The notes beneath the pieces were generated by a model. That model saw only the letters and a program-made list of their open reading frames with translations. It made no database searches and was not told the origin of the DNA. Shown here piece after piece: positions 1-53,213 of a DNA stretch of 53,213 nt (its first letter is position 1; each line of letters begins with the position of its first letter). The translations under genes and the position numbers were made by a program. The DNA comes from Bacteroidota bacterium (GTDB lineage Bacteria; Bacteroidota; JABWAT01), in NCBI GenBank assembly GCA_013360915.1, contig JABWAT010000017.1, positions 1 through 53,213 of the forward strand, read 5' to 3'.

Positions 1-250
1 ACAAAATATCTGAAAGCTGCGATCCTTGCCACCCACACCGCCCACCGATGCCGGTGGCCACCCGCGAATGCAAAGTCCATTTTCCAGGATTTTTGTCTTC
101 GCCGACATCGGCCACCCGGCGCCCTTGTGAGCGGAGATCCCGTTAAGACCGAATCTGCTGTTTGAGGCCCGTACACGGGACGAGTTCAGATTCGGTTAGG
201 GTCGCAGCGATAACAAGAAGCCTTAGGGCGGGCGGTCGGCTGGGCATTTT

Positions 251-278
251 GGTTACTTTTGGGCCTGCAAAAGTAACC
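251..278. repeat. Perfect 11-bp inverted repeat (GGTTACTTTTG hairpin)
   Basis: GGTTACTTTTG at 251-261 is exactly complementary to CAAAAGTAACC at 268-278, with a 6-nt loop. There is no U-tract, so it is a poor terminator. From memory, hairpins of this type recur between genes in many bacterial genomes; I infer a dispersed repeat rather than a gene-specific signal. Confidence 0.6.
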
Positions 279-397
279 CTGCGGAGCCTATCAACTTGCA
301 GGTTTCTGCAGACTTTGCGGATTCGGCACCCGGGGACCGGAAAATTCAAAGTTCGACGCCGTTCAGAGTCGTAGTTCCTGTTGGACCTGACCAACCA

Positions 398-424
398 AAC
401 CGGGTGAAACCCCTTCACCCGGTT
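398..424 (-). terminator. Hairpin downstream of the NmrA-like gene
   Basis: Arms AACCGGGTGAA (398-408) and TTCACCCGGTT (414-424) pair over 11 bp around a 5-nt loop, starting 10 bp past the stop codon of the minus-strand gene. Only a weak T-rich stretch (TGGTTGGT) follows on the minus strand, so termination is likely but not certain. Confidence 0.6.
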
Positions 425-434
425 CTGTCAGTCA

Positions 435-1322
435 TCAGGCCTGATACGCCGCCGCAAATTCCCTGGCAAAATCCGCTGCCGAGGTTTTGGTGGTGTTCGC
501 TGCCGTCCGGTTGAAGCCATCTGTCAGTTTTCCTTCATTGGCCCGGTTGCAGAATTCCACATAGTTCTTCGCAAGGTCTGCCGGTAAGCCCATCCCGACC
601 ATTCCCTGATAGGCATCTGCATCGGGAAAACGGGTCCAGGAAAGTCCGGGCTTTCCGATGGCCGCCCCAATGATACCCGACACTTCGTTGAGGGTATAGT
701 TACGATCACCCGCCACATAGTCATGACCTTGTCCGGTAAAGTCCAGAGCGAGAAGATGGTTGGCTGCTTTCTCTGCAATGTCACGTGTGTGAACGAAGGA
801 CATGGGAATGTTTCCTTCGATGGGAAATCCGCCAAAAATGCCAGCCTGTTTCAAAAGACCGATGCTGCCATAGAAATTTTCAAAGAAAAATCCGGCACGC
901 AGATGAAGCACATTCGTGCCGGTCAGCGTTTTGAATTTCTGCTCCATGTCATGCAATCCCTGAACCACACCAGCACCGGCAGGCAGATGGGCACCGAAGC
1001 TGCTGAGGGTCACCACATGGGTAACCGGTGAGGCTTTCAGAGCCAGAACCAGCGCATCGGCCACCCGGTTCTGGTAAGCACGAAACTGATCAGTGGCAAA
1101 ATTGGGCGGAATCAGAGCATAAACCGCTTTGGCCCCTTTGAAAACAGTTGTCAGAAAAGCGGCATCTTCCAGATTGCCAATGGCCACCTGGGCACCGGCC
1201 TTTTTCAATTCCTCCAGTTTGTCGGCGGACCGGCCGACCACGGTAACGGATTTTCCTGCTTTCAGCAGCGTGTGGGCAATGACGGAACCGGTATGTCCGG
1301 TGGCTCCTGTGATGACGTACAT
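435..1322 (-). CDS. NmrA-like NAD(P)-binding oxidoreductase
   Basis: The 295-residue protein opens with a Rossmann dinucleotide-binding motif (VITGATGHTG, residues 3-12) and continues as an atypical short-chain dehydrogenase of the NmrA/HSCARG type, close in look to NAD(P)H:quinone oxidoreductase 2 or NmrA redox sensors. It lacks a clear YxxxK pair, as is usual for the NmrA branch. No signal peptide, so cytoplasmic. GGAG lies just upstream of the ATG. A tetR gene sits 66 bp upstream on the same strand, and the gap contains a copy of the operator found at the tetR promoter. I infer that the TetR protein controls this gene, plausibly in response to an electrophile or quinone-like compound; the ligand is not visible from sequence. 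Confidence 0.85.
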   Translation of the reverse strand: MYVITGATGHTGSVIAHTLLKAGKSVTVVGRSADKLEELKKAGAQVAIGNLEDAAFLTTVFKGAKAVYALIPPNFATDQFRAYQNRVADALVLALKASPVTHVVTLSSFGAHLPAGAGVVQGLHDMEQKFKTLTGTNVLHLRAGFFFENFYGSIGLLKQAGIFGGFPIEGNIPMSFVHTRDIAEKAANHLLALDFTGQGHDYVAGDRNYTLNEVSGIIGAAIGKPGLSWTRFPDADAYQGMVGMGLPADLAKNYVEFCNRANEGKLTDGFNRTAANTTKTSAADFAREFAAAYQA

Positions 1323-1355
1323 GGGTATCTCCTTGTGTTTTTGTTTATTGTAATA

Positions 1356-1371
1356 CCTACCAGTTGGTATG
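1356..1371. promoter_or_regulatory. Second copy of the putative TetR operator
   Basis: This site matches the 16-bp palindrome CATACCAGTTGGTATG of 1989-2004 at 15 of 16 positions. It lies about 34 bp upstream of the NmrA-like start codon, between tetR and its neighbour. Identity to the site in the tetR promoter implies the same regulator binds both. No TAnnTTTG element is evident here, so it may act on an internal promoter I cannot see. Confidence 0.75.
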
Positions 1372-1388
1372 TTTATTGGTAAATTTTT

Positions 1389-1973
1389 TTAAGTGCGTAA
1401 ACTGTTGATATAGGAAACGAGTGCTTCGATGGCTGTCAGAAAGGTCCCGGTGCTCTGACTGGCCTTCCCAATAGAAAAACTGCCTTCCACCGAAGCCCAG
1501 ACTAAATGAGCGACCCCGGTCGGATTCACCTCCGGCCGGATACTGCCTTCCCGGATGCCTGATTCAATGGTTTCTCTGATCATGGCGATGATCTGCTGGC
1601 TCAGCGAATCAAGACGTTGTTTGAACCCTTCATCAATGGGTGCCATTTCCTGCACCAGATTGTTCAGCGGGCATCCAAGACGAATGTTTTGAGAGTCAGC
1701 CCGCGAAGCCACCAACCGGATGACCGACACAAGCCGGTCCGGAGCAGTTCCTGTCTGTTGCCGCACCTGGCCCCAGAGTTTCAGGTAACCGGGCGTGAGC
1801 ATTTCATCAATCACCGCGTAACCCAGATCCCGTTTGGTCGGGAAATAATAATAGAAGGCTCCCTTGGTGATTCCCAGATCCTCAATGATCTTATCGGACC
1901 GCGTTCCCTGAAAGCCGTTCAGGCGCATGACCTCGAAATTTTTCTCCAGAATGGCCTGTCTTGTATCTGTCAT
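1389..1973 (-). CDS. TetR/AcrR family transcriptional repressor
   Basis: The N-terminal helix-turn-helix is typical of TetR (a segment reading IIEDLGITKGAFYYYFPTKR, about 30 residues from the start), followed by a divergent ligand-binding helical domain. The total is about 194 residues from the chosen start. An in-frame ATG 18 bp upstream (1991) is rejected because it falls inside the operator palindrome and upstream of the predicted transcription start. The chosen ATG (1973) is 5 bp downstream of the -7 element, so the message is probably leaderless or nearly so. The operator lies between the promoter elements, which fits autorepression. The adjacent NmrA-like gene is the likely second target. 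Confidence 0.88.
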   Translation of the reverse strand: MTDTRQAILEKNFEVMRLNGFQGTRSDKIIEDLGITKGAFYYYFPTKRDLGYAVIDEMLTPGYLKLWGQVRQQTGTAPDRLVSVIRLVASRADSQNIRLGCPLNNLVQEMAPIDEGFKQRLDSLSQQIIAMIRETIESGIREGSIRPEVNPTGVAHLVWASVEGSFSIGKASQSTGTFLTAIEALVSYINSLRT

Positions 1974-1978
1974 GGATG

Positions 1979-2010
1979 CAAAGTTATACATACCAGTTGG
2001 TATGTGTCAA
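1979..2010 (-). promoter_or_regulatory. tetR promoter with embedded operator
   Basis: Read on the minus strand, TTGAC begins at 2010 and the -7 element TAACTTTG occupies 1986-1979, with 21 bp between TTG and TAnnTTTG. This fits the Bacteroidota promoter form. Between them, at 1989-2004, lies the palindrome CATACCAGTTGGTATG, whose 7-bp arms are separated by 2 bp. A repressor bound there would block RNA polymerase. Confidence 0.75.
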
Positions 2011-2077
2011 GTGGGAGAAATACTTTTAACGCAAAGCCAGCAAAGAATATGCAAAGAGACGATGGATAGGTATTGAA

Positions 2078-2219
2078 TCCCGAAGGGATGACATTATTGT
2101 AGTAACACAGTTTAAAAAATGATTCATTCCTGACATTTTTTATAATGCCACCCCTATCGGGGTTTTTCAGGGTCTTGGTCTTTATCGCGTTTTCTACAAT
2201 AATGGCACCCCTTACGGGG
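2078..2219. repeat. Inverted-repeat element (CTACAATAATG type)
   Basis: The left end (2078-2102) and right end (2194-2219) are imperfect inverted copies sharing CTACAATAATG followed by a CCC-TT-GGG mini-hairpin. A third related piece, ATAATGCCACCCCTATCGGG, lies inside at about 2142-2161. There is no open frame. The arrangement looks like a small non-coding palindromic or MITE-like element. From memory, similar CCCC-GGGG/CATTATTGTAG sequences occur between genes in other Bacteroidota. Confidence 0.55.
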
Positions 2220-2259
2220 TTGGGGAGCCTTCTGCCGGACGGGGTCCTGTATTTAAAAA

Positions 2260-2459
2260 CCAGAAAGGTTGCGTTCTCCTGTATTTACCCTTTGCGCTTT
2301 CTGCGGTGAAACGCATTTAAACGCAACGACGCAGCGTATTCGCAAAGTACGCGATGGTTCTTGTATTAAAAACCAAAAAAAACCTTTGCGTTCTCCTGTA
2401 TTTACTCTTGACGCCTCTCTGCGTTAAAACGCATTGAACCTGACGCCTTTGCGTACCTA
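2260..2459. repeat. 114-bp tandem repeat family, locus 1
   Basis: The segment carries the recurring words TTTGCGTTCTCCTGTATTTA, then CTCTGCGTTAAAACGCATT or a variant. The CTGCGG/CTGCGT word recurs after about 116 bp (about 2299 and 2416). The same words and period occur at 24277-24740 in inverted orientation and at 37905-38250 in the same orientation. Confidence 0.75.
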
Positions 2460-2987
2460 TTAAAACCGGAACCCCACCTTCACCGACCCGGATACCACCA
2501 CCGCCTGTGGTTCATGACGAACGCTTCCCACCTGAACAGGCGAGGTTCCGCTGACCGGCAGATGCAGAGCTGCCCACGGGTTCACATACAGCCAGGAGGT
2601 GAATTCCCAGGTATAACCGCCACCCAGTGTAAGAACCCATTGCTCAAACGATCGGGTGCCTCCGGACTCCGGTGCAAGGCGATTCGACCACCATTCCACT
2701 CCGCTGCCCACCCACCAGCCTGTTGCAGTGCTGTCAAAAAAGTAATCTCCGATGAGGGCCACTGCATCCAGCCGATGCGATTTAATCCCGTCACTGGTGG
2801 CGAAATCAGGTAAAGTGGTCCGGGTGAGCACGGCACGGACCTGCCACTGGTCATAACCGGCAATCACAGATCCGTAGTAGCCGCCCGATAAATACGGCAG
2901 CGCATCCAGTTCGGCTCCCCAGCGCAGAGACTGGGCGGTTAACGGAAGCGAAAGAATCAGTATCAGGAAGGTGGTCACAGGTTTCAT
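2460..2987 (-). CDS. Predicted outer-membrane beta-barrel protein, unknown function
   Basis: From the ATG at 2987 the protein is 175 residues, with a clear signal peptide (MKPVTTFLILILSLPLTAQS). The mature part alternates aromatic and small residues (GGYYGSVIAGYDQW, WWVGSGVEWWSN, LGGGYTWEFTSWLYVNPWAALHL) and ends in phenylalanine (VGFRF), as outer-membrane barrels do. An upstream ATG at 3020 would add 11 polar residues before the signal peptide and is rejected; GGAGA precedes the chosen start. No named family is recognised. The next gene is divergent and there is no evident operon. Confidence 0.75.
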   Translation of the reverse strand: MKPVTTFLILILSLPLTAQSLRWGAELDALPYLSGGYYGSVIAGYDQWQVRAVLTRTTLPDFATSDGIKSHRLDAVALIGDYFFDSTATGWWVGSGVEWWSNRLAPESGGTRSFEQWVLTLGGGYTWEFTSWLYVNPWAALHLPVSGTSPVQVGSVRHEPQAVVVSGSVKVGFRF

Positions 2988-3203
2988 GTTTTCTCCGGTT
3001 TTTATGCAAAGATCAGGCAAATCCGTTTGCAGAAGTCAGGACATTTGTCCGGTTTTTCAGTTGCAGGAACAGTTCTTCTGAACACTTCAGAAAACCTTAA
3101 TACTACAGGTCCGCTCTGTGAGAAATGGTACGCCACCCGACCAGAGAATCACGTACCTTTCTGTGTTGACACAACAACCTGCATCTAGAATCAGGAGGTA
3201 ACG

Positions 3204-4937
3204 ATGGCCCGCATCCTGTCCGCCCTGTTAATCCCCGCGTTTATACTGCTCACCGGCTGCGAGGAAGCCACCGAACCGGATACCACCCCTCCCGTGGTCA
3301 CCCTCACTTCACCGGTTAACGGTGCTTTTCTCTCGGGACCTACATCCATTTCACCAGTCATCACCGATGAATCCGCCATCAGGACGGTCTACTTTCTTGT
3401 GGATGGCGATACGGTTGCCACCGATACCAAAGCACCCTTCACATTTGTATGGAATGTGGGATTCTGGGCGGATGGAAACCAGCACACCCTTCTGATCATT
3501 GCGGTTGACGAAGCCAACAATTCAGGTCAGTCCAACCTGATCAGCGTGACCGTTTCTGCCGAGGCAACTCTGACGATTCAGCCTAAGGCACCATCCGATG
3601 GCAGGGAACACGAGGAGAATGCCTCCGTCACGTTTTCCTGGTATCCGTTGCAGGGTAGTCAGGAATATCAGCTCGAAATCGATTCCGATTCCCTTTTCTC
3701 ACCGGCTGACCAAACTCTGTCCACCACCGACACCCTTTTCATGGTTTCTTCACTGGCATCGGGACCCCATTACTGGAGGCTCCGCGCAAAAGGCATGAAC
3801 GGACGGCTGAGCACCTGGAGTGAAAAAAGGGTGTTTTTCATGGGAAAAGCCTATTGGGTCCTCCGGCTGGATCGCGGCCGGGCCGAATGGATTAACGGAT
3901 TGGTTGAAACGGCCGATGGGGGCGCTCTTTTCATCGGGCCCTCCTTCACCGATACCACTCAGATCATGGAGGACTGGTGGTATGGAAAGGTTTCTGCATC
4001 GGGAAAGGTTTTATGGAAGAAAACACTCACACAGCCAAAATCAGATTATGGAAACGCCGTCCTGAGGACTGCCGGTGATGAGTACCTGTTGTTTGGAGGA
4101 AGCTCCGATCCAAACCGGACCATGAGACTGATAAAAATCACCGAGTCGGGCGGGCTGATCTGGGATCAGACGTATGGTAAGACCGATTCCAGTTCCTGGG
4201 GTGTCAATCTCGTGGGACTTCCCACCGATGCAAGTGCAGCGCTTGGAGGTGAACTGAACAATAAACCAGCCATTTTAAAAGTGGATGGGTCCGGTGCGGT
4301 TCAATGGTCCGTCCAGTTTCCCATGGTGAACGCAGGATCCTGTTACCTCTCCATGCGAACCGATCATGTTCTGATCGGGACCGCCTCCCATCACCTCATC
4401 TTTCTTTCCTGGTCCGGTTCAGTTCAATCGCAGGTGGAATTCCCTGATTCGCTCTTACTCAGACGGCCTGCCATTCTTTCCGGTGAGAACGGACTGCTGA
4501 TTCCCTACCTGTCAAACGGGAAAAGCGGCCTGCTTAAAACCTCTGCCACTGGCACTAAAAACTGGTCCTATATGGCACCGGCCGGCACTGAACTGGCCTC
4601 CTTCATGGACTGGTTCGGCAATGGAATCATGGTGGGCGGGTCGAGGAATGGTCAATGCTATCTGGCCGTTTTTTCCTATACCGGATCCCTTTTGTGGGAG
4701 AAGGAATTGGTACCCGGCCGTATCGGACGGATTATCAGAACCGCTTCGGGCGGATTGTATCTCTCAGGAACCACTCACTCCAATTTCAGACATCCGACCT
4801 CGGATTTTCTGATAATGAAAACGGATAAAAACGGAAATGGATTGCCCACCTTAGCCGGTCGGAGCACGGTGCTTTCAACGCTGTTCAGCCGGAAACCAGG
4901 CCACCGGAACGGGGATGATCTGTATCCGAAGAAATAA
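3204..4937 (+). CDS. Lipoprotein with Ig-like and fibronectin-like domains and a repeat-rich C-terminal region
   Basis: The protein has 577 residues. A lipoprotein signal peptide ends in the lipobox LTGC (cysteine near residue 19), so it should be anchored in a membrane. Residues about 28-115 form a bacterial Ig-like domain (PPVVTLTSPVNGA through VDEANNSG). Residues about 120-215 resemble a fibronectin type III-like fold (SWYPLQGSQEYQLEIDSD). The remainder contains repeats of a DGG/GKVLW...T type typical of beta-propeller-like or PQQ-like sheets (SASGKVLWKKTL, ITESGGLIWDQTYG, VDGSGAVQWSVQF). A strong ribosome binding site (AGGAGG) lies 7 bp before the start. It ends without a T9SS sorting domain. 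Its substrate or partner is unknown. Confidence 0.8.
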   Translation: MARILSALLIPAFILLTGCEEATEPDTTPPVVTLTSPVNGAFLSGPTSISPVITDESAIRTVYFLVDGDTVATDTKAPFTFVWNVGFWADGNQHTLLIIAVDEANNSGQSNLISVTVSAEATLTIQPKAPSDGREHEENASVTFSWYPLQGSQEYQLEIDSDSLFSPADQTLSTTDTLFMVSSLASGPHYWRLRAKGMNGRLSTWSEKRVFFMGKAYWVLRLDRGRAEWINGLVETADGGALFIGPSFTDTTQIMEDWWYGKVSASGKVLWKKTLTQPKSDYGNAVLRTAGDEYLLFGGSSDPNRTMRLIKITESGGLIWDQTYGKTDSSSWGVNLVGLPTDASAALGGELNNKPAILKVDGSGAVQWSVQFPMVNAGSCYLSMRTDHVLIGTASHHLIFLSWSGSVQSQVEFPDSLLLRRPAILSGENGLLIPYLSNGKSGLLKTSATGTKNWSYMAPAGTELASFMDWFGNGIMVGGSRNGQCYLAVFSYTGSLLWEKELVPGRIGRIIRTASGGLYLSGTTHSNFRHPTSDFLIMKTDKNGNGLPTLAGRSTVLSTLFSRKPGHRNGDDLYPKK

Positions 4938-5016
4938 ACCAGATATGAGAGTCACCGATCGGATGGAGTCTTCACTTTGGTGAGGATGCCTGACAGCTCT
5001 GACCAGACAGACGAAC

Positions 5017-5559
5017 TTACCGCCGGTTCCTGACCAGTTCCCGCCGGATCCGGCTCAGATGACGCGGGGTGGTGCCGATGAGCTGGGCAAGGTATTCCAG
5101 AGGTACCTGCCGGATCCAATCCGGGTGTTGTTCCATGAGGGAAAGGTATCGTTCAGTGGCTGATTTCCCGATCAGTCCGGCGATCCGGTCTTCGTACCCG
5201 ATACAATCCTTCAGAAGCACATCGATCAAATAATCCTTCACCACCGGGTGTTTGTCCACCCAGGCGGACCAACCCTCATGGGTAAGTTCTGACACATCGG
5301 CATCGGCAATAACTTCGAGCGACTCATCAGCCGGCCATCCGTAAAAAAAGGTCCTCAGGCTGGTGGTAAAGGAACCGGGGAGCGCAATCCACCGGGTGAT
5401 TTCCTGTCCGTTGATCACATGAAAATGGCGGATAATCCCTGAATGAACAAGCCACAAAGACCGCTGAAGGCTGCCAGCCTGCAAGAGAAAGTCACCACGG
5501 GAAAGGAGCCGCCGCTTCAGATCTGGAAACGGAACATTGGGAAATCCGGGAATGATCAT
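5017..5559 (-). CDS. Crp/Fnr family transcriptional regulator
   Basis: The 180-residue protein has an N-terminal cyclic-nucleotide-binding-like beta-roll (RGDFLLQAGSLQRSLWLVHSGIIRHF) and a C-terminal helix-turn-helix (VPLEYLAQLIGTTPRHLSRIRREL, about residues 151-174). It lacks the Fnr cysteines, so it is unlikely to be an oxygen sensor. It is of the short type common in Bacteroidota, whose effectors are mostly unknown. It faces the preceding lipoprotein gene tail-to-tail and lies 85 bp past the end of the M4 protease gene on the same strand, with a hairpin between them. Confidence 0.85.
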   Translation of the reverse strand: MIIPGFPNVPFPDLKRRLLSRGDFLLQAGSLQRSLWLVHSGIIRHFHVINGQEITRWIALPGSFTTSLRTFFYGWPADESLEVIADADVSELTHEGWSAWVDKHPVVKDYLIDVLLKDCIGYEDRIAGLIGKSATERYLSLMEQHPDWIRQVPLEYLAQLIGTTPRHLSRIRRELVRNRR

Positions 5560-5590
5560 CGGCTAAAGATCGGTGGAAGCCTGTAAACAA

Positions 5591-5622
5591 CAAAGCCATC
5601 CCCGAATCAGGAGATGGCTTTG
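5591..5622 (-). terminator. Hairpin after the M4 protease gene
   Basis: CAAAGCCATC (5591-5600) pairs with GATGGCTTTG (5613-5622), a perfect 10-bp stem, 23 bp past the protease stop codon. On the minus strand it is followed by TTGTTTAC. It separates the protease from the downstream Crp/Fnr gene. Confidence 0.7.
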
Positions 5623-5644
5623 CAGATAACTGAAAAGGAACCGG

Positions 5645-8014
5645 TTATTTCATCAGGGTCAGTTTACCCGACTGGGTTTGCTGGCCCATGGTAACCCGGT
5701 ACAGATAGGTTCCGGAAGGCAATCCGGCCGCATTGAAGGTGGCATTCACTGTTCCGGCTTCCACCACTTCATTCAACGCCACAGCCACTTCCTGACCAAG
5801 CAGGTTATACACGCGGATGGTGGCCAGTGCTTTTTCGGGAGCAACAAAGCGGATCGTGGTGGATGGGTTGAACGGATTCGGATAGTTGCCCAGCAGTTCG
5901 AAGCGTTCAGACAGCGTTCCCTGTCCTTCCACTCCGTTACCGGCGATTCCGGCAACCGAGGCAGCCTGAGATACCTCAACGGTGTAATTCAGCGTGGTGG
6001 AATAGGCGCTGTTGTATCCCTTAACCCGGATGTAAACGGTTGCTGCGGTCGTACCGGAATTCTTAATAGTAAGGGTTTCGGCTGCACCGGTTCCGTTTTC
6101 CGATTTGGCAATCTGGGTACCGCTGCTGTTCAGAATATACAGGTCATAATCCTTTGTTGAAGGCGGAATCAGCTTGATGGTCATCGAACTGGCAGCCTTG
6201 ATGCTGGATTTGAAGTAATCGTTATCGGTGGTGGATCCGATTTTGGCAGTAACCTTAACGGGAGTGGCCGGAAGGGTATTGGCCGAGGCGGTGGTTCCAT
6301 TCGATTCCACTTCCGTGTAGGCGTTCCAACTGGTGGGAGGAGGGGTTCCGCCGCCCGAGGTGCCAACTCCAACAGCCGCCCAGGCATTGGCAACCTGAGT
6401 ATATTCGGCAGAGGCAGATCCATACAGGTCGGTGGCCGCATTCAGGGTGGCGGTGCGGGCTCCGGCATAATTGGTGCTTGAGGTCATATAAACCGACAAC
6501 GCACGGTAAGCAATCTTTTCTGCCTTTGTAATTCCGATACCGGTTACCGAATAGGCAGTTCCTTTGTCATTGGTTCCGCTGCCGCCAACCGACAACAGAT
6601 AGAACCAGAAATTGGCCACGCCCGAATTGTAGTGAACCCCTCCGTTGTCACCGGTTCCGGTGTACCAGTAGGTTCCCTGATAGGTATCGGGCTGTCCTTC
6701 TGCATTCGGATTGCTCATGGAACGCAGTGCATCACCGCTGGTGGCCGGTGTATAGCAGGCCTCACCGATCAGCCAGTTTCCTGAAGCCCCTTTTGCATAG
6801 AACTCGATGGCTGCGCCGAAAATATCAGAAAAGGCCTCGTTCAGTGCGCCCGATTCATTCTGATAAGCCAGATTGGCCGTTTTTTCGGTGACCGCATGAG
6901 TGATTTCATGGCCGGCCACATCCAGCGTGACCAGCGGAGTGAAAGTGGTGCCATCTCCATCCCCATACGTCATTACCGAGCCATTCCAGTAGGCATTGTT
7001 ATAATTGGTGGAATAGTGAACGTAGGACTTGATGGTGGTTCCCAGATTGTCATAGGAATTGCGTCCGTGAACCAGTTTATAGTAATCCCAGGTTTTGGCT
7101 GCCCCGTAGTGAGCATCCACACCGGCTTTCTGGGTGGTGGTATTCCAGGTGTTATCGGTATCGGTGAACAAAGTCACGCCTGTGTATGAAGTTTTGTTCT
7201 TCATATCATAGGTTTCAACCTTCCGCGACAGATCACGCATATAATAGGTACCGCTGACCAGGTCGGTATTGATAGAGACCGTGCCGCTGTAAAGCGAGGT
7301 TCCTGTTCCGACGGCGGCGGTGGTATGTAATGAGTTGTACTTGTTCAGAATGGCACCCGTCTGTGCATCAACAAAAACCACCCAACGGGCAGGCTGATCA
7401 GCCCCGGACTGAAGGGTCAGTTTATAGGCAGGCCGGAATCCGTTCACAGGGTCGCCATCCACCGGTGCATAAACCAGTGAGGCAGTAGGGGTGTAGGTGG
7501 CAGCCGGATTTCCGGTTACTTCTTTCAGAAGGGCTTCCTCATCTTCATTTAACCAGGACCAGGGAGTCGTCTGGCTGAAGGAGGAAAGTGCGCGGGTGAC
7601 CGCATCGGCGGGGTCGAGCAAAGCGCCGGTGTAGTGTTCCACTTTATGAAGAGATCCGGTCACACCGGTAATGGCTGAGTGCCGGTCACGATGAATAATC
7701 AGTTCGGCCCCTTCAACCGGAATTCCACCCACCATCTGACGAACACGGGTGTGGGTCTTCATGCCCTCGGAAAGAACCATTACCGGTTCCAGTTCAGCCT
7801 CAACTCCGTAAACCGACTTCAGTGCCGAAGCCAGTTCTTCTCCGCTGGCTTTTGCCCAGGAAGCGAGTGGTTTTATATAGACAACCTGACCCTGATGATC
7901 AACATCGAGGGAGGCTACTGATTCAACGGACCGATCGGTTACCCGAAGATCCTGAGCCTGTAAAGTGGCAGCAACTCCAACCGCTGCCAGAGCCATGCTT
8001 AAACGAACAGTCAT
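5645..8014 (-). CDS. Secreted M4 (thermolysin-type) metalloprotease with T9SS sorting domain
   Basis: The 789-residue preproenzyme has a signal peptide (cleavage probably after TLQA near residue 20) and an FTP/PepSY-type propeptide to about residue 225. The M4 catalytic domain carries the zinc motif HEITH (369-373), the third ligand Glu393 in GALNEAFSD, and the transition-state histidine at 461 in HYNSG. Residues about 565-675 form a pre-peptidase C-terminal (PPC) domain, and about 700-789 a T9SS type A sorting domain (NYPNPFNPSTTIRF to the terminal KLTLMK). All catalytic residues are present. It should be exported by Sec, moved through the outer membrane by T9SS and processed at both ends. 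It is transcribed alone, with a hairpin terminator behind it. Confidence 0.95.
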   Translation of the reverse strand: MTVRLSMALAAVGVAATLQAQDLRVTDRSVESVASLDVDHQGQVVYIKPLASWAKASGEELASALKSVYGVEAELEPVMVLSEGMKTHTRVRQMVGGIPVEGAELIIHRDRHSAITGVTGSLHKVEHYTGALLDPADAVTRALSSFSQTTPWSWLNEDEEALLKEVTGNPAATYTPTASLVYAPVDGDPVNGFRPAYKLTLQSGADQPARWVVFVDAQTGAILNKYNSLHTTAAVGTGTSLYSGTVSINTDLVSGTYYMRDLSRKVETYDMKNKTSYTGVTLFTDTDNTWNTTTQKAGVDAHYGAAKTWDYYKLVHGRNSYDNLGTTIKSYVHYSTNYNNAYWNGSVMTYGDGDGTTFTPLVTLDVAGHEITHAVTEKTANLAYQNESGALNEAFSDIFGAAIEFYAKGASGNWLIGEACYTPATSGDALRSMSNPNAEGQPDTYQGTYWYTGTGDNGGVHYNSGVANFWFYLLSVGGSGTNDKGTAYSVTGIGITKAEKIAYRALSVYMTSSTNYAGARTATLNAATDLYGSASAEYTQVANAWAAVGVGTSGGGTPPPTSWNAYTEVESNGTTASANTLPATPVKVTAKIGSTTDNDYFKSSIKAASSMTIKLIPPSTKDYDLYILNSSGTQIAKSENGTGAAETLTIKNSGTTAATVYIRVKGYNSAYSTTLNYTVEVSQAASVAGIAGNGVEGQGTLSERFELLGNYPNPFNPSTTIRFVAPEKALATIRVYNLLGQEVAVALNEVVEAGTVNATFNAAGLPSGTYLYRVTMGQQTQSGKLTLMK

Positions 8015-8490
8015 GCAGATACGTTCTCCTTATTTTTTAACCTCAGAAACGGTTCCACTCTTTTCTTCCATTCTATAAATTGAGCTAAACCGTCATTTTT
8101 TTCGGACTTACCCGATTTTGCCTTTTTATTTAAGGCAATCAGGCACTTTTTCCGAAAGGGCTGAAGTTAGAAGAATTCTGCATGATTGTCAATAGTTGTC
8201 AAGACGTGTCGATAAATATTTTCAGCAGGTAAGGTGGAAATAAAAACCCAAAGGAAATCAACCCCTTTTACCATTGTGAAACCGACTTGAGGGTAATGGG
8301 AAGTCAAGTGTCTTCCCCTCCCTATCGACCCGTTAAAGCTGCCATTGGTGATCGGATGTCCGGTGGTGGTGGGGTTCGGAGGCCGGCTTTTGTTTAAATG
8401 GCTGGATGGAGCGTAGTAACCTTTAACAAGTTGGCAATAAATGGCTTACTGGAAAATCTCTCAGGAATTTTAGCCTGCTTGTAATTCCGC
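8015..8490. other. Intergenic region, no gene seen
   Basis: These 476 bp separate the start of the M4 protease from the end of the LytTR regulator, both on the minus strand. I see no open frame, no TAnnTTTG element on the minus strand and no clear hairpin. TTGTCAA occurs twice close together near 8190-8205. The region must contain the protease promoter, but I cannot place it. Confidence 0.5.
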
Positions 8491-9255
8491 CTACCCATCC
8501 AGCCAGGATTTAAAAGCAGCAACCCGCTCCCTGGCAACGATGGGGTCTTCCTCGAAACCGGGGATCAGCTTCAAAATGAGGCGGCTGTTGAAGTAAGGTT
8601 CCATGGAAAGAACGGAATCGGACCGGAGAATCACCTGCCGGTTTATCCTGAAGAAATCGGCCGGATTTACCAGCGATTCGAACTGATCGAGAGTGAGATC
8701 GGAGAGAAACCGTTTACCAGCACGATTGATGAGAAAAACCACCTGATTTTTAATAACCGCTCCGGCGATATCCTGAACAGGAAGAGAGACACTCTGAATG
8801 CCCTTTTTTACCAGAAAGCGGGTTTTATATCGGGTTTTGGTTTCTGCCTGATGTTGCTGAAGGGTTAAAATCCGCTGAGCATGCCTGCTGACGGCTGTTT
8901 CCTCCAGTTTCCGCCATTTATCCAGCGCTCGTTCCAGATCGCGCCGTTCAATGGGTTTCATCAGATAATCGATGCTGGTGACCCGGAATGCATCAAGGAT
9001 GTATTCATCAAAAGCGGTGGTAAAAATAACCGGGGCGGTTATTTCACAGTAATCGAACAGTTCAAAGGAAAGACCATCGGCTAACTGAATATCCAGAAAG
9101 AAAAGATCTGGCTGACCGTGTTCCGTTACCCATTGCACACTGTCCTCCACGCTTTCAAGCACGGCCAGAATTGTCAATTCCGGATCAATGGATTTCAGCA
9201 GACGGGTTAGCCGTGCGGCACTGGCAGATTCATCTTCCACAATCAGAATATTCAT
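8491..9255 (-). CDS. LytTR family response regulator
   Basis: The protein has 254 residues. An N-terminal receiver domain shows acidic residues E7 and D8, the phosphoacceptor D55 (LFFLDIQLAD), and the conserved T and K further on (TTAFDEY, YLMKPI). A C-terminal LytTR DNA-binding domain follows (about 150-254, FFRINRQVILR being typical). Its start overlaps the end of the sensor kinase gene by 4 bp (ATGA), so the two are co-translated. It is the output of the membrane kinase encoded just upstream. Targets are not evident; the divergent TonB receptor operon is one candidate. Confidence 0.93.
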   Translation of the reverse strand: MNILIVEDESASAARLTRLLKSIDPELTILAVLESVEDSVQWVTEHGQPDLFFLDIQLADGLSFELFDYCEITAPVIFTTAFDEYILDAFRVTSIDYLMKPIERRDLERALDKWRKLEETAVSRHAQRILTLQQHQAETKTRYKTRFLVKKGIQSVSLPVQDIAGAVIKNQVVFLINRAGKRFLSDLTLDQFESLVNPADFFRINRQVILRSDSVLSMEPYFNSRLILKLIPGFEEDPIVARERVAAFKSWLDG

Positions 9256-11075
9256 GACGGGGTCTCTGCAGGTAAAAGCGGAAGCGTAACAGTAAAACGG
9301 TCACTTGTTTCGTGAATTTCCACAGGCAATTCTGTGAAAAAGCGGTAACGTTCCCTGATGTTCGTCAGTCCCATACCGGTGGAGAGCGTCATCACCGGTT
9401 TTCGCTGGAGATTGTTCCTCACAGAAAGAAATCCGGGCGATTGCCAGACTATCTGAATAATCAGGGGTTTTTTCACGGAAATAATGTTGTGTTTCGTGGC
9501 ATTTTCAACCAGTAATTGCAGCGTCAGTACGGGCAGTTTTAAGTCCCGGGCTGCCTCCGGGACATCTACCTCAACATGCAATCCATCCTGATGCCGTTGT
9601 TTCAGCAGGTAGGTGTACGCATCCAGAAATTCCAGTTCACTTTTCAACTCCGTCAGATTTTTATCCTTGCTAAGCAGAATATACCGGTACACATTGGAGA
9701 GTTCCTGAACGAAGGGTCCAGCTTTTTCAGATTTCTCTTCAATGAGTCCCAGCAGTGTGCTGAAAGAATTAAAGAGGAAGTGAGGATTGATCTGCGATTT
9801 CAGCGCATCCACCTGAATACGCATGTTGGTCTCCTGCAAAGAAGAAAGCCGCGCCTTCTGACTTTCCAATTCCAGCTGAACGGTTTCCACGATCTGGTGC
9901 GTACGAAAATATTCCTGTCCCACCTGAAAGGCGTAGGAGGCTGCAATCAGCAGAAATCCAATACCGTACAGACTGAAATTTTCCATCTGAGAACCCGTCA
10001 TAGCACTCAGATCCAGAATCACCAGAATGAAGGTGATGAGAAAGGAAATGCCGGTGAGAATGATGCCGGATCCCGATCGGCGGTATTGCCAGAGGATTAT
10101 CAGCAGGAAAATGAAATCGAGAACTATGAACAATTCACTGATTAATATGGGAATGGAAATAAAATCGGTGGGATCGATGAGCGTCACAGCGGTAACCAGC
10201 ATGAGTATCAGATGCGCACCCACCATCCACCAGAGAATCTGTTTCCAGCCTGCATGGTACAACCGGATGAAGAAAATCAGATAAAAGACCGGCAGCAGAT
10301 AAATGATCGTCAATGGAACCACTGCATAAACCACCGGGTGAAAATCGATGGGACTGACAGGCATAAACGCATAGTTGGCCGTAAAGAGATAATCCACTGC
10401 GGCAACAAGGAAGAGCCAGGCAAAGGGAACCAGAATTTTCCGGATGGAACGTGGGAATTTTAAAAAGGAGAGCAGAATAATGTTTGCGAGAATGAGAAGA
10501 GTGAAACCCATCAGCAGATTGGCAATGGCCATAACCAAACTGTCCTGCTGGTAACGGATTGTGTGTTCAAGAATATCCGTCTGATCGCCCGCCAATAATT
10601 TCCGGGAGGATCCCAGCTCGAGAATGTGATCGAAATTCAGCCGCAGAAATAGCCGGATGGGTTTTACGGTTGTATCAACTGGAATGATATGAAACTGGTT
10701 ATACCGGATGGTTTCCGGTTTTTGCAGCAAACTATCCGGATAGATGAGCCGGTTGTTTTGATAAATGGAAAATCCGGAAAGGATTCCTTCCAGATACAGC
10801 ACAGGTTTATTGGCCTTTATATCCGGCCACCGGATCATGAGAAACAGCTGTTTATTGCGTTTGACCGCTTCAAGATCGGTGAGCTCATTTACCCACGTTT
10901 GAGTCAGCCTGCCATCGGGTGCGGTGAAAACAAACCCGCCTTCGGGTGATTGATCCGGCCAGTCAAGAGTTGCCCGCACGAGGCTGTCACCCAATTCCAC
11001 AATGGATCCGGAGTGACCCGGGCTGCTTCCCGGTAAAAAAATCTGAAAGAGTAAGATGAATGCGGTAAAGGTCAT
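9252..11075 (-). CDS. LytS-type sensor histidine kinase with extracellular sensor and seven-TM region
   Basis: The 607-residue protein has a signal-like N-terminus, an extracellular beta-rich segment (about 25-175), then about seven hydrophobic helices between 180 and 385, an arrangement like 7TMR-DISM receptors. A short coiled-coil linker (about 395-425) leads to a His_kinase domain: phosphoacceptor H432 in QINPHFLFNSF, an N-box VENATKHN, and a glycine-rich GMGLTNIRERY. This is the class that pairs with LytTR regulators, and the partner overlaps its 3' end. The extracellular domain probably senses a small ligand or envelope state, which is inference. Confidence 0.92.
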   Translation of the reverse strand: MTFTAFILLFQIFLPGSSPGHSGSIVELGDSLVRATLDWPDQSPEGGFVFTAPDGRLTQTWVNELTDLEAVKRNKQLFLMIRWPDIKANKPVLYLEGILSGFSIYQNNRLIYPDSLLQKPETIRYNQFHIIPVDTTVKPIRLFLRLNFDHILELGSSRKLLAGDQTDILEHTIRYQQDSLVMAIANLLMGFTLLILANIILLSFLKFPRSIRKILVPFAWLFLVAAVDYLFTANYAFMPVSPIDFHPVVYAVVPLTIIYLLPVFYLIFFIRLYHAGWKQILWWMVGAHLILMLVTAVTLIDPTDFISIPILISELFIVLDFIFLLIILWQYRRSGSGIILTGISFLITFILVILDLSAMTGSQMENFSLYGIGFLLIAASYAFQVGQEYFRTHQIVETVQLELESQKARLSSLQETNMRIQVDALKSQINPHFLFNSFSTLLGLIEEKSEKAGPFVQELSNVYRYILLSKDKNLTELKSELEFLDAYTYLLKQRHQDGLHVEVDVPEAARDLKLPVLTLQLLVENATKHNIISVKKPLIIQIVWQSPGFLSVRNNLQRKPVMTLSTGMGLTNIRERYRFFTELPVEIHETSDRFTVTLPLLPAETPS

Positions 11076-11097
11076 GGCTTGTGACGGTATTCTGGTT

Positions 11098-11105
11098 CAA
11101 AGATA
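11098..11105 (-). promoter_or_regulatory. -7 element of the kinase/regulator operon
   Basis: TATCTTTG on the minus strand (11105 to 11098) matches TAnnTTTG and lies 22 bp before the kinase start codon. No good TTG is seen at the expected -33 distance, so only half of the promoter is supported. Confidence 0.5.
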
Positions 11106-11326
11106 CAACGCGGTCCAACCCATGACCGGAAATATCAGCCGGAGTGTTAAAATGACCTGCTGAATTGTAAATCGCGGGCATTCCGATCGGGAACAATGGG
11201 AAATTTACACTTCAACCGGTTTTTCCGACAGTTCAGCCAGACTAACCACCACTCCACCGGAAAACCATCGTAAGACACGGTTGGTGTTGCCAATTTTGCA
11301 CCTGAACATTTAATCGGAGACTTCAC

Positions 11327-13702
11327 ATGCGTTCATTTTTTCTGATCCTGTTTTTGGCATTCCATGGGGCGACCAGCCAGGCCCAGGCACCCGGGCAGGG
11401 GACCATTTCAGGATTTGTCTATGATGCCGGAACCGGAGAGGCCCTGGTCAGCGCTTCGGTCCTGATCATGGGTACAACCAAAGGAACCACCACCAATTCA
11501 TCTGGATTCTTTTCCCTGGCTGGTTTACCCGAAGAGCAGGTCACCTTGTATGTCCGTTTTCTTGGTTATAAAGCGGCAAAAGTGCCGGTTACGGTCCGTA
11601 GCGGAGTTCCAAACCGGGTTACCATCCGGCTTGATCTGGAAGGAATTGTCATGGAGGAAGTACTGGTCACGGCAGATTCCATCGATGCCGGCCGGAAATT
11701 GTTTGAAAAACCCGTATCGAACCTTGAGCTTACCGGGCTGGAAATCAAGCAGCTTCCAGCCGTTGTGGAATCAGACCTGATGCGTTCTCTGCAAACATTA
11801 CCTGGTATTGTATCGGCTTCCGATTTTTCTTCTCAGGTTTATGTTCGCGGTGGGACACCCGACCAGAATCTGTATATGATTGATGGAGCCGATGTGTACA
11901 ACCCGGAACATGCCTTCGGCCTTTTTTCGACGTTCAACACCGATGCCATCAAAACCGTCACCCTTTCCAAGGGCGGATTCGGCGCTCAGTATGGCGGACG
12001 GCTTTCCTCGGTTCTGGATATCACCCATCTGGATGGCAACCGTTCCAAATTGACCGGAACCACCACAATCAGTTTGCTGGCTGCCAAGACCACACTTCAG
12101 ACCCCGCTCGGAAACTGGGGTAGCATGTCTGGATCCTTCAGGCGCACCTATTTTGATGTTACGCTTGCGAAACTGAAAAGCCTGAAGAACAAGGTTCCCG
12201 ATTATTATTTCTATGACGGAAATCTGAAACTGTTTGCCGAAATCAATGAAACGAATAAACTGACCGTGTCCTGGTTTTCAGGCCGTGATTTTCTGGATAT
12301 CAGTTTCAATCCGGAATCTCAATCCTCAGACGGTGTTAATTACGAATGGGGAAATAAAACAGCTTCCGTGAAATGGCTGACTTTATTCAACTCATCCATT
12401 TTTGCCAATTTCTGGATAACAGCCAGCCGGTTCGATTCCGATTTCCGACTGAAGCAGATCAAAGTAGCAGAAACCAATGAGATGAATGACCTGACACTGA
12501 AGGGTAATCTGGAATGGGCAGTGAATGCCAACTGGAATTTACTGTTTGGCTTCGAAAATAAATGGATGAAACCACGGTACACACACGAATTTCAGGATGG
12601 ATTGATCGACATCGATCGGGACCGGGTGCATCAGTCTGTGTATTCTCAGGCCTCCTGGAAACCGGCAGATGAGTGGGTGGTGGAAGGAGGCTTGCGTCTG
12701 GACCGGTTTGCCGCTGAGCAGGATTTTGTGGATGTATCGCCGCGGTACAGCGTTAAATACCAATTCGATGCAGTTCAATCGGTAAAACTGGCCGGGGGTG
12801 TGTACCGTCAGTATCTGCACCGGATTCCCCGATTTTTCATCGGCGATATCTGGATCACTTCCGATTCAAACATCAAACCATCCACATCCGTTCATACCGT
12901 TTTTGCCTATGAACGTGCACTGGATTATGGATTCACCTTTCAGGCAGAAACATTTTATAAAACCTACACGAATCTGAATTCCTTCAAGAAATTTGTGGTG
13001 ACCGATATTCAGGGTGACGGACGAACCGAAAATGGAAAAACCTGGTACCGGAATACCAGAAATTTGTTCGACACGGGTGATGGCAATACCCGGGGTATTG
13101 AACTGTTTCTGAAAAAGGATGGGGGTATGGTTACCGGTTGGTTGGCCTATTCATGGTCTTCCACCGACTGGAAATTTAAGAATATCAACCGGAATGAACC
13201 ATTTAATCCGCGTCACGACCGAAGTCACACCGTCAATCTGGTGCTGAATACAGAACCCGGAAAATGGTGGGCCCCACTGTGGGGTAGGCAATATGAAGCC
13301 GGTAACAGCAAATGGTTGCTAGGGTTTAACCTCGTCTATTCCACCGGCCAGCCGATCACCACTCCGGGCTCTGCTTATCTGAGCGGTGATTTACCCGATT
13401 CCGGCGATGACGGATTGAGTGATGGTGGCGGGAATATCGGATTCTCCTTGTATCCCGGCGAAATAAACGCTTACCGGTTACCAGCCTACATCCGTGCCGA
13501 TCTGAGCCTCATCTGGGAAAGGAAATACGAGAGATTCACACTGGCGCCTTACATCCAGATCTACAATCTCGGCGGCCGGCAGAATATCTGGTTTGTGAAT
13601 TATGAAGATGATTCCAAATCGCCTGATACCATTAAGCCTAAATATACAGCCGTTAACATGTTTCCTTTTTTACCCACCGTTGGGTTAACCATCACTTTTT
13701 AA
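11327..13702 (+). CDS. TonB-dependent receptor with carboxypeptidase-regulatory-like domain
   Basis: The 791-residue outer-membrane receptor has a signal peptide (cleavage near SQAQA), an N-terminal CarboxypepD-regulatory-like domain (about 25-105, ISGFVYDAGTGEALVSASV), a plug domain (about 125-235, with QVYVRGGTPDQNLYMIDGADVYNP) and a 22-strand-type barrel ending in VGLTITF. It moves an unknown ligand into the periplasm using TonB energy. GGAG precedes the start. The DUF4249-like lipoprotein gene follows immediately, a pairing common in Bacteroidota, where the lipoprotein probably caps or assists the receptor. It is shorter than SusC-type receptors, and no SusD gene is present. Confidence 0.92.
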   Translation: MRSFFLILFLAFHGATSQAQAPGQGTISGFVYDAGTGEALVSASVLIMGTTKGTTTNSSGFFSLAGLPEEQVTLYVRFLGYKAAKVPVTVRSGVPNRVTIRLDLEGIVMEEVLVTADSIDAGRKLFEKPVSNLELTGLEIKQLPAVVESDLMRSLQTLPGIVSASDFSSQVYVRGGTPDQNLYMIDGADVYNPEHAFGLFSTFNTDAIKTVTLSKGGFGAQYGGRLSSVLDITHLDGNRSKLTGTTTISLLAAKTTLQTPLGNWGSMSGSFRRTYFDVTLAKLKSLKNKVPDYYFYDGNLKLFAEINETNKLTVSWFSGRDFLDISFNPESQSSDGVNYEWGNKTASVKWLTLFNSSIFANFWITASRFDSDFRLKQIKVAETNEMNDLTLKGNLEWAVNANWNLLFGFENKWMKPRYTHEFQDGLIDIDRDRVHQSVYSQASWKPADEWVVEGGLRLDRFAAEQDFVDVSPRYSVKYQFDAVQSVKLAGGVYRQYLHRIPRFFIGDIWITSDSNIKPSTSVHTVFAYERALDYGFTFQAETFYKTYTNLNSFKKFVVTDIQGDGRTENGKTWYRNTRNLFDTGDGNTRGIELFLKKDGGMVTGWLAYSWSSTDWKFKNINRNEPFNPRHDRSHTVNLVLNTEPGKWWAPLWGRQYEAGNSKWLLGFNLVYSTGQPITTPGSAYLSGDLPDSGDDGLSDGGGNIGFSLYPGEINAYRLPAYIRADLSLIWERKYERFTLAPYIQIYNLGGRQNIWFVNYEDDSKSPDTIKPKYTAVNMFPFLPTVGLTITF

Positions 13703-13713
13703 TGGAGCAAACA

Positions 13714-14631
13714 ATGAAAACCACCACTTTTCTTTTATCCATCCTTTTCGCCGGTTTTTTCATTTCATGCGGAGAGGCAGAACTGGATCTGGATTCTTCG
13801 GACTATGATCCAAAAATTGTTGTCGAGGGTTATTTAATTCCGGGACAGACACCTTCAAACATCCGGATTTCCCGAAACTTTCCTCTCAATAAACCCATCG
13901 ACCTGACATCGGTTTCCTTGCCCGCTGCCATGGTCCTGATCACCCGTCAGACCGATAACCGGCAGATCAACCTGACGTATGATCCGTTAACGATGTCTTA
14001 CCGGTATGCCGGAACCGATTTTGTGACCGACCATGCAACCTCCTACCAGTTAACCGTATCGGCAGTCATCGATGGTAAACCGGTGACCGCCTCGGCCTCA
14101 ACCACCACACCCTCCGCTGGTTTCTCTATTCTGGATTCCGTCATTCCGACGAATCACCTATCTTACAGCGCACAGTCTCCGGATGGAACTGATTCCGTTT
14201 TCTCAATTCCGTTTTCCCCCTCTTCCGGAATCGATTTTTACGCCCTTAGCATCACCGCTCAGGATGCCAGCATCCGTTCATTCATCTATTCACCGGTAAA
14301 CCGGTATGAGGATATTGCGGAGAAAGATTCATCCAAAGTCAGAGAGGATCTGAATTTCCGGAAATATCAGTCTGATGCCATTTTAAATGTGCCCGGATCA
14401 GGTCTTCAGAAACGGGACCTGGAATGGTTTTACTTCCAGTTTTATGGCCGGTACCGGATCATTATGTACGCCATGGATGTGAACGCCAAAAATTACTTTC
14501 TCACTCATAAAGATGTACAGGATTTTGATGGCAATTTTGTGGAGCCACGGATGGCCATTGAAGGGGATGGAATCGGGGTGTTCGGGTCGGTAATTGCTGA
14601 TACGGTTTACTTCAATGTTCTCAGACCCTGA
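13714..14631 (+). CDS. DUF4249-like lipoprotein, partner of the TonB receptor
   Basis: From the ATG at 13714 the protein has 305 residues. A lipoprotein signal peptide (MKTTTFLLSILFAGFFISC) has its lipid-bearing cysteine about 19 residues from the start. The mature part has DUF4249 features: an opening DPKIVVEGYLIPGQTPSNIRISR, then beta-sandwich-like strands and a conserved late region (YRIIMYAMDVNAKNYF). An ATG at 13702 overlaps the receptor stop (TAATG), but GGAG at 13704-13707 is placed for the ATG at 13714. The family has no proven function; its constant position after TonB receptors suggests a surface accessory role. Confidence 0.8.
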   Translation: MKTTTFLLSILFAGFFISCGEAELDLDSSDYDPKIVVEGYLIPGQTPSNIRISRNFPLNKPIDLTSVSLPAAMVLITRQTDNRQINLTYDPLTMSYRYAGTDFVTDHATSYQLTVSAVIDGKPVTASASTTTPSAGFSILDSVIPTNHLSYSAQSPDGTDSVFSIPFSPSSGIDFYALSITAQDASIRSFIYSPVNRYEDIAEKDSSKVREDLNFRKYQSDAILNVPGSGLQKRDLEWFYFQFYGRYRIIMYAMDVNAKNYFLTHKDVQDFDGNFVEPRMAIEGDGIGVFGSVIADTVYFNVLRP

Positions 14632-14723
14632 CCGGGCACTTCCCTGTGTTCCGGTCAAAGAACGAATTAACCACTTCCATTCATCTGTGAAAATCAGAGA
14701 ATAATCGGGTACATTACACCCAA

Positions 14724-14839
14724 GCAGCAAGATATCAATGGCATCGTTCGGCAATCGTTGAACCCGAACGCGATGAAAGGAACGGCCTTCAAAAGTGGTT
14801 CCTGCATATAAAAAAGGTGGCTCAGCCACCTTTTTTATT
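14724..14839 (+). repeat. Terminator-bearing repeat, copy 1
   Basis: About 115 bp beginning GCAGCAAGATATCAA and ending in the hairpin at 14810-14836 match 19208-19321 at roughly four of five positions, including AACGGCCTTC and GGTTCCTGCAT. The two copies are in the same orientation and flank the subtilisin gene. Confidence 0.7.
14810..14836 (+). terminator. Rho-independent terminator after the DUF4249-like gene
   Basis: The stem GGTGGC/GCCACC with a 3-nt loop is extended by six A-T pairs on each side and ends in a run of six T. The A and T tracts make it usable in both directions. Confidence 0.85.
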
Positions 14840-15181
14840 GGAACCAGGAGTCCGCTGATGCGAGTTTTGGCTACACATTTGACTCCAGTAAACTTTGATT
14901 TGTTTAGTCAATCACCGTTTCTGGTTAAATAATGGTCGATCCATTTCAGTATCCAACCGCTTCGCTTTCAACGAAAAACGCTTCCAACTTAAATATCTTA
15001 AGCCGCAACTCAATTTACCTTGTCGTTTTCGCAGAAAATTGCGGCCGCGGCTTAGTCAGTTTATTATTGCATCTCCATTGCAGTAAGAATTTAAGTTTAT
15101 CCTCTGCATCGTACAGACCAACAGGCCATCAAAAGATCCCTGACTGTACATGGTTATTAATCTAAAGAAAGGTAAGGCTTC

Positions 15182-18100
15182 ATGAAATTTCGCCTGACTG
15201 GAACGTTTTTGCTTCTGTTTACTGCCCTGTCCGTAGTGGCCGCAGAAAATGGCAAGGGTCCATCCGGAACACCCGCTAACCAGGTTATCGTCAAGTTCAG
15301 GGAATCCGGCATCCGCGCCTACCGTGCGGAAAGCAGCCTGAACACTGTGATGAAGGCCACCGGCGCCATTCAATCCAGTGCTTTAATGGAGAAGAGCAAC
15401 CCCATTGCCGACGAGATCGGACTAAACAGGGTGTATGTGCTCAATTACCAAACAATCACCGATGCAGACCGGGCCGTCAGCCAGCTTACCCGGCGGACTG
15501 ATATCGAATACGCCGAGCTCGTCCGGTATTTTTCACATGATCGGCTGGAAACACCCGAAAAAGGAAACAAACCGGCATCGCCGATGGCAACTCCGGATGA
15601 TGAATTACTGGCTTCTATTCACCCGCTTGGCCAGGTAAAAGCCTTTCAGGCATGGGATCTTCAGACGGGAGATACCTCGGTAGTGGTTGCGGTTGTCGAC
15701 ACAGGCGTCGATTGGGATCACGAGGACCTTGTCTCCTCTGTCTACATCAATCAGGGTGAATATGGTCCGGATGGAAAGGGAGGAGAAAAACAGTCCAATG
15801 GTGTGGATGATGATGCCAACGGATTTATCGATGATTTCAGAGGATGGGATTTTATTTCCTCGAGTTTTACGGATTCACCCCCTGCTCCCGGCGAGGATGC
15901 ATCAGTCGAGGATAATAACCCAATGGACTTCAACGGACATGGTACCCACGTGGCGGGTATCAGCGCCGGCATGACCAACAACGGAATTGGTATTGCTTCT
16001 CTTTCCTGGGGAGTAAAAGTGCTTCCCTGCCGGATTGGTTACCATACAACCAGTGGCGATGGCATCGGAAATTCATACAACATGGGCCGGGCATTTATTT
16101 ATGCTGCCGATATGGGGGCCGATGTCATAAACCTCAGTTTCGGCAACAGCGGACAGTTTATTACCGATGCGTCCCTGTATGCGACCCGGAAAGGAACATT
16201 GGTTGTCTCCTCTGCCGGTAATGCAAATGATGAATTCGCTTCTGAAATGGAATTGAAACCCTGGGTACTTACCGTTGCTGCGGTAAACAGAAACGACCTG
16301 AAAACCTACTATTCCACTTATGGAACCTGGGTTAAAATTTCGGCCCCCGGCGGCGAACAGCTTACAGCAAGTTCAAATGGCTTCCTCAGTACCGTTGTTT
16401 ATCCCTCTACCTTGTACTCGGGAAAAAAATACGAGTATTTTCAGGGAACCTCCATGGCCTCTCCCTTTGTGGCTTCCCTGGCTGCTCTGATCAAATCACA
16501 GAATCCTGAAATTTCGGTTATTGATTTGTTCGAACGGATCCGCCAGACTTCCGATGATATTTATGCTTTAAACCCGACTTATGCAGGAAAACTCGGGGCT
16601 GGACGGATCAATGCACTCCGTGCACTCACCGAAACCGGTCTTTCTCCTGCAAAACCATCTTTACGTCTCGAATCCGTCTTGGTAGAAGATGGTGGCAATG
16701 AGAATGGAATCCTGAACCTGGGAGAAACCGCCTCCCTGATTTTTGATTTCCAGAACGAATGGGGTGGTGCAGAAAATTTAACAGCGACCCTGACCACCGA
16801 CGCAGGAAACTGGCCCTTGACCGTCAGCAACAATACAGATGTCACGGGACCGGTTGCAAGCGTTCTCGACTCGGTTGAATCTACCTTCTCGGTTGAATTC
16901 CCCTTATCTGTCGATGAAAATGGAATCCCGATGGTCATTGGGTATGAGCTAACCATTTCAGACGATAACGGATTCAGCCAGACATTCCCCGGACGACTGG
17001 CCATTGAACCCAATGCACTTCTGGTCCCCGATTTTCATGCAGATGTGGATTATACAAACAACTACCTGGAACTGATGGATCAGGCAGGGCTCTCGTATGA
17101 TGTCTGGAATGGATCGGTGGACAATATTACCGCAGATATCCTTAAGAAATATGCAATGGTCTTCTGGCCCATGGGCTGGACCTTTCCATCGCTGACAGAA
17201 GCCAATCAGAATGCGATCTCAGGATATATTGAGGCTGGTGGCCGCATCTATCTGTCCGGACAGGATGTCGGATGGGACATGGCCGATCCGACCGGTACTA
17301 CCTATACCGAATCGGGCGGAGCATCAAAAACGTGGTTTGAATCCTATATGAAGGTGGTGTACGGAGGTGACGATAACAACGAAACCACCATTAAGGGTGT
17401 TGACAGCGATCTGCTCAGTGATGGCGTGGAAAGTTCCATTGAAATGCCCGGTTTAGGATCTTCCACCCAATATCCCGACTTTGTGACCCTGAAGGAAGGA
17501 AGCGTGGCCTTTCTGAAATATGGCAACGGACAAATTGCAGGAACCCGGTATGAAACCGGGAATGCCAGAGTGGTATACCTCCCGTTCGGCGGCCTCGAAG
17601 CAGTGTCTGATTCCGTATCTGCCAATCTGTTAACGGCGCGTATTTCAAACTGGTTATATGGATACTCGGTCGATTCCTTTATTCCGTTAAAAAACACCGA
17701 AGACGAACAGGAAGAACGGCTGGTTTCTGTGTCGGTTTCCGGTAAAAAACCGGTGTCTTCCGTTGACCTGTATTATCAGGCTTTCACCACCGGAACCTCC
17801 CCCGATCTGAATCTGACTAAACTGCCCATGACGTTTGCAGATGGCAGGTTTTCCGCGTCCCTTCCGGCCGTCGGACTGGGTAACTCCGTCCTGTATTTTT
17901 TCATCAGCCGTTTCGAAGATGGATCGTTGTCACCTTATCAGGTTTACCAGTACAATGTCAAAACCGATGTAACCAAACCGGTAGCCATCAGTTCATCCGA
18001 ATGGCCCAATACCATGGAAAAATCGGGAACCTACCCGGTCGAATTCACCGTGGATGATGAATCGGGAATCGATGAGTCCTCTGTCTTCGTTCATTATTAC

Positions 18101-19060
18101 ACAAGCACCGGTGTCAGCGATTCCAGCTCTCTCACCCTCTCCGATGCTGCCCGTAGTTTGTTCAGCGGGTCGATTTCCATTCCCGGACCAGTGAAGGCAA
18201 ATACCCTGATTTCCTATTACTTCACCGCCCGCGACCAATCCAATGCCGGAAACATGGTCAGGCACCCGGCCTCTTCTGATTTATCCTTCATGACTGGCAA
18301 AGCCGATGTGGATGACATGGAAGTTCCGGGATACTGGCTGTTCGATGGTAAGTTCGGATATTCGACCAAGCGGCGCCTCTCGGGAGATCAGGCCATTCAC
18401 AACAACAAAGGCAACAATTACACCTCCAATGATGTGTCAACGGCCACCTATTCAGGTTCCTTCGATTTTACCGGGTATGACAATCCGGCCTTTACCATTC
18501 AATCGGCCTTCCGGTTTGGGTCCGGTGATACCTGTTATGCAGAAATCAACACAGGGAATGGCTGGATTCCAAAATTCAAGTTTGCCGGTGGTTCTTCCTC
18601 CTTCTGGACCAACTTTTTACCCTACACCATTTTCGCACCCGAAGCAGCCGGGCAGCCCACGGTTCAGATCCGGTTCCGTTTCGTATCGGATGGGGTTGGC
18701 AGCGGCACCAACAGCGGTATTTATTTCGATGACCTGAAGGTCTTGGGTGATACCGTCAGTTTTGTGAGTGTGGAAGGAAATGGCATTGAAATTCCCTCTG
18801 TGGCTACTCTCGACCAGAATTACCCGAATCCGTTTAATCCGGCCACGGTGATCCGTTACCACGTTCCGGTCAGCGGAGCGGTTCGTCTGATGGTGTTCGA
18901 TGCACTGGGTCGTGAAATTTCCGTTCTGGTTGATGAAAAGAAACCCGCCGGAACCTACTCGGCCACCTTTTCCGCAACAGGACTTTCCTCTGGTGTGTAT
19001 TTCTACAAACTGGCGATTAACGGAAGTTCCCTGACACGGAAAATGCTCCTGTTGAAATAG
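15182..19060 (+). CDS. Large secreted S8 subtilisin-family protease with T9SS sorting domain
   Basis: The 1292-residue preproprotein has a signal peptide (to about residue 21), a propeptide with inhibitor-like features (about 30-120) and an S8 catalytic domain with Asp173 (VVDTGVDWDH), His253 (NGHGTHVAG), the oxyanion Asn347 (SSAGNAND) and Ser424 (QGTSMASP). The triad is intact. After about residue 490 come beta-sandwich modules and a segment (about 615-830) resembling a glutamine-amidotransferase-like fold (GGRIYLSGQDVGWDM). A MAM/jelly-roll-like domain follows (about 1040-1200), then a T9SS sorting domain (NYPNPFNPATVIRYHV to the terminal MLLLK). It should act outside the cell or on its surface. 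It is transcribed alone, between two copies of a terminator-bearing repeat. Confidence 0.95.
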   Translation: MKFRLTGTFLLLFTALSVVAAENGKGPSGTPANQVIVKFRESGIRAYRAESSLNTVMKATGAIQSSALMEKSNPIADEIGLNRVYVLNYQTITDADRAVSQLTRRTDIEYAELVRYFSHDRLETPEKGNKPASPMATPDDELLASIHPLGQVKAFQAWDLQTGDTSVVVAVVDTGVDWDHEDLVSSVYINQGEYGPDGKGGEKQSNGVDDDANGFIDDFRGWDFISSSFTDSPPAPGEDASVEDNNPMDFNGHGTHVAGISAGMTNNGIGIASLSWGVKVLPCRIGYHTTSGDGIGNSYNMGRAFIYAADMGADVINLSFGNSGQFITDASLYATRKGTLVVSSAGNANDEFASEMELKPWVLTVAAVNRNDLKTYYSTYGTWVKISAPGGEQLTASSNGFLSTVVYPSTLYSGKKYEYFQGTSMASPFVASLAALIKSQNPEISVIDLFERIRQTSDDIYALNPTYAGKLGAGRINALRALTETGLSPAKPSLRLESVLVEDGGNENGILNLGETASLIFDFQNEWGGAENLTATLTTDAGNWPLTVSNNTDVTGPVASVLDSVESTFSVEFPLSVDENGIPMVIGYELTISDDNGFSQTFPGRLAIEPNALLVPDFHADVDYTNNYLELMDQAGLSYDVWNGSVDNITADILKKYAMVFWPMGWTFPSLTEANQNAISGYIEAGGRIYLSGQDVGWDMADPTGTTYTESGGASKTWFESYMKVVYGGDDNNETTIKGVDSDLLSDGVESSIEMPGLGSSTQYPDFVTLKEGSVAFLKYGNGQIAGTRYETGNARVVYLPFGGLEAVSDSVSANLLTARISNWLYGYSVDSFIPLKNTEDEQEERLVSVSVSGKKPVSSVDLYYQAFTTGTSPDLNLTKLPMTFADGRFSASLPAVGLGNSVLYFFISRFEDGSLSPYQVYQYNVKTDVTKPVAISSSEWPNTMEKSGTYPVEFTVDDESGIDESSVFVHYYTSTGVSDSSSLTLSDAARSLFSGSISIPGPVKANTLISYYFTARDQSNAGNMVRHPASSDLSFMTGKADVDDMEVPGYWLFDGKFGYSTKRRLSGDQAIHNNKGNNYTSNDVSTATYSGSFDFTGYDNPAFTIQSAFRFGSGDTCYAEINTGNGWIPKFKFAGGSSSFWTNFLPYTIFAPEAAGQPTVQIRFRFVSDGVGSGTNSGIYFDDLKVLGDTVSFVSVEGNGIEIPSVATLDQNYPNPFNPATVIRYHVPVSGAVRLMVFDALGREISVLVDEKKPAGTYSATFSATGLSSGVYFYKLAINGSSLTRKMLLLK

Positions 19061-19105
19061 GTGAGTGGTGAGTGGAAAAACCCGGACCTGACGAGACCGG
19101 CATCT

Positions 19106-19135
19106 GCAATCAGGCGACTTCGGTCGCCTGATTGC
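19106..19135 (+). terminator. Hairpin with UUCG loop after the subtilisin gene
   Basis: GCAATCAGGCGAC (19106-19118) pairs perfectly with GTCGCCTGATTGC (19123-19135) around TTCG. It begins 46 bp past the stop. Only a weak T stretch (GTTTATG) follows. Confidence 0.75.
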
Positions 19136-19207
19136 GTTTATGGGTTGGTTGGAACAATTCCCTGTTGTTCTTGCAACATTCAGATAGAACAGGTACTTTA
19201 TAAGCGG

Positions 19208-19321
19208 GCAGCGAGATATCAACTGCACCGTTCGGCCATCGTTGGTTGAAGACGCTATGAAGGGAACGGCCTTCACAAGCGGTTCCTGCATAAAAAAGGT
19301 GGTTCAGCCACCTTTTTTATT
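19208..19321 (+). repeat. Terminator-bearing repeat, copy 2
   Basis: This is a direct copy of the element at 14724-14839. It ends in an equivalent terminator (19292-19318: GGTGG/CCACC flanked by A6 and T6). The similarity covers the roughly 85 bp upstream of the hairpin as well, so it is more than a shared terminator. Confidence 0.7.
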
Positions 19322-19354
19322 TTCCAGCCGGGTGGTTTTGCGGAAAGTTGCTGT

Positions 19355-19564
19355 TCAATATAAATGAACAGGGATGTTTTTTGAACGGGAAGAGAGAGTT
19401 GTCTCGTTTCGTGGGAGAACGATTTTCCGACCGAGGACACAAAGGGAAGAGTTCATTGAGGCCAAGCCCTCGTTGTGATACCACAACCGCTTTGCCGGAT
19501 CATGGGAAAAACCAACATATATCCGGTTGAAGGATTCGGAATATAAAACGTAGGTGAAGTACAT
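19355..19564 (-). pseudogene. Truncated GIY-YIG nuclease (second cassette copy)
   Basis: The first 35 residues (MYFTYVLYSES, then RIYVGFSHDP and RLWYHNEGLA) are nearly the same as the intact copy at 19715-19981. After NEGLA the frame diverges into unrelated sequence and stops at residue 69, so the catalytic glutamate half (HEKEL region) is missing. I call it a degraded duplicate. The 5' sequence is almost identical to the intact copy, indicating a recent duplication. Confidence 0.75.
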
Positions 19565-19578
19565 CGGGATAAAACAAA

Positions 19579-19601
19579 AAAGTCCGGTTTTACCGGACTT
19601 T
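19579..19601 (-). terminator. Terminator after the tRNA-like pseudogene
   Basis: AAAGTCCGGT and ACCGGACTTT pair around a 3-nt loop, and a T run follows on the minus strand. It is a sequence copy of the tRNA-Asn terminator at 19996-20018. Confidence 0.8.
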
Positions 19602-19606
19602 CTTTG

Positions 19607-19685
19607 CTCCGCGAGTCCGTCTGAAGCCGGACAACCCCATGATTAATCCGGCCTCTGCCGGACTCCACCATTGAGCTATCGCGGA
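19607..19685 (-). pseudogene. tRNA-Asn-like pseudogene, mosaic with GIY-YIG 3' end
   Basis: On the minus strand it starts with the tRNA-Asn acceptor and D-arm (TCCGCGATAGCTCAATGGTG) and ends with the matching TCGCGGA acceptor strand. The anticodon arm is replaced by a CCGGC-AGAG-GCCGG hairpin identical in type to the last codons of the GIY-YIG gene. The T arm is a new perfect 5-bp stem (GTCCG/CGGAC) with an 8-nt loop and no TTCGA. It cannot decode asparagine. It may be a relic of recombination or a structured tRNA mimic. Confidence 0.7.
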
Positions 19686-19714
19686 ATGTTTTCTTATCAG
19701 CTACAACCCCATGA

Positions 19715-19981
19715 TTAATCCGGCCTTTGCCGGACTCCATCTTTGAGCAGGTGATCCCGTATCCAGGTCCTGCCAGAATGGGTTTTGAGTTCCTTTTCAT
19801 GTCGCATGGCCTGAGATCTTTCTGCGAATGGCTTCGAATAGATCAAAATCCAGGGTCGGTAGGGTTTGGTAGCAAACGCCAACCCTTCGTTGTGATACCA
19901 CAACCGCTTTTCCGGATCGTGGGAATAACCAACATAGATCCGGTCAGCGGATTCAGAATATAAAACATAGGTGAAGTACAT
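19715..19981 (-). CDS. Small GIY-YIG family nuclease
   Basis: The 88-residue protein is a single GIY-YIG domain: the two signature tyrosine strands are TYVLYS (residues 4-9) and IYVGYS (15-20), followed by the conserved arginine in KRLWYHN, and a candidate catalytic glutamate in MRHEKELK (about residues 60-67). Its length is normal for stand-alone UPF0213/URI-type members, whose roles are mostly unproven. It starts immediately after the tRNA-Asn terminator. Its last codons (DGVRQRPD) and 3' tail are the same sequence that replaces the anticodon arm in the neighbouring tRNA-like copies. No ribosome binding site is obvious. It may be expressed weakly or by read-through. Confidence 0.75.
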   Translation of the reverse strand: MYFTYVLYSESADRIYVGYSHDPEKRLWYHNEGLAFATKPYRPWILIYSKPFAERSQAMRHEKELKTHSGRTWIRDHLLKDGVRQRPD

Positions 19982-19995
19982 CGGGATAAAACAAA

Positions 19996-20018
19996 AAAGT
20001 CCGGTTTTACCGGACTTT
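19996..20018 (-). terminator. Terminator of tRNA-Asn
   Basis: On the minus strand, AAAGTCCGGT and ACCGGACTTT form a 10-bp stem with a 3-nt loop, followed by TTTG. It starts 6 bp after the tRNA 3' end. Confidence 0.85.
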
Positions 20019-20023
20019 CTTTG

Positions 20024-20095
20024 CTCCGCGAGTAGGACTCGAACCTACAACCCCATGATTAACAGTCATGTGCTCCACCATTGAGCTATCGCGGA
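20024..20095 (-). tRNA. tRNA-Asn (anticodon GTT)
   Basis: A full cloverleaf can be written by hand. The acceptor stem is TCCGCGA/TCGCGGA with discriminator G; the D stem is GCTC/GAGC; the anticodon stem CATGA/TCATG surrounds CTGTTAA with anticodon GTT; the variable loop is GGGTT; the T stem GTAGG/CCTAC has loop TTCGAGT. CCA is not encoded. It lies downstream of a Bacteroidota-type promoter and a tRNA-like leader, and is followed by a strong terminator. Confidence 0.97.
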
Positions 20096-20097
20096 AT

Positions 20098-20167
20098 GTT
20101 TTCTTATCAGCTACAACCCCATGATTAATCCGGCCTTTGCCGGACTCCACCATTGAGCTATCGCGGA
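20098..20167 (-). pseudogene. tRNA-Asn 5' half fused to GIY-YIG 3' tail
   Basis: On the minus strand this begins with the tRNA-Asn 5' part (acceptor strand and D-arm), then switches to the sequence that ends the GIY-YIG gene (CCGGC-AAAG-GCCGG, TTAATCATGGGGTTGTAG, GCTGATAAG). It has no T arm or 3' acceptor strand. Its start coincides with the expected transcription start of the tRNA promoter, so it should be co-transcribed as a leader of tRNA-Asn. Confidence 0.65.
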
Positions 20168-20175
20168 ATGGAATG

Positions 20176-20207
20176 CAAAGGTACGCCAAATCAACTCATT
20201 TTGTCAA
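20176..20207 (-). promoter_or_regulatory. Promoter of the tRNA-Asn unit
   Basis: On the minus strand, TTGAC starts at 20207 and TACCTTTG occupies 20183-20176, with 21 bp between TTG and TAnnTTTG. The predicted start lies at about 20169, at the 5' end of the tRNA-like leader. Confidence 0.75.
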
Positions 20208-20335
20208 TACCTGCTTATCATCATAGAAGCGTTTTTATTTCATTTAACCAGAAGAGGAGGAGTTGTTAAGACTTACCATTGAAGCCAGCTTTTATCCGTC
20301 GTCATGGTTTCCCACCAAAATTCCTCCTGAAGAAA

Positions 20336-20367
20336 AAAGGGGCTCTTCCACACGGAAAAGCCCCTTT
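20336..20367 (-). terminator. Terminator after the repeat-domain T9SS gene
   Basis: AAAGGGGCT pairs with AGCCCCTTT around a stem continued by TTCC/GGAA. On the minus strand it ends in six T. It lies 29 bp past the stop codon at 20396. Confidence 0.85.
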
Positions 20368-20395
20368 GAACTTATTGCAAAACCAGAACTGATGA

Positions 20396-22690
20396 CTATT
20401 TCATCAGCACCATTGATCCACCCGACTGGTGAGTGGTTCCTGCCTGACTCCGGAAGTGAATCCGGTAGAAATACAACCCAGAAGCCACCGACCCGTTTTG
20501 CCCCGATGAGGCATTCCAGACCAGCTTGGTAAATCCACCGGAAGGAAGGTCCTGCGATTCAGCAAACACCTGCTGGCCCAGCAGATTAAACACCTGGAGG
20601 GTTAATTTGCCGGCTGTCGGCACATCCACAGGAATCGTGGTGCTGGGATTAAACGGATTCGGGTAATTCTGGTGCACCATAAACCGGTCGGGCATCGGCG
20701 CTTCCAATTCCAGAATCCCGCTGTAAGAAACAGATCCATCCAGATCGAGTTGTTTCAGACGGAAAAGTGATTTGTGAGTGGCGATTAGTGATTGGAAAGA
20801 ATACGACTTCGGAGAATTCGTCGTCCCGCTGCCAGCCACAAATCCAATTGTCTTCCATTCAGAAACGGACCCTGAGGTTCTCGAAGGGTCTGTTTCTGAG
20901 AGGTTTCTTCCTGTCCCTTCGAGACCCTCAGGGTCCGGAAGAAACCTCTGAACTTCCCACCCATAATTATTCACCTCGCTGGCGGTGGTCCAGTTCAACG
21001 TCACGCCGTTCCGGTCCATGGATCCGGTAAAGGAGGTGAGTTCAACGGGAAGCGATCCGCCTGAGCCAGTCACCCAGGAAAGAATCCGGTCGAGGTGACC
21101 GGTCAGTCCGGTCCGGAATCCGCTCCAGGAAAAAGTGGAAAATGACACGTTGTATGCCCCGTCATAGGCGATGGCGTAAGCCGAATCGGGTTTGGTGAGG
21201 GTTTGCCAGGCAATGGTGGTCTGGCTTCCGTACACCGGCCGGATGACATCGGGGGTATTGACCTCCACCGAATCCACATACCCATCATGAATCAACCGGC
21301 CCGGCAGGGCTGCTTTTCCGGTTCCGCCATCCTCAAACCGCAGCCGGGCTTTCAGAGTCTGCCGTAAAAACGTGGAATCAGAAAAAGCGCGTCCATGATC
21401 ATGATAACTTGCCACATCCTCTCCCGACAGAATCAGTGTGGATTCGGTATTGTTCAGCAGGAACGATTCCAGGGAATCGCGTTGGGTGGCCGTCAGAAAA
21501 TCCCGTTCATCCCAGATGATTGTTTTCCATCCGGAAAGAGACAAGGTTGGCTGGCCCGTCCGGTCAAATTCATCCCAATGATGGCCGAGGTAGTTAAGCG
21601 CATGAGCCAGGGAATCGCGGCTTACAGGATCTTCCCACGTCACCAGAATATCGCCGGTGGGTTTATAGGCAGCCATACCCACCGTGACCGGCGTTCCCCA
21701 ATCGGTTTCACCGGTCTTAAATCGCACGGATACCGGAATCAGACCGGTCGGTGCATCGGGAACCACCAGCGAACCGGAAAAGGAAGCGAATACACCGGTC
21801 GGAATGGTGATAGTTTCCGTCAGAGACATTCCGCTTCCTTCACCAGGATCGGTCCCGGAAAACACCTCCGCCCCCGTCACCGGTGTTAACCGGTTGGCCA
21901 TCGGAATCACGGTAGAATCGGATACAGACATCACCTGATACAGCGGTTCTGACCAGTCATTGAGATCATTCTTCACGCGGAGCCCCAACCGGTAAGATCC
22001 GGCAGACAGAACCGTGGTGCTCAGGTTGGCGGTAACGGCTTCGGCCGGGTGTGAAAACGCTTCATCTTTTGCAGACAATGCCTGCCCCGATCCTTCGCCG
22101 GGATCGGTTCCGATGAAATATTCCGCCTGAGTAATGGCAGAATAATTGGCCGATGCCCCCTTTAACGCCTCAGACACCAGAATCACCTGCCGGACCGGAT
22201 CGGACCAATCCCCGCCAGCCTTCTGAAACCGCACCGACAGAACCGAAGGTCCCGTTGGAAGACCATCTGCTTCCAATGAGGTTGTTGCCATTGAATAGGA
22301 AGACGAGGCAACTGACAGGGCCGTTCCGTTTCCTTCACCGGGATCGGATCCGGAAAAGATTTCAGCCGACGCCAGGACCGGATACGCCGATGGGTCCACA
22401 TCCGGAGCAGAATTAATCATGATCACCTGGCCAACCGGCGCAGACCAGGATCCATCCGACTTTTTCACACGGATGTACAGAACGGCAGGACCGGTTGACA
22501 AAGCACCGGTTTCCACCGTGGCAGAAAGGCTTTCCAGACTTCCATCAGCCAATCCATCCTTCAGCAGAAGAGAAATACCATTCCCCTCGCCCGGATCGGA
22601 ACCGATGAAGTATTCGGCCTCTTCAATCACCTGTCCGCCCGCCGAGGAAACCACCCCGGCAAGCAGGAAAAACAGTAAGAAATTTTTCAT
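20396..22690 (-). CDS. Secreted repeat protein with T9SS sorting domain
   Basis: The 764-residue protein has a signal peptide (cleavage near SSAGG). It then carries four repeats of about 95 residues, each opening with a form of AEYFIGSDPGEGNG, spread over about residues 23-345. A segment from about 350 to 520 resembles the amidotransferase-like module of the nearby subtilisin (TIIWDERDFL, TLILSGEDV). Residues about 530-665 form a beta-sandwich of the kind that precedes sorting domains (VELTSFTGSMDRNGVTLNWTT), and the T9SS domain follows (NYPNPFNPSTTIPVDV to the end). The sandwich is interrupted near residues 580-610 and 631-643 by in-frame repeat-derived sequence. It lies 12 bp after the beta-helix gene, so the two are probably one operon. 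Substrate unknown. Confidence 0.88.
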   Translation of the reverse strand: MKNFLLFFLLAGVVSSAGGQVIEEAEYFIGSDPGEGNGISLLLKDGLADGSLESLSATVETGALSTGPAVLYIRVKKSDGSWSAPVGQVIMINSAPDVDPSAYPVLASAEIFSGSDPGEGNGTALSVASSSYSMATTSLEADGLPTGPSVLSVRFQKAGGDWSDPVRQVILVSEALKGASANYSAITQAEYFIGTDPGEGSGQALSAKDEAFSHPAEAVTANLSTTVLSAGSYRLGLRVKNDLNDWSEPLYQVMSVSDSTVIPMANRLTPVTGAEVFSGTDPGEGSGMSLTETITIPTGVFASFSGSLVVPDAPTGLIPVSVRFKTGETDWGTPVTVGMAAYKPTGDILVTWEDPVSRDSLAHALNYLGHHWDEFDRTGQPTLSLSGWKTIIWDERDFLTATQRDSLESFLLNNTESTLILSGEDVASYHDHGRAFSDSTFLRQTLKARLRFEDGGTGKAALPGRLIHDGYVDSVEVNTPDVIRPVYGSQTTIAWQTLTKPDSAYAIAYDGAYNVSFSTFSWSGFRTGLTGHLDRILSWVTGSGGSLPVELTSFTGSMDRNGVTLNWTTASEVNNYGWEVQRFLPDPEGLEGTGRNLSETDPSRTSGSVSEWKTIGFVAGSGTTNSPKSYSFQSLIATHKSLFRLKQLDLDGSVSYSGILELEAPMPDRFMVHQNYPNPFNPSTTIPVDVPTAGKLTLQVFNLLGQQVFAESQDLPSGGFTKLVWNASSGQNGSVASGLYFYRIHFRSQAGTTHQSGGSMVLMK
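20761..20797 (-). repeat. AATCACTAATC-type short repeat inside a coding region
   Basis: On the minus strand the sequence runs TTCCAATCACTAATC then CCACTCACAAATCAC, encoding SLIATHKSLF in frame. Related strings occur between genes at 35138-35178 and, in shorter form, at 19061-19084. Here the repeat replaces the turn normally found before RLKQLD in such domains. Confidence 0.55.
20859..20951 (-). repeat. In-frame compound palindromic element inside a T9SS gene
   Basis: Two 22-bp arms (20867-20888 and 20915-20936) are inverted copies with one mismatch; each contains the core CCCT-AGG and TTCGAGA words. Each arm is itself the loop of a smaller hairpin: CAGAAAC/GTTTCTG around the first, and GGTTTCTTCC/GGAAGAAACC around the second. 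The element stays in frame and encodes about 30 residues rich in P, E, G, T and S. Confidence 0.75.
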
Positions 22691-22702
22691 TTCAGCCTCC
22701 CC

Positions 22703-24100
22703 TTACCGGGCCAGACCTTCCGCATCGATGGTGATGGTTTCTCCCTGCCGGACAAACCGATTGCTGAGCTTCAGACGAAGAACGCGGGCACCATCGGGAT
22801 TGTTGAAATACTGCGCAAAACTCCAGGAACCGCCATAAAGTCCCAGATCATTTCGTGTCAGATCGAGATCGAGAAACGAGGTGGAAGGCTGACCGGCATT
22901 GATACAGGGCGATCCGGAGTTCAGCGAAAAATCACCACCGGCTGCATTGGTAAACTGCGGATCGGCGGCCAGACTGCCGTAACCGGCCGAAAAACCGTTC
23001 AGATAATTTCCGCCGGCATTGTTATAAACATTGTTATATAACAGGTTCACATCGTTGACCGCCCAGACGTCACTGTTTACCACCCGGTCGATTCCGCCGG
23101 CCGTGTTATTGGCAATGATGTTGTTATTCACCAGAATGTCACCGGAATGACCAACCGTCCCGCCGCCAAAATATACTTCATCGAACAACAGGCCGGCACC
23201 GGTATTTCCATAAAAAACATTGTTTGATATTTCTGTGAGACAGATCCGGTTAAAATCCTGATCATACGTCAGAAAAAGGCCATTTCCACCATTATTGGTT
23301 ATGAGGTTATTGGATATTTTCCAGGCATAATCTCCACCACCATTCGTAAAAATGCCATGACCCGAATTACCCGATATCTGGTTAGCACGGATAGTCGCCA
23401 CGTTCGGATCGTTGATGTAAACGCCGTTACCCTGATTTCCCGAAATCACGGCACCTATGACAGTTCCGCCTTCCAGAATTCTGATACCGAACCCATCTCC
23501 GTTTCCATTGTTCAGGATAGAATCTGCAGAGGACAGTCCTTTAAACCGATCCACACCAATAGAATCGTTTCCTACAAAAACATTCTGGGCCGATGTGAGT
23601 CCCGGATTTCCATTGGCATCGAGTCCGACCCGGTTGCCGGTAAAGACATTGTTAATCAGGACCACTGTCGGAAACAGGGAAACATTGTCGAAATAGTTTC
23701 CCGACAGGAATCCATCTTCCTTGCAATCTTTTATCACGTTATTCATGATCAGGTAGGGATTGGCCGATCCGTTGTGATGGATATAAACACCCTGATCACC
23801 CGATGACGTAATGGTAAAGCCGCGCAGACTGCTTCCGTTGCTTCCCGACGAAAAGTACACGCCGGTTCCTGAGGCCATGATCCGGATGCTGTCGCGGTCA
23901 CCTGCCCCAACCAGGTGAAGTTTTTTCGTCAGGGTGAGGGTCCCGGTATAAACCCCTTCCCCGACCCTGATCGTATCGCCGGCTGCAGCGGCATTGATGG
24001 ATTCCTGAATGCTTTCCCCATCGAAGACTTCATGGACGGTCTGGGCCGACAGCGGCATCACAAGTGAGATAAGGAAAAAGATGGTAACCATTGATTTCAT
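22703..24100 (-). CDS. Secreted right-handed parallel beta-helix protein
   Basis: The 465-residue protein has a signal peptide (MKSMVTIFFLISLVMPLSAQ) and then a pectate-lyase-like N-cap (ESIQESINAAAAGDTIRVGEGVYTG, about 29-53). Next come about ten coils of the asparagine-rich NNVFTGNRVGL / ISGNSGHGIFTNGG kind, typical of the PbH1/NosD repeat class. It ends at about residue 425 with the standard closing signature of this class (FSLNSGSPCINAGQP). No catalytic residues of a particular lyase are recognisable, and there is no T9SS domain; the short C-terminal tail (VRQGETITIDAEGLAR) looks truncated. It is the first gene of an operon with the T9SS repeat protein. Carbohydrate binding is likely, but this is inference. 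Confidence 0.85.
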   Translation of the reverse strand: MKSMVTIFFLISLVMPLSAQTVHEVFDGESIQESINAAAAGDTIRVGEGVYTGTLTLTKKLHLVGAGDRDSIRIMASGTGVYFSSGSNGSSLRGFTITSSGDQGVYIHHNGSANPYLIMNNVIKDCKEDGFLSGNYFDNVSLFPTVVLINNVFTGNRVGLDANGNPGLTSAQNVFVGNDSIGVDRFKGLSSADSILNNGNGDGFGIRILEGGTVIGAVISGNQGNGVYINDPNVATIRANQISGNSGHGIFTNGGGDYAWKISNNLITNNGGNGLFLTYDQDFNRICLTEISNNVFYGNTGAGLLFDEVYFGGGTVGHSGDILVNNNIIANNTAGGIDRVVNSDVWAVNDVNLLYNNVYNNAGGNYLNGFSAGYGSLAADPQFTNAAGGDFSLNSGSPCINAGQPSTSFLDLDLTRNDLGLYGGSWSFAQYFNNPDGARVLRLKLSNRFVRQGETITIDAEGLAR

Positions 24101-24135
24101 GATGATTCCTCCGGGTTGTTAATCGTTTTCTAATG

Positions 24136-24166
24136 AAAAGGTAAAAAATTGTCACCGAAGGGCAAA
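24136..24166 (-). promoter_or_regulatory. Probable promoter of the beta-helix operon
   Basis: On the minus strand TTTG (24166-24163) and TACCTTTT (24143-24136) are about 19 bp apart. The -7 element differs from TAnnTTTG at its last base. It lies 35 bp before the start codon. Confidence 0.45.
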
Positions 24167-24276
24167 CCGGAATGACTGCCTGATGTAGTCATGTGTGGAA
24201 TGGGTCACAGGTGCGACAAACGCAGCTGTTTTAATATGGACGAAAAGGCGCTAAGGCGCTATGTTCAATTCATTTT

Positions 24277-24740
24277 AACGCAGAGACCGCAAAGAATCCA
24301 TACAGGAGAACGCAAAGTTATTTTGGTTTTCAATACAAGAACCTCAGCGCCCTTTGCGAATCCTTTGCTGTCTTTGCGTTTTAATACGTTTAACGCAGAG
24401 GCGCCAAGGTTAAATACAAGAGAACGCAAAGGTTTTCTTGTTTTTAATACAGAAAACTCAGCGGTCTTTGCTCCTTTCTGCTACCTCTGCGGTAAAAGTC
24501 CTTCACCGCGGTGAGCGCCAAGGGTAATAACAGGAGAACGTAAAGGTTTTTTGGTTTTCAATACAGAAAACTCATCGGTCTTTGCTCCTTTCTGCTCCCT
24601 CTGCGGTAAAATTCCTTCACCGCAGAGAGCGTCAAGGGTTCATCCCAAAGAACGCAAAGGTTTTCTTGTTTTTAATACAAGAATCTCTGCGGTCTTTGCT
24701 CCTTTCTGCTCCCTCTGCGGTAAAAGTCCCTTTCACTGCA
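24277..24740. repeat. 114-bp tandem repeat family, locus 2 (four units)
   Basis: Units begin with AACGCAGAG or ACCGCAGAG at 24277, 24392, 24505 and 24619, with a further partial start at 24735, giving a period of 113-116 bp. Each unit contains AGGAGAACGCAAAGG, a T-rich tract, then GGTCTTTGCTCCTTTCTGC and CTCTGCGGTAAAA. Neighbouring units differ at several positions. The orientation is opposite to loci 1 and 3. Confidence 0.8.
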
Positions 24741-24753
24741 GATAACGCCCTGG

Positions 24754-24785
24754 TTTGATAATCCTGCGAAACTTATCTACTTTTC
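24754..24785 (+). promoter_or_regulatory. clpC promoter
   Basis: TTTG (24754-24757), 20 bp, then TACTTTTC (24778-24785), which matches TAnnTTTG except at the last base. It is 30 bp before the clpC start codon and lies just outside the repeat array. Confidence 0.6.
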
Positions 24786-24815
24786 CCCCTGTTATAAAAG
24801 AAAAAATGGAACACT

Positions 24816-27368
24816 ATGGAAGGTAACTTTTCAAACCGGGTTCAGGATGTCATCCGGTATTCACGGGAAGAGGCGCTGCGGTTGGGTCATGATTACATCG
24901 GAACCGAGCACCTGCTCCTGGGAATCATCCGGGAAGGTGAAGGAATCGCGGTTAAGATCATCCGGAATCTCGGTGTCGATCTGTACAAACTGAAGAAGTC
25001 CATCGAGGACACAGTCAAGCCCTCGGCCGGGACCCTCACCATCGGCAACATCCCCTTAACCAAACAAGCCGAAAAAGTCCTGAAAATCACCTATCTGGAA
25101 GCCAAATTGTATAAGTCGGATGTCATTGGCACCGAGCATCTGCTTCTCTCTCTGATGCGGGATGATGAAAACGTGGCCGCCCAGATTCTGAGTCAGTATA
25201 ACATGTCATATGATGCGGTCCGTGGCGAACTGGACAACATCATCAGCGGAAAGAGCAGTTCCTCCGCATCGGCACCGGCTGCTACGGCGCAGTCCGGAAC
25301 ACCCCCAGAAAAAGGATCACCCTCTGGTTCATCAGGTTCCGAGAAAAAAATGGATAAAAGCAAAACCCCGGTACTCGACAGTTTCGGCCGCGATCTGACC
25401 AAACTGGCCAAGGAAGATAAACTGGATCCGATCATCGGACGTGAAAAGGAAATTGAACGGGTAGCCCAGGTGCTTTCCCGGCGGAAGAAAAACAATCCGG
25501 TTCTGATCGGTGAACCCGGGGTGGGAAAAACCGCCGTGGCCGAAGGACTGGCTCTGCGCATTGTTCAGAAAAAAGTCAGCCGGGTGCTTTTCGACAAGCG
25601 CGTGGTCACACTCGATCTGGCTGCACTGGTTGCCGGAACGAAATACCGCGGCCAGTTTGAAGAGCGCATGAAGGCGGTCATGAACGAGCTGGAAAAAGCC
25701 CGCGAAGTCATCCTGTTCATTGATGAGCTGCATACGATCGTGGGTGCCGGCGGTGCCTCTGGATCGCTCGATGCCTCGAACATTTTTAAACCAGCCCTGG
25801 CCCGCGGCGAACTGCATTGCATCGGAGCCACCACGCTGGATGAATACCGTCAGTTTATTGAAAAAGATGGCGCTCTTGACCGCCGGTTCCAGAAGATCAT
25901 GATTGATCCGACCACACCGGAGGAAACCGAACAGATCCTTAACAACATCAAGCATAAATACGAAGAGCATCACAACGTCCGGTACACGCCGGAAGCCATC
26001 AGACAGGCCGTTAAACTGAGTGACCGGTACATCACCGACCGGTTCCTGCCAGATAAGGCCATCGATGTGATGGATGAAGCCGGCAGCCGGGTGCATCTGG
26101 CCAACATTTCCGTCCCGAAACACATTCTGGAACTCGAAACTAAAATCGAGGAAGTGAAACAGCAGAAGACACAGGTGGTCCGCAACCAGAATTTTGAAGA
26201 AGCCGCCCGACTTCGTGACCGTGAGAAAAAACTGACGGAAGAACTCGAAACAGAGAAGGCCAAATGGGAATCGGAACAGGCCGAGAAATTCTATACGGTA
26301 TCTGAACAGAATGTGGCCGAAGTGGTCAGCATGATGACCAGTATTCCGGTACATAAAATCGCACAGGGCGAAACCGAGAAACTGATTAAAATGCAGGATC
26401 TCCTGAAAGCCGAAATCATTGGCCAGGATGAAGCCGTTGAAAAACTGACCCGCGCCATCCGACGTTCCCGTGCCGGACTGAAAGACCCGATGCGTCCCAT
26501 CGGAAGTTTTATTTTCCTCGGTCCGACCGGTGTGGGTAAAACCGAAATGGCCAAGGCCCTTGCCCGGTTCCTTTTCGATTCTGAAGAAGCCCTCGTCCGG
26601 ATTGACATGTCGGAATACATGGAAAAATTCTCGGTCAGCCGGCTGGTGGGTGCCCCTCCGGGCTATGTTGGTTACGAGGAAGGCGGACAGTTAACCGAGA
26701 AGGTTCGCCGCAAACCCTATTCAGTGATTCTGCTGGATGAAATTGAAAAAGCCCATCCGGATATTTTCAACATCCTGCTTCAGGTGCTTGATGACGGGAT
26801 TCTGACCGATGGACTCGGCCGCCGGGTCGATTTCAGAAATACGATCATTATCATGACCTCGAACATCGGGGCCCGGGATATCAAGAACATGGGACTGGGA
26901 ATCGGATTTGCTCCATCCAGCCGTGAAACAGCCATGTCCTATCAGAACATGAAATCGACCATTGAGGATGCGCTGAAAAAGGTGTTCAATCCCGAATTCC
27001 TGAACCGTCTGGATGATGTGATTGTCTTCCATCCGCTCGAGAAGGAACACATGATCAGAATCATCGATATTTCGGTCACCAAACTGCTGAAACGCATTCA
27101 CGAGCTTGGCATTGAAGTGGAACTGGATAAAAAGGCCAAGGAGTTTCTGGCCGATAAGGGATTTGATCCGAAATTTGGTGCCCGTCCGCTTCGGCGTGCC
27201 CTTCAGAAGTATGTGGAAGATCCGCTCGCAGAAGAAATTCTGATGGGCAAATTCCCCGAGGGATCACGCGTGCTGGTAAAGGCCGATGGAAAGGATGGAA
27301 ACCTCCTCTTCACCATGGCCAAACCAAAGAAGACAAAGGAAGCGGCTCCCGAAGGCGCCAAAGACTGA
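24816..27368 (+). CDS. clpC: ATP-dependent Clp protease ATPase subunit ClpC
   Basis: The 850-residue Hsp100 unfoldase feeds substrates to ClpP. Two Clp_N repeats (residues about 5-145) are followed by a Ser/Pro/Gly-rich linker. AAA1 has Walker A GEPGVGKT (232-239), Walker B ILFIDE (about 299-304) and pore tyrosine 277 (KYRGQ). A UVR motif lies near 459-475 ([10 protein letters not shown]). AAA2 has Walker A GPTGVGKT (569-576) and pore GYVG. The IGF tripeptide that docks ClpP is at 696-698, and a D2-small domain closes the protein. All ATPase motifs are intact. An earlier ATG at 24806 is out of frame and stops after six codons. A terminator follows. No mcsA/mcsB/ctsR genes are adjacent, unlike in Firmicutes. 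Confidence 0.98.
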
Positions 27369-27392
27369 TCCTTTTGATTTAATTGACAGTTA

Positions 27393-27425
27393 AACCTCCG
27401 GTGGAATTCTGCCGGAGGTTTTTTT
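27393..27425. terminator. Bidirectional terminator between clpC and the SDR gene
   Basis: AACCTCCGG pairs with CCGGAGGTT around a 10-nt loop, and a run of T follows on the plus strand. Its position between two convergent genes suggests service to both, although the A tract needed for the minus strand is short. Confidence 0.85.
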
Positions 27426-28194
27426 ATTCCACCAGATTCCTGAAACGTGGTTTTGCTTCGCCGATCAATCCGGCAATCACCCCCGCAATCCGTTCGGGTT
27501 CGGCCTCGGTCCGGTATTTCATCCTCAATTGACGTAGCATGCCGGTGGTCCGGTGATAATAAGGGGAATGTTCAGACACCGACTGAACCGACAATTCAAT
27601 TTTTTTGGAAAGGGTGCTGGTTCCCATGGCCGGCTGAACCAGACAGACCCGGATGTTGTGGGGTTTCACTTCCTCCAGCAGCGCTTCCGAGTAGGCCTCG
27701 AGGGCAAATTTGGAAGCACAATAAAATCCAAGCATGGGAATACCCCGGTTTCCGAATTCGCTGGTCATGTTGATGATCAGTCCGTCATGATGCTGACGCA
27801 TCACCGGCAGCACCGACCGGATTACCCGGTGAACTCCCATAAAATTCAGATCAAACAGGGTATGTGCTTCTTCAGGCGAAGTGTCTTCAATCGGTCCGGC
27901 CAGTCCGTATCCGATCTGATTGATCAGCACATCGATGCGGCCAAACTGACCCGTCACAATTCCGATCAGACCGGAAATGCTGGTGGGACTGGTCACATCA
28001 AGCACTTCCACCTGAAACCCGGTGCCCTTTGATTTCCTGTCTTCGATCAGACGATGCGTCTGGGCCTGTTCCCTGACCGTGATAATAACCTGATGTCCTT
28101 CCCCTGCCAGCCGGGTGGCCAGTACCTTGCCGGTATCGGAGGCACCCCCGGTAATCAGAACGACTTTTTTACCTTCCTGTTTCTCTTTTGACAT
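27424..28194 (-). CDS. SDR family oxidoreductase with unusual cofactor motif
   Basis: The 256-residue classical short-chain dehydrogenase has its catalytic serine in NMTSEFG and YCASK (YxxxK). The glycine motif reads TGGASDTG, with aspartate where the middle glycine of TGxxxGxG is expected, and the usual NNAG is NQIG. Both sites touch the nicotinamide cofactor, so cofactor binding may differ. The overall pattern (DVTSPTSI, NFMGVHRVIRSVLPVMR) is like broad-specificity NADP-linked reductases. It is cytoplasmic, and the substrate is unknown. It is divergent from the operon beginning at 28254, with 59 bp between the starts. Confidence 0.88.
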   Translation of the reverse strand: MSKEKQEGKKVVLITGGASDTGKVLATRLAGEGHQVIITVREQAQTHRLIEDRKSKGTGFQVEVLDVTSPTSISGLIGIVTGQFGRIDVLINQIGYGLAGPIEDTSPEEAHTLFDLNFMGVHRVIRSVLPVMRQHHDGLIINMTSEFGNRGIPMLGFYCASKFALEAYSEALLEEVKPHNIRVCLVQPAMGTSTLSKKIELSVQSVSEHSPYYHRTTGMLRQLRMKYRTEAEPERIAGVIAGLIGEAKPRFRNLVE

Positions 28195-28205
28195 ACGATT
28201 TTTTC

Positions 28206-28213
28206 TATATTTG
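28206..28213 (+). promoter_or_regulatory. -7 element of the four-gene operon
   Basis: TATATTTG matches TAnnTTTG exactly and lies 40 bp before the first start codon (28254). The upstream -33 element is not clear: the nearest TTG is only 15 bp away. Confidence 0.55.
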
Positions 28214-28253
28214 AAGTCCGTGAATTTACAGAAACCGACCGGAAGAAGTTACC

Positions 28254-28682
28254 ATGACCACATTTATTGACCGTTTATTTGCTCATCTGGCCGATCCGGG
28301 TATGCAGGCAATGGATGCCCCGGCTATACAATCCTTTCTCGCCCCTTCAGCAAACCACTTCCCCGATGGAATCCGCTGGCTGACCGACGGAATATCGAAA
28401 GCCTCGAAATCGGGTGACCAGCTGGATCTGAAAATGAAAAAGGCGCTGAAAGTTCCCATCACCGTGGCCGGCATGGCACTTGAACTGGAAGCCGATGAGT
28501 CGGTGGTTGCACGGGTACACGGTGAAACCCTGGCGTTGTCCGGAATTAAAGGACTCAGGGCTGGCATGGGATTCATGAAAATGGATCTGACCGGGGTGCG
28601 GTTTCATCCCGATGGAAAAAGTTATCTGGTCGATCTTCAGACCCCGATGAAAACCTTCAACATCAAAATTCCTGCCTTCTGA
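28254..28682 (+). CDS. Conserved-looking hypothetical protein, first gene of a four-gene operon
   Basis: This 142-residue protein has no signal peptide or membrane segment and no family I recognise. It has a central segment of alternating charged and hydrophobic residues (ALKVPITVAGMALELEADESVVARVHGETLALSG) that could form a small beta-sheet, and ends in a hydrophobic strand (MKTFNIKIPAF). GGAAGAAG precedes the ATG. Five base pairs separate it from the next gene, so they are almost certainly co-transcribed. Confidence 0.75.
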   Translation: MTTFIDRLFAHLADPGMQAMDAPAIQSFLAPSANHFPDGIRWLTDGISKASKSGDQLDLKMKKALKVPITVAGMALELEADESVVARVHGETLALSGIKGLRAGMGFMKMDLTGVRFHPDGKSYLVDLQTPMKTFNIKIPAF

Positions 28683-28687
28683 CCGGC

Positions 28688-29095
28688 ATGATCAATAGCC
28701 TGAAGGAATTAAATCCCGAACAGCTGCTGAGTCTGCTCGAGTCGGCCTGCGACCAACTGAACCGGAACGAACAGTTAAAATCCCGGCTGAAACCCGGCGA
28801 CCGGCTGTCTGTGCTGATCACCAATCCGACCGTCATTGGTTTCACTCTTTCGGTCGGATCGGGCGGGCTGAAATGGTCGATGAACATCCCCGAATCGGGA
28901 CCACGGATTACCTGGAAGGAACAATCCCATTTTCTGGAGTGGCTGGAAGGGAAACGCGGACTGATGAAACTGCTGATGTTGCGCAGGGTACGGATGGATG
29001 GAAAAGTCCCCGGCTGGTTTTCGGTGATGATTGAACCCTTGCGGTCAGCCGTGGCCGCACTGGCCACTGAACGTTTTGATTACAGGAGAAGCTGA
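28688..29095 (+). CDS. Hypothetical protein, second gene of the operon
   Basis: This 135-residue cytoplasmic protein is unassigned. It shares a general build with the preceding protein, a helical start (NSLKELNPEQLLSLLESACDQ) and then short strands, but no detectable sequence relation by eye. It may be a partner of that protein. The gene ends one base before the next start codon, and a weak GGAG-type site for the next gene lies within its own last codons. Confidence 0.7.
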   Translation: MINSLKELNPEQLLSLLESACDQLNRNEQLKSRLKPGDRLSVLITNPTVIGFTLSVGSGGLKWSMNIPESGPRITWKEQSHFLEWLEGKRGLMKLLMLRRVRMDGKVPGWFSVMIEPLRSAVAALATERFDYRRS

Positions 29096-29096
29096 T

Positions 29097-29720
29097 ATGT
29101 CCTGGCTTGAATGGTACGGCTATGCCGGTTCGGTACTGGTGGCCGTTTCGCTGATGATGAAAAACATGTGGAAACTCCGCTGGATCAACCTGGCGGGAGC
29201 TGCCATTTTTTCCACTTATGGTCTCCTGATTGGTGCCTGGCCTGTTTTTGCACTGAATGCCTTTATTGTGCTTGTCGATGCCTATTATATCTGGCAGATG
29301 TGGAATACGTCCGACTTTTTCAGCATTGAACCACTCCCTCCCGGCGATCAGATTGTCGTCAGACGGCTGCTGGATTTTTATCAGAAAGACATCAAAACCT
29401 TTTTTCCCGATTTCAATGGAACCATACCAACCCAGGCCGATGTCCTGGTGATTTTCCGGAATCAGGTTCCGGTGGGACTGTTCATTTTCCGGCGTGAAAG
29501 CGGAGGGCTGGTGAGGATTCAGCTCGATTACGTGATTCCCGACTACCGCGATCTGAAAAATGCCCGGTTCCTGTATGATTCACAACGGGACCTGTTTAAA
29601 GGCCAGGGATTTCATTCGTACATGGCCGTCAGTCCGGTAAAAAGTCATCAGAGCTATCTCGAAAAAATCGGGTTTATCCGCGACACCGCCCATCCGGACC
29701 ATTTTATTAAACCTATCTAG
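29097..29720 (+). CDS. Membrane protein fused to a GNAT-like domain
   Basis: From the ATG at 29097 the protein has 207 residues. Three hydrophobic helices (about residues 5-25, 30-50 and 52-72) resemble the YgjV-type small membrane domain (YGYAGSVLVAVSLMMKNMWKLRWINLAGAAIF). The C-terminal 120 residues look like a GNAT acetyltransferase-like fold (FRNQVPVGLFIFRRESGGLVRIQLDYVIPDYRD, then a late YLEKIGFIRDT), without a clear acetyl-CoA loop. A start 66 bp upstream is rejected because GGAGA precedes the 29097 ATG and the upstream part overlaps the previous gene. Function unknown. Confidence 0.72.
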   Translation: MSWLEWYGYAGSVLVAVSLMMKNMWKLRWINLAGAAIFSTYGLLIGAWPVFALNAFIVLVDAYYIWQMWNTSDFFSIEPLPPGDQIVVRRLLDFYQKDIKTFFPDFNGTIPTQADVLVIFRNQVPVGLFIFRRESGGLVRIQLDYVIPDYRDLKNARFLYDSQRDLFKGQGFHSYMAVSPVKSHQSYLEKIGFIRDTAHPDHFIKPI

Positions 29721-29728
29721 AGGAACGT

Positions 29729-30475
29729 ATGAAAGCGCATGATATCGCCTACCGGATCATCGGTGACGACATACAGGTTATAGAAATTGAGCTCGATCCG
29801 CAGGAGGCCGTACGGGCCGAAGTGGGGGCCATGCTGTACATGGAAGCCGACATTCAGATGCAAACCTCGACCGGTGGCGGCATTTTTTCCGGTTTGAAAC
29901 GACTGGTCAGCGGAGATTCCTTCTTTATCACTTCCTTTCTGAATCAGGGTTCGCAGAAACGGCATTTGACGTTTGCAGCACCCTACCCGGGAAAAATCAT
30001 TCCCCTGAACCTGGCCGAACTCGGTGGTTCCTTTCTATGTCAGAAGGATGGCTTTCTCTGTGCCGCTCAGGGAATTGACATTGAAGTGGCCTTCACCCGC
30101 CGGTTTGGTGCCGGCTTGTTCGGGGGCGAAGGGTTCATTCTTCAGCGGTTGGTCGGCGATGGCTGGGCATTTGTTCATGCCGGGGGAACCATTATGAAGC
30201 GGATTCTTCAGCGGGGCGAAACCCTTCGTGTGGATACCGGCTGTCTGGTCGCTTTTTCAGAATCGGTGGCTTACGACATTCAATATGTGGGCGGATTTAA
30301 AAACGCCCTGTTCGGAGGCGAAGGGCTGTTCTTTGCCAACATCACCGGTCCCGGGACCGTGTACCTTCAAAGCCTTCCGCTTTCCCGCATGGCCGACCGA
30401 ATCGTCAGCGCGGCAGCAGTGGGCGGCGGAAAGGAAGAAGGCGGTATTTTCGGAACTTTCCTCGGCGGCCGGTAA
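29729..30475 (+). CDS. TIGR00266/AIM24-family protein
   Basis: The 248-residue protein matches the AIM24/TIGR00266 family. It has EVGAMLYMEADIQMQTSTGGG near the start, central strands (PYPGKIIPLNLAELGGSFLCQKDGFLCA), then GLFGGEGFILQRLVGDGWAFVHAGG and, near the end, GGEGLFFANITGPGTVYLQ. The fold is a trimeric beta-barrel with tandem repeats; the biochemical role is undefined in bacteria. Its start lies 8 bp after the preceding gene, making it the last of four. It ends 9 bp from the convergent Rrf2 gene. Confidence 0.9.
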   Translation: MKAHDIAYRIIGDDIQVIEIELDPQEAVRAEVGAMLYMEADIQMQTSTGGGIFSGLKRLVSGDSFFITSFLNQGSQKRHLTFAAPYPGKIIPLNLAELGGSFLCQKDGFLCAAQGIDIEVAFTRRFGAGLFGGEGFILQRLVGDGWAFVHAGGTIMKRILQRGETLRVDTGCLVAFSESVAYDIQYVGGFKNALFGGEGLFFANITGPGTVYLQSLPLSRMADRIVSAAAVGGGKEEGGIFGTFLGGR

Positions 30476-30484
30476 ACGGACCGT

Positions 30485-30952
30485 TCAGGCTTCCGGTTGG
30501 CGGTGATGAAGGTGAACCGGCGGCTGATGAATGTCGGGTGTTCCCATGAAATCGGCCAGTGTGAGGTTTTTCGTCACCTGATCAACCGCATACTGGATTT
30601 TCTGCCACAGGGACCGTACCGAACAATCCACCGTGTGGGTGCATAATCCGGCGTCATCGCTGTACCGTTCGCAAAATCCCGACTCGTACAGCTTTCCGCC
30701 CAGCGTGGAAAGCACATCATCGATGATAATTTCACCGGCCGGTCGGGTGAGCAGATACCCGCCCACCTGACCTCGCGTGCTGTCAATAAAGCCCCCCATT
30801 CTGAGCAGACGAAGCAGTTTCGCCACGTTGTGAATGGTGATGCCTTCCTTATCGGCTATTTCCTGAATGGTGATTCCTCTGGTCTGATCCTGATGGCGAG
30901 CCACCTGGATCAGACAACGGAGTCCCAATTCTTCCTGTGCACTGAACTTCAA
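30485..30952 (-). CDS. Rrf2 family iron-sulfur-type regulator, end of the SUF operon
   Basis: The 155-residue protein has an N-terminal winged helix (VARHQDQTRGITIQEIADKEGITIHNVAKLLRLL) and the Rrf2 wing GQVGGYLLTRPAGEI. Three cysteines (94, 104, 110) lie where IscR-type regulators hold a cluster, with spacing C-x9-C-x5-C rather than the C-x5-C-x5-C of IscR. I infer an Fe-S-sensing repressor that closes a feedback loop on the SUF operon; it is the last gene of it, 24 bp after the bacilliredoxin gene. A CGGT-rich junction with the convergent gene shows no hairpin. Confidence 0.88.
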   Translation of the reverse strand: MKFSAQEELGLRCLIQVARHQDQTRGITIQEIADKEGITIHNVAKLLRLLRMGGFIDSTRGQVGGYLLTRPAGEIIIDDVLSTLGGKLYESGFCERYSDDAGLCTHTVDCSVRSLWQKIQYAVDQVTKNLTLADFMGTPDIHQPPVHLHHRQPEA

Positions 30953-30976
30953 GGATGAACCTTTCTTTCTGCGCGA

Positions 30977-31519
30977 TTAATCCTGCAGGGCCGGATTTTT
31001 CGGAATTTTAGAACCGCAGGATTTGAAATAAACCAGCTTTTCGAAATCGGCTTTCGAAATAGACGGGCCTGTTTTTGAACAATGCTGATTGAAAGCATTG
31101 GTCAGCATATCGGCAATCTGTTTCGGGTGACGGCCTTCAATCATCCAACGCTCCATCATGAACACCACTTTTCCATCTTTGAAAAGCGCTGCAGAGGGCG
31201 AGGATGGAGGGAATCCCACGATTTTCTCGCGCACACGGGCCGTGGCATCGCGATCCTGACCGGCAAAAACGGTTACCAGATGGTCGGGAATGACCGTATG
31301 CTGCAGGGCTTCTGCCACACCGGGCCGCGCTGAACCGGCGGCACATCCGCACACCGAGTTTATCATGACCAGCGTGGTACCAGTCGTGTTCACAGCAAAA
31401 TGCTCATCTACTTCCTCCGGGGTCGTCAGTTCATTGAACCCGACATACGTCAGTTCATTCCGCATCGGTTGAACGGCTTTCGGATCATACATCGGGGCCA
31501 TGGGAATATTACCAATCAT
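30977..31519 (-). CDS. BrxA/BrxB-family bacilliredoxin-like protein
   Basis: This 180-residue thioredoxin-like protein has the CGC motif (C57-G-C59 in NSVCGCAAGSARPG) that defines bacilliredoxins. The rest follows the family: YVGFNELTTPEEVDEHF, FPPSSPSAALFKDGKVVFMMER and a late RHPKQIADML. It is about 35 residues longer than usual, with an extra C-terminal tail containing two more cysteines (QHC, KSCG). Bacilliredoxins in Firmicutes remove bacillithiol from proteins. Here the gene is inside the SUF operon, 16 bp after the DUF59 gene, which suggests a thiol role in cluster assembly or its repair; this is inference. Confidence 0.88.
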   Translation of the reverse strand: MIGNIPMAPMYDPKAVQPMRNELTYVGFNELTTPEEVDEHFAVNTTGTTLVMINSVCGCAAGSARPGVAEALQHTVIPDHLVTVFAGQDRDATARVREKIVGFPPSSPSAALFKDGKVVFMMERWMIEGRHPKQIADMLTNAFNQHCSKTGPSISKADFEKLVYFKSCGSKIPKNPALQD

Positions 31520-31535
31520 CTCTTTTCTTCCTTTC

Positions 31536-31904
31536 TTACCACATGTTTAAAATCAAACGGGCTTCTTCACTCATCATCTCCCGGGTCCAGGCCGGTTCCC
31601 AGACCAGATCGACCTGTGCATCGGCCACTCCGTGTACCGACCTGATTTTTGCTTCAACTTCGCCGGGCAGCGAACCGGCAACCGGGCAACCCGGTGCCGT
31701 CAGCGTCATCCGCACACGGACAAACGACAGCGCTTCGACTGAAATCTCATAAATCAGGCCGAGATCGTAAATATTGACCGGAATTTCCGGGTCATAAATG
31801 GTTTTAAGAACGTCAATTACCTGACGCTCGATCAATTGCTCGCGGGTGAGACCGCCGGTTGCATCTTCCATACCGGTTACCGGATTTTCCATCGGACTAT
31901 TCAT
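31536..31904 (-). CDS. MIP18/DUF59-family Fe-S assembly protein (SufT-like)
   Basis: This 122-residue protein has the DUF59 signature: VLKTIYDPEIPVNIYDLGLIYEI, the TAPGCP turn with the conserved cysteine, and VDLVWEPAWTREMMSEEARL at the end. Family members (PaaD, SufT, MIP18) help mature or transfer Fe-S clusters. Its start overlaps the end of sufS by 4 bp. The first 18 residues are outside the domain, and a later start is possible. Confidence 0.9.
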   Translation of the reverse strand: MNSPMENPVTGMEDATGGLTREQLIERQVIDVLKTIYDPEIPVNIYDLGLIYEISVEALSFVRVRMTLTAPGCPVAGSLPGEVEAKIRSVHGVADAQVDLVWEPAWTREMMSEEARLILNMW

Positions 31905-33139
31905 CCCATTAACTCTGAAACTTTCCGGAGGGATCGGCCAAGCTGATCCACTTCTTCCGGCGTGTTGTAAAACGTTAGCGACACACGGGCGGTTGCAGGT
32001 ACTCCAAACCGTTTCATCAGCGGTTGTGTGCAGTGATGCCCCGTCCGGATGGCAATGCCTTCCTGATCGAGAAGGGTTCCCAGATCGCTGGCATGAGCTC
32101 CCTCCATCACAAACGAGACTACCGGACCTTTTTCGGCGGCCTCCCCGATGATCCGGACACCCGGGAAATCACGTAATACGGCTGTGGTCTGTCTGAGCAG
32201 AGATTGTTCATACTCATGAACCGCCTGCCAGTCGAGGGTTTCCATAAATTCAATGGCAGCGCCCAACCCCAATCCACCAGCAATATTTGGTGTTCCTGCT
32301 TCGAACCGGAAGGGCGGATCGTTCCAGGTGGTCTTTTCAAAGGTGACCGTCCGGATCATGTTTCCGCCGCCATGGAAAGGCTGCGTTTCCTTCAGAAGTT
32401 CCGGTTTTCCATAGAGAAATCCGGTCCCCGTCGGTCCGAAAACCTTGTGGCCCGAGGCCACCAGAAAGTCACATCCCAGCGTCTGCACATTCAGCCTGAA
32501 ATGCGGAAGCGATTGGGCGGCATCCACCAGAACCGCTGCACCAACCTGATGAGCCAGCCGGATGATCTCTTTTACCGGATTCACCGTGCCAAGCGTGTTC
32601 GACATGTGAACCACCGATACCAATTTCACCGGTCCGTTCAGCAACTGCGGAAGAGATTCCAGGTCCAGCTCGCCCCGGTCGGTCACGGGAATCACGCGGA
32701 TGGTGGCACCGGTGCGTTCGGCCGCAAGCTGCCAGGGAACAATATTGGAGTGATGCTCCATACCGGAAAGCAGAATGACATCGCCGGCCTTCAGCCGCGG
32801 CTGAAGAAAACCGTGCGCAACCAGGTTGATTCCTTCGGTTGCACCCGATGTAAACACCACCGATTCATCGCTCTCAGCCCCGATAAAGGAGGAAATCTGT
32901 TTTCTGACTGCCTCATACCGGTCAGTGGCCACCTGACTGAGCGTGTGTATGCCCCGGTGAACATTGGCATTTTCTTCGCGGTAGTACCGGTTCATCCGGT
33001 CAATGACCTGGAGGGGCTTCTGGGTGGTCGCCGCATTATCAAAATAAATCAGCGGTTTACCATTGACCTGAACCGACAAGGCCGGGAACGATTCCCGGAT
33101 GGACCGGGCCTGAAACGGCTGAGCCAGTACAGATGTCAT
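31901..33139 (-). CDS. sufS: Cysteine desulfurase SufS
   Basis: This 412-residue PLP-dependent class II desulfurase provides sulfur from cysteine for Fe-S assembly. The PLP lysine is K232 (SGHKVFGP), the catalytic cysteine is C370 (RTGHHCTQPL), and the cofactor pocket includes MEHHSN (around 127-132) and VDAAQS. Length and all key residues are normal for the SufS group. Its start overlaps sufD by 4 bp (ATGA) and its end overlaps the DUF59 gene by 4 bp. No sufE or sufU gene occurs in this operon, so the sulfur acceptor is encoded elsewhere or replaced. Confidence 0.97.
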   Translation of the reverse strand: MTSVLAQPFQARSIRESFPALSVQVNGKPLIYFDNAATTQKPLQVIDRMNRYYREENANVHRGIHTLSQVATDRYEAVRKQISSFIGAESDESVVFTSGATEGINLVAHGFLQPRLKAGDVILLSGMEHHSNIVPWQLAAERTGATIRVIPVTDRGELDLESLPQLLNGPVKLVSVVHMSNTLGTVNPVKEIIRLAHQVGAAVLVDAAQSLPHFRLNVQTLGCDFLVASGHKVFGPTGTGFLYGKPELLKETQPFHGGGNMIRTVTFEKTTWNDPPFRFEAGTPNIAGGLGLGAAIEFMETLDWQAVHEYEQSLLRQTTAVLRDFPGVRIIGEAAEKGPVVSFVMEGAHASDLGTLLDQEGIAIRTGHHCTQPLMKRFGVPATARVSLTFYNTPEEVDQLGRSLRKVSELMG

Positions 33140-34374
33140 TCCAGCTCTCCTGCATCGACCCCCGGGAACAACCGGTTGATCAGGTCACGGGCAATCCGGT
33201 TCTGGTATGATGGGACCGGAAGGTTGCTGAAAACATCGGAGGCAAAGGCACGGATGAGAAGTCCCCGGGCGGTATCTTCTGAAATTCCGCGGGACCGCAG
33301 GTAATACAATTGAAGATCATCGAGCTGACCCACGGTGGCACCGTGGTAACATTTCACATCATCGGCGTAAATTTCGAGTTGCGGTTTTGAGTTCACCGTG
33401 GCATCGTTCGAAAGCAGCAGATTGCGGCTGGATTGACTGGCATTGGTTTTCTGAGCCCCTTCTCTCACAATGATGCGTCCATCAAACACAACCGATGAAG
33501 CATCTGCCAGAATACCTTTATATGATTCCTGACTGGTGCAATCGGGACTTTCATGATCAATTACGGTCAGGTTCTCCACCTGATCGGAACCAGTCGTTAA
33601 TGCCAGGCCATGAAGCATCGAATTGGCACCGGGACCTTTCAGATTCACCCGGAACTGATTCCTGATCAGTGATCCACCCGATGAATGAACCCACGAGCGG
33701 TAAGAGGCATCCCGAAGAACATCCACGGTGGTTCGGTTGATGTGAAAAGCGCCGGCGGCCTCCTGTTGCAGACGGATGTGGTGAACCACAGCGCCTTCAC
33801 CGATTCTGAGCCGGACATTCACCGACTGCAGATACCCGCCGGATCCCGTTCCGCGGTAATCATCCACCAGAATGACTTCGGTACGGGGTTCAACATCAAT
33901 CCAGAGATTAACCGGAATGAGCTGACGGTTACCGGCTCCCGTTGCAGTAAAATTCAGAATCACCGGTACGGAAGGATTCACCGACCGGGAAATCCGGATC
34001 ACGGATTCGTTCAGTCCCAGTGAGTCGGTCAGGGCGCCAAAAAAATCATCGGCTGCGGGCGAGAAACGTTGAGTCCATGCCGAATCGCCCGAAAGAACCT
34101 CGGTGAGTGGCTGAAGGTTGACACCAATTTCGCCCTTGCCTGAAAGCTGCCCATCAATCCATTGAATGCCTTCAGACCGGACCGGTGCCGATGCAACGGG
34201 ATGAAGGTTGGGTAAAAATGGTTTGGCCAGTAAATCGTTCAGACGGGTGTATTTCCAGCTTTCCGGATCGTGTGCCGGCCTGGCAGAACGGATCAGCCGG
34301 TTTCGGGCCTCTGCGCGGAATCCGGTTGGTTCTGGGGAGAGGTAGGGTTGGTATAATTGAATCCAGTCAGCCAT
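33136..34374 (-). CDS. sufD: Fe-S cluster assembly scaffold subunit SufD
   Basis: This 412-residue protein is a SufB/SufD-type beta-helix. It shows the shared region HESPDCTSQESYKGILADASSVVFDGRIIVREGAQKTNASQSSRNLLLS (in part), DDVKCYHGATVGQLDDLQLYYLRSRGI and the closing LINRLF segment. The conserved cysteine and histidine (KCYHGAT) used in the SufBD interface are present. It is 1 bp overlapped with sufC (TGATG) and 4 bp with sufS, so translation is coupled. With SufB and SufC it makes the SufBC2D scaffold. Confidence 0.96.
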   Translation of the reverse strand: MADWIQLYQPYLSPEPTGFRAEARNRLIRSARPAHDPESWKYTRLNDLLAKPFLPNLHPVASAPVRSEGIQWIDGQLSGKGEIGVNLQPLTEVLSGDSAWTQRFSPAADDFFGALTDSLGLNESVIRISRSVNPSVPVILNFTATGAGNRQLIPVNLWIDVEPRTEVILVDDYRGTGSGGYLQSVNVRLRIGEGAVVHHIRLQQEAAGAFHINRTTVDVLRDASYRSWVHSSGGSLIRNQFRVNLKGPGANSMLHGLALTTGSDQVENLTVIDHESPDCTSQESYKGILADASSVVFDGRIIVREGAQKTNASQSSRNLLLSNDATVNSKPQLEIYADDVKCYHGATVGQLDDLQLYYLRSRGISEDTARGLLIRAFASDVFSNLPVPSYQNRIARDLINRLFPGVDAGELE

Positions 34375-35132
34375 CAGGCACCCGCCAGAATCCGTTCACG
34401 GATCCAGTCATAGCCACGGTCTTCGAGCTCAAGGGCCAATTCTTTGCTGCCCGATTGAACAATACGGCCATCGAGCAGCACGTGAACCACATCGGGCACA
34501 ATGTAGTCGAGCAGACGCTGATAGTGCGTCACCACAATCATCGACCGTTCGGGCGACCGCAGTTTATTAATCCCTTCCGATACCACACGGAGTGCATCAA
34601 TATCAAGCCCCGAATCGGTTTCATCCAGGATGGCAAGCGAGGGTTCCAGAACGGCCATCTGGAAAATTTCATTGCGTTTCTTTTCACCACCCGAGAAGCC
34701 TTCATTGACCGGACGTTTGAGCAAACTGTCATCCAGATGAAGAATTTCCGATTTCTTACGGACATATTTGAGAAAATCGCCTGGTTCGAGTGGCTCTTCA
34801 CCACGGTATTTCCTGATTTCATTCAAAGCCGTGCGCAGGAACATGATATTGGTGACTCCGGGAATTTCAACCGGGTATTGGAAAGCCAGAAACACCCCTT
34901 CTCTGGCACGGTCTTCGGGTGATAATTCCAGCAGGTTTTTCCCCTTGTAAAGGACCGATCCGGCCGAGACGCTGTAATCCTCATGACCAGCCAGCACTTT
35001 TGACAAGGTACTTTTTCCAGATCCGTTCGGACCCATGACAGCATGTACCTCGCCGGGTTTTACTTCCAGGTTAATTCCCTTCAGAATGTCCCGGCCATCG
35101 ATTCCGGCATGTAAGTTTTGTATAGACAGCAT
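34374..35132 (-). CDS. sufC: Fe-S cluster assembly ATPase SufC
   Basis: This 252-residue ABC-type ATPase has Walker A GPNGSGKS (34-41), the signature SGGEKKRNE (about 147-155), Walker B LAILDETDSGLD and an H-loop (VVTHYQRLLDY). The SufC-specific salt-bridge region (EGVFLAFQYPVEIPGV) is present. It drives conformational change in the SufBC2D scaffold. It ends 1 bp inside the sufD start and lies 126 bp downstream of sufB. Confidence 0.97.
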   Translation of the reverse strand: MLSIQNLHAGIDGRDILKGINLEVKPGEVHAVMGPNGSGKSTLSKVLAGHEDYSVSAGSVLYKGKNLLELSPEDRAREGVFLAFQYPVEIPGVTNIMFLRTALNEIRKYRGEEPLEPGDFLKYVRKKSEILHLDDSLLKRPVNEGFSGGEKKRNEIFQMAVLEPSLAILDETDSGLDIDALRVVSEGINKLRSPERSMIVVTHYQRLLDYIVPDVVHVLLDGRIVQSGSKELALELEDRGYDWIRERILAGA

Positions 35133-35137
35133 GTAGT

Positions 35138-35178
35138 AATCAGTAATTGGTGATAAATAAATAGTGATTGGAAAAACC
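35138..35178 (-). repeat. AATCACTATT-type short repeat between sufB and sufC
   Basis: On the minus strand, TTTTTCCAATCACTATTTA is followed by ATCACCAATTACTGATTACT. It resembles the repeat inside the T9SS gene at 20761-20797 and the shorter copy at 19061-19084. The rest of the 126-bp gap (35179-35258) has no gene or hairpin that I can see. Confidence 0.5.
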
Positions 35179-35258
35179 CGTTAAGGATGTCAACAGACCC
35201 TCACCCCTTTACTCTCCGGCGGAGTGGGAGTCATTCTGACTTCTGGCTCCTGGCTTTA

Positions 35259-36692
35259 TTACCCCACCGCCCCTTCGAGCGAGATGGAAAGCAGTTTGGT
35301 GGCTTCCGCAGCAAATTCCATGGGAAGTTCCCGGAACACATCCTTGCAGTAGCCGTTTACAATCAGACTGACGGCTTCTTCGGGCGGAATTCCGCGCTGA
35401 AGACAATAAAACAGCTGATCTTCCCCGATTTTCGAGGTGGTTGCTTCATGCTCAACCCGTGCCGACGGATTGGAAATTTCGAAATAGGGGAAGGTATGCG
35501 CGCCGCACTCACTTCCGATCAGAAGCGAGTCACACTGCGAGTGATTCCGCGCATTTTCTGCCTGACGTGACATTCTCACCAGGCCACGGTAAGTCTGATT
35601 TCCCCTTCCGGCCGAAATCCCCTTCGATACAATGGTGGACTTCGTTTCACGACCGAGATGAATCATTTTCGTGCCGGTATCGGCCTGCTGCGCATGGGCA
35701 GTCACCGCCACAGAGTAAAATTCGCCGGTGGAATAATCCCCTTTCAGCACGCAGGACGGATATTTCCAGGTAATGGCAGAACCTGTCTCGACCTGTGTCC
35801 AGGAGATTTTGCTGTGGTGACCTTTGCAGATTCCTCTTTTGGTAACAAAGTTGTAAATACCACCCACTCCATTTTCATCACCGGCATACCAGTTCTGAAC
35901 CGTGGAATATTTAATCTCGGCATGATCAAGGGCAATCAGTTCCACCACAGCAGCATGAAGCTGATTTTCATCGCGTTTCGGGGCGGTACAACCTTCCAGG
36001 TAAGACACATAACTGTTGTCATCGGCAACAATGAGCGTCCGTTCAAACTGCCCGGTGTTTTCCGCGTTTATCCGGAAATAGGTGCTCAGCTCCATCGGGC
36101 ACCGGACCCCTTTCGGAATGTAGACGAAGGAACCGTCACTGAACACGGCGGCATTCAAAGCGGCAAAATAATTATCGGTGTAAGGCACGACCGATCCCAT
36201 GTACTTCCTGATCAGCTCGGGGTGTTCCCGCACCGCTTCTGAAAATGAACAGAAAATAACCCCTTTTTCTTTCAGGGTTTCCTTAAAGGTCGTGGTGACC
36301 GAAACACTGTCGAAGACTGCATCCACCGCCACATTGGCAAGCAGTTTCTGCTCTTCGAGCGGAATGCCGAGCTTTTCAAACGTCCGGATTAATTCGGGAT
36401 CCACCTCATCCATGCTGGCCAGCTTGGCCTTCTGTTTCGGTGCAGCGTAGTAAATCATATCCTGATAGTTGATTTCAGGAAAGGTTACGTTTTGCCAGTG
36501 GGGTTCCTCCATGGTCAGCCAGTGACGATAGGCTTTCAGCCGGTAGTCCAGCATCCAGTCCGGTTCATCCTTCTTCGCGGAAATAAACCTCACGATTTCC
36601 TCACTGAGACCTTTGGGAGCAAACTCCTGATCAATCTCAGTGGAAAATCCGTACTTATACTCGTTTTTGGTGAGCTCGTTCAGCTCCTGCAT
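35259..36692 (-). CDS. sufB: Fe-S cluster assembly scaffold subunit SufB
   Basis: From the ATG at 36692 the protein has 477 residues, the usual SufB length. Typical segments are [79 protein letters not shown] and [19 protein letters not shown]. The cysteine in LEGCTAP (about 253) is a probable cluster ligand. An in-frame ATG at 36740 is rejected: the predicted transcription start (about 36731) lies downstream of it, and AAGGA precedes the chosen ATG. It is the first gene of the operon. Confidence 0.97.
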
Positions 36693-36737
36693 GTTTTTAT
36701 CCTTACCAGCCAGCCTGCCCGGATCTTCCCGGGTGTG

Positions 36738-36768
36738 CAAAAGTATTCAATCTGTACAAAGTTGTCAA
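36738..36768 (-). promoter_or_regulatory. SUF operon promoter
   Basis: On the minus strand TTGAC starts at 36768 and TACTTTTG occupies 36745-36738, with exactly 20 bp between TTG and TAnnTTTG. The predicted start lies at about 36731, leaving a leader of about 40 nt. An Rrf2-type operator probably overlaps this site (TGTACAGATTGAATACT between the elements), but I cannot delimit it. Confidence 0.75.
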
Positions 36769-36885
36769 AATTCAATAACATGTCAATGAGGCGGGGGGTT
36801 CCGGCTAATTGAACATTGATCTGTTATGCAACGCACTTTTCCGGGCAGAATCACCCGAAAAGGGGACCTGCCGGTCCATAATCAC

Positions 36886-36918
36886 TTGCTTCTCTGAAAA
36901 CGAAAAGTAGTATATTTG
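36886..36918 (+). promoter_or_regulatory. Promoter of the DUF6588-like outer-membrane gene
   Basis: TTG (36886-36888), 22 bp, then TATATTTG (36911-36918), an exact TAnnTTTG. AAAGGAGG follows, directly before the start codon at 36956. Confidence 0.7.
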
Positions 36919-36955
36919 TGCTGGCTTCTAATCAAAAACCAATAAAGGAGGTATC

Positions 36956-37837
36956 ATGAAGAAGTTATTGCTGTTGGCCCTGTCCCTGATGACCAGTTCA
37001 ATGTTAATGGCACAGGGTGATCTGTCCCTCTCCCAATACGCCAAACTTGATGGCGCCACGAAGGATGGAGTTCAGGGATTTACCGATGGAATTCAGAGTG
37101 GATTGAACGCCCTTGAATGGACAGACGGATCCGGTGCTGATGTATTCCGGATCGGTATTCAGATTCATAGCGGATTTGGTATTATTCCTGCTTCTCCCGA
37201 AATCGGACTCTCAGACGACGTGCCCATGCCCTCATTCGGCGGACAGGTCAACCTGGGAACCATGGGTGCAGAATTGTATCTGAGAATGTTTCCTGAAATT
37301 GAAGGTGACGGATTTTCCTATGGCAATTTCGGATTGGGTGCCAAATATGACATCACCGATTTCATTCCGGTAACCGGATTTCCTTCCACCTCGGTCTATG
37401 CCAGTTACACCTCCTACACATTTAAGGTTTCAGGAAACCAGACCGTTTCGGGAGTTGAAACCATTGATGTGGGCGGAACACCCTATGATGCAACCTATAC
37501 CACTCAGGTAGATGCAGAAATTTCCCTTGAAGGTTCTTCTTTCAACGTTGGTGCCATTTCCAGCTACGATCTCTGGATCATGCGTGTCTTTGGCCGTATC
37601 GCTCTTGAAATGGCCGGATCGGACATTTCCTGGAACGGTGCTGAACCCGATGCAAACAATGTGTCCGGTGATCCGAACAGCGGATTCGTTATCGGCACCA
37701 AACCATTCAGCGGTGGAACGGATTTCGGAAATTCAGGACTCCGTCTTGGTGTGGGACTTTCCCTGCTCGGAATCAAAGGTGAAGTTGGCTACATGAACGG
37801 AAGCTATTTCGGCGTGGGCTACGGAATTACCTTCTGA
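36956..37837 (+). CDS. Predicted outer-membrane protein, DUF6588-like
   Basis: The 293-residue protein has a signal peptide (MKKLLLLALSLMTSSMLMAQ, cut near residue 19) and a mature region of alternating strands. An N-terminal GFTDGIQSGLN, then VGYMNGSYFGVGYGITF at the end with a terminal phenylalanine, as barrels have. This overall pattern fits DUF6588, found in Bacteroidota, whose function is unknown. A strong AAAGGAGG site and an exact -7 element suggest high expression. It has its own terminator. It is divergent from the SUF operon. Confidence 0.8.
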   Translation: MKKLLLLALSLMTSSMLMAQGDLSLSQYAKLDGATKDGVQGFTDGIQSGLNALEWTDGSGADVFRIGIQIHSGFGIIPASPEIGLSDDVPMPSFGGQVNLGTMGAELYLRMFPEIEGDGFSYGNFGLGAKYDITDFIPVTGFPSTSVYASYTSYTFKVSGNQTVSGVETIDVGGTPYDATYTTQVDAEISLEGSSFNVGAISSYDLWIMRVFGRIALEMAGSDISWNGAEPDANNVSGDPNSGFVIGTKPFSGGTDFGNSGLRLGVGLSLLGIKGEVGYMNGSYFGVGYGITF

Positions 37838-37857
37838 TTTTTTCAGAATTGCCATTC

Positions 37858-37889
37858 AAAAAGGCCATCCCAACCGGGTGGCCTTTTTT
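37858..37889 (+). terminator. Terminator after the DUF6588-like gene
   Basis: AAAAAGGCCA (37858-37867) pairs with TGGCCTTTTT (37879-37888) around a loop that has its own CCC/GGG pairing, followed by T. It starts 20 bp past the stop. Confidence 0.9.
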
Positions 37890-37904
37890 GTTTGTGGTGA
37901 AATA

Positions 37905-38275
37905 CATTTAAACGCAATGACGCTAAGAATTCGCAAAGGTCGCTGAGGTTCCTGTATTGAAAACCAAGAAAAACTTTGCGTTCTCCTGTATTTACCTTGG
38001 CGCTCCCTGAGGTGAAGGAATTTAACCGCAGAGGTAGCAGAAAGGAGCAAAGACCGCAGAGATTCTTGTATTGAAAACAAAAAAAACCTTTGCGCTCTTT
38101 TGTATAAACCCTTTGCGTTCTCTGCGGTGAAGGAATTTTGCCGCAGAGGGAGCAGAAAGGAGCAAAGACCGCAGAGATTCTTGTATTGAAAACCAAAAAA
38201 CCTTTGCGTTCTCCTGTTATTGCCCTTGGCGCTCTCTGCGTTAAAACGTATTGTAAACTTAGCGAATTAGCGGTG
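37905..38275. repeat. 114-bp tandem repeat family, locus 3 (three units)
   Basis: The words CCCTGAGG/CTCTGCGG/CTCTGCGT recur at about 38005, 38120 and 38233 (periods 115 and 113 bp), each preceded by TTTGCGTTCTCCTGT or a variant. Adjacent copies share long identical stretches, such as GCAGAAAGGAGCAAAGACCG. A 200-codon open frame through it on the minus strand is an artefact. Confidence 0.8.
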
Positions 38276-38282
38276 AAAGCAT

Positions 38283-38555
38283 TTACGCTGACCAGAGCAT
38301 CCAGGCGCCGATGGCCAGAAACCCCACCCCAGCCACAATGTTCAGCACCTTTTCGCTCACCACCTGAGACAGCAGATGTCCTGCCAGCACACCCAGGGCC
38401 GACGTCAGAATCAATGCCGAGGCAGCACCCGCAAATACCACCCATTTATTCACATCGGCCTTAGCAGAAAATAGCATGGTGGCCAATTGTGTCTTGTCAC
38501 CCAATTCAGCAATAAAAACCGATCCGAATACAGTCAGAAACAATTTCAATTCCAT
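38283..38555 (-). CDS. GDT1/TMEM165-family (UPF0016) membrane transporter, single-domain
   Basis: This 90-residue protein is a single UPF0016 repeat with three hydrophobic helices. The family motif E17-L-G-D-K-T22 that forms the cation site is present, followed by QLATMLFSAKA. Single-domain members form dimers and are linked to manganese or calcium export. It begins 3 bp past the bioF stop codon and is the last gene of the bio operon. Its stop lies next to the repeat array at 38275. Confidence 0.9.
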   Translation of the reverse strand: MELKLFLTVFGSVFIAELGDKTQLATMLFSAKADVNKWVVFAGAASALILTSALGVLAGHLLSQVVSEKVLNIVAGVGFLAIGAWMLWSA

Positions 38556-38558
38556 AAA

Positions 38559-39689
38559 TTAATCCCTTTGTATGCAATGAATAAGGCTTTTTATATGATC
38601 GCGTGTGACCCGGGTGTGCAGGCTCAGCCTGAGACGGGAGGTTCCTTCCGGTACGGTGGGAGGCCGGACAGGTCGCACATCAAATCCTGCCTCACGGCAA
38701 CGCAGGGCGATACGAAGTGCCTCTGCATCCGACCCGATGATCACCGGAATAATCATGCTCTGGGTATGACCGGTGGAAAAACCGGTTTCGTTCCTGATGG
38801 CACCGGCAGACCAGACAGACAGGTTCTTCAGGTACTCCCGTTCCCGTTCCATTCCCTGCACCAGACGGATGGATTCGCCAATCAGACCGGCCTGAATGGG
38901 GGGCATGGCAGTCGTATAGATAAAATTCCGGCAGGAATTGATCAGTTTATCGATTAAAATCCGGCTGCCGGTCACAAAAGCGCCCGAAACGCCCAAAGCC
39001 TTGCCGCAGGTGTGAATGGTCACCAATGGGACATCCATCATGCCAGCTTCTTCAAGAACGCCCGCACCAGTTTTTCCGAACACACCGGTACCATGTGCTT
39101 CATCCACGATCAGATGAAGCCCAAACCGGTCACAGAACCGGGTTAATAAGAGAAAATCGGGTTTATCCCCATCCATGGAATACACCGATTCAACAATCAG
39201 GAATTTGGGGCGGAGATCCGATTCATGTTTTTTCAGACGGGATTCCAGATCATTCATATCGAGATGCCGGAAACGTTCGGTATGAGCACCGGTGGCTTTC
39301 AGTCCATCAACGATGCAGGCATGATTCAGCTTATCAGAAAACACCACCGAATCCTTCGGAATCAGGGTGGAAATCACGCCGGTATTGGCATCGTACCCAG
39401 AGTTGAACAGCAGAGCGGCTTCTGACTTTTTCCAGATGGCAATTTGTTCTTCGGTTTCCAGATGCAACCGGTGGGTTCCACTCAGCAGTCTCGATCCGGT
39501 AGAGCCCAACGGGATTCCGGCCGAAAGAAGTTCATGGGTTTTCTGCACCAGGGCCGGATGATCCGACAGGTTCAGATAGTCGTTGCCGGCGAGGGAGAGT
39601 CCGGAACCGGGGGTCAGTTGCCTGAACCGGTTCCGTTCTTTCAGATCATTGAGTTCCTGAGCCCAACGAGGGGTCAGATCAGCCTTCAT
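38559..39689 (-). CDS. bioF: 8-amino-7-oxononanoate synthase (BioF)
   Basis: This 376-residue PLP enzyme condenses pimeloyl thioester with alanine in biotin synthesis. It shows the PLP lysine K230 (TCGKALGVSGAFVTG), the aspartate and histidine D196/H199 (VDEAHGTG) and the substrate region SGTHRLHLETEEQIA. It belongs to the alpha-oxoamine synthase group; a closely related enzyme is KBL, but the biotin neighbour supports BioF. It overlaps bioB by 11 bp, so translation is coupled. Confidence 0.95.
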   Translation of the reverse strand: MKADLTPRWAQELNDLKERNRFRQLTPGSGLSLAGNDYLNLSDHPALVQKTHELLSAGIPLGSTGSRLLSGTHRLHLETEEQIAIWKKSEAALLFNSGYDANTGVISTLIPKDSVVFSDKLNHACIVDGLKATGAHTERFRHLDMNDLESRLKKHESDLRPKFLIVESVYSMDGDKPDFLLLTRFCDRFGLHLIVDEAHGTGVFGKTGAGVLEEAGMMDVPLVTIHTCGKALGVSGAFVTGSRILIDKLINSCRNFIYTTAMPPIQAGLIGESIRLVQGMEREREYLKNLSVWSAGAIRNETGFSTGHTQSMIIPVIIGSDAEALRIALRCREAGFDVRPVRPPTVPEGTSRLRLSLHTRVTRDHIKSLIHCIQRD

Positions 39690-40680
39690 GTCCGGCGGTC
39701 TGGGTCAGTTCCAGTTCGACGGCATGAAGCGGCATGGGATTCAGTCCGAGTTTCGTCAGCAGGGTCTGGTCTTCTTCAAATCTCGGATTTCCGGTGGTCA
39801 GCAGGGTCTCTCCGGTAAAGATGGAGTTTGCACCTGCCATGAAGCAGAGAGCCTGAGCTTCTTCGGTCAGTTGCAGCCGGCCAGCCGACAGACGGACCAT
39901 GGAGGCAGGCATGGTAAGACGGGCCACGGCAATCATGCGGACAAAGTCAAAAGGATCGAGGGGCTTTTGATTGGCCAGCGGAGTTCCATCAATGGGAACC
40001 AGTGCATTGATCGGCACGGAGTCGGGATGTTTGGCCAGGGTTGCCAGCGTGTGAATAAATCCGACCCGGTCAGAGGTGCTTTCCCCCATTCCGATGATTC
40101 CACCGGAACAGACACCGATACCAGCTTTCTGAACATGTTCGATGGTTTTCAGACGATCATCAAACCGGCGGGTGGTGATGATTTTCTCGTAAAACTCGCG
40201 GGAGCAATCAATGTTATGATTGTAATTGGTCAGACCAGCATCGGCCAGCTGACGGGCCTGCTCTTCGTTGAGCATTCCAAGAGTCACACAGGATTCCATT
40301 CCCATTCCGTTGACGGCCCGGATCATGTCGAGCACCTGATCCCAATCCTTGCCGGGACGTGGAGAACGCCAGGCAGCGCCCATGCACAGACGGGTCGATC
40401 CGTTTTCTTTGGCAATCCGTGCAGCCTCCACCACTTCCTCAACGCTTAGGAGGGGTGTGCGGTCGACCGGCGAGTCATAATGAGCTGACTGTGAGCAATA
40501 GCCGCAATCTTCGGGGCAACCCCCGGTTTTTACGCTGACCAGAGTGGACCACTGGACATCATGCGGATTGTGAAATTGCCGGTGAACCCCGGCTGCTTCA
40601 TAGACCAGATCAAGCAGGGGACGTTCAAACATCGCCCCGATTTCTTCCCGTGTCCAGTCATGTCTGATGGCTGGTTTCAT
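39679..40680 (-). CDS. bioB: Biotin synthase (BioB)
   Basis: This radical-SAM enzyme of about 333 residues inserts sulfur into dethiobiotin. The cluster motif CPEDCGYC contains the three cysteines that hold the [4Fe-4S] cluster (C55, C59 and C62 by the chosen start). Other BioB signatures are SVKTGGCPEDCGYCSQSAHY, MGAAWRSPRPGKD, YNHNIDCSREFYEKI and GGIIGMGES. Two ATGs lie nine bases apart; GGAAGG is directly before the first (40689) and 9 bp before the second (40680), so I choose the second. Upstream is a promoter. bioA, bioD and bioC/H are not in the window. Confidence 0.97.
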   Translation of the reverse strand: MKPAIRHDWTREEIGAMFERPLLDLVYEAAGVHRQFHNPHDVQWSTLVSVKTGGCPEDCGYCSQSAHYDSPVDRTPLLSVEEVVEAARIAKENGSTRLCMGAAWRSPRPGKDWDQVLDMIRAVNGMGMESCVTLGMLNEEQARQLADAGLTNYNHNIDCSREFYEKIITTRRFDDRLKTIEHVQKAGIGVCSGGIIGMGESTSDRVGFIHTLATLAKHPDSVPINALVPIDGTPLANQKPLDPFDFVRMIAVARLTMPASMVRLSAGRLQLTEEAQALCFMAGANSIFTGETLLTTGNPRFEEDQTLLTKLGLNPMPLHAVELELTQTAGHEG

Positions 40681-40714
40681 GCCCTGCATCCTTCCGAATT
40701 AAAAAAACCGAGCA

Positions 40715-40745
40715 CAAAACTACGAGAACCAATTGCCTCAATCAA
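40715..40745 (-). promoter_or_regulatory. bioB operon promoter
   Basis: On the minus strand, TTG (40745-40743), 20 bp, then TAGTTTTG (40722-40715), an exact TAnnTTTG. The predicted start is about 40708. No clear BirA-type dyad overlaps it that I can recognise. Confidence 0.7.
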
Positions 40746-40838
40746 TGAAGAGCCCCTCCTTCGGAAAGAGAGCACTTCACTTATAATGCAGACTTAACCT
40801 TCCCGGCCGGTCGGAAACCACGCTGCCGGGTTCCCGGG

Positions 40839-40869
40839 TTTGAACCATTCCTTCATCGGCGTATTTTTG
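40839..40869 (+). promoter_or_regulatory. Promoter of the membrane protein/carbonic anhydrase operon
   Basis: TTTG (40839-40842), 19 bp, then TATTTTTG (40862-40869), matching TAnnTTTG exactly. The expected start is about 40876. Confidence 0.7.
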
Positions 40870-40898
40870 CAGTGGAAGGGGTTTTACTTCCAATTTTT

Positions 40899-41318
40899 AT
40901 GCATATGAACCGTTTTTTGGTCTTTTTAACACTATCCTTGTCGGCATTTGTGGCAATAACAGCCCTTGCAGGGGGCGTGGCCCTTCTGACCGGCGCAGAA
41001 GACACCCGATTCCCGGCCACATGGCTTGAGGGAGCCCCGTTCTCCTCCTACCTGATCCCGGCCCTGCTTCTGTCCGTGGTGGTGGGAGGCAGCTCGCTGA
41101 CAGCCATGATTCTTCTGATCAGAAAACATCCTTCAGCATGGATGGTCGTGGTTCTGGCAGGATCTTCACTGTGCGCTTATATTGGTGTGGAAGTACTCAT
41201 CCTGAAACAGGATCCTCCCGGGCCTACTGCCCTTGAAATGGTTTATTTTTTCCTCGGAATTCTCATGATCCTGCCCGCTTTGGGAATCCGGCTCAGTCAG
41301 CAAACGGAGAGCAGATGA
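40899..41318 (+). CDS. Small membrane protein, unknown function, operon with carbonic anhydrase
   Basis: From the ATG at 40899 (MHMNRF) the protein has 139 residues with four hydrophobic segments (about 6-26, 46-66, 78-98 and 106-126). It has no recognised family. An in-frame ATG at 40872 is probably upstream of the transcript start and is rejected. Its stop overlaps the start of the carbonic anhydrase gene by 4 bp (ATGA), so a functional link is possible, for example with bicarbonate or CO2 movement, but nothing in the sequence proves it. Confidence 0.75.
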   Translation: MHMNRFLVFLTLSLSAFVAITALAGGVALLTGAEDTRFPATWLEGAPFSSYLIPALLLSVVVGGSSLTAMILLIRKHPSAWMVVVLAGSSLCAYIGVEVLILKQDPPGPTALEMVYFFLGILMILPALGIRLSQQTESR

Positions 41319-41947
41319 ATATTGATCAGATTTTTTCCAATAACCGCGACTGGATTCAGGATAAACTGAAATCGGATCGTTCGTACTTCAAAAATCTGTC
41401 TAAGGGTCAGAATCCGGAAATTCTCTATATCGGGTGTTCAGACAGCCGGGTGACCGCAGAAGAACTCATGGGAGTCAAACCAGGCGAAGTTTTTATCCAC
41501 CGGAACATTGCCAACCTGGTTCCAAATAACGACCTGAATGCCCTGACGGTGATCAGTTATGCCATCAGACATCTGAAGGTTAAACACATTGTTGTCTGCG
41601 GACACTATTTCTGCGGAGGGATCAATGCGGCCATGCAGTCGGCCGATCTGGGAATACTGAATCCGTGGCTGAGGAACATACGGGATGTTTACCGACTGCA
41701 CCAGGATGAACTGGATGGGTTGAAATCGACACAGGCCCGGTATAAACGACTGGTTGAACTGAACGTTCAGGAGCAATGCGTCAACATCATCAAGACCGCT
41801 GATTTTCAAAAAGCCTACAAAGACCGGAATATCACGCTTCACGGGTGGGTTTTTGACATCCACAGTGGCAAGCTGATCGATCTGCAAATCGACTTCGATC
41901 AGATCCTGAAACGGATAATGAAGATTTACCACATCGTCCGGCTGTAA
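41315..41947 (+). CDS. Beta-class carbonic anhydrase
   Basis: This 210-residue enzyme converts CO2 and bicarbonate. Zinc ligands C41, H97 and C100 (CSDSR and VVCGHYFCGG) and the dyad D43/R45 are present. HRNIANLV and the C-terminal GWVFDIHSGKLIDL are typical of the plant-type beta subclass. No signal peptide, so cytoplasmic. It is translationally coupled to the preceding membrane protein. Confidence 0.95.
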   Translation: MNIDQIFSNNRDWIQDKLKSDRSYFKNLSKGQNPEILYIGCSDSRVTAEELMGVKPGEVFIHRNIANLVPNNDLNALTVISYAIRHLKVKHIVVCGHYFCGGINAAMQSADLGILNPWLRNIRDVYRLHQDELDGLKSTQARYKRLVELNVQEQCVNIIKTADFQKAYKDRNITLHGWVFDIHSGKLIDLQIDFDQILKRIMKIYHIVRL

Positions 41948-41963
41948 AACCGGACGTTACCGG

Positions 41964-43238
41964 TCAGTGACCTCCGCTGCCGGGAACCGATGGTCCGCTG
42001 CTCCGGCGGGGTTCCTTTACCAGCAACCATAGCATGGCTGAAACCGACAGGGTCACAGCCGCAAACCAGAACAGACTCGCCTTGTCATCTGACGATTGAA
42101 TCCAGGCGCCCACCAGCAAACTGACCAGTAATTGGGGGATAACCACCGACAGGTTGAATATTCCCATGAAAAAGCCCATCCGGCTTTTATCAACCTTCTC
42201 AGACATAATCGCAAAGGGTAAACTCACCACGGCAGCCCAGCCGATACCGATCAAAGCCATCAGGGCATACAATACCATCGGGGTGGTGGCATAAAAAATC
42301 ACACCGAAATAGCCGATTGCCATCAGTGCCACGGCCAGCGTATGCGTCCAGACCCGGCCAATGCGTTCTGCAACCGGTTCAAGGATAAAAGCCGGGAACA
42401 GAAATCCGACAAAATTCATGACCAGAAAAGAATAACTGATGACCTGACCGGTTCCGGCATCGCCAAGTCCTGGCATTTTCTGCTGGATAAACGCGATGAT
42501 ATACACGAAAACCGCCTGTATGCCCAGCCAGGAAAATCCATGAGCCACATATAATTTGATCAGTTCCATCCATTCGGTCTGATGGGTGACTGTTTCCTGC
42601 GGATCGTCACTGGTCTTCGCGGTTTCGAGTTCGCGCGGCTCGGTGATAAAAAAGGGCGGAATCAGCGAAAAGGCCAGAACCAGAAACACCGAGAGATAGA
42701 TCAGGGTGATGTTTCCGTATTGTGCCCCGATAAAGTAGGCCAGGACACCGAAAAACCCGGAAATGGTTTGCATCCAGGTATAGCCCTTGGTACGCGGATT
42801 TCCTTCGGGAGTCACATCGGCAATGACGGAGCGGGTCGGATTGAAGCTGATGTTAATCGCCAGATCGAGGGTGAGGGCGACCGTGACTGCCACAAAAATG
42901 ATGGCCACACCGGTGGCTTCATGGATAAATCCGATGTTAGGGAGCGCCAGTAACATGAGAGCAGCCAGAAATCCGCCAATCAGGATAAACGGCCGCCGGC
43001 GACCACTCCAGAACCAGACTTTATCCGAAATCAGACCAATGATCACCTGACCGAAGATCCCTGCAAGGGGTCCGGCAGCCCAGACCAGCCCCACCTCATG
43101 GATATCCAGATTAAACTGTGTGGTCAGAATCCAGCTGAGAGCCGAAATCTGCACGGACAGTGCAAAACCCATGGCGGTGGCCGGCAGGCTGAGAAGCATG
43201 TAGAACCCGCTGGTGAGCCGTCGTTGAATGGAAAGCAT
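41964..43238 (-). CDS. MFS transporter, GPH/SLC45-like
   Basis: From the ATG at 43238 the protein has 424 residues and twelve predicted helices. It matches the sugar:cation-symporter-like branch related to SLC45 and GPH transporters: DKVWFWSGRRRPFILIG between helices 2 and 3, NISFNPTRSVIADVTPEGNPRTKGYTWMQ (helix 5 region) and GIGWAAVVSLPFAIMSEKV near the middle of the second half. AGGAGA lies just before the chosen ATG. The longer frame starting at 43307 overlaps the upstream gene and is rejected. It begins one base past the end of the phosphodiesterase gene. The substrate is likely a sugar, by family only. Confidence 0.9.
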   Translation of the reverse strand: MLSIQRRLTSGFYMLLSLPATAMGFALSVQISALSWILTTQFNLDIHEVGLVWAAGPLAGIFGQVIIGLISDKVWFWSGRRRPFILIGGFLAALMLLALPNIGFIHEATGVAIIFVAVTVALTLDLAINISFNPTRSVIADVTPEGNPRTKGYTWMQTISGFFGVLAYFIGAQYGNITLIYLSVFLVLAFSLIPPFFITEPRELETAKTSDDPQETVTHQTEWMELIKLYVAHGFSWLGIQAVFVYIIAFIQQKMPGLGDAGTGQVISYSFLVMNFVGFLFPAFILEPVAERIGRVWTHTLAVALMAIGYFGVIFYATTPMVLYALMALIGIGWAAVVSLPFAIMSEKVDKSRMGFFMGIFNLSVVIPQLLVSLLVGAWIQSSDDKASLFWFAAVTLSVSAMLWLLVKEPRRSSGPSVPGSGGH

Positions 43239-43239
43239 A

Positions 43240-44430
43240 CTATCTCCTGTCTGATGGTGATCCGGCTGCCGATTTAAGGACCGGAATAAACGGTTCAAGT
43301 GAGCCATCGGCTTCAGGGTCCGATGGCAATCCGGTCAGATACCGGCACAAGGCATAGACATCGACACCCATGACATGACCAATGACGGAACCCGGCTTGA
43401 AATCGGGCCCGGTTCCGAAACAGATTCCCCACATATCGGGATCGCGGCTGTCGTAACCATGACCTCCCGGGGCCAGAGTGAGGGTCTTGCCTTTCAGTGA
43501 AAAGACTTTTCCTTTCTCAGGGATGCCAATCCAGTCTCCGAACCGATGAGAAAACGGACCGGGAGGAGGTCGCATCCAGTCGATGCCGGCGATCATGGGC
43601 GGAGGTGCGATGGCTCCTCCGTTGCTGTAAACAGAAACGGTGGCATACGCCGGAACAATGGTGGCCGTGGTGTCATAGTAAGCCACCACAGGATCAAGGT
43701 CAATGGGGTTTTTCAGGTTCAGGGGTGTCATTCCGTGATCGGAAACCACCAGAAGATTCAGCGAATCGGTCAATCCGTAACTGGCAATGGTCTGTCTGAT
43801 CACGGTCAGCACAGAATCAGTCCGGGAAAGAGCCCGTCTGACTTCGGGCGAGCCGGGCCCAAACCAATGGCCCATATCGTCAAGAAACTCAAAATACAGA
43901 AAAACAGCCCTCGGACGTTCATGAGAGGGTTTTCCTAGCCACCGTGAAAATTGATTCAGCCGTGCCGAATCGGGAGTGCCGGGCAGGTAGGTTTTCCATT
44001 CATCGGGGTGATGAGCCTCTGAGCCCACCCAATGATACACCGCCGACCGGACTCCTTCATCGCCCAATTGGGACCAGATTGGGGTTCCGGCAAACCAGGC
44101 AGTATCGGACATGGCTTCATGATCACCCATCCTGAACATTTCATCTTTCAGCGGATCGAAAAACCGGTTCAGCACCAGTCCGTGACGAACGGGCTCCAGA
44201 CCGGTAACCAGGGAATAATGTGACGGGAAAGTCTGTGATGGAAAAGGTGGAATCAATGCTTCTGCCCGGAAGCCAGTCTGTATCAGATTTCCAAGGGCAG
44301 GCATGGATACATAGGAACGATAGTCGTGGCGAAAACCATCGAAGGAGACCACAACCAGATACGGCGCTCCTGCCTGAAGCAGAAGTCCGAAGGTCAGAGC
44401 AGGAATCAGAGCCAGTATCCGTTTTTTCAT
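43240..44430 (-). CDS. Secreted nucleotide pyrophosphatase/phosphodiesterase family protein
   Basis: This 396-residue protein has a signal peptide (cleaved near residue 20). The catalytic domain is of the ectonucleotide pyrophosphatase type: D31 (VVSFDGFRHDY), nucleophile T67 (FPSQTFPSHYS), VTGLEPVRHGLVLNRFFDP, VVSDHGMTPL (metal ligands D and H), and a closing GGHGYD with the last metal-binding histidine. It should hydrolyse phosphodiester or pyrophosphate bonds in the periplasm or outside. It is co-transcribed with the MFS gene, so it could supply a substrate for it. Confidence 0.93.
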   Translation of the reverse strand: MKKRILALIPALTFGLLLQAGAPYLVVVSFDGFRHDYRSYVSMPALGNLIQTGFRAEALIPPFPSQTFPSHYSLVTGLEPVRHGLVLNRFFDPLKDEMFRMGDHEAMSDTAWFAGTPIWSQLGDEGVRSAVYHWVGSEAHHPDEWKTYLPGTPDSARLNQFSRWLGKPSHERPRAVFLYFEFLDDMGHWFGPGSPEVRRALSRTDSVLTVIRQTIASYGLTDSLNLLVVSDHGMTPLNLKNPIDLDPVVAYYDTTATIVPAYATVSVYSNGGAIAPPPMIAGIDWMRPPPGPFSHRFGDWIGIPEKGKVFSLKGKTLTLAPGGHGYDSRDPDMWGICFGTGPDFKPGSVIGHVMGVDVYALCRYLTGLPSDPEADGSLEPFIPVLKSAAGSPSDRR

Positions 44431-44437
44431 GGCGCTA

Positions 44438-44445
44438 CAAAAATA
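44438..44445 (-). promoter_or_regulatory. -7 element of the phosphodiesterase gene
   Basis: On the minus strand, TATTTTTG (44445-44438) matches TAnnTTTG exactly and lies 7 bp before the start codon. A transcript from it would have almost no leader. No good TTG is placed upstream. Confidence 0.5.
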
Positions 44446-44490
44446 GGCAGATGAACGTGTGATGCCACCCGGCGGATGATTAAAAGCAGG

Positions 44491-45615
44491 TTAACGGACT
44501 GGTTCATCCGAAAAATCCATCTTCAGATCAGCGGTAAACCGGAACACAGCCTGCTGACCGGACCATTCCAGACCAGTGGCTTCTAACTGAACCATTTCTA
44601 TCACAGCCGGAAATCCGCCGATGGAAACCTGATGAGCAGCCGGGACCCTTTCCAGCGGGTGTTCCCAGCCGTCCACTGCCTTTTCAACCTGGCGCCGGAT
44701 CATCCAGTTCGTCAGAGACCACTCGCCGGGCTTCCGGTCAAACACCACGGCTTCCCGGTCGGACAGCACCAGGTCCCCATCCTGAATCACCGGGCGGACC
44801 GATAGTTCAACTGTCCGGTCAAGTTCATCAGGAATCAGCCAGAACCATCTGAACGGAATTTTTACACGGGACGAAATTTTCCAGGATTCCTCGCCGAACC
44901 GGACGGAAAACGGACCGGAACGTATTGATTTTCCACGGTTTAGCAATCCGGGTAACCAGGCCGCCAATGAATCGGCTGAAAGAGATAGCCAGGTTCCGGT
45001 GGTATCGGCCGGGCGTTCACCTGCCAGCAATCCGCCTGTCACCAAAAAAGTGGCCAGCAGATCATCCTGCCGGCTTTCGAGACTGGTCATCCGGACCGAT
45101 GCACCCGTCAGACGACCATAAGGCAGGCGGGCCTTTTCCAGGCGGGAGGTGACGGTTTTTTCAATTTCTGAAACGGGAATCCTGAAGTCCTTCGGCAACT
45201 GACCCTCCATCAGGGAGGTAACCAGTCCATCCAGAATACCAGCCTGGGCATCATCGCTTCGGAACCGGAGCCCGGTCCGTTTTAGAATCACCGTTTGGCC
45301 ATCGGTTCCGGGCTGCCAGTCTGCAGTGACCTCTCCGGTCAGGGTAACGGTCAGTCCAAAAAATCCCGTGTCCTTAACATATTTCAATCCGGTTTTTAAT
45401 TGCAGCCGGCCTGCTTCCCAATGAGTGGCCACCGACCGGATGGTAAGACCGGGCACCTGATTGGTACCGATGACGGATTGAATTTTTTCGGCGGTCAGAG
45501 AGGCCAGAACGGTTCCGGGGACTTTCACATCCAGTCGTAAACCGGTTGGCTGAGACAATAACGGGGCCGGAACGAGCAGAACCGTGACGACCAACCAGGA
45601 AAACAACCGGATCAA
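44491..45615 (-). CDS. Secreted protein of unknown function
   Basis: This 374-residue protein has a signal peptide (cleaved near LLSQP). It has no family I recognise. The mature part contains long stretches of alternating beta-strand pattern (LTAEKIQSVIGTNQVPGLTIRSVATHWEAGRLQLKTGLKY, and later VELSVRPVIQDGDLVLSDREAVVF). The build recalls lipid-binding SMP/BPI-like or DUF4403-like folds, but this is only a resemblance. It overlaps the preceding haem lipoprotein gene by 4 bp, so the two are co-expressed. Confidence 0.7.
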   Translation of the reverse strand: MIRLFSWLVVTVLLVPAPLLSQPTGLRLDVKVPGTVLASLTAEKIQSVIGTNQVPGLTIRSVATHWEAGRLQLKTGLKYVKDTGFFGLTVTLTGEVTADWQPGTDGQTVILKRTGLRFRSDDAQAGILDGLVTSLMEGQLPKDFRIPVSEIEKTVTSRLEKARLPYGRLTGASVRMTSLESRQDDLLATFLVTGGLLAGERPADTTGTWLSLSADSLAAWLPGLLNRGKSIRSGPFSVRFGEESWKISSRVKIPFRWFWLIPDELDRTVELSVRPVIQDGDLVLSDREAVVFDRKPGEWSLTNWMIRRQVEKAVDGWEHPLERVPAAHQVSIGGFPAVIEMVQLEATGLEWSGQQAVFRFTADLKMDFSDEPVR

Positions 45616-46379
45616 CGAAGGTCCTCCGGGCGTCTGCCGGGTTCATTCACCTTCCGGGATAATTTCAGATAGGGTCCGAAGACTCCATCCTGTTTCCGGT
45701 TTTCCTCCAGAGCCGGCATCAGACGGGCCGAGACAAATCCGTCATAGGAAACCGATGAGCGGGTGATGGGGTGCTTCTGATTCAGGTGCATGGTAAAACG
45801 GAACATGGGATCCTGCTGAACCGGACCCAGATGGCAGGTGATGCAATCGGTCGGGTAGGAGTAGTGTGCCGAGGTGGTTTGTTCATCCATGGATCGGGAA
45901 AAGACAAAAAAATCCCAGCCCGCCGGCTGCCTGACCATTACCTCATAATCGGTAACCGCGCCTGAAACGGGTTCCCGGTTGGCTACCAAAAGACGGGTAC
46001 CCACCGGATAGGTCATCAGAGAATCGCCGCTGCCGGATGGAAGATCTGGAAACCAGATGGTCCGGCGACCCGTGGCGGTTTTTCCTTCCACATCCATTTT
46101 CCGCATGGACTGATAGGCCCCGGTGAGCAGCCAGCGACGGATTTCTTCACGGCTGGTGGTCTTTTTCAGGTACAACTTTGCCCGTTCCGGTTCGGGAAGT
46201 GTTTCGAGTGCCTGTATCAGAGAATCACGCAGATGATCGGTTGACCGGTAATCGGCCAGCCGCTCTTTCAGCTCGGGCGACAACCCGGGTTGACGGACTG
46301 GTTCAGGTTCCTTTTTTGTTTCTGTGCCGCACGCGGCGAGGAAAAGACCGACGGACAGGATGAAAATCAATGGCTTCAT
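45612..46379 (-). CDS. Single-haem c-type lipoprotein
   Basis: This 255-residue protein has a lipoprotein signal peptide with lipobox LAAC (cysteine 17), so it should be anchored facing the periplasm or surface. One c-type haem motif, C179-I-T-C-H183, lies near the middle of the C-terminal half. The region before it (GWDFFVFSRSMDEQTTSAHYSYPTDCITCH) resembles the haem-containing core of P460-type or other small cytochrome c proteins. A methionine or histidine as the sixth ligand is not certain. It is the first gene of an operon with the secreted protein at 44491-45615. The 68-bp gap to the VWA gene is divergent. Confidence 0.8.
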   Translation of the reverse strand: MKPLIFILSVGLFLAACGTETKKEPEPVRQPGLSPELKERLADYRSTDHLRDSLIQALETLPEPERAKLYLKKTTSREEIRRWLLTGAYQSMRKMDVEGKTATGRRTIWFPDLPSGSGDSLMTYPVGTRLLVANREPVSGAVTDYEVMVRQPAGWDFFVFSRSMDEQTTSAHYSYPTDCITCHLGPVQQDPMFRFTMHLNQKHPITRSSVSYDGFVSARLMPALEENRKQDGVFGPYLKLSRKVNEPGRRPEDLR

Positions 46380-46450
46380 GTGTCAAAATTGAGAATCAGG
46401 TAAAAGATTTCCGAATCCGGCGTAAAAATTTACCCTTGTTCTGAAACGTG

Positions 46451-47575
46451 ATGCCCCGCTTTGGTGTTCGGTTCTGTATGCTCGGATTTCATTACCGCCA
46501 GTATCAGCCGCCGGTTCGCGGACCCCAGGACCGGTTCGATCACCTGTTGAATGTGTTTTCTCAACTGCTGCAGTACACCAACGGTGATGCCGACGAAGCC
46601 ATTGCCTGGATGTTGCAGCTGAACCGCAAACATCCGCTCTTCGATGAGGAATACTCGATGGATGATTTCCTCCGGGACCTGAAATCGAACGGGTACCTGG
46701 CCGACAAACAGGAGCGCGGTTCCCGACTGACCTCCAGAATGGAACGGTACATCCGCACACAGGCCTTTGAAGACATTTTTTCCGGTCTGAAAAGATCAGA
46801 ATCCGGACACCACCGCACCCCCTACACCGGCCGCGGAGATGAGTCCCTTACCGAAACACGCCCGTTTCAATTTGGTGATTCCACCGACATGCTCGATGTC
46901 ACCCGAACCATTTACAATGCGCACATCAACCATGGCATTGATGATTTCCGTTTGCAGGAACGCGATCTGGAAGTTTATGATACCCAGTTTTACACCGCTC
47001 AGGCAACGGTAATCATGATCGACCTGAGCCACAGCATGATTCTGTACGGTGAGGACCGGATCACCCCGGCCAAAAAAGTGGCCATGGGACTTTCCGAGCT
47101 GATCATGACCCGCTATCCGTCCGATTCCCTTTCCATCATCGCTTTCGGGGATACCGCCTGGGAAGTGTCGGTGAAGGACCTCCCCTATCTGGCCGTTGGA
47201 CCGTATCACACCAACACGAAAGAAGGGTTGCAACTGGCCCGGCATCTGCTGCGCAGAAAGGCCACCGATAACAAACAGATTTTCATGATCACCGACGGAA
47301 AACCCTCCTGCATCCGGGAAGGAAACCGACTGTATAAAAACAGCATGGGACTCGATCCGAAAATATTGAACCGTACGCTCGACGAGGCCGAAATCTGCCG
47401 GCGCGAGGGAATTTCCATCACCACCTTCATGATCGCCCGCGATCCCATTCTGCAGGATTTCGTCAGGCAACTGACCACCATCAATCAGGGACGGGCGTAT
47501 TTCTCTTCTCTGAATAAACTCGGCGAATTCATTTTTGAAGATTACATTTTAAACCGGAAAAAAACCGTCCGGTAG
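46451..47575 (+). CDS. VWA-domain protein paired with a MoxR ATPase
   Basis: The protein has about 374 residues. An N-terminal helical region (YRQYQPPVRGPQDRFDHLLNVFSQLLQ, then DEAIAWMLQ) precedes a von Willebrand A domain whose metal site is the DxSxS motif D-L-S-H-S near residue 191, followed by ITDGKPS (about 275-284). GTG 46448, ATG 46451 and ATG 46478 are all possible starts; homologous proteins, from memory, begin near the last, which opens MLGFHYRQY. No strong ribosome binding site helps decide. It is 12 bp upstream of the MoxR gene, and the two should work as a pair. Substrate unknown. Confidence 0.88.
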   Translation: MPRFGVRFCMLGFHYRQYQPPVRGPQDRFDHLLNVFSQLLQYTNGDADEAIAWMLQLNRKHPLFDEEYSMDDFLRDLKSNGYLADKQERGSRLTSRMERYIRTQAFEDIFSGLKRSESGHHRTPYTGRGDESLTETRPFQFGDSTDMLDVTRTIYNAHINHGIDDFRLQERDLEVYDTQFYTAQATVIMIDLSHSMILYGEDRITPAKKVAMGLSELIMTRYPSDSLSIIAFGDTAWEVSVKDLPYLAVGPYHTNTKEGLQLARHLLRRKATDNKQIFMITDGKPSCIREGNRLYKNSMGLDPKILNRTLDEAEICRREGISITTFMIARDPILQDFVRQLTTINQGRAYFSSLNKLGEFIFEDYILNRKKTVR

Positions 47576-47587
47576 AAAAAGGAATTT

Positions 47588-49084
47588 ATGTTTACCAACG
47601 ACCTGCTCACCCTGACCACCGTCGGCGACCTTCGGGCTGCCGGTTACCCGACTCAATCGGTGAAAGACGAACTCCGCAACAATCTTCTGCGTAAACTGAA
47701 AAACCGGGAACCCCTGTTCCCCGGTATTTACGGATACGAAAAAACCGTCATTCCGGAAATCGAAAATGCCGTCTTAAGCAAGCATAACATCATTCTGCTC
47801 GGCCTGCGCGGACAGGCAAAGACCCGGCTTGCCCGGCTGCTGGTCAATCTGCTCGATGAATACGTGCCCGTCCTGCAGGATTCCGAAGTGAATGACCATC
47901 CGTTTCATCCCATTTCTCTGGCAGGAAAAGAACTGATTGCCACCCTTGGGGATAAAGCCCCCATTCAATGGATTCACCGGTCGGACCGGTATGGTGAAAA
48001 ACTGGCCACCCCCGATGTGACCGTGGCCGATCTGATCGGCGATCTGGACCCCATTAAGGCAGCCGCTCACCGGCTTTCCTACAGCGATGAACGGATTCTG
48101 CATTACGGAATTATTCCGCGCACCAACCGCGGCATTTTCGTGATCAATGAACTGCCCGATCTGCAACCACGCATTCAGGTGTCGCTGTTTAACATTCTTC
48201 AGGAAGCAGACATTCAGATCCGCGGATTTAAAACCCGGATTCCCATGGATATCATGCTCATTTTCACAGCCAATCCGGAAGATTACACCAACCGCGGATC
48301 CATCATCACCCCGCTGAAGGACCGGATTGATTCTCAGATCATCACACACTATCCCAAGACGATTGAAGTGGCGCGGAAAATCACCGAACAGGAATCATTC
48401 TCCACTGCACAACGCGAAGTCACGGTTCATATTCCCGACCTGATCCGTGATCTGGTGGAACAGCTTTCCTTCGAAGCCCGTGAAAGTGAATTTGTCGATC
48501 ACAAATCGGGTGTATCTGCACGACTGGCCATTTCAGCCTTTGAAACGCTCATCAGTCAGGCGGAACGCCGGGCCGTGATGCATGGCGAAACCGAAACCAC
48601 CGTCAGAATCATGGATCTGTATCGCCTGACGCCTTCCATCACAGGAAAGATTGAACTGGTGTATGAAGGTGAGCAGGAAGGCATGGCGAAAGTGGCCACC
48701 GCCCTTATACAAAAAGCCATCCGGAGTGCATTTAAAACCTGGTTTCCCGATCCCTCCCGGATCAAATCGGGCGAAGCCGGAAATCCGTACAAACCCATTC
48801 TCGAGTGGTTCAGTCAGAAAAAAACGGTCGATCTGCTCTTTGATGATTCACAGGCTGATTATGAGGCGAGATTGCGGTCGGTGACCGGACTGGCCGAACT
48901 GGCCGGTTCCCGGAAAAAGGTTCTGGCAGATGTCCCCGAGTCGCTCCGGATGGAATTTATTCTGGAAGGATTGTCTCTGTTCTCCGTCATCGGGAAGGAT
49001 GTGCTCGGCGAACAGGCCAGCTACAAGGATATCATGGGCTCGGTCATGAAAGGCATTCAGTTCGATCAGCCATCAGGTGAGTGA
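47588..49084 (+). CDS. MoxR-type AAA+ ATPase
   Basis: This 498-residue protein opens with TVGDLRAAGYPTQSVKDELRNNLLRKL, an N-terminal segment typical of one MoxR subgroup. The AAA+ core follows: Walker A GLRGQAKT (72-79), Walker B GIFVINELPD (182-191), sensor 1 in TANPEDYTNRG (about 227-237) and an arginine-rich lid. The C-terminal 150 residues are helical. Subgroup members are sometimes labelled magnesium chelatase or sigma-54-like, but that is a domain-based name only. With the VWA protein it likely forms a chaperone-like remodelling pair. Its end overlaps glnD (opposite strand) by 12 bp. Confidence 0.9.
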   Translation: MFTNDLLTLTTVGDLRAAGYPTQSVKDELRNNLLRKLKNREPLFPGIYGYEKTVIPEIENAVLSKHNIILLGLRGQAKTRLARLLVNLLDEYVPVLQDSEVNDHPFHPISLAGKELIATLGDKAPIQWIHRSDRYGEKLATPDVTVADLIGDLDPIKAAAHRLSYSDERILHYGIIPRTNRGIFVINELPDLQPRIQVSLFNILQEADIQIRGFKTRIPMDIMLIFTANPEDYTNRGSIITPLKDRIDSQIITHYPKTIEVARKITEQESFSTAQREVTVHIPDLIRDLVEQLSFEARESEFVDHKSGVSARLAISAFETLISQAERRAVMHGETETTVRIMDLYRLTPSITGKIELVYEGEQEGMAKVATALIQKAIRSAFKTWFPDPSRIKSGEAGNPYKPILEWFSQKKTVDLLFDDSQADYEARLRSVTGLAELAGSRKKVLADVPESLRMEFILEGLSLFSVIGKDVLGEQASYKDIMGSVMKGIQFDQPSGE

Positions 49085-51679
49085 AAAGTCTTTGACCAGC
49101 AACCCGATCCGATCGGTAATGGACCGGCAGAATTCCTCGGGCGAGTGACCTCCCGGCAGGTGTCGCTGGTAGACATAGAACGTGTCATTCACTCCATCAA
49201 GCCGGGTGGCAATTTTGGCCTGCTGAATCGGCAGATGCAGATCAGAAAACGTTCGGGTAATCTGATACATCAGTCCGAGCATATCGGGAGCATACACGTC
49301 AAAAATCAGAAACTCCCCGCTGGTTTCCACCGTCACTTCGGGCTCGAATAAAGAAGCAGGTTTAAACCGCCGTTTCCATTTTTTGCGGAATTTATCCACC
49401 TGACCTTCCACCGGTTCGTTCCGTGTTAACACCGCTTCCAGCCGGTCGGTCAGCTGCGATTGCAGCATTGCCGGATCGGCCGGCGCATCGGCAATGGGAA
49501 ACACCCGGAACCGGTCAATCACCTGTCCGCCGGGCGAGGTGAACACCCGCGCATCGAAAATGCTGTTATCCAGACTCGAAATCACCCCGCAGAGTTTGTA
49601 CAGGAGCCCTTCCTGATCTTCGGTGATGACGGTGATTTCCTGATAGCCATCAAACAGTCCCACATCCACATGAACTTTGTGACCATTTTTCCGGGCGGAA
49701 GCGTGACGGGCAATTTCATCGGGCCGGAAAGCCAGCCAGTAATCGTTGTGGTGATTGAATTCCCTGATGTGTGCCAGCACCGCCGGATCGGTCTGATGCC
49801 GGATCATGGATTCCACTTTCTGATCTTTTGATTCTTTCAGGACCTGCCCGCCATCTTTTTCTGAAGTGGACGTAATGGCACGCCGGGTAATCCGGTACAA
49901 TTCCTCGAGCATCATGCCCTTCCACTCCGTCCAGACAGTGGGATTTACTGCACTCAGATCGGAATAGGTGAGACAAAACAGGATATCGAGATATTCTTCG
50001 TCGGGAAACAGATTGATGAAGGACTGCAGCGTTTCGGGATCGTGATAGTTGCGGCGGAAGGCGTATAACTCCATGGTGAGATGCTGCTCGACCATGAAAC
50101 AAACCAGATTGATTTCCTCCTGCGGGTAATCCCACCGGGCCATGACCTGCTGGGCCACATCCATCCCCACAATGGAATGGTTGGCAATATCGAACCCTTT
50201 CCCGATGTCATGGAAAATGATGGAAAGAATCAGCAATTCCTGGCGTTCCAACTGCTGCCGGACGCGATGCACAGCCGGATACCGTTTCACACTCTGCTCG
50301 AGTTTCTCGATGGCCACCAGCGTATGATAATCGGCGGTGTACCAGTGATAGGCATTCCGCTGATACAGGCCGACCAGCGGACCGTACTCGGGAATGAACC
50401 GGTTGAGCACACCCAGTTCGAGCATGTTCTTAAGTGCGTAGGAACAGTTTTTTGCCACCAGAATTTTCCGGAACAGATGCACCACCCGCGGATTGGCCTG
50501 AAATTCCTCGGTGATCAGTTCATAGGACTGTGTGATGGCTGACCGCAGCATATCGGAAAAAGGAAATCCGTAATCGGCCTGATAGTAAAAGGCCATCATC
50601 TGAAGCCAGGGTGCACGGGTGAATTCGGCCAGAATGGAGCTTTCCTGACTTACCCGTCCCCAGTGAATGCGGTTGTTGCGAATGGTGAATCCACCATCGA
50701 GCTGCTCATCGAGATCGGAGTATGGCGGACGGCAGAATTCTTCGGTTTGCTGGATGAACGTCCGGCTGAGGCGGAAGATTTTACGGGCATGCAGATAGTA
50801 TTTCCGCATGAGTGCTTCGCAGAGTTCCTTGTTATCCTCACCACGCAGACCCAGCCTTCCTGCCACGGCGGGTTGCTGATTGAAACCCAACTGATCGGTG
50901 GACCGCTGATCGGCCAGATGCAGGGCAAACCGGGTTTTCAGCATGAAGTCGGTGGCTTCGAACACGTGACGGTACTGGGTTTCATCGATCATACCCAGTT
51001 TGTATAAACGCAGCAGCACCCGCTCGGTCTGGGTTTCATCATCGGTGGACCGGCGCGCAAACAACCGCTGCCCTTCGCTGGTAAGCAGTACCATCCAACC
51101 CAGAAAATGAACATCCCGCAGCGTTCCCGGACTTTTCTTCACGTTTGGTTCGAGCAGGTTAACCGAACCGCCATACTGAGCCAGCGACGTGTTGTAATTT
51201 TTCACCAGTTCATATAGAAACGTCTGGTTTTTATTGGTATTCAGAAACCGGTCAATGGATTCATCAAACCGGGTGGCCAACCCGGCATTCCCATCCAGAA
51301 ACCGGCTGTCGAGGCTGGTGGTAAGCGTTTCCAGATCCATGGTCATGGCCTGTTGTGCCTCTGCCAGTGTGCGGACGGCGTGTCCGATTTTCAGACCGTG
51401 ATTCCACAGCGGATTGAACAAGGCCCGGATTCCGTTTTCCAGCCGGGTTTTATCCATTCCATCCGGCACCAGAATCAGCACATCCACATCGGAATTCGGA
51501 CACATTTCGCGTCGTCCGAAGCCGCCGAGGGCAATCAGAGCCGTTCCATCCAGCTCGGGAATCTGCCGGTACGCTTTTACCAGATCCTTCCCGAACTGAT
51601 TGGCCAGATGCCGGACCATGAGAAAACCCGTATCGAACGGATTGAAGATTTGTTCGCCGTATTGCTGTAGAGATTGCAT
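49073..51679 (-). CDS. glnD: GlnD-like uridylyltransferase/uridylyl-removing enzyme
   Basis: The 868-residue protein follows the GlnD layout. A nucleotidyltransferase domain has G-G-F-G-R-R-E (52-58) and D64/D66 (PNSDVDVLIL). A helical GlnD domain shows KKSPGTLRDVHFLGWM (about 181-196). An HD domain has H490/D491 (IIFHDIGKGFDIANHS). Two ACT domains lie at about 690-770 and 790-868. It would control PII proteins by uridylylation in response to glutamine. No glnB, glnK or amt gene is in the window. It is convergent and overlapping with the MoxR gene and transcribed alone. Confidence 0.95.
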   Translation of the reverse strand: MQSLQQYGEQIFNPFDTGFLMVRHLANQFGKDLVKAYRQIPELDGTALIALGGFGRREMCPNSDVDVLILVPDGMDKTRLENGIRALFNPLWNHGLKIGHAVRTLAEAQQAMTMDLETLTTSLDSRFLDGNAGLATRFDESIDRFLNTNKNQTFLYELVKNYNTSLAQYGGSVNLLEPNVKKSPGTLRDVHFLGWMVLLTSEGQRLFARRSTDDETQTERVLLRLYKLGMIDETQYRHVFEATDFMLKTRFALHLADQRSTDQLGFNQQPAVAGRLGLRGEDNKELCEALMRKYYLHARKIFRLSRTFIQQTEEFCRPPYSDLDEQLDGGFTIRNNRIHWGRVSQESSILAEFTRAPWLQMMAFYYQADYGFPFSDMLRSAITQSYELITEEFQANPRVVHLFRKILVAKNCSYALKNMLELGVLNRFIPEYGPLVGLYQRNAYHWYTADYHTLVAIEKLEQSVKRYPAVHRVRQQLERQELLILSIIFHDIGKGFDIANHSIVGMDVAQQVMARWDYPQEEINLVCFMVEQHLTMELYAFRRNYHDPETLQSFINLFPDEEYLDILFCLTYSDLSAVNPTVWTEWKGMMLEELYRITRRAITSTSEKDGGQVLKESKDQKVESMIRHQTDPAVLAHIREFNHHNDYWLAFRPDEIARHASARKNGHKVHVDVGLFDGYQEITVITEDQEGLLYKLCGVISSLDNSIFDARVFTSPGGQVIDRFRVFPIADAPADPAMLQSQLTDRLEAVLTRNEPVEGQVDKFRKKWKRRFKPASLFEPEVTVETSGEFLIFDVYAPDMLGLMYQITRTFSDLHLPIQQAKIATRLDGVNDTFYVYQRHLPGGHSPEEFCRSITDRIGLLVKDFSLT

Positions 51680-51992
51680 GTTTCCCGTCCGTTTGCTTTA
51701 GAAAGTTAAGAAATTGGTCCCGTTTTTGAAAATGAGGTGCAAACCAGAAGAGGCGCGGATGGCCTGGAGGCCCGTGATCGTGAAGAGAAACCTTTCGACG
51801 ACGGCAGAGACCAGATTTGGAAAACCCCGGAACAATGGTGGATCAAGGGTGTGCCATCGTTCTGGCTCCTGCTACGGACAGGTAAAGTGTCAACTAAACG
51901 GTACCCCTTGCTGGTTTCAGCTTATCCATTGTCCGGACTCATCTGGAATCAGGACCCCGGATGCGGTATTTTTAAACTGATCCTCCCAGGGA
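51680..51992. other. Degenerate region upstream of the RHS-like fragments
   Basis: Two overlapping open frames (51714-51980 and 51737-52081, plus strand) exist, but neither resembles a known protein, and the second contains the run RGADGLEARDREEKPFDDGR without any recognised domain. I consider this probably non-coding or decayed RHS-associated sequence and do not call a gene. Confidence 0.45.
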
Positions 51993-52340
51993 ATGATCCG
52001 TTATCTGATCCAACTTGGCGATTCGGTTGGTACGGTAGTGGTTGGAACAGCTGCCGGAAATGCTGGGGCCATAACAGGTAGATCTGCTGGCGCCTTTTTT
52101 GGTGGTGTGTTTGGGCTTGGAGTGGACGCTATTCCGCTCTCAGCCGGCGGGGTTATTGTCGGCTGGCTTGGGGATGATTGGGGTGGTTCGGTGGGAAGTG
52201 GCGTTGTCCAAAATGCAATTTACCGGTTAATATATGAAATACATCAAACTATTCCTCAACTACCAGATTTATGTGTTCTATCGGTTGTATGGATATCAGT
52301 CCGTTGTCCTGATGTACTTAAACCCGTTACATTGGTTTAA
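51993..52340 (+). pseudogene. Glycine-rich fragment, probable RHS-associated C-terminal remnant
   Basis: This 115-residue frame has GDSVGTVVVGTAAGNAGAITG and GGVFGLGVDAIPLSAGGVIVGW: glycine-alanine-rich hydrophobic sequence of the sort found just after the RHS core in polymorphic toxins and in pore-like toxin tips. There is no core upstream in this frame and no convincing start signal. It is called a decayed piece of an RHS cassette. It overlaps the next gene by about 107 bp in another frame, so its last part may not be coding. Confidence 0.5.
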
Positions 52341-52728
52341 TAAAACGCCTGTCATGAAAAGGTTCCAGAAAAAAAACAATGTGTCGTTGGAGAAGGTTTA
52401 TCTTGATACCCAATCCAATGAATATTTCGGATTTAGTCTGACAAATGGGGTTGGGCTTTTTGCGTTGTTAAATTCACTTTTCATTTTTTCAATACTAAAA
52501 AGTATTACAAAAGAGTTTAACTTATTTCCTAATCAGAGTGTCAAAGTATATATAATTTCTGCAGTTTTAACAGGCCTAATCTGGTGGATTTTTTGTGAAA
52601 GTCGTTTTCAATATCGGAGATATTTTAAAGTAATCAGATCTCTTTCTCGTGAAAGTAAAATAAATCTAAGAATCAGTATGATTATTTATGTCATAATAAC
52701 TGCAGTTTTGGTTCGGTACTACTTTTAG
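52234..52728 (+). CDS. AT-rich membrane protein, possible immunity protein of the RHS cassette
   Basis: The 164-residue protein has three hydrophobic helices (about 67-92, 103-124 and 145-164) in a basic context (KRFQKKNNVSLEKV). Base composition falls sharply from about 52330 onward, unlike all genes to the left, which suggests recent acquisition. Polymorphic toxin cassettes commonly place a small AT-rich immunity gene right after a toxin fragment. No family is recognised, and immunity is an inference from position and composition. Its start lies inside the preceding fragment in another frame. Confidence 0.55.
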   Translation: MKYIKLFLNYQIYVFYRLYGYQSVVLMYLNPLHWFNKTPVMKRFQKKNNVSLEKVYLDTQSNEYFGFSLTNGVGLFALLNSLFIFSILKSITKEFNLFPNQSVKVYIISAVLTGLIWWIFCESRFQYRRYFKVIRSLSRESKINLRISMIIYVIITAVLVRYYF

Positions 52729-52775
52729 AGCATAGTGTCAGAGTTATAATTATACTCCTTGTGTATAAAAATTAA

Positions 52776-53213
52776 ACAATTCAAAACAAATACGACGGAG
52801 TAGGCTACTTTGTGATCAAAGACCGCTTCAACTCCACCCGGATTGTCTTTAAAGGAACCGATGGAACGGTGGTAAACCGGTTCGATTATGCCCCGTACGG
52901 TGAGGTGATCCGGTCGTTGGAAAGCGGTGATCTGGTGTCGTTTACCTACACCGGACAGGAAATGGATAAACACCTTGGGGTGATGACAGACCAAGCCCGT
53001 TTACAGGTCGGAGCGAAGCGGAGATCCGGCGCCAGACGGAACCCGTTGCGTGAGTTTCATACTCCGTACAATTACGTGGGGAACAATCCGTTCAGTTTTA
53101 CCGATCCGAGTGGAATGGTGGGGGAATCTGTTAATCCTGCTTTTTCTCAGGATCAACTTTCGGCATTTTATTATGAGTTTGATCAGAATTGTGAGGGGTA
53201 TTGGGCTCCTTCC
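52776..53213 (+). pseudogene. RHS-repeat core fragment, running off the window
   Basis: The frame is open from 52776 to the last base with no start codon that fits. It encodes the end of an RHS core: VIKDRFNSTRIVFKGTDG, FDYAPYGEVIRS, FTYTGQEMDKHLGVM, then FHTPYNYVGNNPFSFTDPSGM, typical of RHS-associated core domains. The hallmark YDPxxGRF-type segment between GVM and PLREF is replaced by QVGAKRRSGARRN. No signal peptide or upstream RHS repeats precede it, so it is a displaced C-terminal cassette. After PSGM comes the variable region, which ends outside the window. Confidence 0.8.

Follow-up and report, generated by a model that had tools for sequence, protein, structure and literature searches.

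Why should the only tRNA-Asn gene recovered from a bacterial genome lie among broken copies of itself and copies of a nuclease gene? The question is raised by positions 19355 to 20207 of the window, the whole 53,213-nucleotide stretch of Bacteroidota DNA analyzed here, which an initial annotation had described as a tandem mosaic of tRNA-Asn and a GIY-YIG gene. Every part of that description was found, on the minus strand. Comparison with other genomes shows that this arrangement of a small GIY-YIG nuclease gene and a tRNA gene is widespread, and that the window is one example of it. The arrangement is probably the work of a small homing-endonuclease element that parasitizes tRNA genes, and we infer both the mobility of this element and the cutting of DNA by its nuclease from the comparisons given below.

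On the minus strand, the array begins with a promoter-like sequence, TTGACA...TACCTTTG (20176-20207), read directly from the sequence, which we take to be of the Bacteroidota type TTG/TAnnTTTG. It was not flagged in a promoter scan of the E. coli type; a 40-nt match, 80% identical, stands ahead of tRNA-Asn in another genome (G001). There follows a broken 5' part of tRNA-Asn (20111-20167), recognized by sequence reading and repeat comparison, in which tRNA positions 1-23 (20167-20145) lead into a hairpin, TCCGGCAAAGGCCGGA (20144-20129), that replaces the 5' anticodon arm, and then into TTAATCATGGGGTTGTAG (20128-20111). The intact tRNA-Asn(GTT) (20023-20095; ARAGORN, and 71.6 bits in Rfam) is the sole Asn tRNA among the 39 distinct tRNAs recovered from this genome, whose assembly has gaps and gave 42 tRNA matches in Rfam. 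An intrinsic terminator 3' of the intact tRNA (19993-20021; repeat comparison and scan) is followed by an intact GIY-YIG gene (19715-19981; 88 aa; PF01541, E=2.5e-14) of the PW subfamily defined below, and the end of this gene overlaps a tRNA-Asn remnant (19701-19739; sequence reading and repeat comparison) made up of TGGAG (19739-19735), the hairpin TCCGGCAAAGGCCGGA (19734-19719) and TTAATCATGGGGTTGTAG (19718-19701). Beyond it lie a tRNA-Asn pseudogene that retains its acceptor stem and has both arms swapped (19605-19685; sequence reading and folding), a copied terminator (19576-19604; repeat comparison and scan) and a truncated second GIY-YIG copy (19355-19564; PF01541, E=3.5e-6), the homology of which stops after about 38 codons. 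In the pseudogene, the anticodon arm has given way to a hairpin at 19662-19647 and the T arm to another, GTCCGGCTTCAGACGGAC, at 19632-19615; its predicted fold is at -40.7 kcal/mol, as against -25.3 for the intact tRNA-Asn. The period of about 410-417 bp and the near-identity of the copies, both reported earlier, agree with direct repeats spaced at 410 and 417 bp (86 nt at 98% and 156 nt at 92% identity).

The sequence in place of the anticodon arm had been interpreted as the tail of the nuclease gene. It is actually derived from tRNA-Asn: the hybrids in the window consist of tRNA-Asn sequence (TGGAG / TTAATCATGGGGTTGTAG) with a swapped stem-loop, the hairpin TCCGGCARAGGCCGGA, in the position of the anticodon arm, and the stop codon of the nuclease gene falls inside the remnant at 19739-19701. 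Outside the array, a perfect 28-nt inverted match (18813-18840 versus 20646-20673) joins the two convergent flanking genes and encodes a C-terminal motif, QNYPNPFNP, common to both of their proteins.

Further cases occur in the same genome. At locus L008, a tRNA-Asp and its terminator are followed by a degenerate GIY-YIG gene, a 3' part of tRNA-Asp in which TCCCGATGAGATCGGGA replaces the 5' side of the T arm, and the terminator again. At the contig ends C4 (L349) and C5 (L353/L002) there are broken fragments resembling tRNA-Ala, the anticodon arms of which have been swapped for hairpins, and the end of C5 also carries a further GIY-YIG gene. Because these broken pieces lie at the contig ends, and because ARAGORN found neither tRNA-Ala nor tRNA-Ile in the pieces of the genome that were read, an array of elements probably splits the assembly at C4 and C5. 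Such breaks are what might lead one to regard the array in the window as itself an artefact of assembly or binning, a concern that the initial annotation had raised. The probability of this is negligible, since the copies diverge at 2-8% of positions, the region lies in the interior of a contig of 53 kb, and the same layout of nuclease and tRNA is present in a related genus (L175) and in the single-contig genomes G056, G187, G131 and G185. A chance match of tRNA halves is ruled out by the recurrence of the same architecture in dozens of genomes.

A search of 60 relatives from the same phylum with PF01541, together with an analysis of gene neighbourhoods, separated the nucleases into two sequence types, PW and GW. 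The nuclease of the window belongs to the GIY-YIG superfamily by its Pfam match and by its conserved catalytic residues; among up to 176 relatives, Y15, R25, H29 and E61 (domain numbering) are conserved in 100%, and Y4 and G17 in 99%. PW nucleases are nearly domain-only (roughly 80-110 aa) and are under purifying selection, with a median dN/dS of 0.14 over 20 pairs of genes. The closest solved structures by sequence are those of the UPF0213 proteins 1YWL (E=7e-6) and 1ZG2 (E=2e-3) in the PDB, which likewise have a single GIY-YIG domain; to our knowledge, no tRNA-linked element structure has been reported for proteins of this type. The PW alignment is matched in 129 of 198 genomes drawn from Bacteroidota, GW-type proteins being included among the weaker matches. 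Named records with relatives come from Flavobacterium, Marinifilum, Belliella, Echinicola and Chitinophaga. Others are found in metagenome-assembled genomes labelled Chloroflexi, Acidobacteria, Armatimonadetes, Patescibacteria and others, labels that call for caution; the named and the labelled records alike were detected with a closer alignment (A2), the full alignment (A1) being too diverse for a pattern scan of contigs. A phage or plasmid vehicle was also considered and rejected, as protein searches gave few and distant matches (about 34-41% identity).

By the initial annotation's own reckoning, its proposal would fail if most relatives had the homologous nuclease genes at a distance from tRNAs. 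Instead, a tRNA or tmRNA gene lies on the same strand within 250 bp of 156 of the 227 full-length PW copies, and within 800 bp of 194, counts that include tandem and related copies and are therefore not independent. The PW profile had been seeded from tRNA-linked examples, with membership of the subfamily assigned by protein sequence alone. The 156 close neighbours lie upstream of the nuclease gene in 123 cases (most of them 40-70 bp away) and downstream in 33, and no tRNA or tmRNA was found on the opposite strand within 500 bp of any of the 227 copies. For a 3.5-Mb genome that has about 45 tRNA genes, adjacency by chance is estimated at well under 1%. For the sister subfamily GW, a tRNA neighbour was recorded in 2 of 49 cases. 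Many PW copies that have no tRNA nearby are situated at contig ends or within arrays. The host tRNAs comprise at least 15 isotypes, and these cluster on the nuclease tree (56 changes of isotype versus 127 after shuffling); when a single gene was kept per locus and sequences above 70% identity were collapsed, 58 changes remained versus 100, with none of 200 shuffles as low, in a tree built on 70 columns and with many forks unresolved. A tRNA-Asn-linked relative from G001 falls into one group with the nuclease of the window (SH-aLRT 96). Tandem arrays are found at L076 (8 copies) and in G185, G131 and G187; the eight GIY-YIG genes of L076 (positions 1492-4255; G052:C34) recur once per ~364 bp and are separated by tRNA-like 3' pieces with hairpins of the TCCGCCTNAGGCGGA type.

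The unit common to these loci comprises a tRNA gene, whole or partial, a terminator and a GIY-YIG gene. It is flanked by a tRNA remnant with a hairpin that replaces or interrupts one or two of the stem-loops. In the majority form, the element lies on the 3' side of an intact tRNA, with a 3' piece as the remnant; in the mirror form, it lies on the 5' side, with a 5' piece. At 100 of the 121 PW genes with an upstream tRNA, a partial copy of the same tRNA follows, so that the replacement end of the gene comes first, the endonuclease ORF second and the displaced native end last. In 81 of these 100 remnants, a hairpin (5 bp or longer) occupies a junction within the copy, its sites being the anticodon arm (50), the T arm (44), the D (5) and V (4) regions and elsewhere (7). 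Because 27 of the 46 anticodon-arm replacements begin and end no more than 2 nt from both stem bases, such cases represent the exchange of one stem-loop for another, as at L251, where CACCCCTGATAAGGGTG is out and TCCCGATCAGATCGGGA is in. Most remnants match the carried tRNA. In 55 of the 100, the match ends at the 3' end of the tRNA with unrelated sequence beyond, as expected of a displaced resident end; in 39, it runs on into the same terminator, as expected of a tandem unit. A 5' tRNA piece stands ahead of 27 of the 33 mirror-form genes; 22 of these pieces have a hairpin, often in the D loop.

Which arm is disrupted depends on the isotype (chi-square 28.1, permutation p 0.0008, related copies not being independent), and a near-identical hairpin, CCTGCCTGCCGGCAGGCAGG, occupies the same D-loop position in the tRNA-Arg remnants of L092, L105, L198, L214 and L249. 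Some remnants retain an intact T arm, and the T loop therefore is not the cut site in all lineages; a single universal cut site in the T loop is ruled out by the anticodon-arm and D-loop cases. A strict tie between the hairpin and tRNAs is ruled out as well, as the TCCCGA palindrome also occurs elsewhere in the genomes: away from tRNAs, hairpins of the form TCCCGAN{3,12}TCGGGA number 18 versus 3 in the control for G000, and 20 versus 1 for G056. Hairpins of this common type may be a separate dispersed repeat, and the hairpin sequence differs between genomes.

Filled and empty versions of the same site were found for tRNA-Gly, tRNA-Pro and the RNase P RNA hairpin described below, so that presence and absence at orthologous, precisely delimited sites, as seen for homing genes, can be followed. 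The tRNA-Gly locus of a Balneola-like genus is empty in G162 and filled in G053. In G053, hairpins disrupt the anticodon and T regions of the resident tRNA-Gly, whose two halves are separated by a GIY-YIG gene and a complete tRNA-Gly of different sequence that has a terminator of its own; immediately to the left of this carried tRNA is a run of N. Seven other genomes of the genus share the resident sequence unchanged. The carried copy departs from it at 7 positions, and the differences include a paired A-U to G-C change in each of two stems (T and acceptor) as well as one A-C mismatch. A foreign inserted end together with a displaced end matching that of relatives is thus clear in G053 versus G162. 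In G099, the tRNA carried by the element is identical to the resident, standard tRNA, and foreign or recoded sequence is therefore not required; a recoded rescue tRNA as a general rule is ruled out by this case. At the tRNA-Pro locus of genus g17, 28 loci were read, among which a GIY-YIG gene was present in 3 and a scar alone in 3, the others being empty.

The hosts are not limited to tRNA genes. A GIY-YIG gene lies directly 3' of tmRNA at L079 and L130, and the tandem unit at L079 is made of sequence from downstream of tmRNA. At L082 and L197, a GIY-YIG gene lies 23 bp from an Rfam match to RNase P RNA, and we read the sequence as placing it within the RNase P RNA gene itself. Relatives from the same family have a conserved stretch like GGAAAGCCGGGTAATCGC, a short hairpin, which we take to be P3 by comparison with E. 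coli RNase P, and GGGAGGAAAGTCCGG. In G064 (L197, about 1500-2144), as in G053 and G162 (L082, L169), the strands of this hairpin are lengthened and enclose a GIY-YIG gene; in G064, inverted-repeat arms of 24 nt flank the gene on both sides. The hairpin arms of G064 and G053 differ in sequence, and their pairing is retained. G275 (L364) has the same appearance, with a contig that begins within the 5' strand. Apparently, then, 4 of the 58 genomes from one family have a GIY-YIG gene in the P3 loop of RNase P RNA. A search of the remaining tRNA-less loci for other RNA hosts gave nothing convincing beyond RNase P and tmRNA. The RNase P location and the exchange of hairpins are what specialists would probably find least expected.

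The earlier proposal of a unit that spreads by recombining with tRNA-Asn, possibly aided by its own nuclease, is in keeping with these comparative data, except that its hosts extend past tRNA-Asn to many isotypes, tmRNA and, by our reading, RNase P RNA. In the mechanism that we favour, the nuclease would cut one of the arms (anticodon, T or D) of an empty tRNA gene, and homologous recombination from an element-bearing copy would then repair the break, bringing in the element and, with it, replacement tRNA sequence. The essential tRNA would remain functional, its old end would become the remnant, and the hairpin-swapped arm would represent the destroyed cut site. Tandem arrays such as that of the window could result from further rounds of this process or from remnants recombining unequally with one another. 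A puzzle for this model is the identity of carried and resident tRNA in some cases (G099), which counts against it, as the carried copy should be cut too. If the model is true, it would define a common, undescribed class of selfish element in tRNA, tmRNA and RNase P RNA genes across much of Bacteroidota, one that rewrites essential RNA genes, and it would give a concrete role to a large family of unassigned small GIY-YIG proteins. It would also account for tRNA genes that have been replaced horizontally, for fragmentary tRNAs and pseudo-tRNAs that contain unusual hairpins, and for assemblies that break at tRNAs, and provide a natural counterpart to cleave-and-rescue elements.

The PW element would work like known homing elements. 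Homing endonucleases of group I introns in tRNA genes are likewise mobile, exploit tRNA genes and spare tRNA function; these systems rely on ribozyme splicing, whereas in the PW element the tRNA would be restored through copied sequence. A group I or II intron at the window locus was rejected, as Rfam finds only tRNA above the gathering score. The mechanism is made plausible by two published systems, mitochondrial mORFs and SegB. The mORFs of Glomus sp. (atp6, atp9, cox2 and nad3) and Allomyces macrogynus (atp6) carry a duplicated 3' end of their host gene, in the order host gene 5' part, carried replacement 3' end, endonuclease ORF and displaced native 3' end; the endonuclease is of the GIY-YIG type in atp9, and the replacement sequence is foreign in some cases (PMC3630166). 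The logic and the order of parts are like those of the PW element, but the hosts of mORFs are mitochondrial protein genes and those of PW are tRNA, tmRNA and RNase P RNA genes of bacterial chromosomes; the swapped hairpins in the displaced end, the mirror form that replaces the 5' end and the tandem arrays also set the PW element apart. SegB is a free-standing GIY-YIG homing endonuclease of the tRNA region of phages T4 and T6 that cuts within tRNA genes at the motif RAWTSGAAC (PMC13096335), which is the reverse complement of the T-loop sequence GTTCSAWTY. Like SegB, PW genes are free-standing GIY-YIG genes adjoining tRNA genes of many isotypes and subject to tandem amplification, although kinship is certain only at the level of the domain superfamily. 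SegB is a phage gene, however, whereas the PW nuclease is chromosomal, nearly domain-only and divided into isotype-specific lineages; a carried replacement tRNA and hairpin-swapped remnants, both features of PW, are absent from the available part of the SegB description (PMC13096335). In engineered Cleave-and-Rescue elements, a nuclease breaks an essential gene and the element supplies a working copy (PMC7951863); the PW element differs in being natural and bacterial and in that its rescue copy is not always recoded. The initial annotation had known no described element of this form. In the open literature, with subscription papers and preprints outside the search, no description of a chromosomal bacterial element of the PW form was found, but SegB and the mitochondrial mORFs are close analogues.

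Could the arrays have arisen by amplification without homing? A nuclease gene resident beside a tRNA would then cause breaks that lead to tandem duplication and decay of the tRNA, with no movement between sites. Tandem arrays are indeed common (L076, G185, G131 and G187), SegB causes segmental amplification of its tRNA neighbourhood (PMC13096335), and the 39 remnants that run into the same terminator are what simple tandem duplication predicts. We nonetheless regard this explanation as unlikely in view of the 55 remnants that stop at the tRNA 3' end, the presence or absence of the gene at orthologous tRNA loci, its arrival with a different tRNA in G053, its location inside an RNase P RNA gene and its spread over many isotypes and phyla. 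Even less probable, in our opinion, is that the gene serves its host by processing or repairing tRNA-linked transcripts, or has a defensive role, and that it stays close to tRNAs so as to be expressed with them. Such a role would agree with purifying selection on the protein and with its constant same-strand position a few dozen bp after the tRNA, but hardly with patchy presence among close relatives, the frequency of scars and of truncated copies, the destruction of a resident tRNA (G053) and the lack of a fixed partner isotype.

The hairpins pose a question of their own, even if the nuclease is a homing endonuclease of tRNA genes. They might be independent mobile palindromes, unrelated to the nuclease or its target site, that gather in non-functional tRNA pieces; same-type hairpins are dispersed elsewhere in the genome, their sequence varies among genomes, and functional tRNAs would be intolerant of them, which would leave them visible in remnants only. 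We view this as possible but doubtful, because hairpins are present in 81 of 100 remnants, mostly at arm bases or loops, as against some 20 of the commonest type per 3.5-Mb genome, because CCTGCCTGCCGGCAGGCAGG is near-constant at one D-loop position in five tRNA-Arg loci, as if inherited with the element, and because the disrupted arm depends on the isotype. Alternatively, the hairpins may take part in mobility, with small GIY-YIG nucleases mobilizing palindromes into stem-loops, at either the loop or the base (tRNA arms or P3 of RNase P RNA) and the GIY-YIG protein replacing a transposase. This suggestion, which is speculative and on balance rather improbable, is based on the RNase P-borne gene of G064 with its 24-nt arms and on the flanks of GW loci. 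At the latter (L001, L004 and 40 others), palindromes occur at 1.31 per kb versus 0.28 per kb at 900-1200 bp, and flanking inverted repeats of at least 12 nt occur in 10 of 42 loci versus 0 of 42 controls. Inversions were observed at two loci with otherwise syntenic flanks: in G099:C10 (L286/L293) the tRNA and the element are inverted together, and in G001:C2 (L335) the tRNA alone is inverted.
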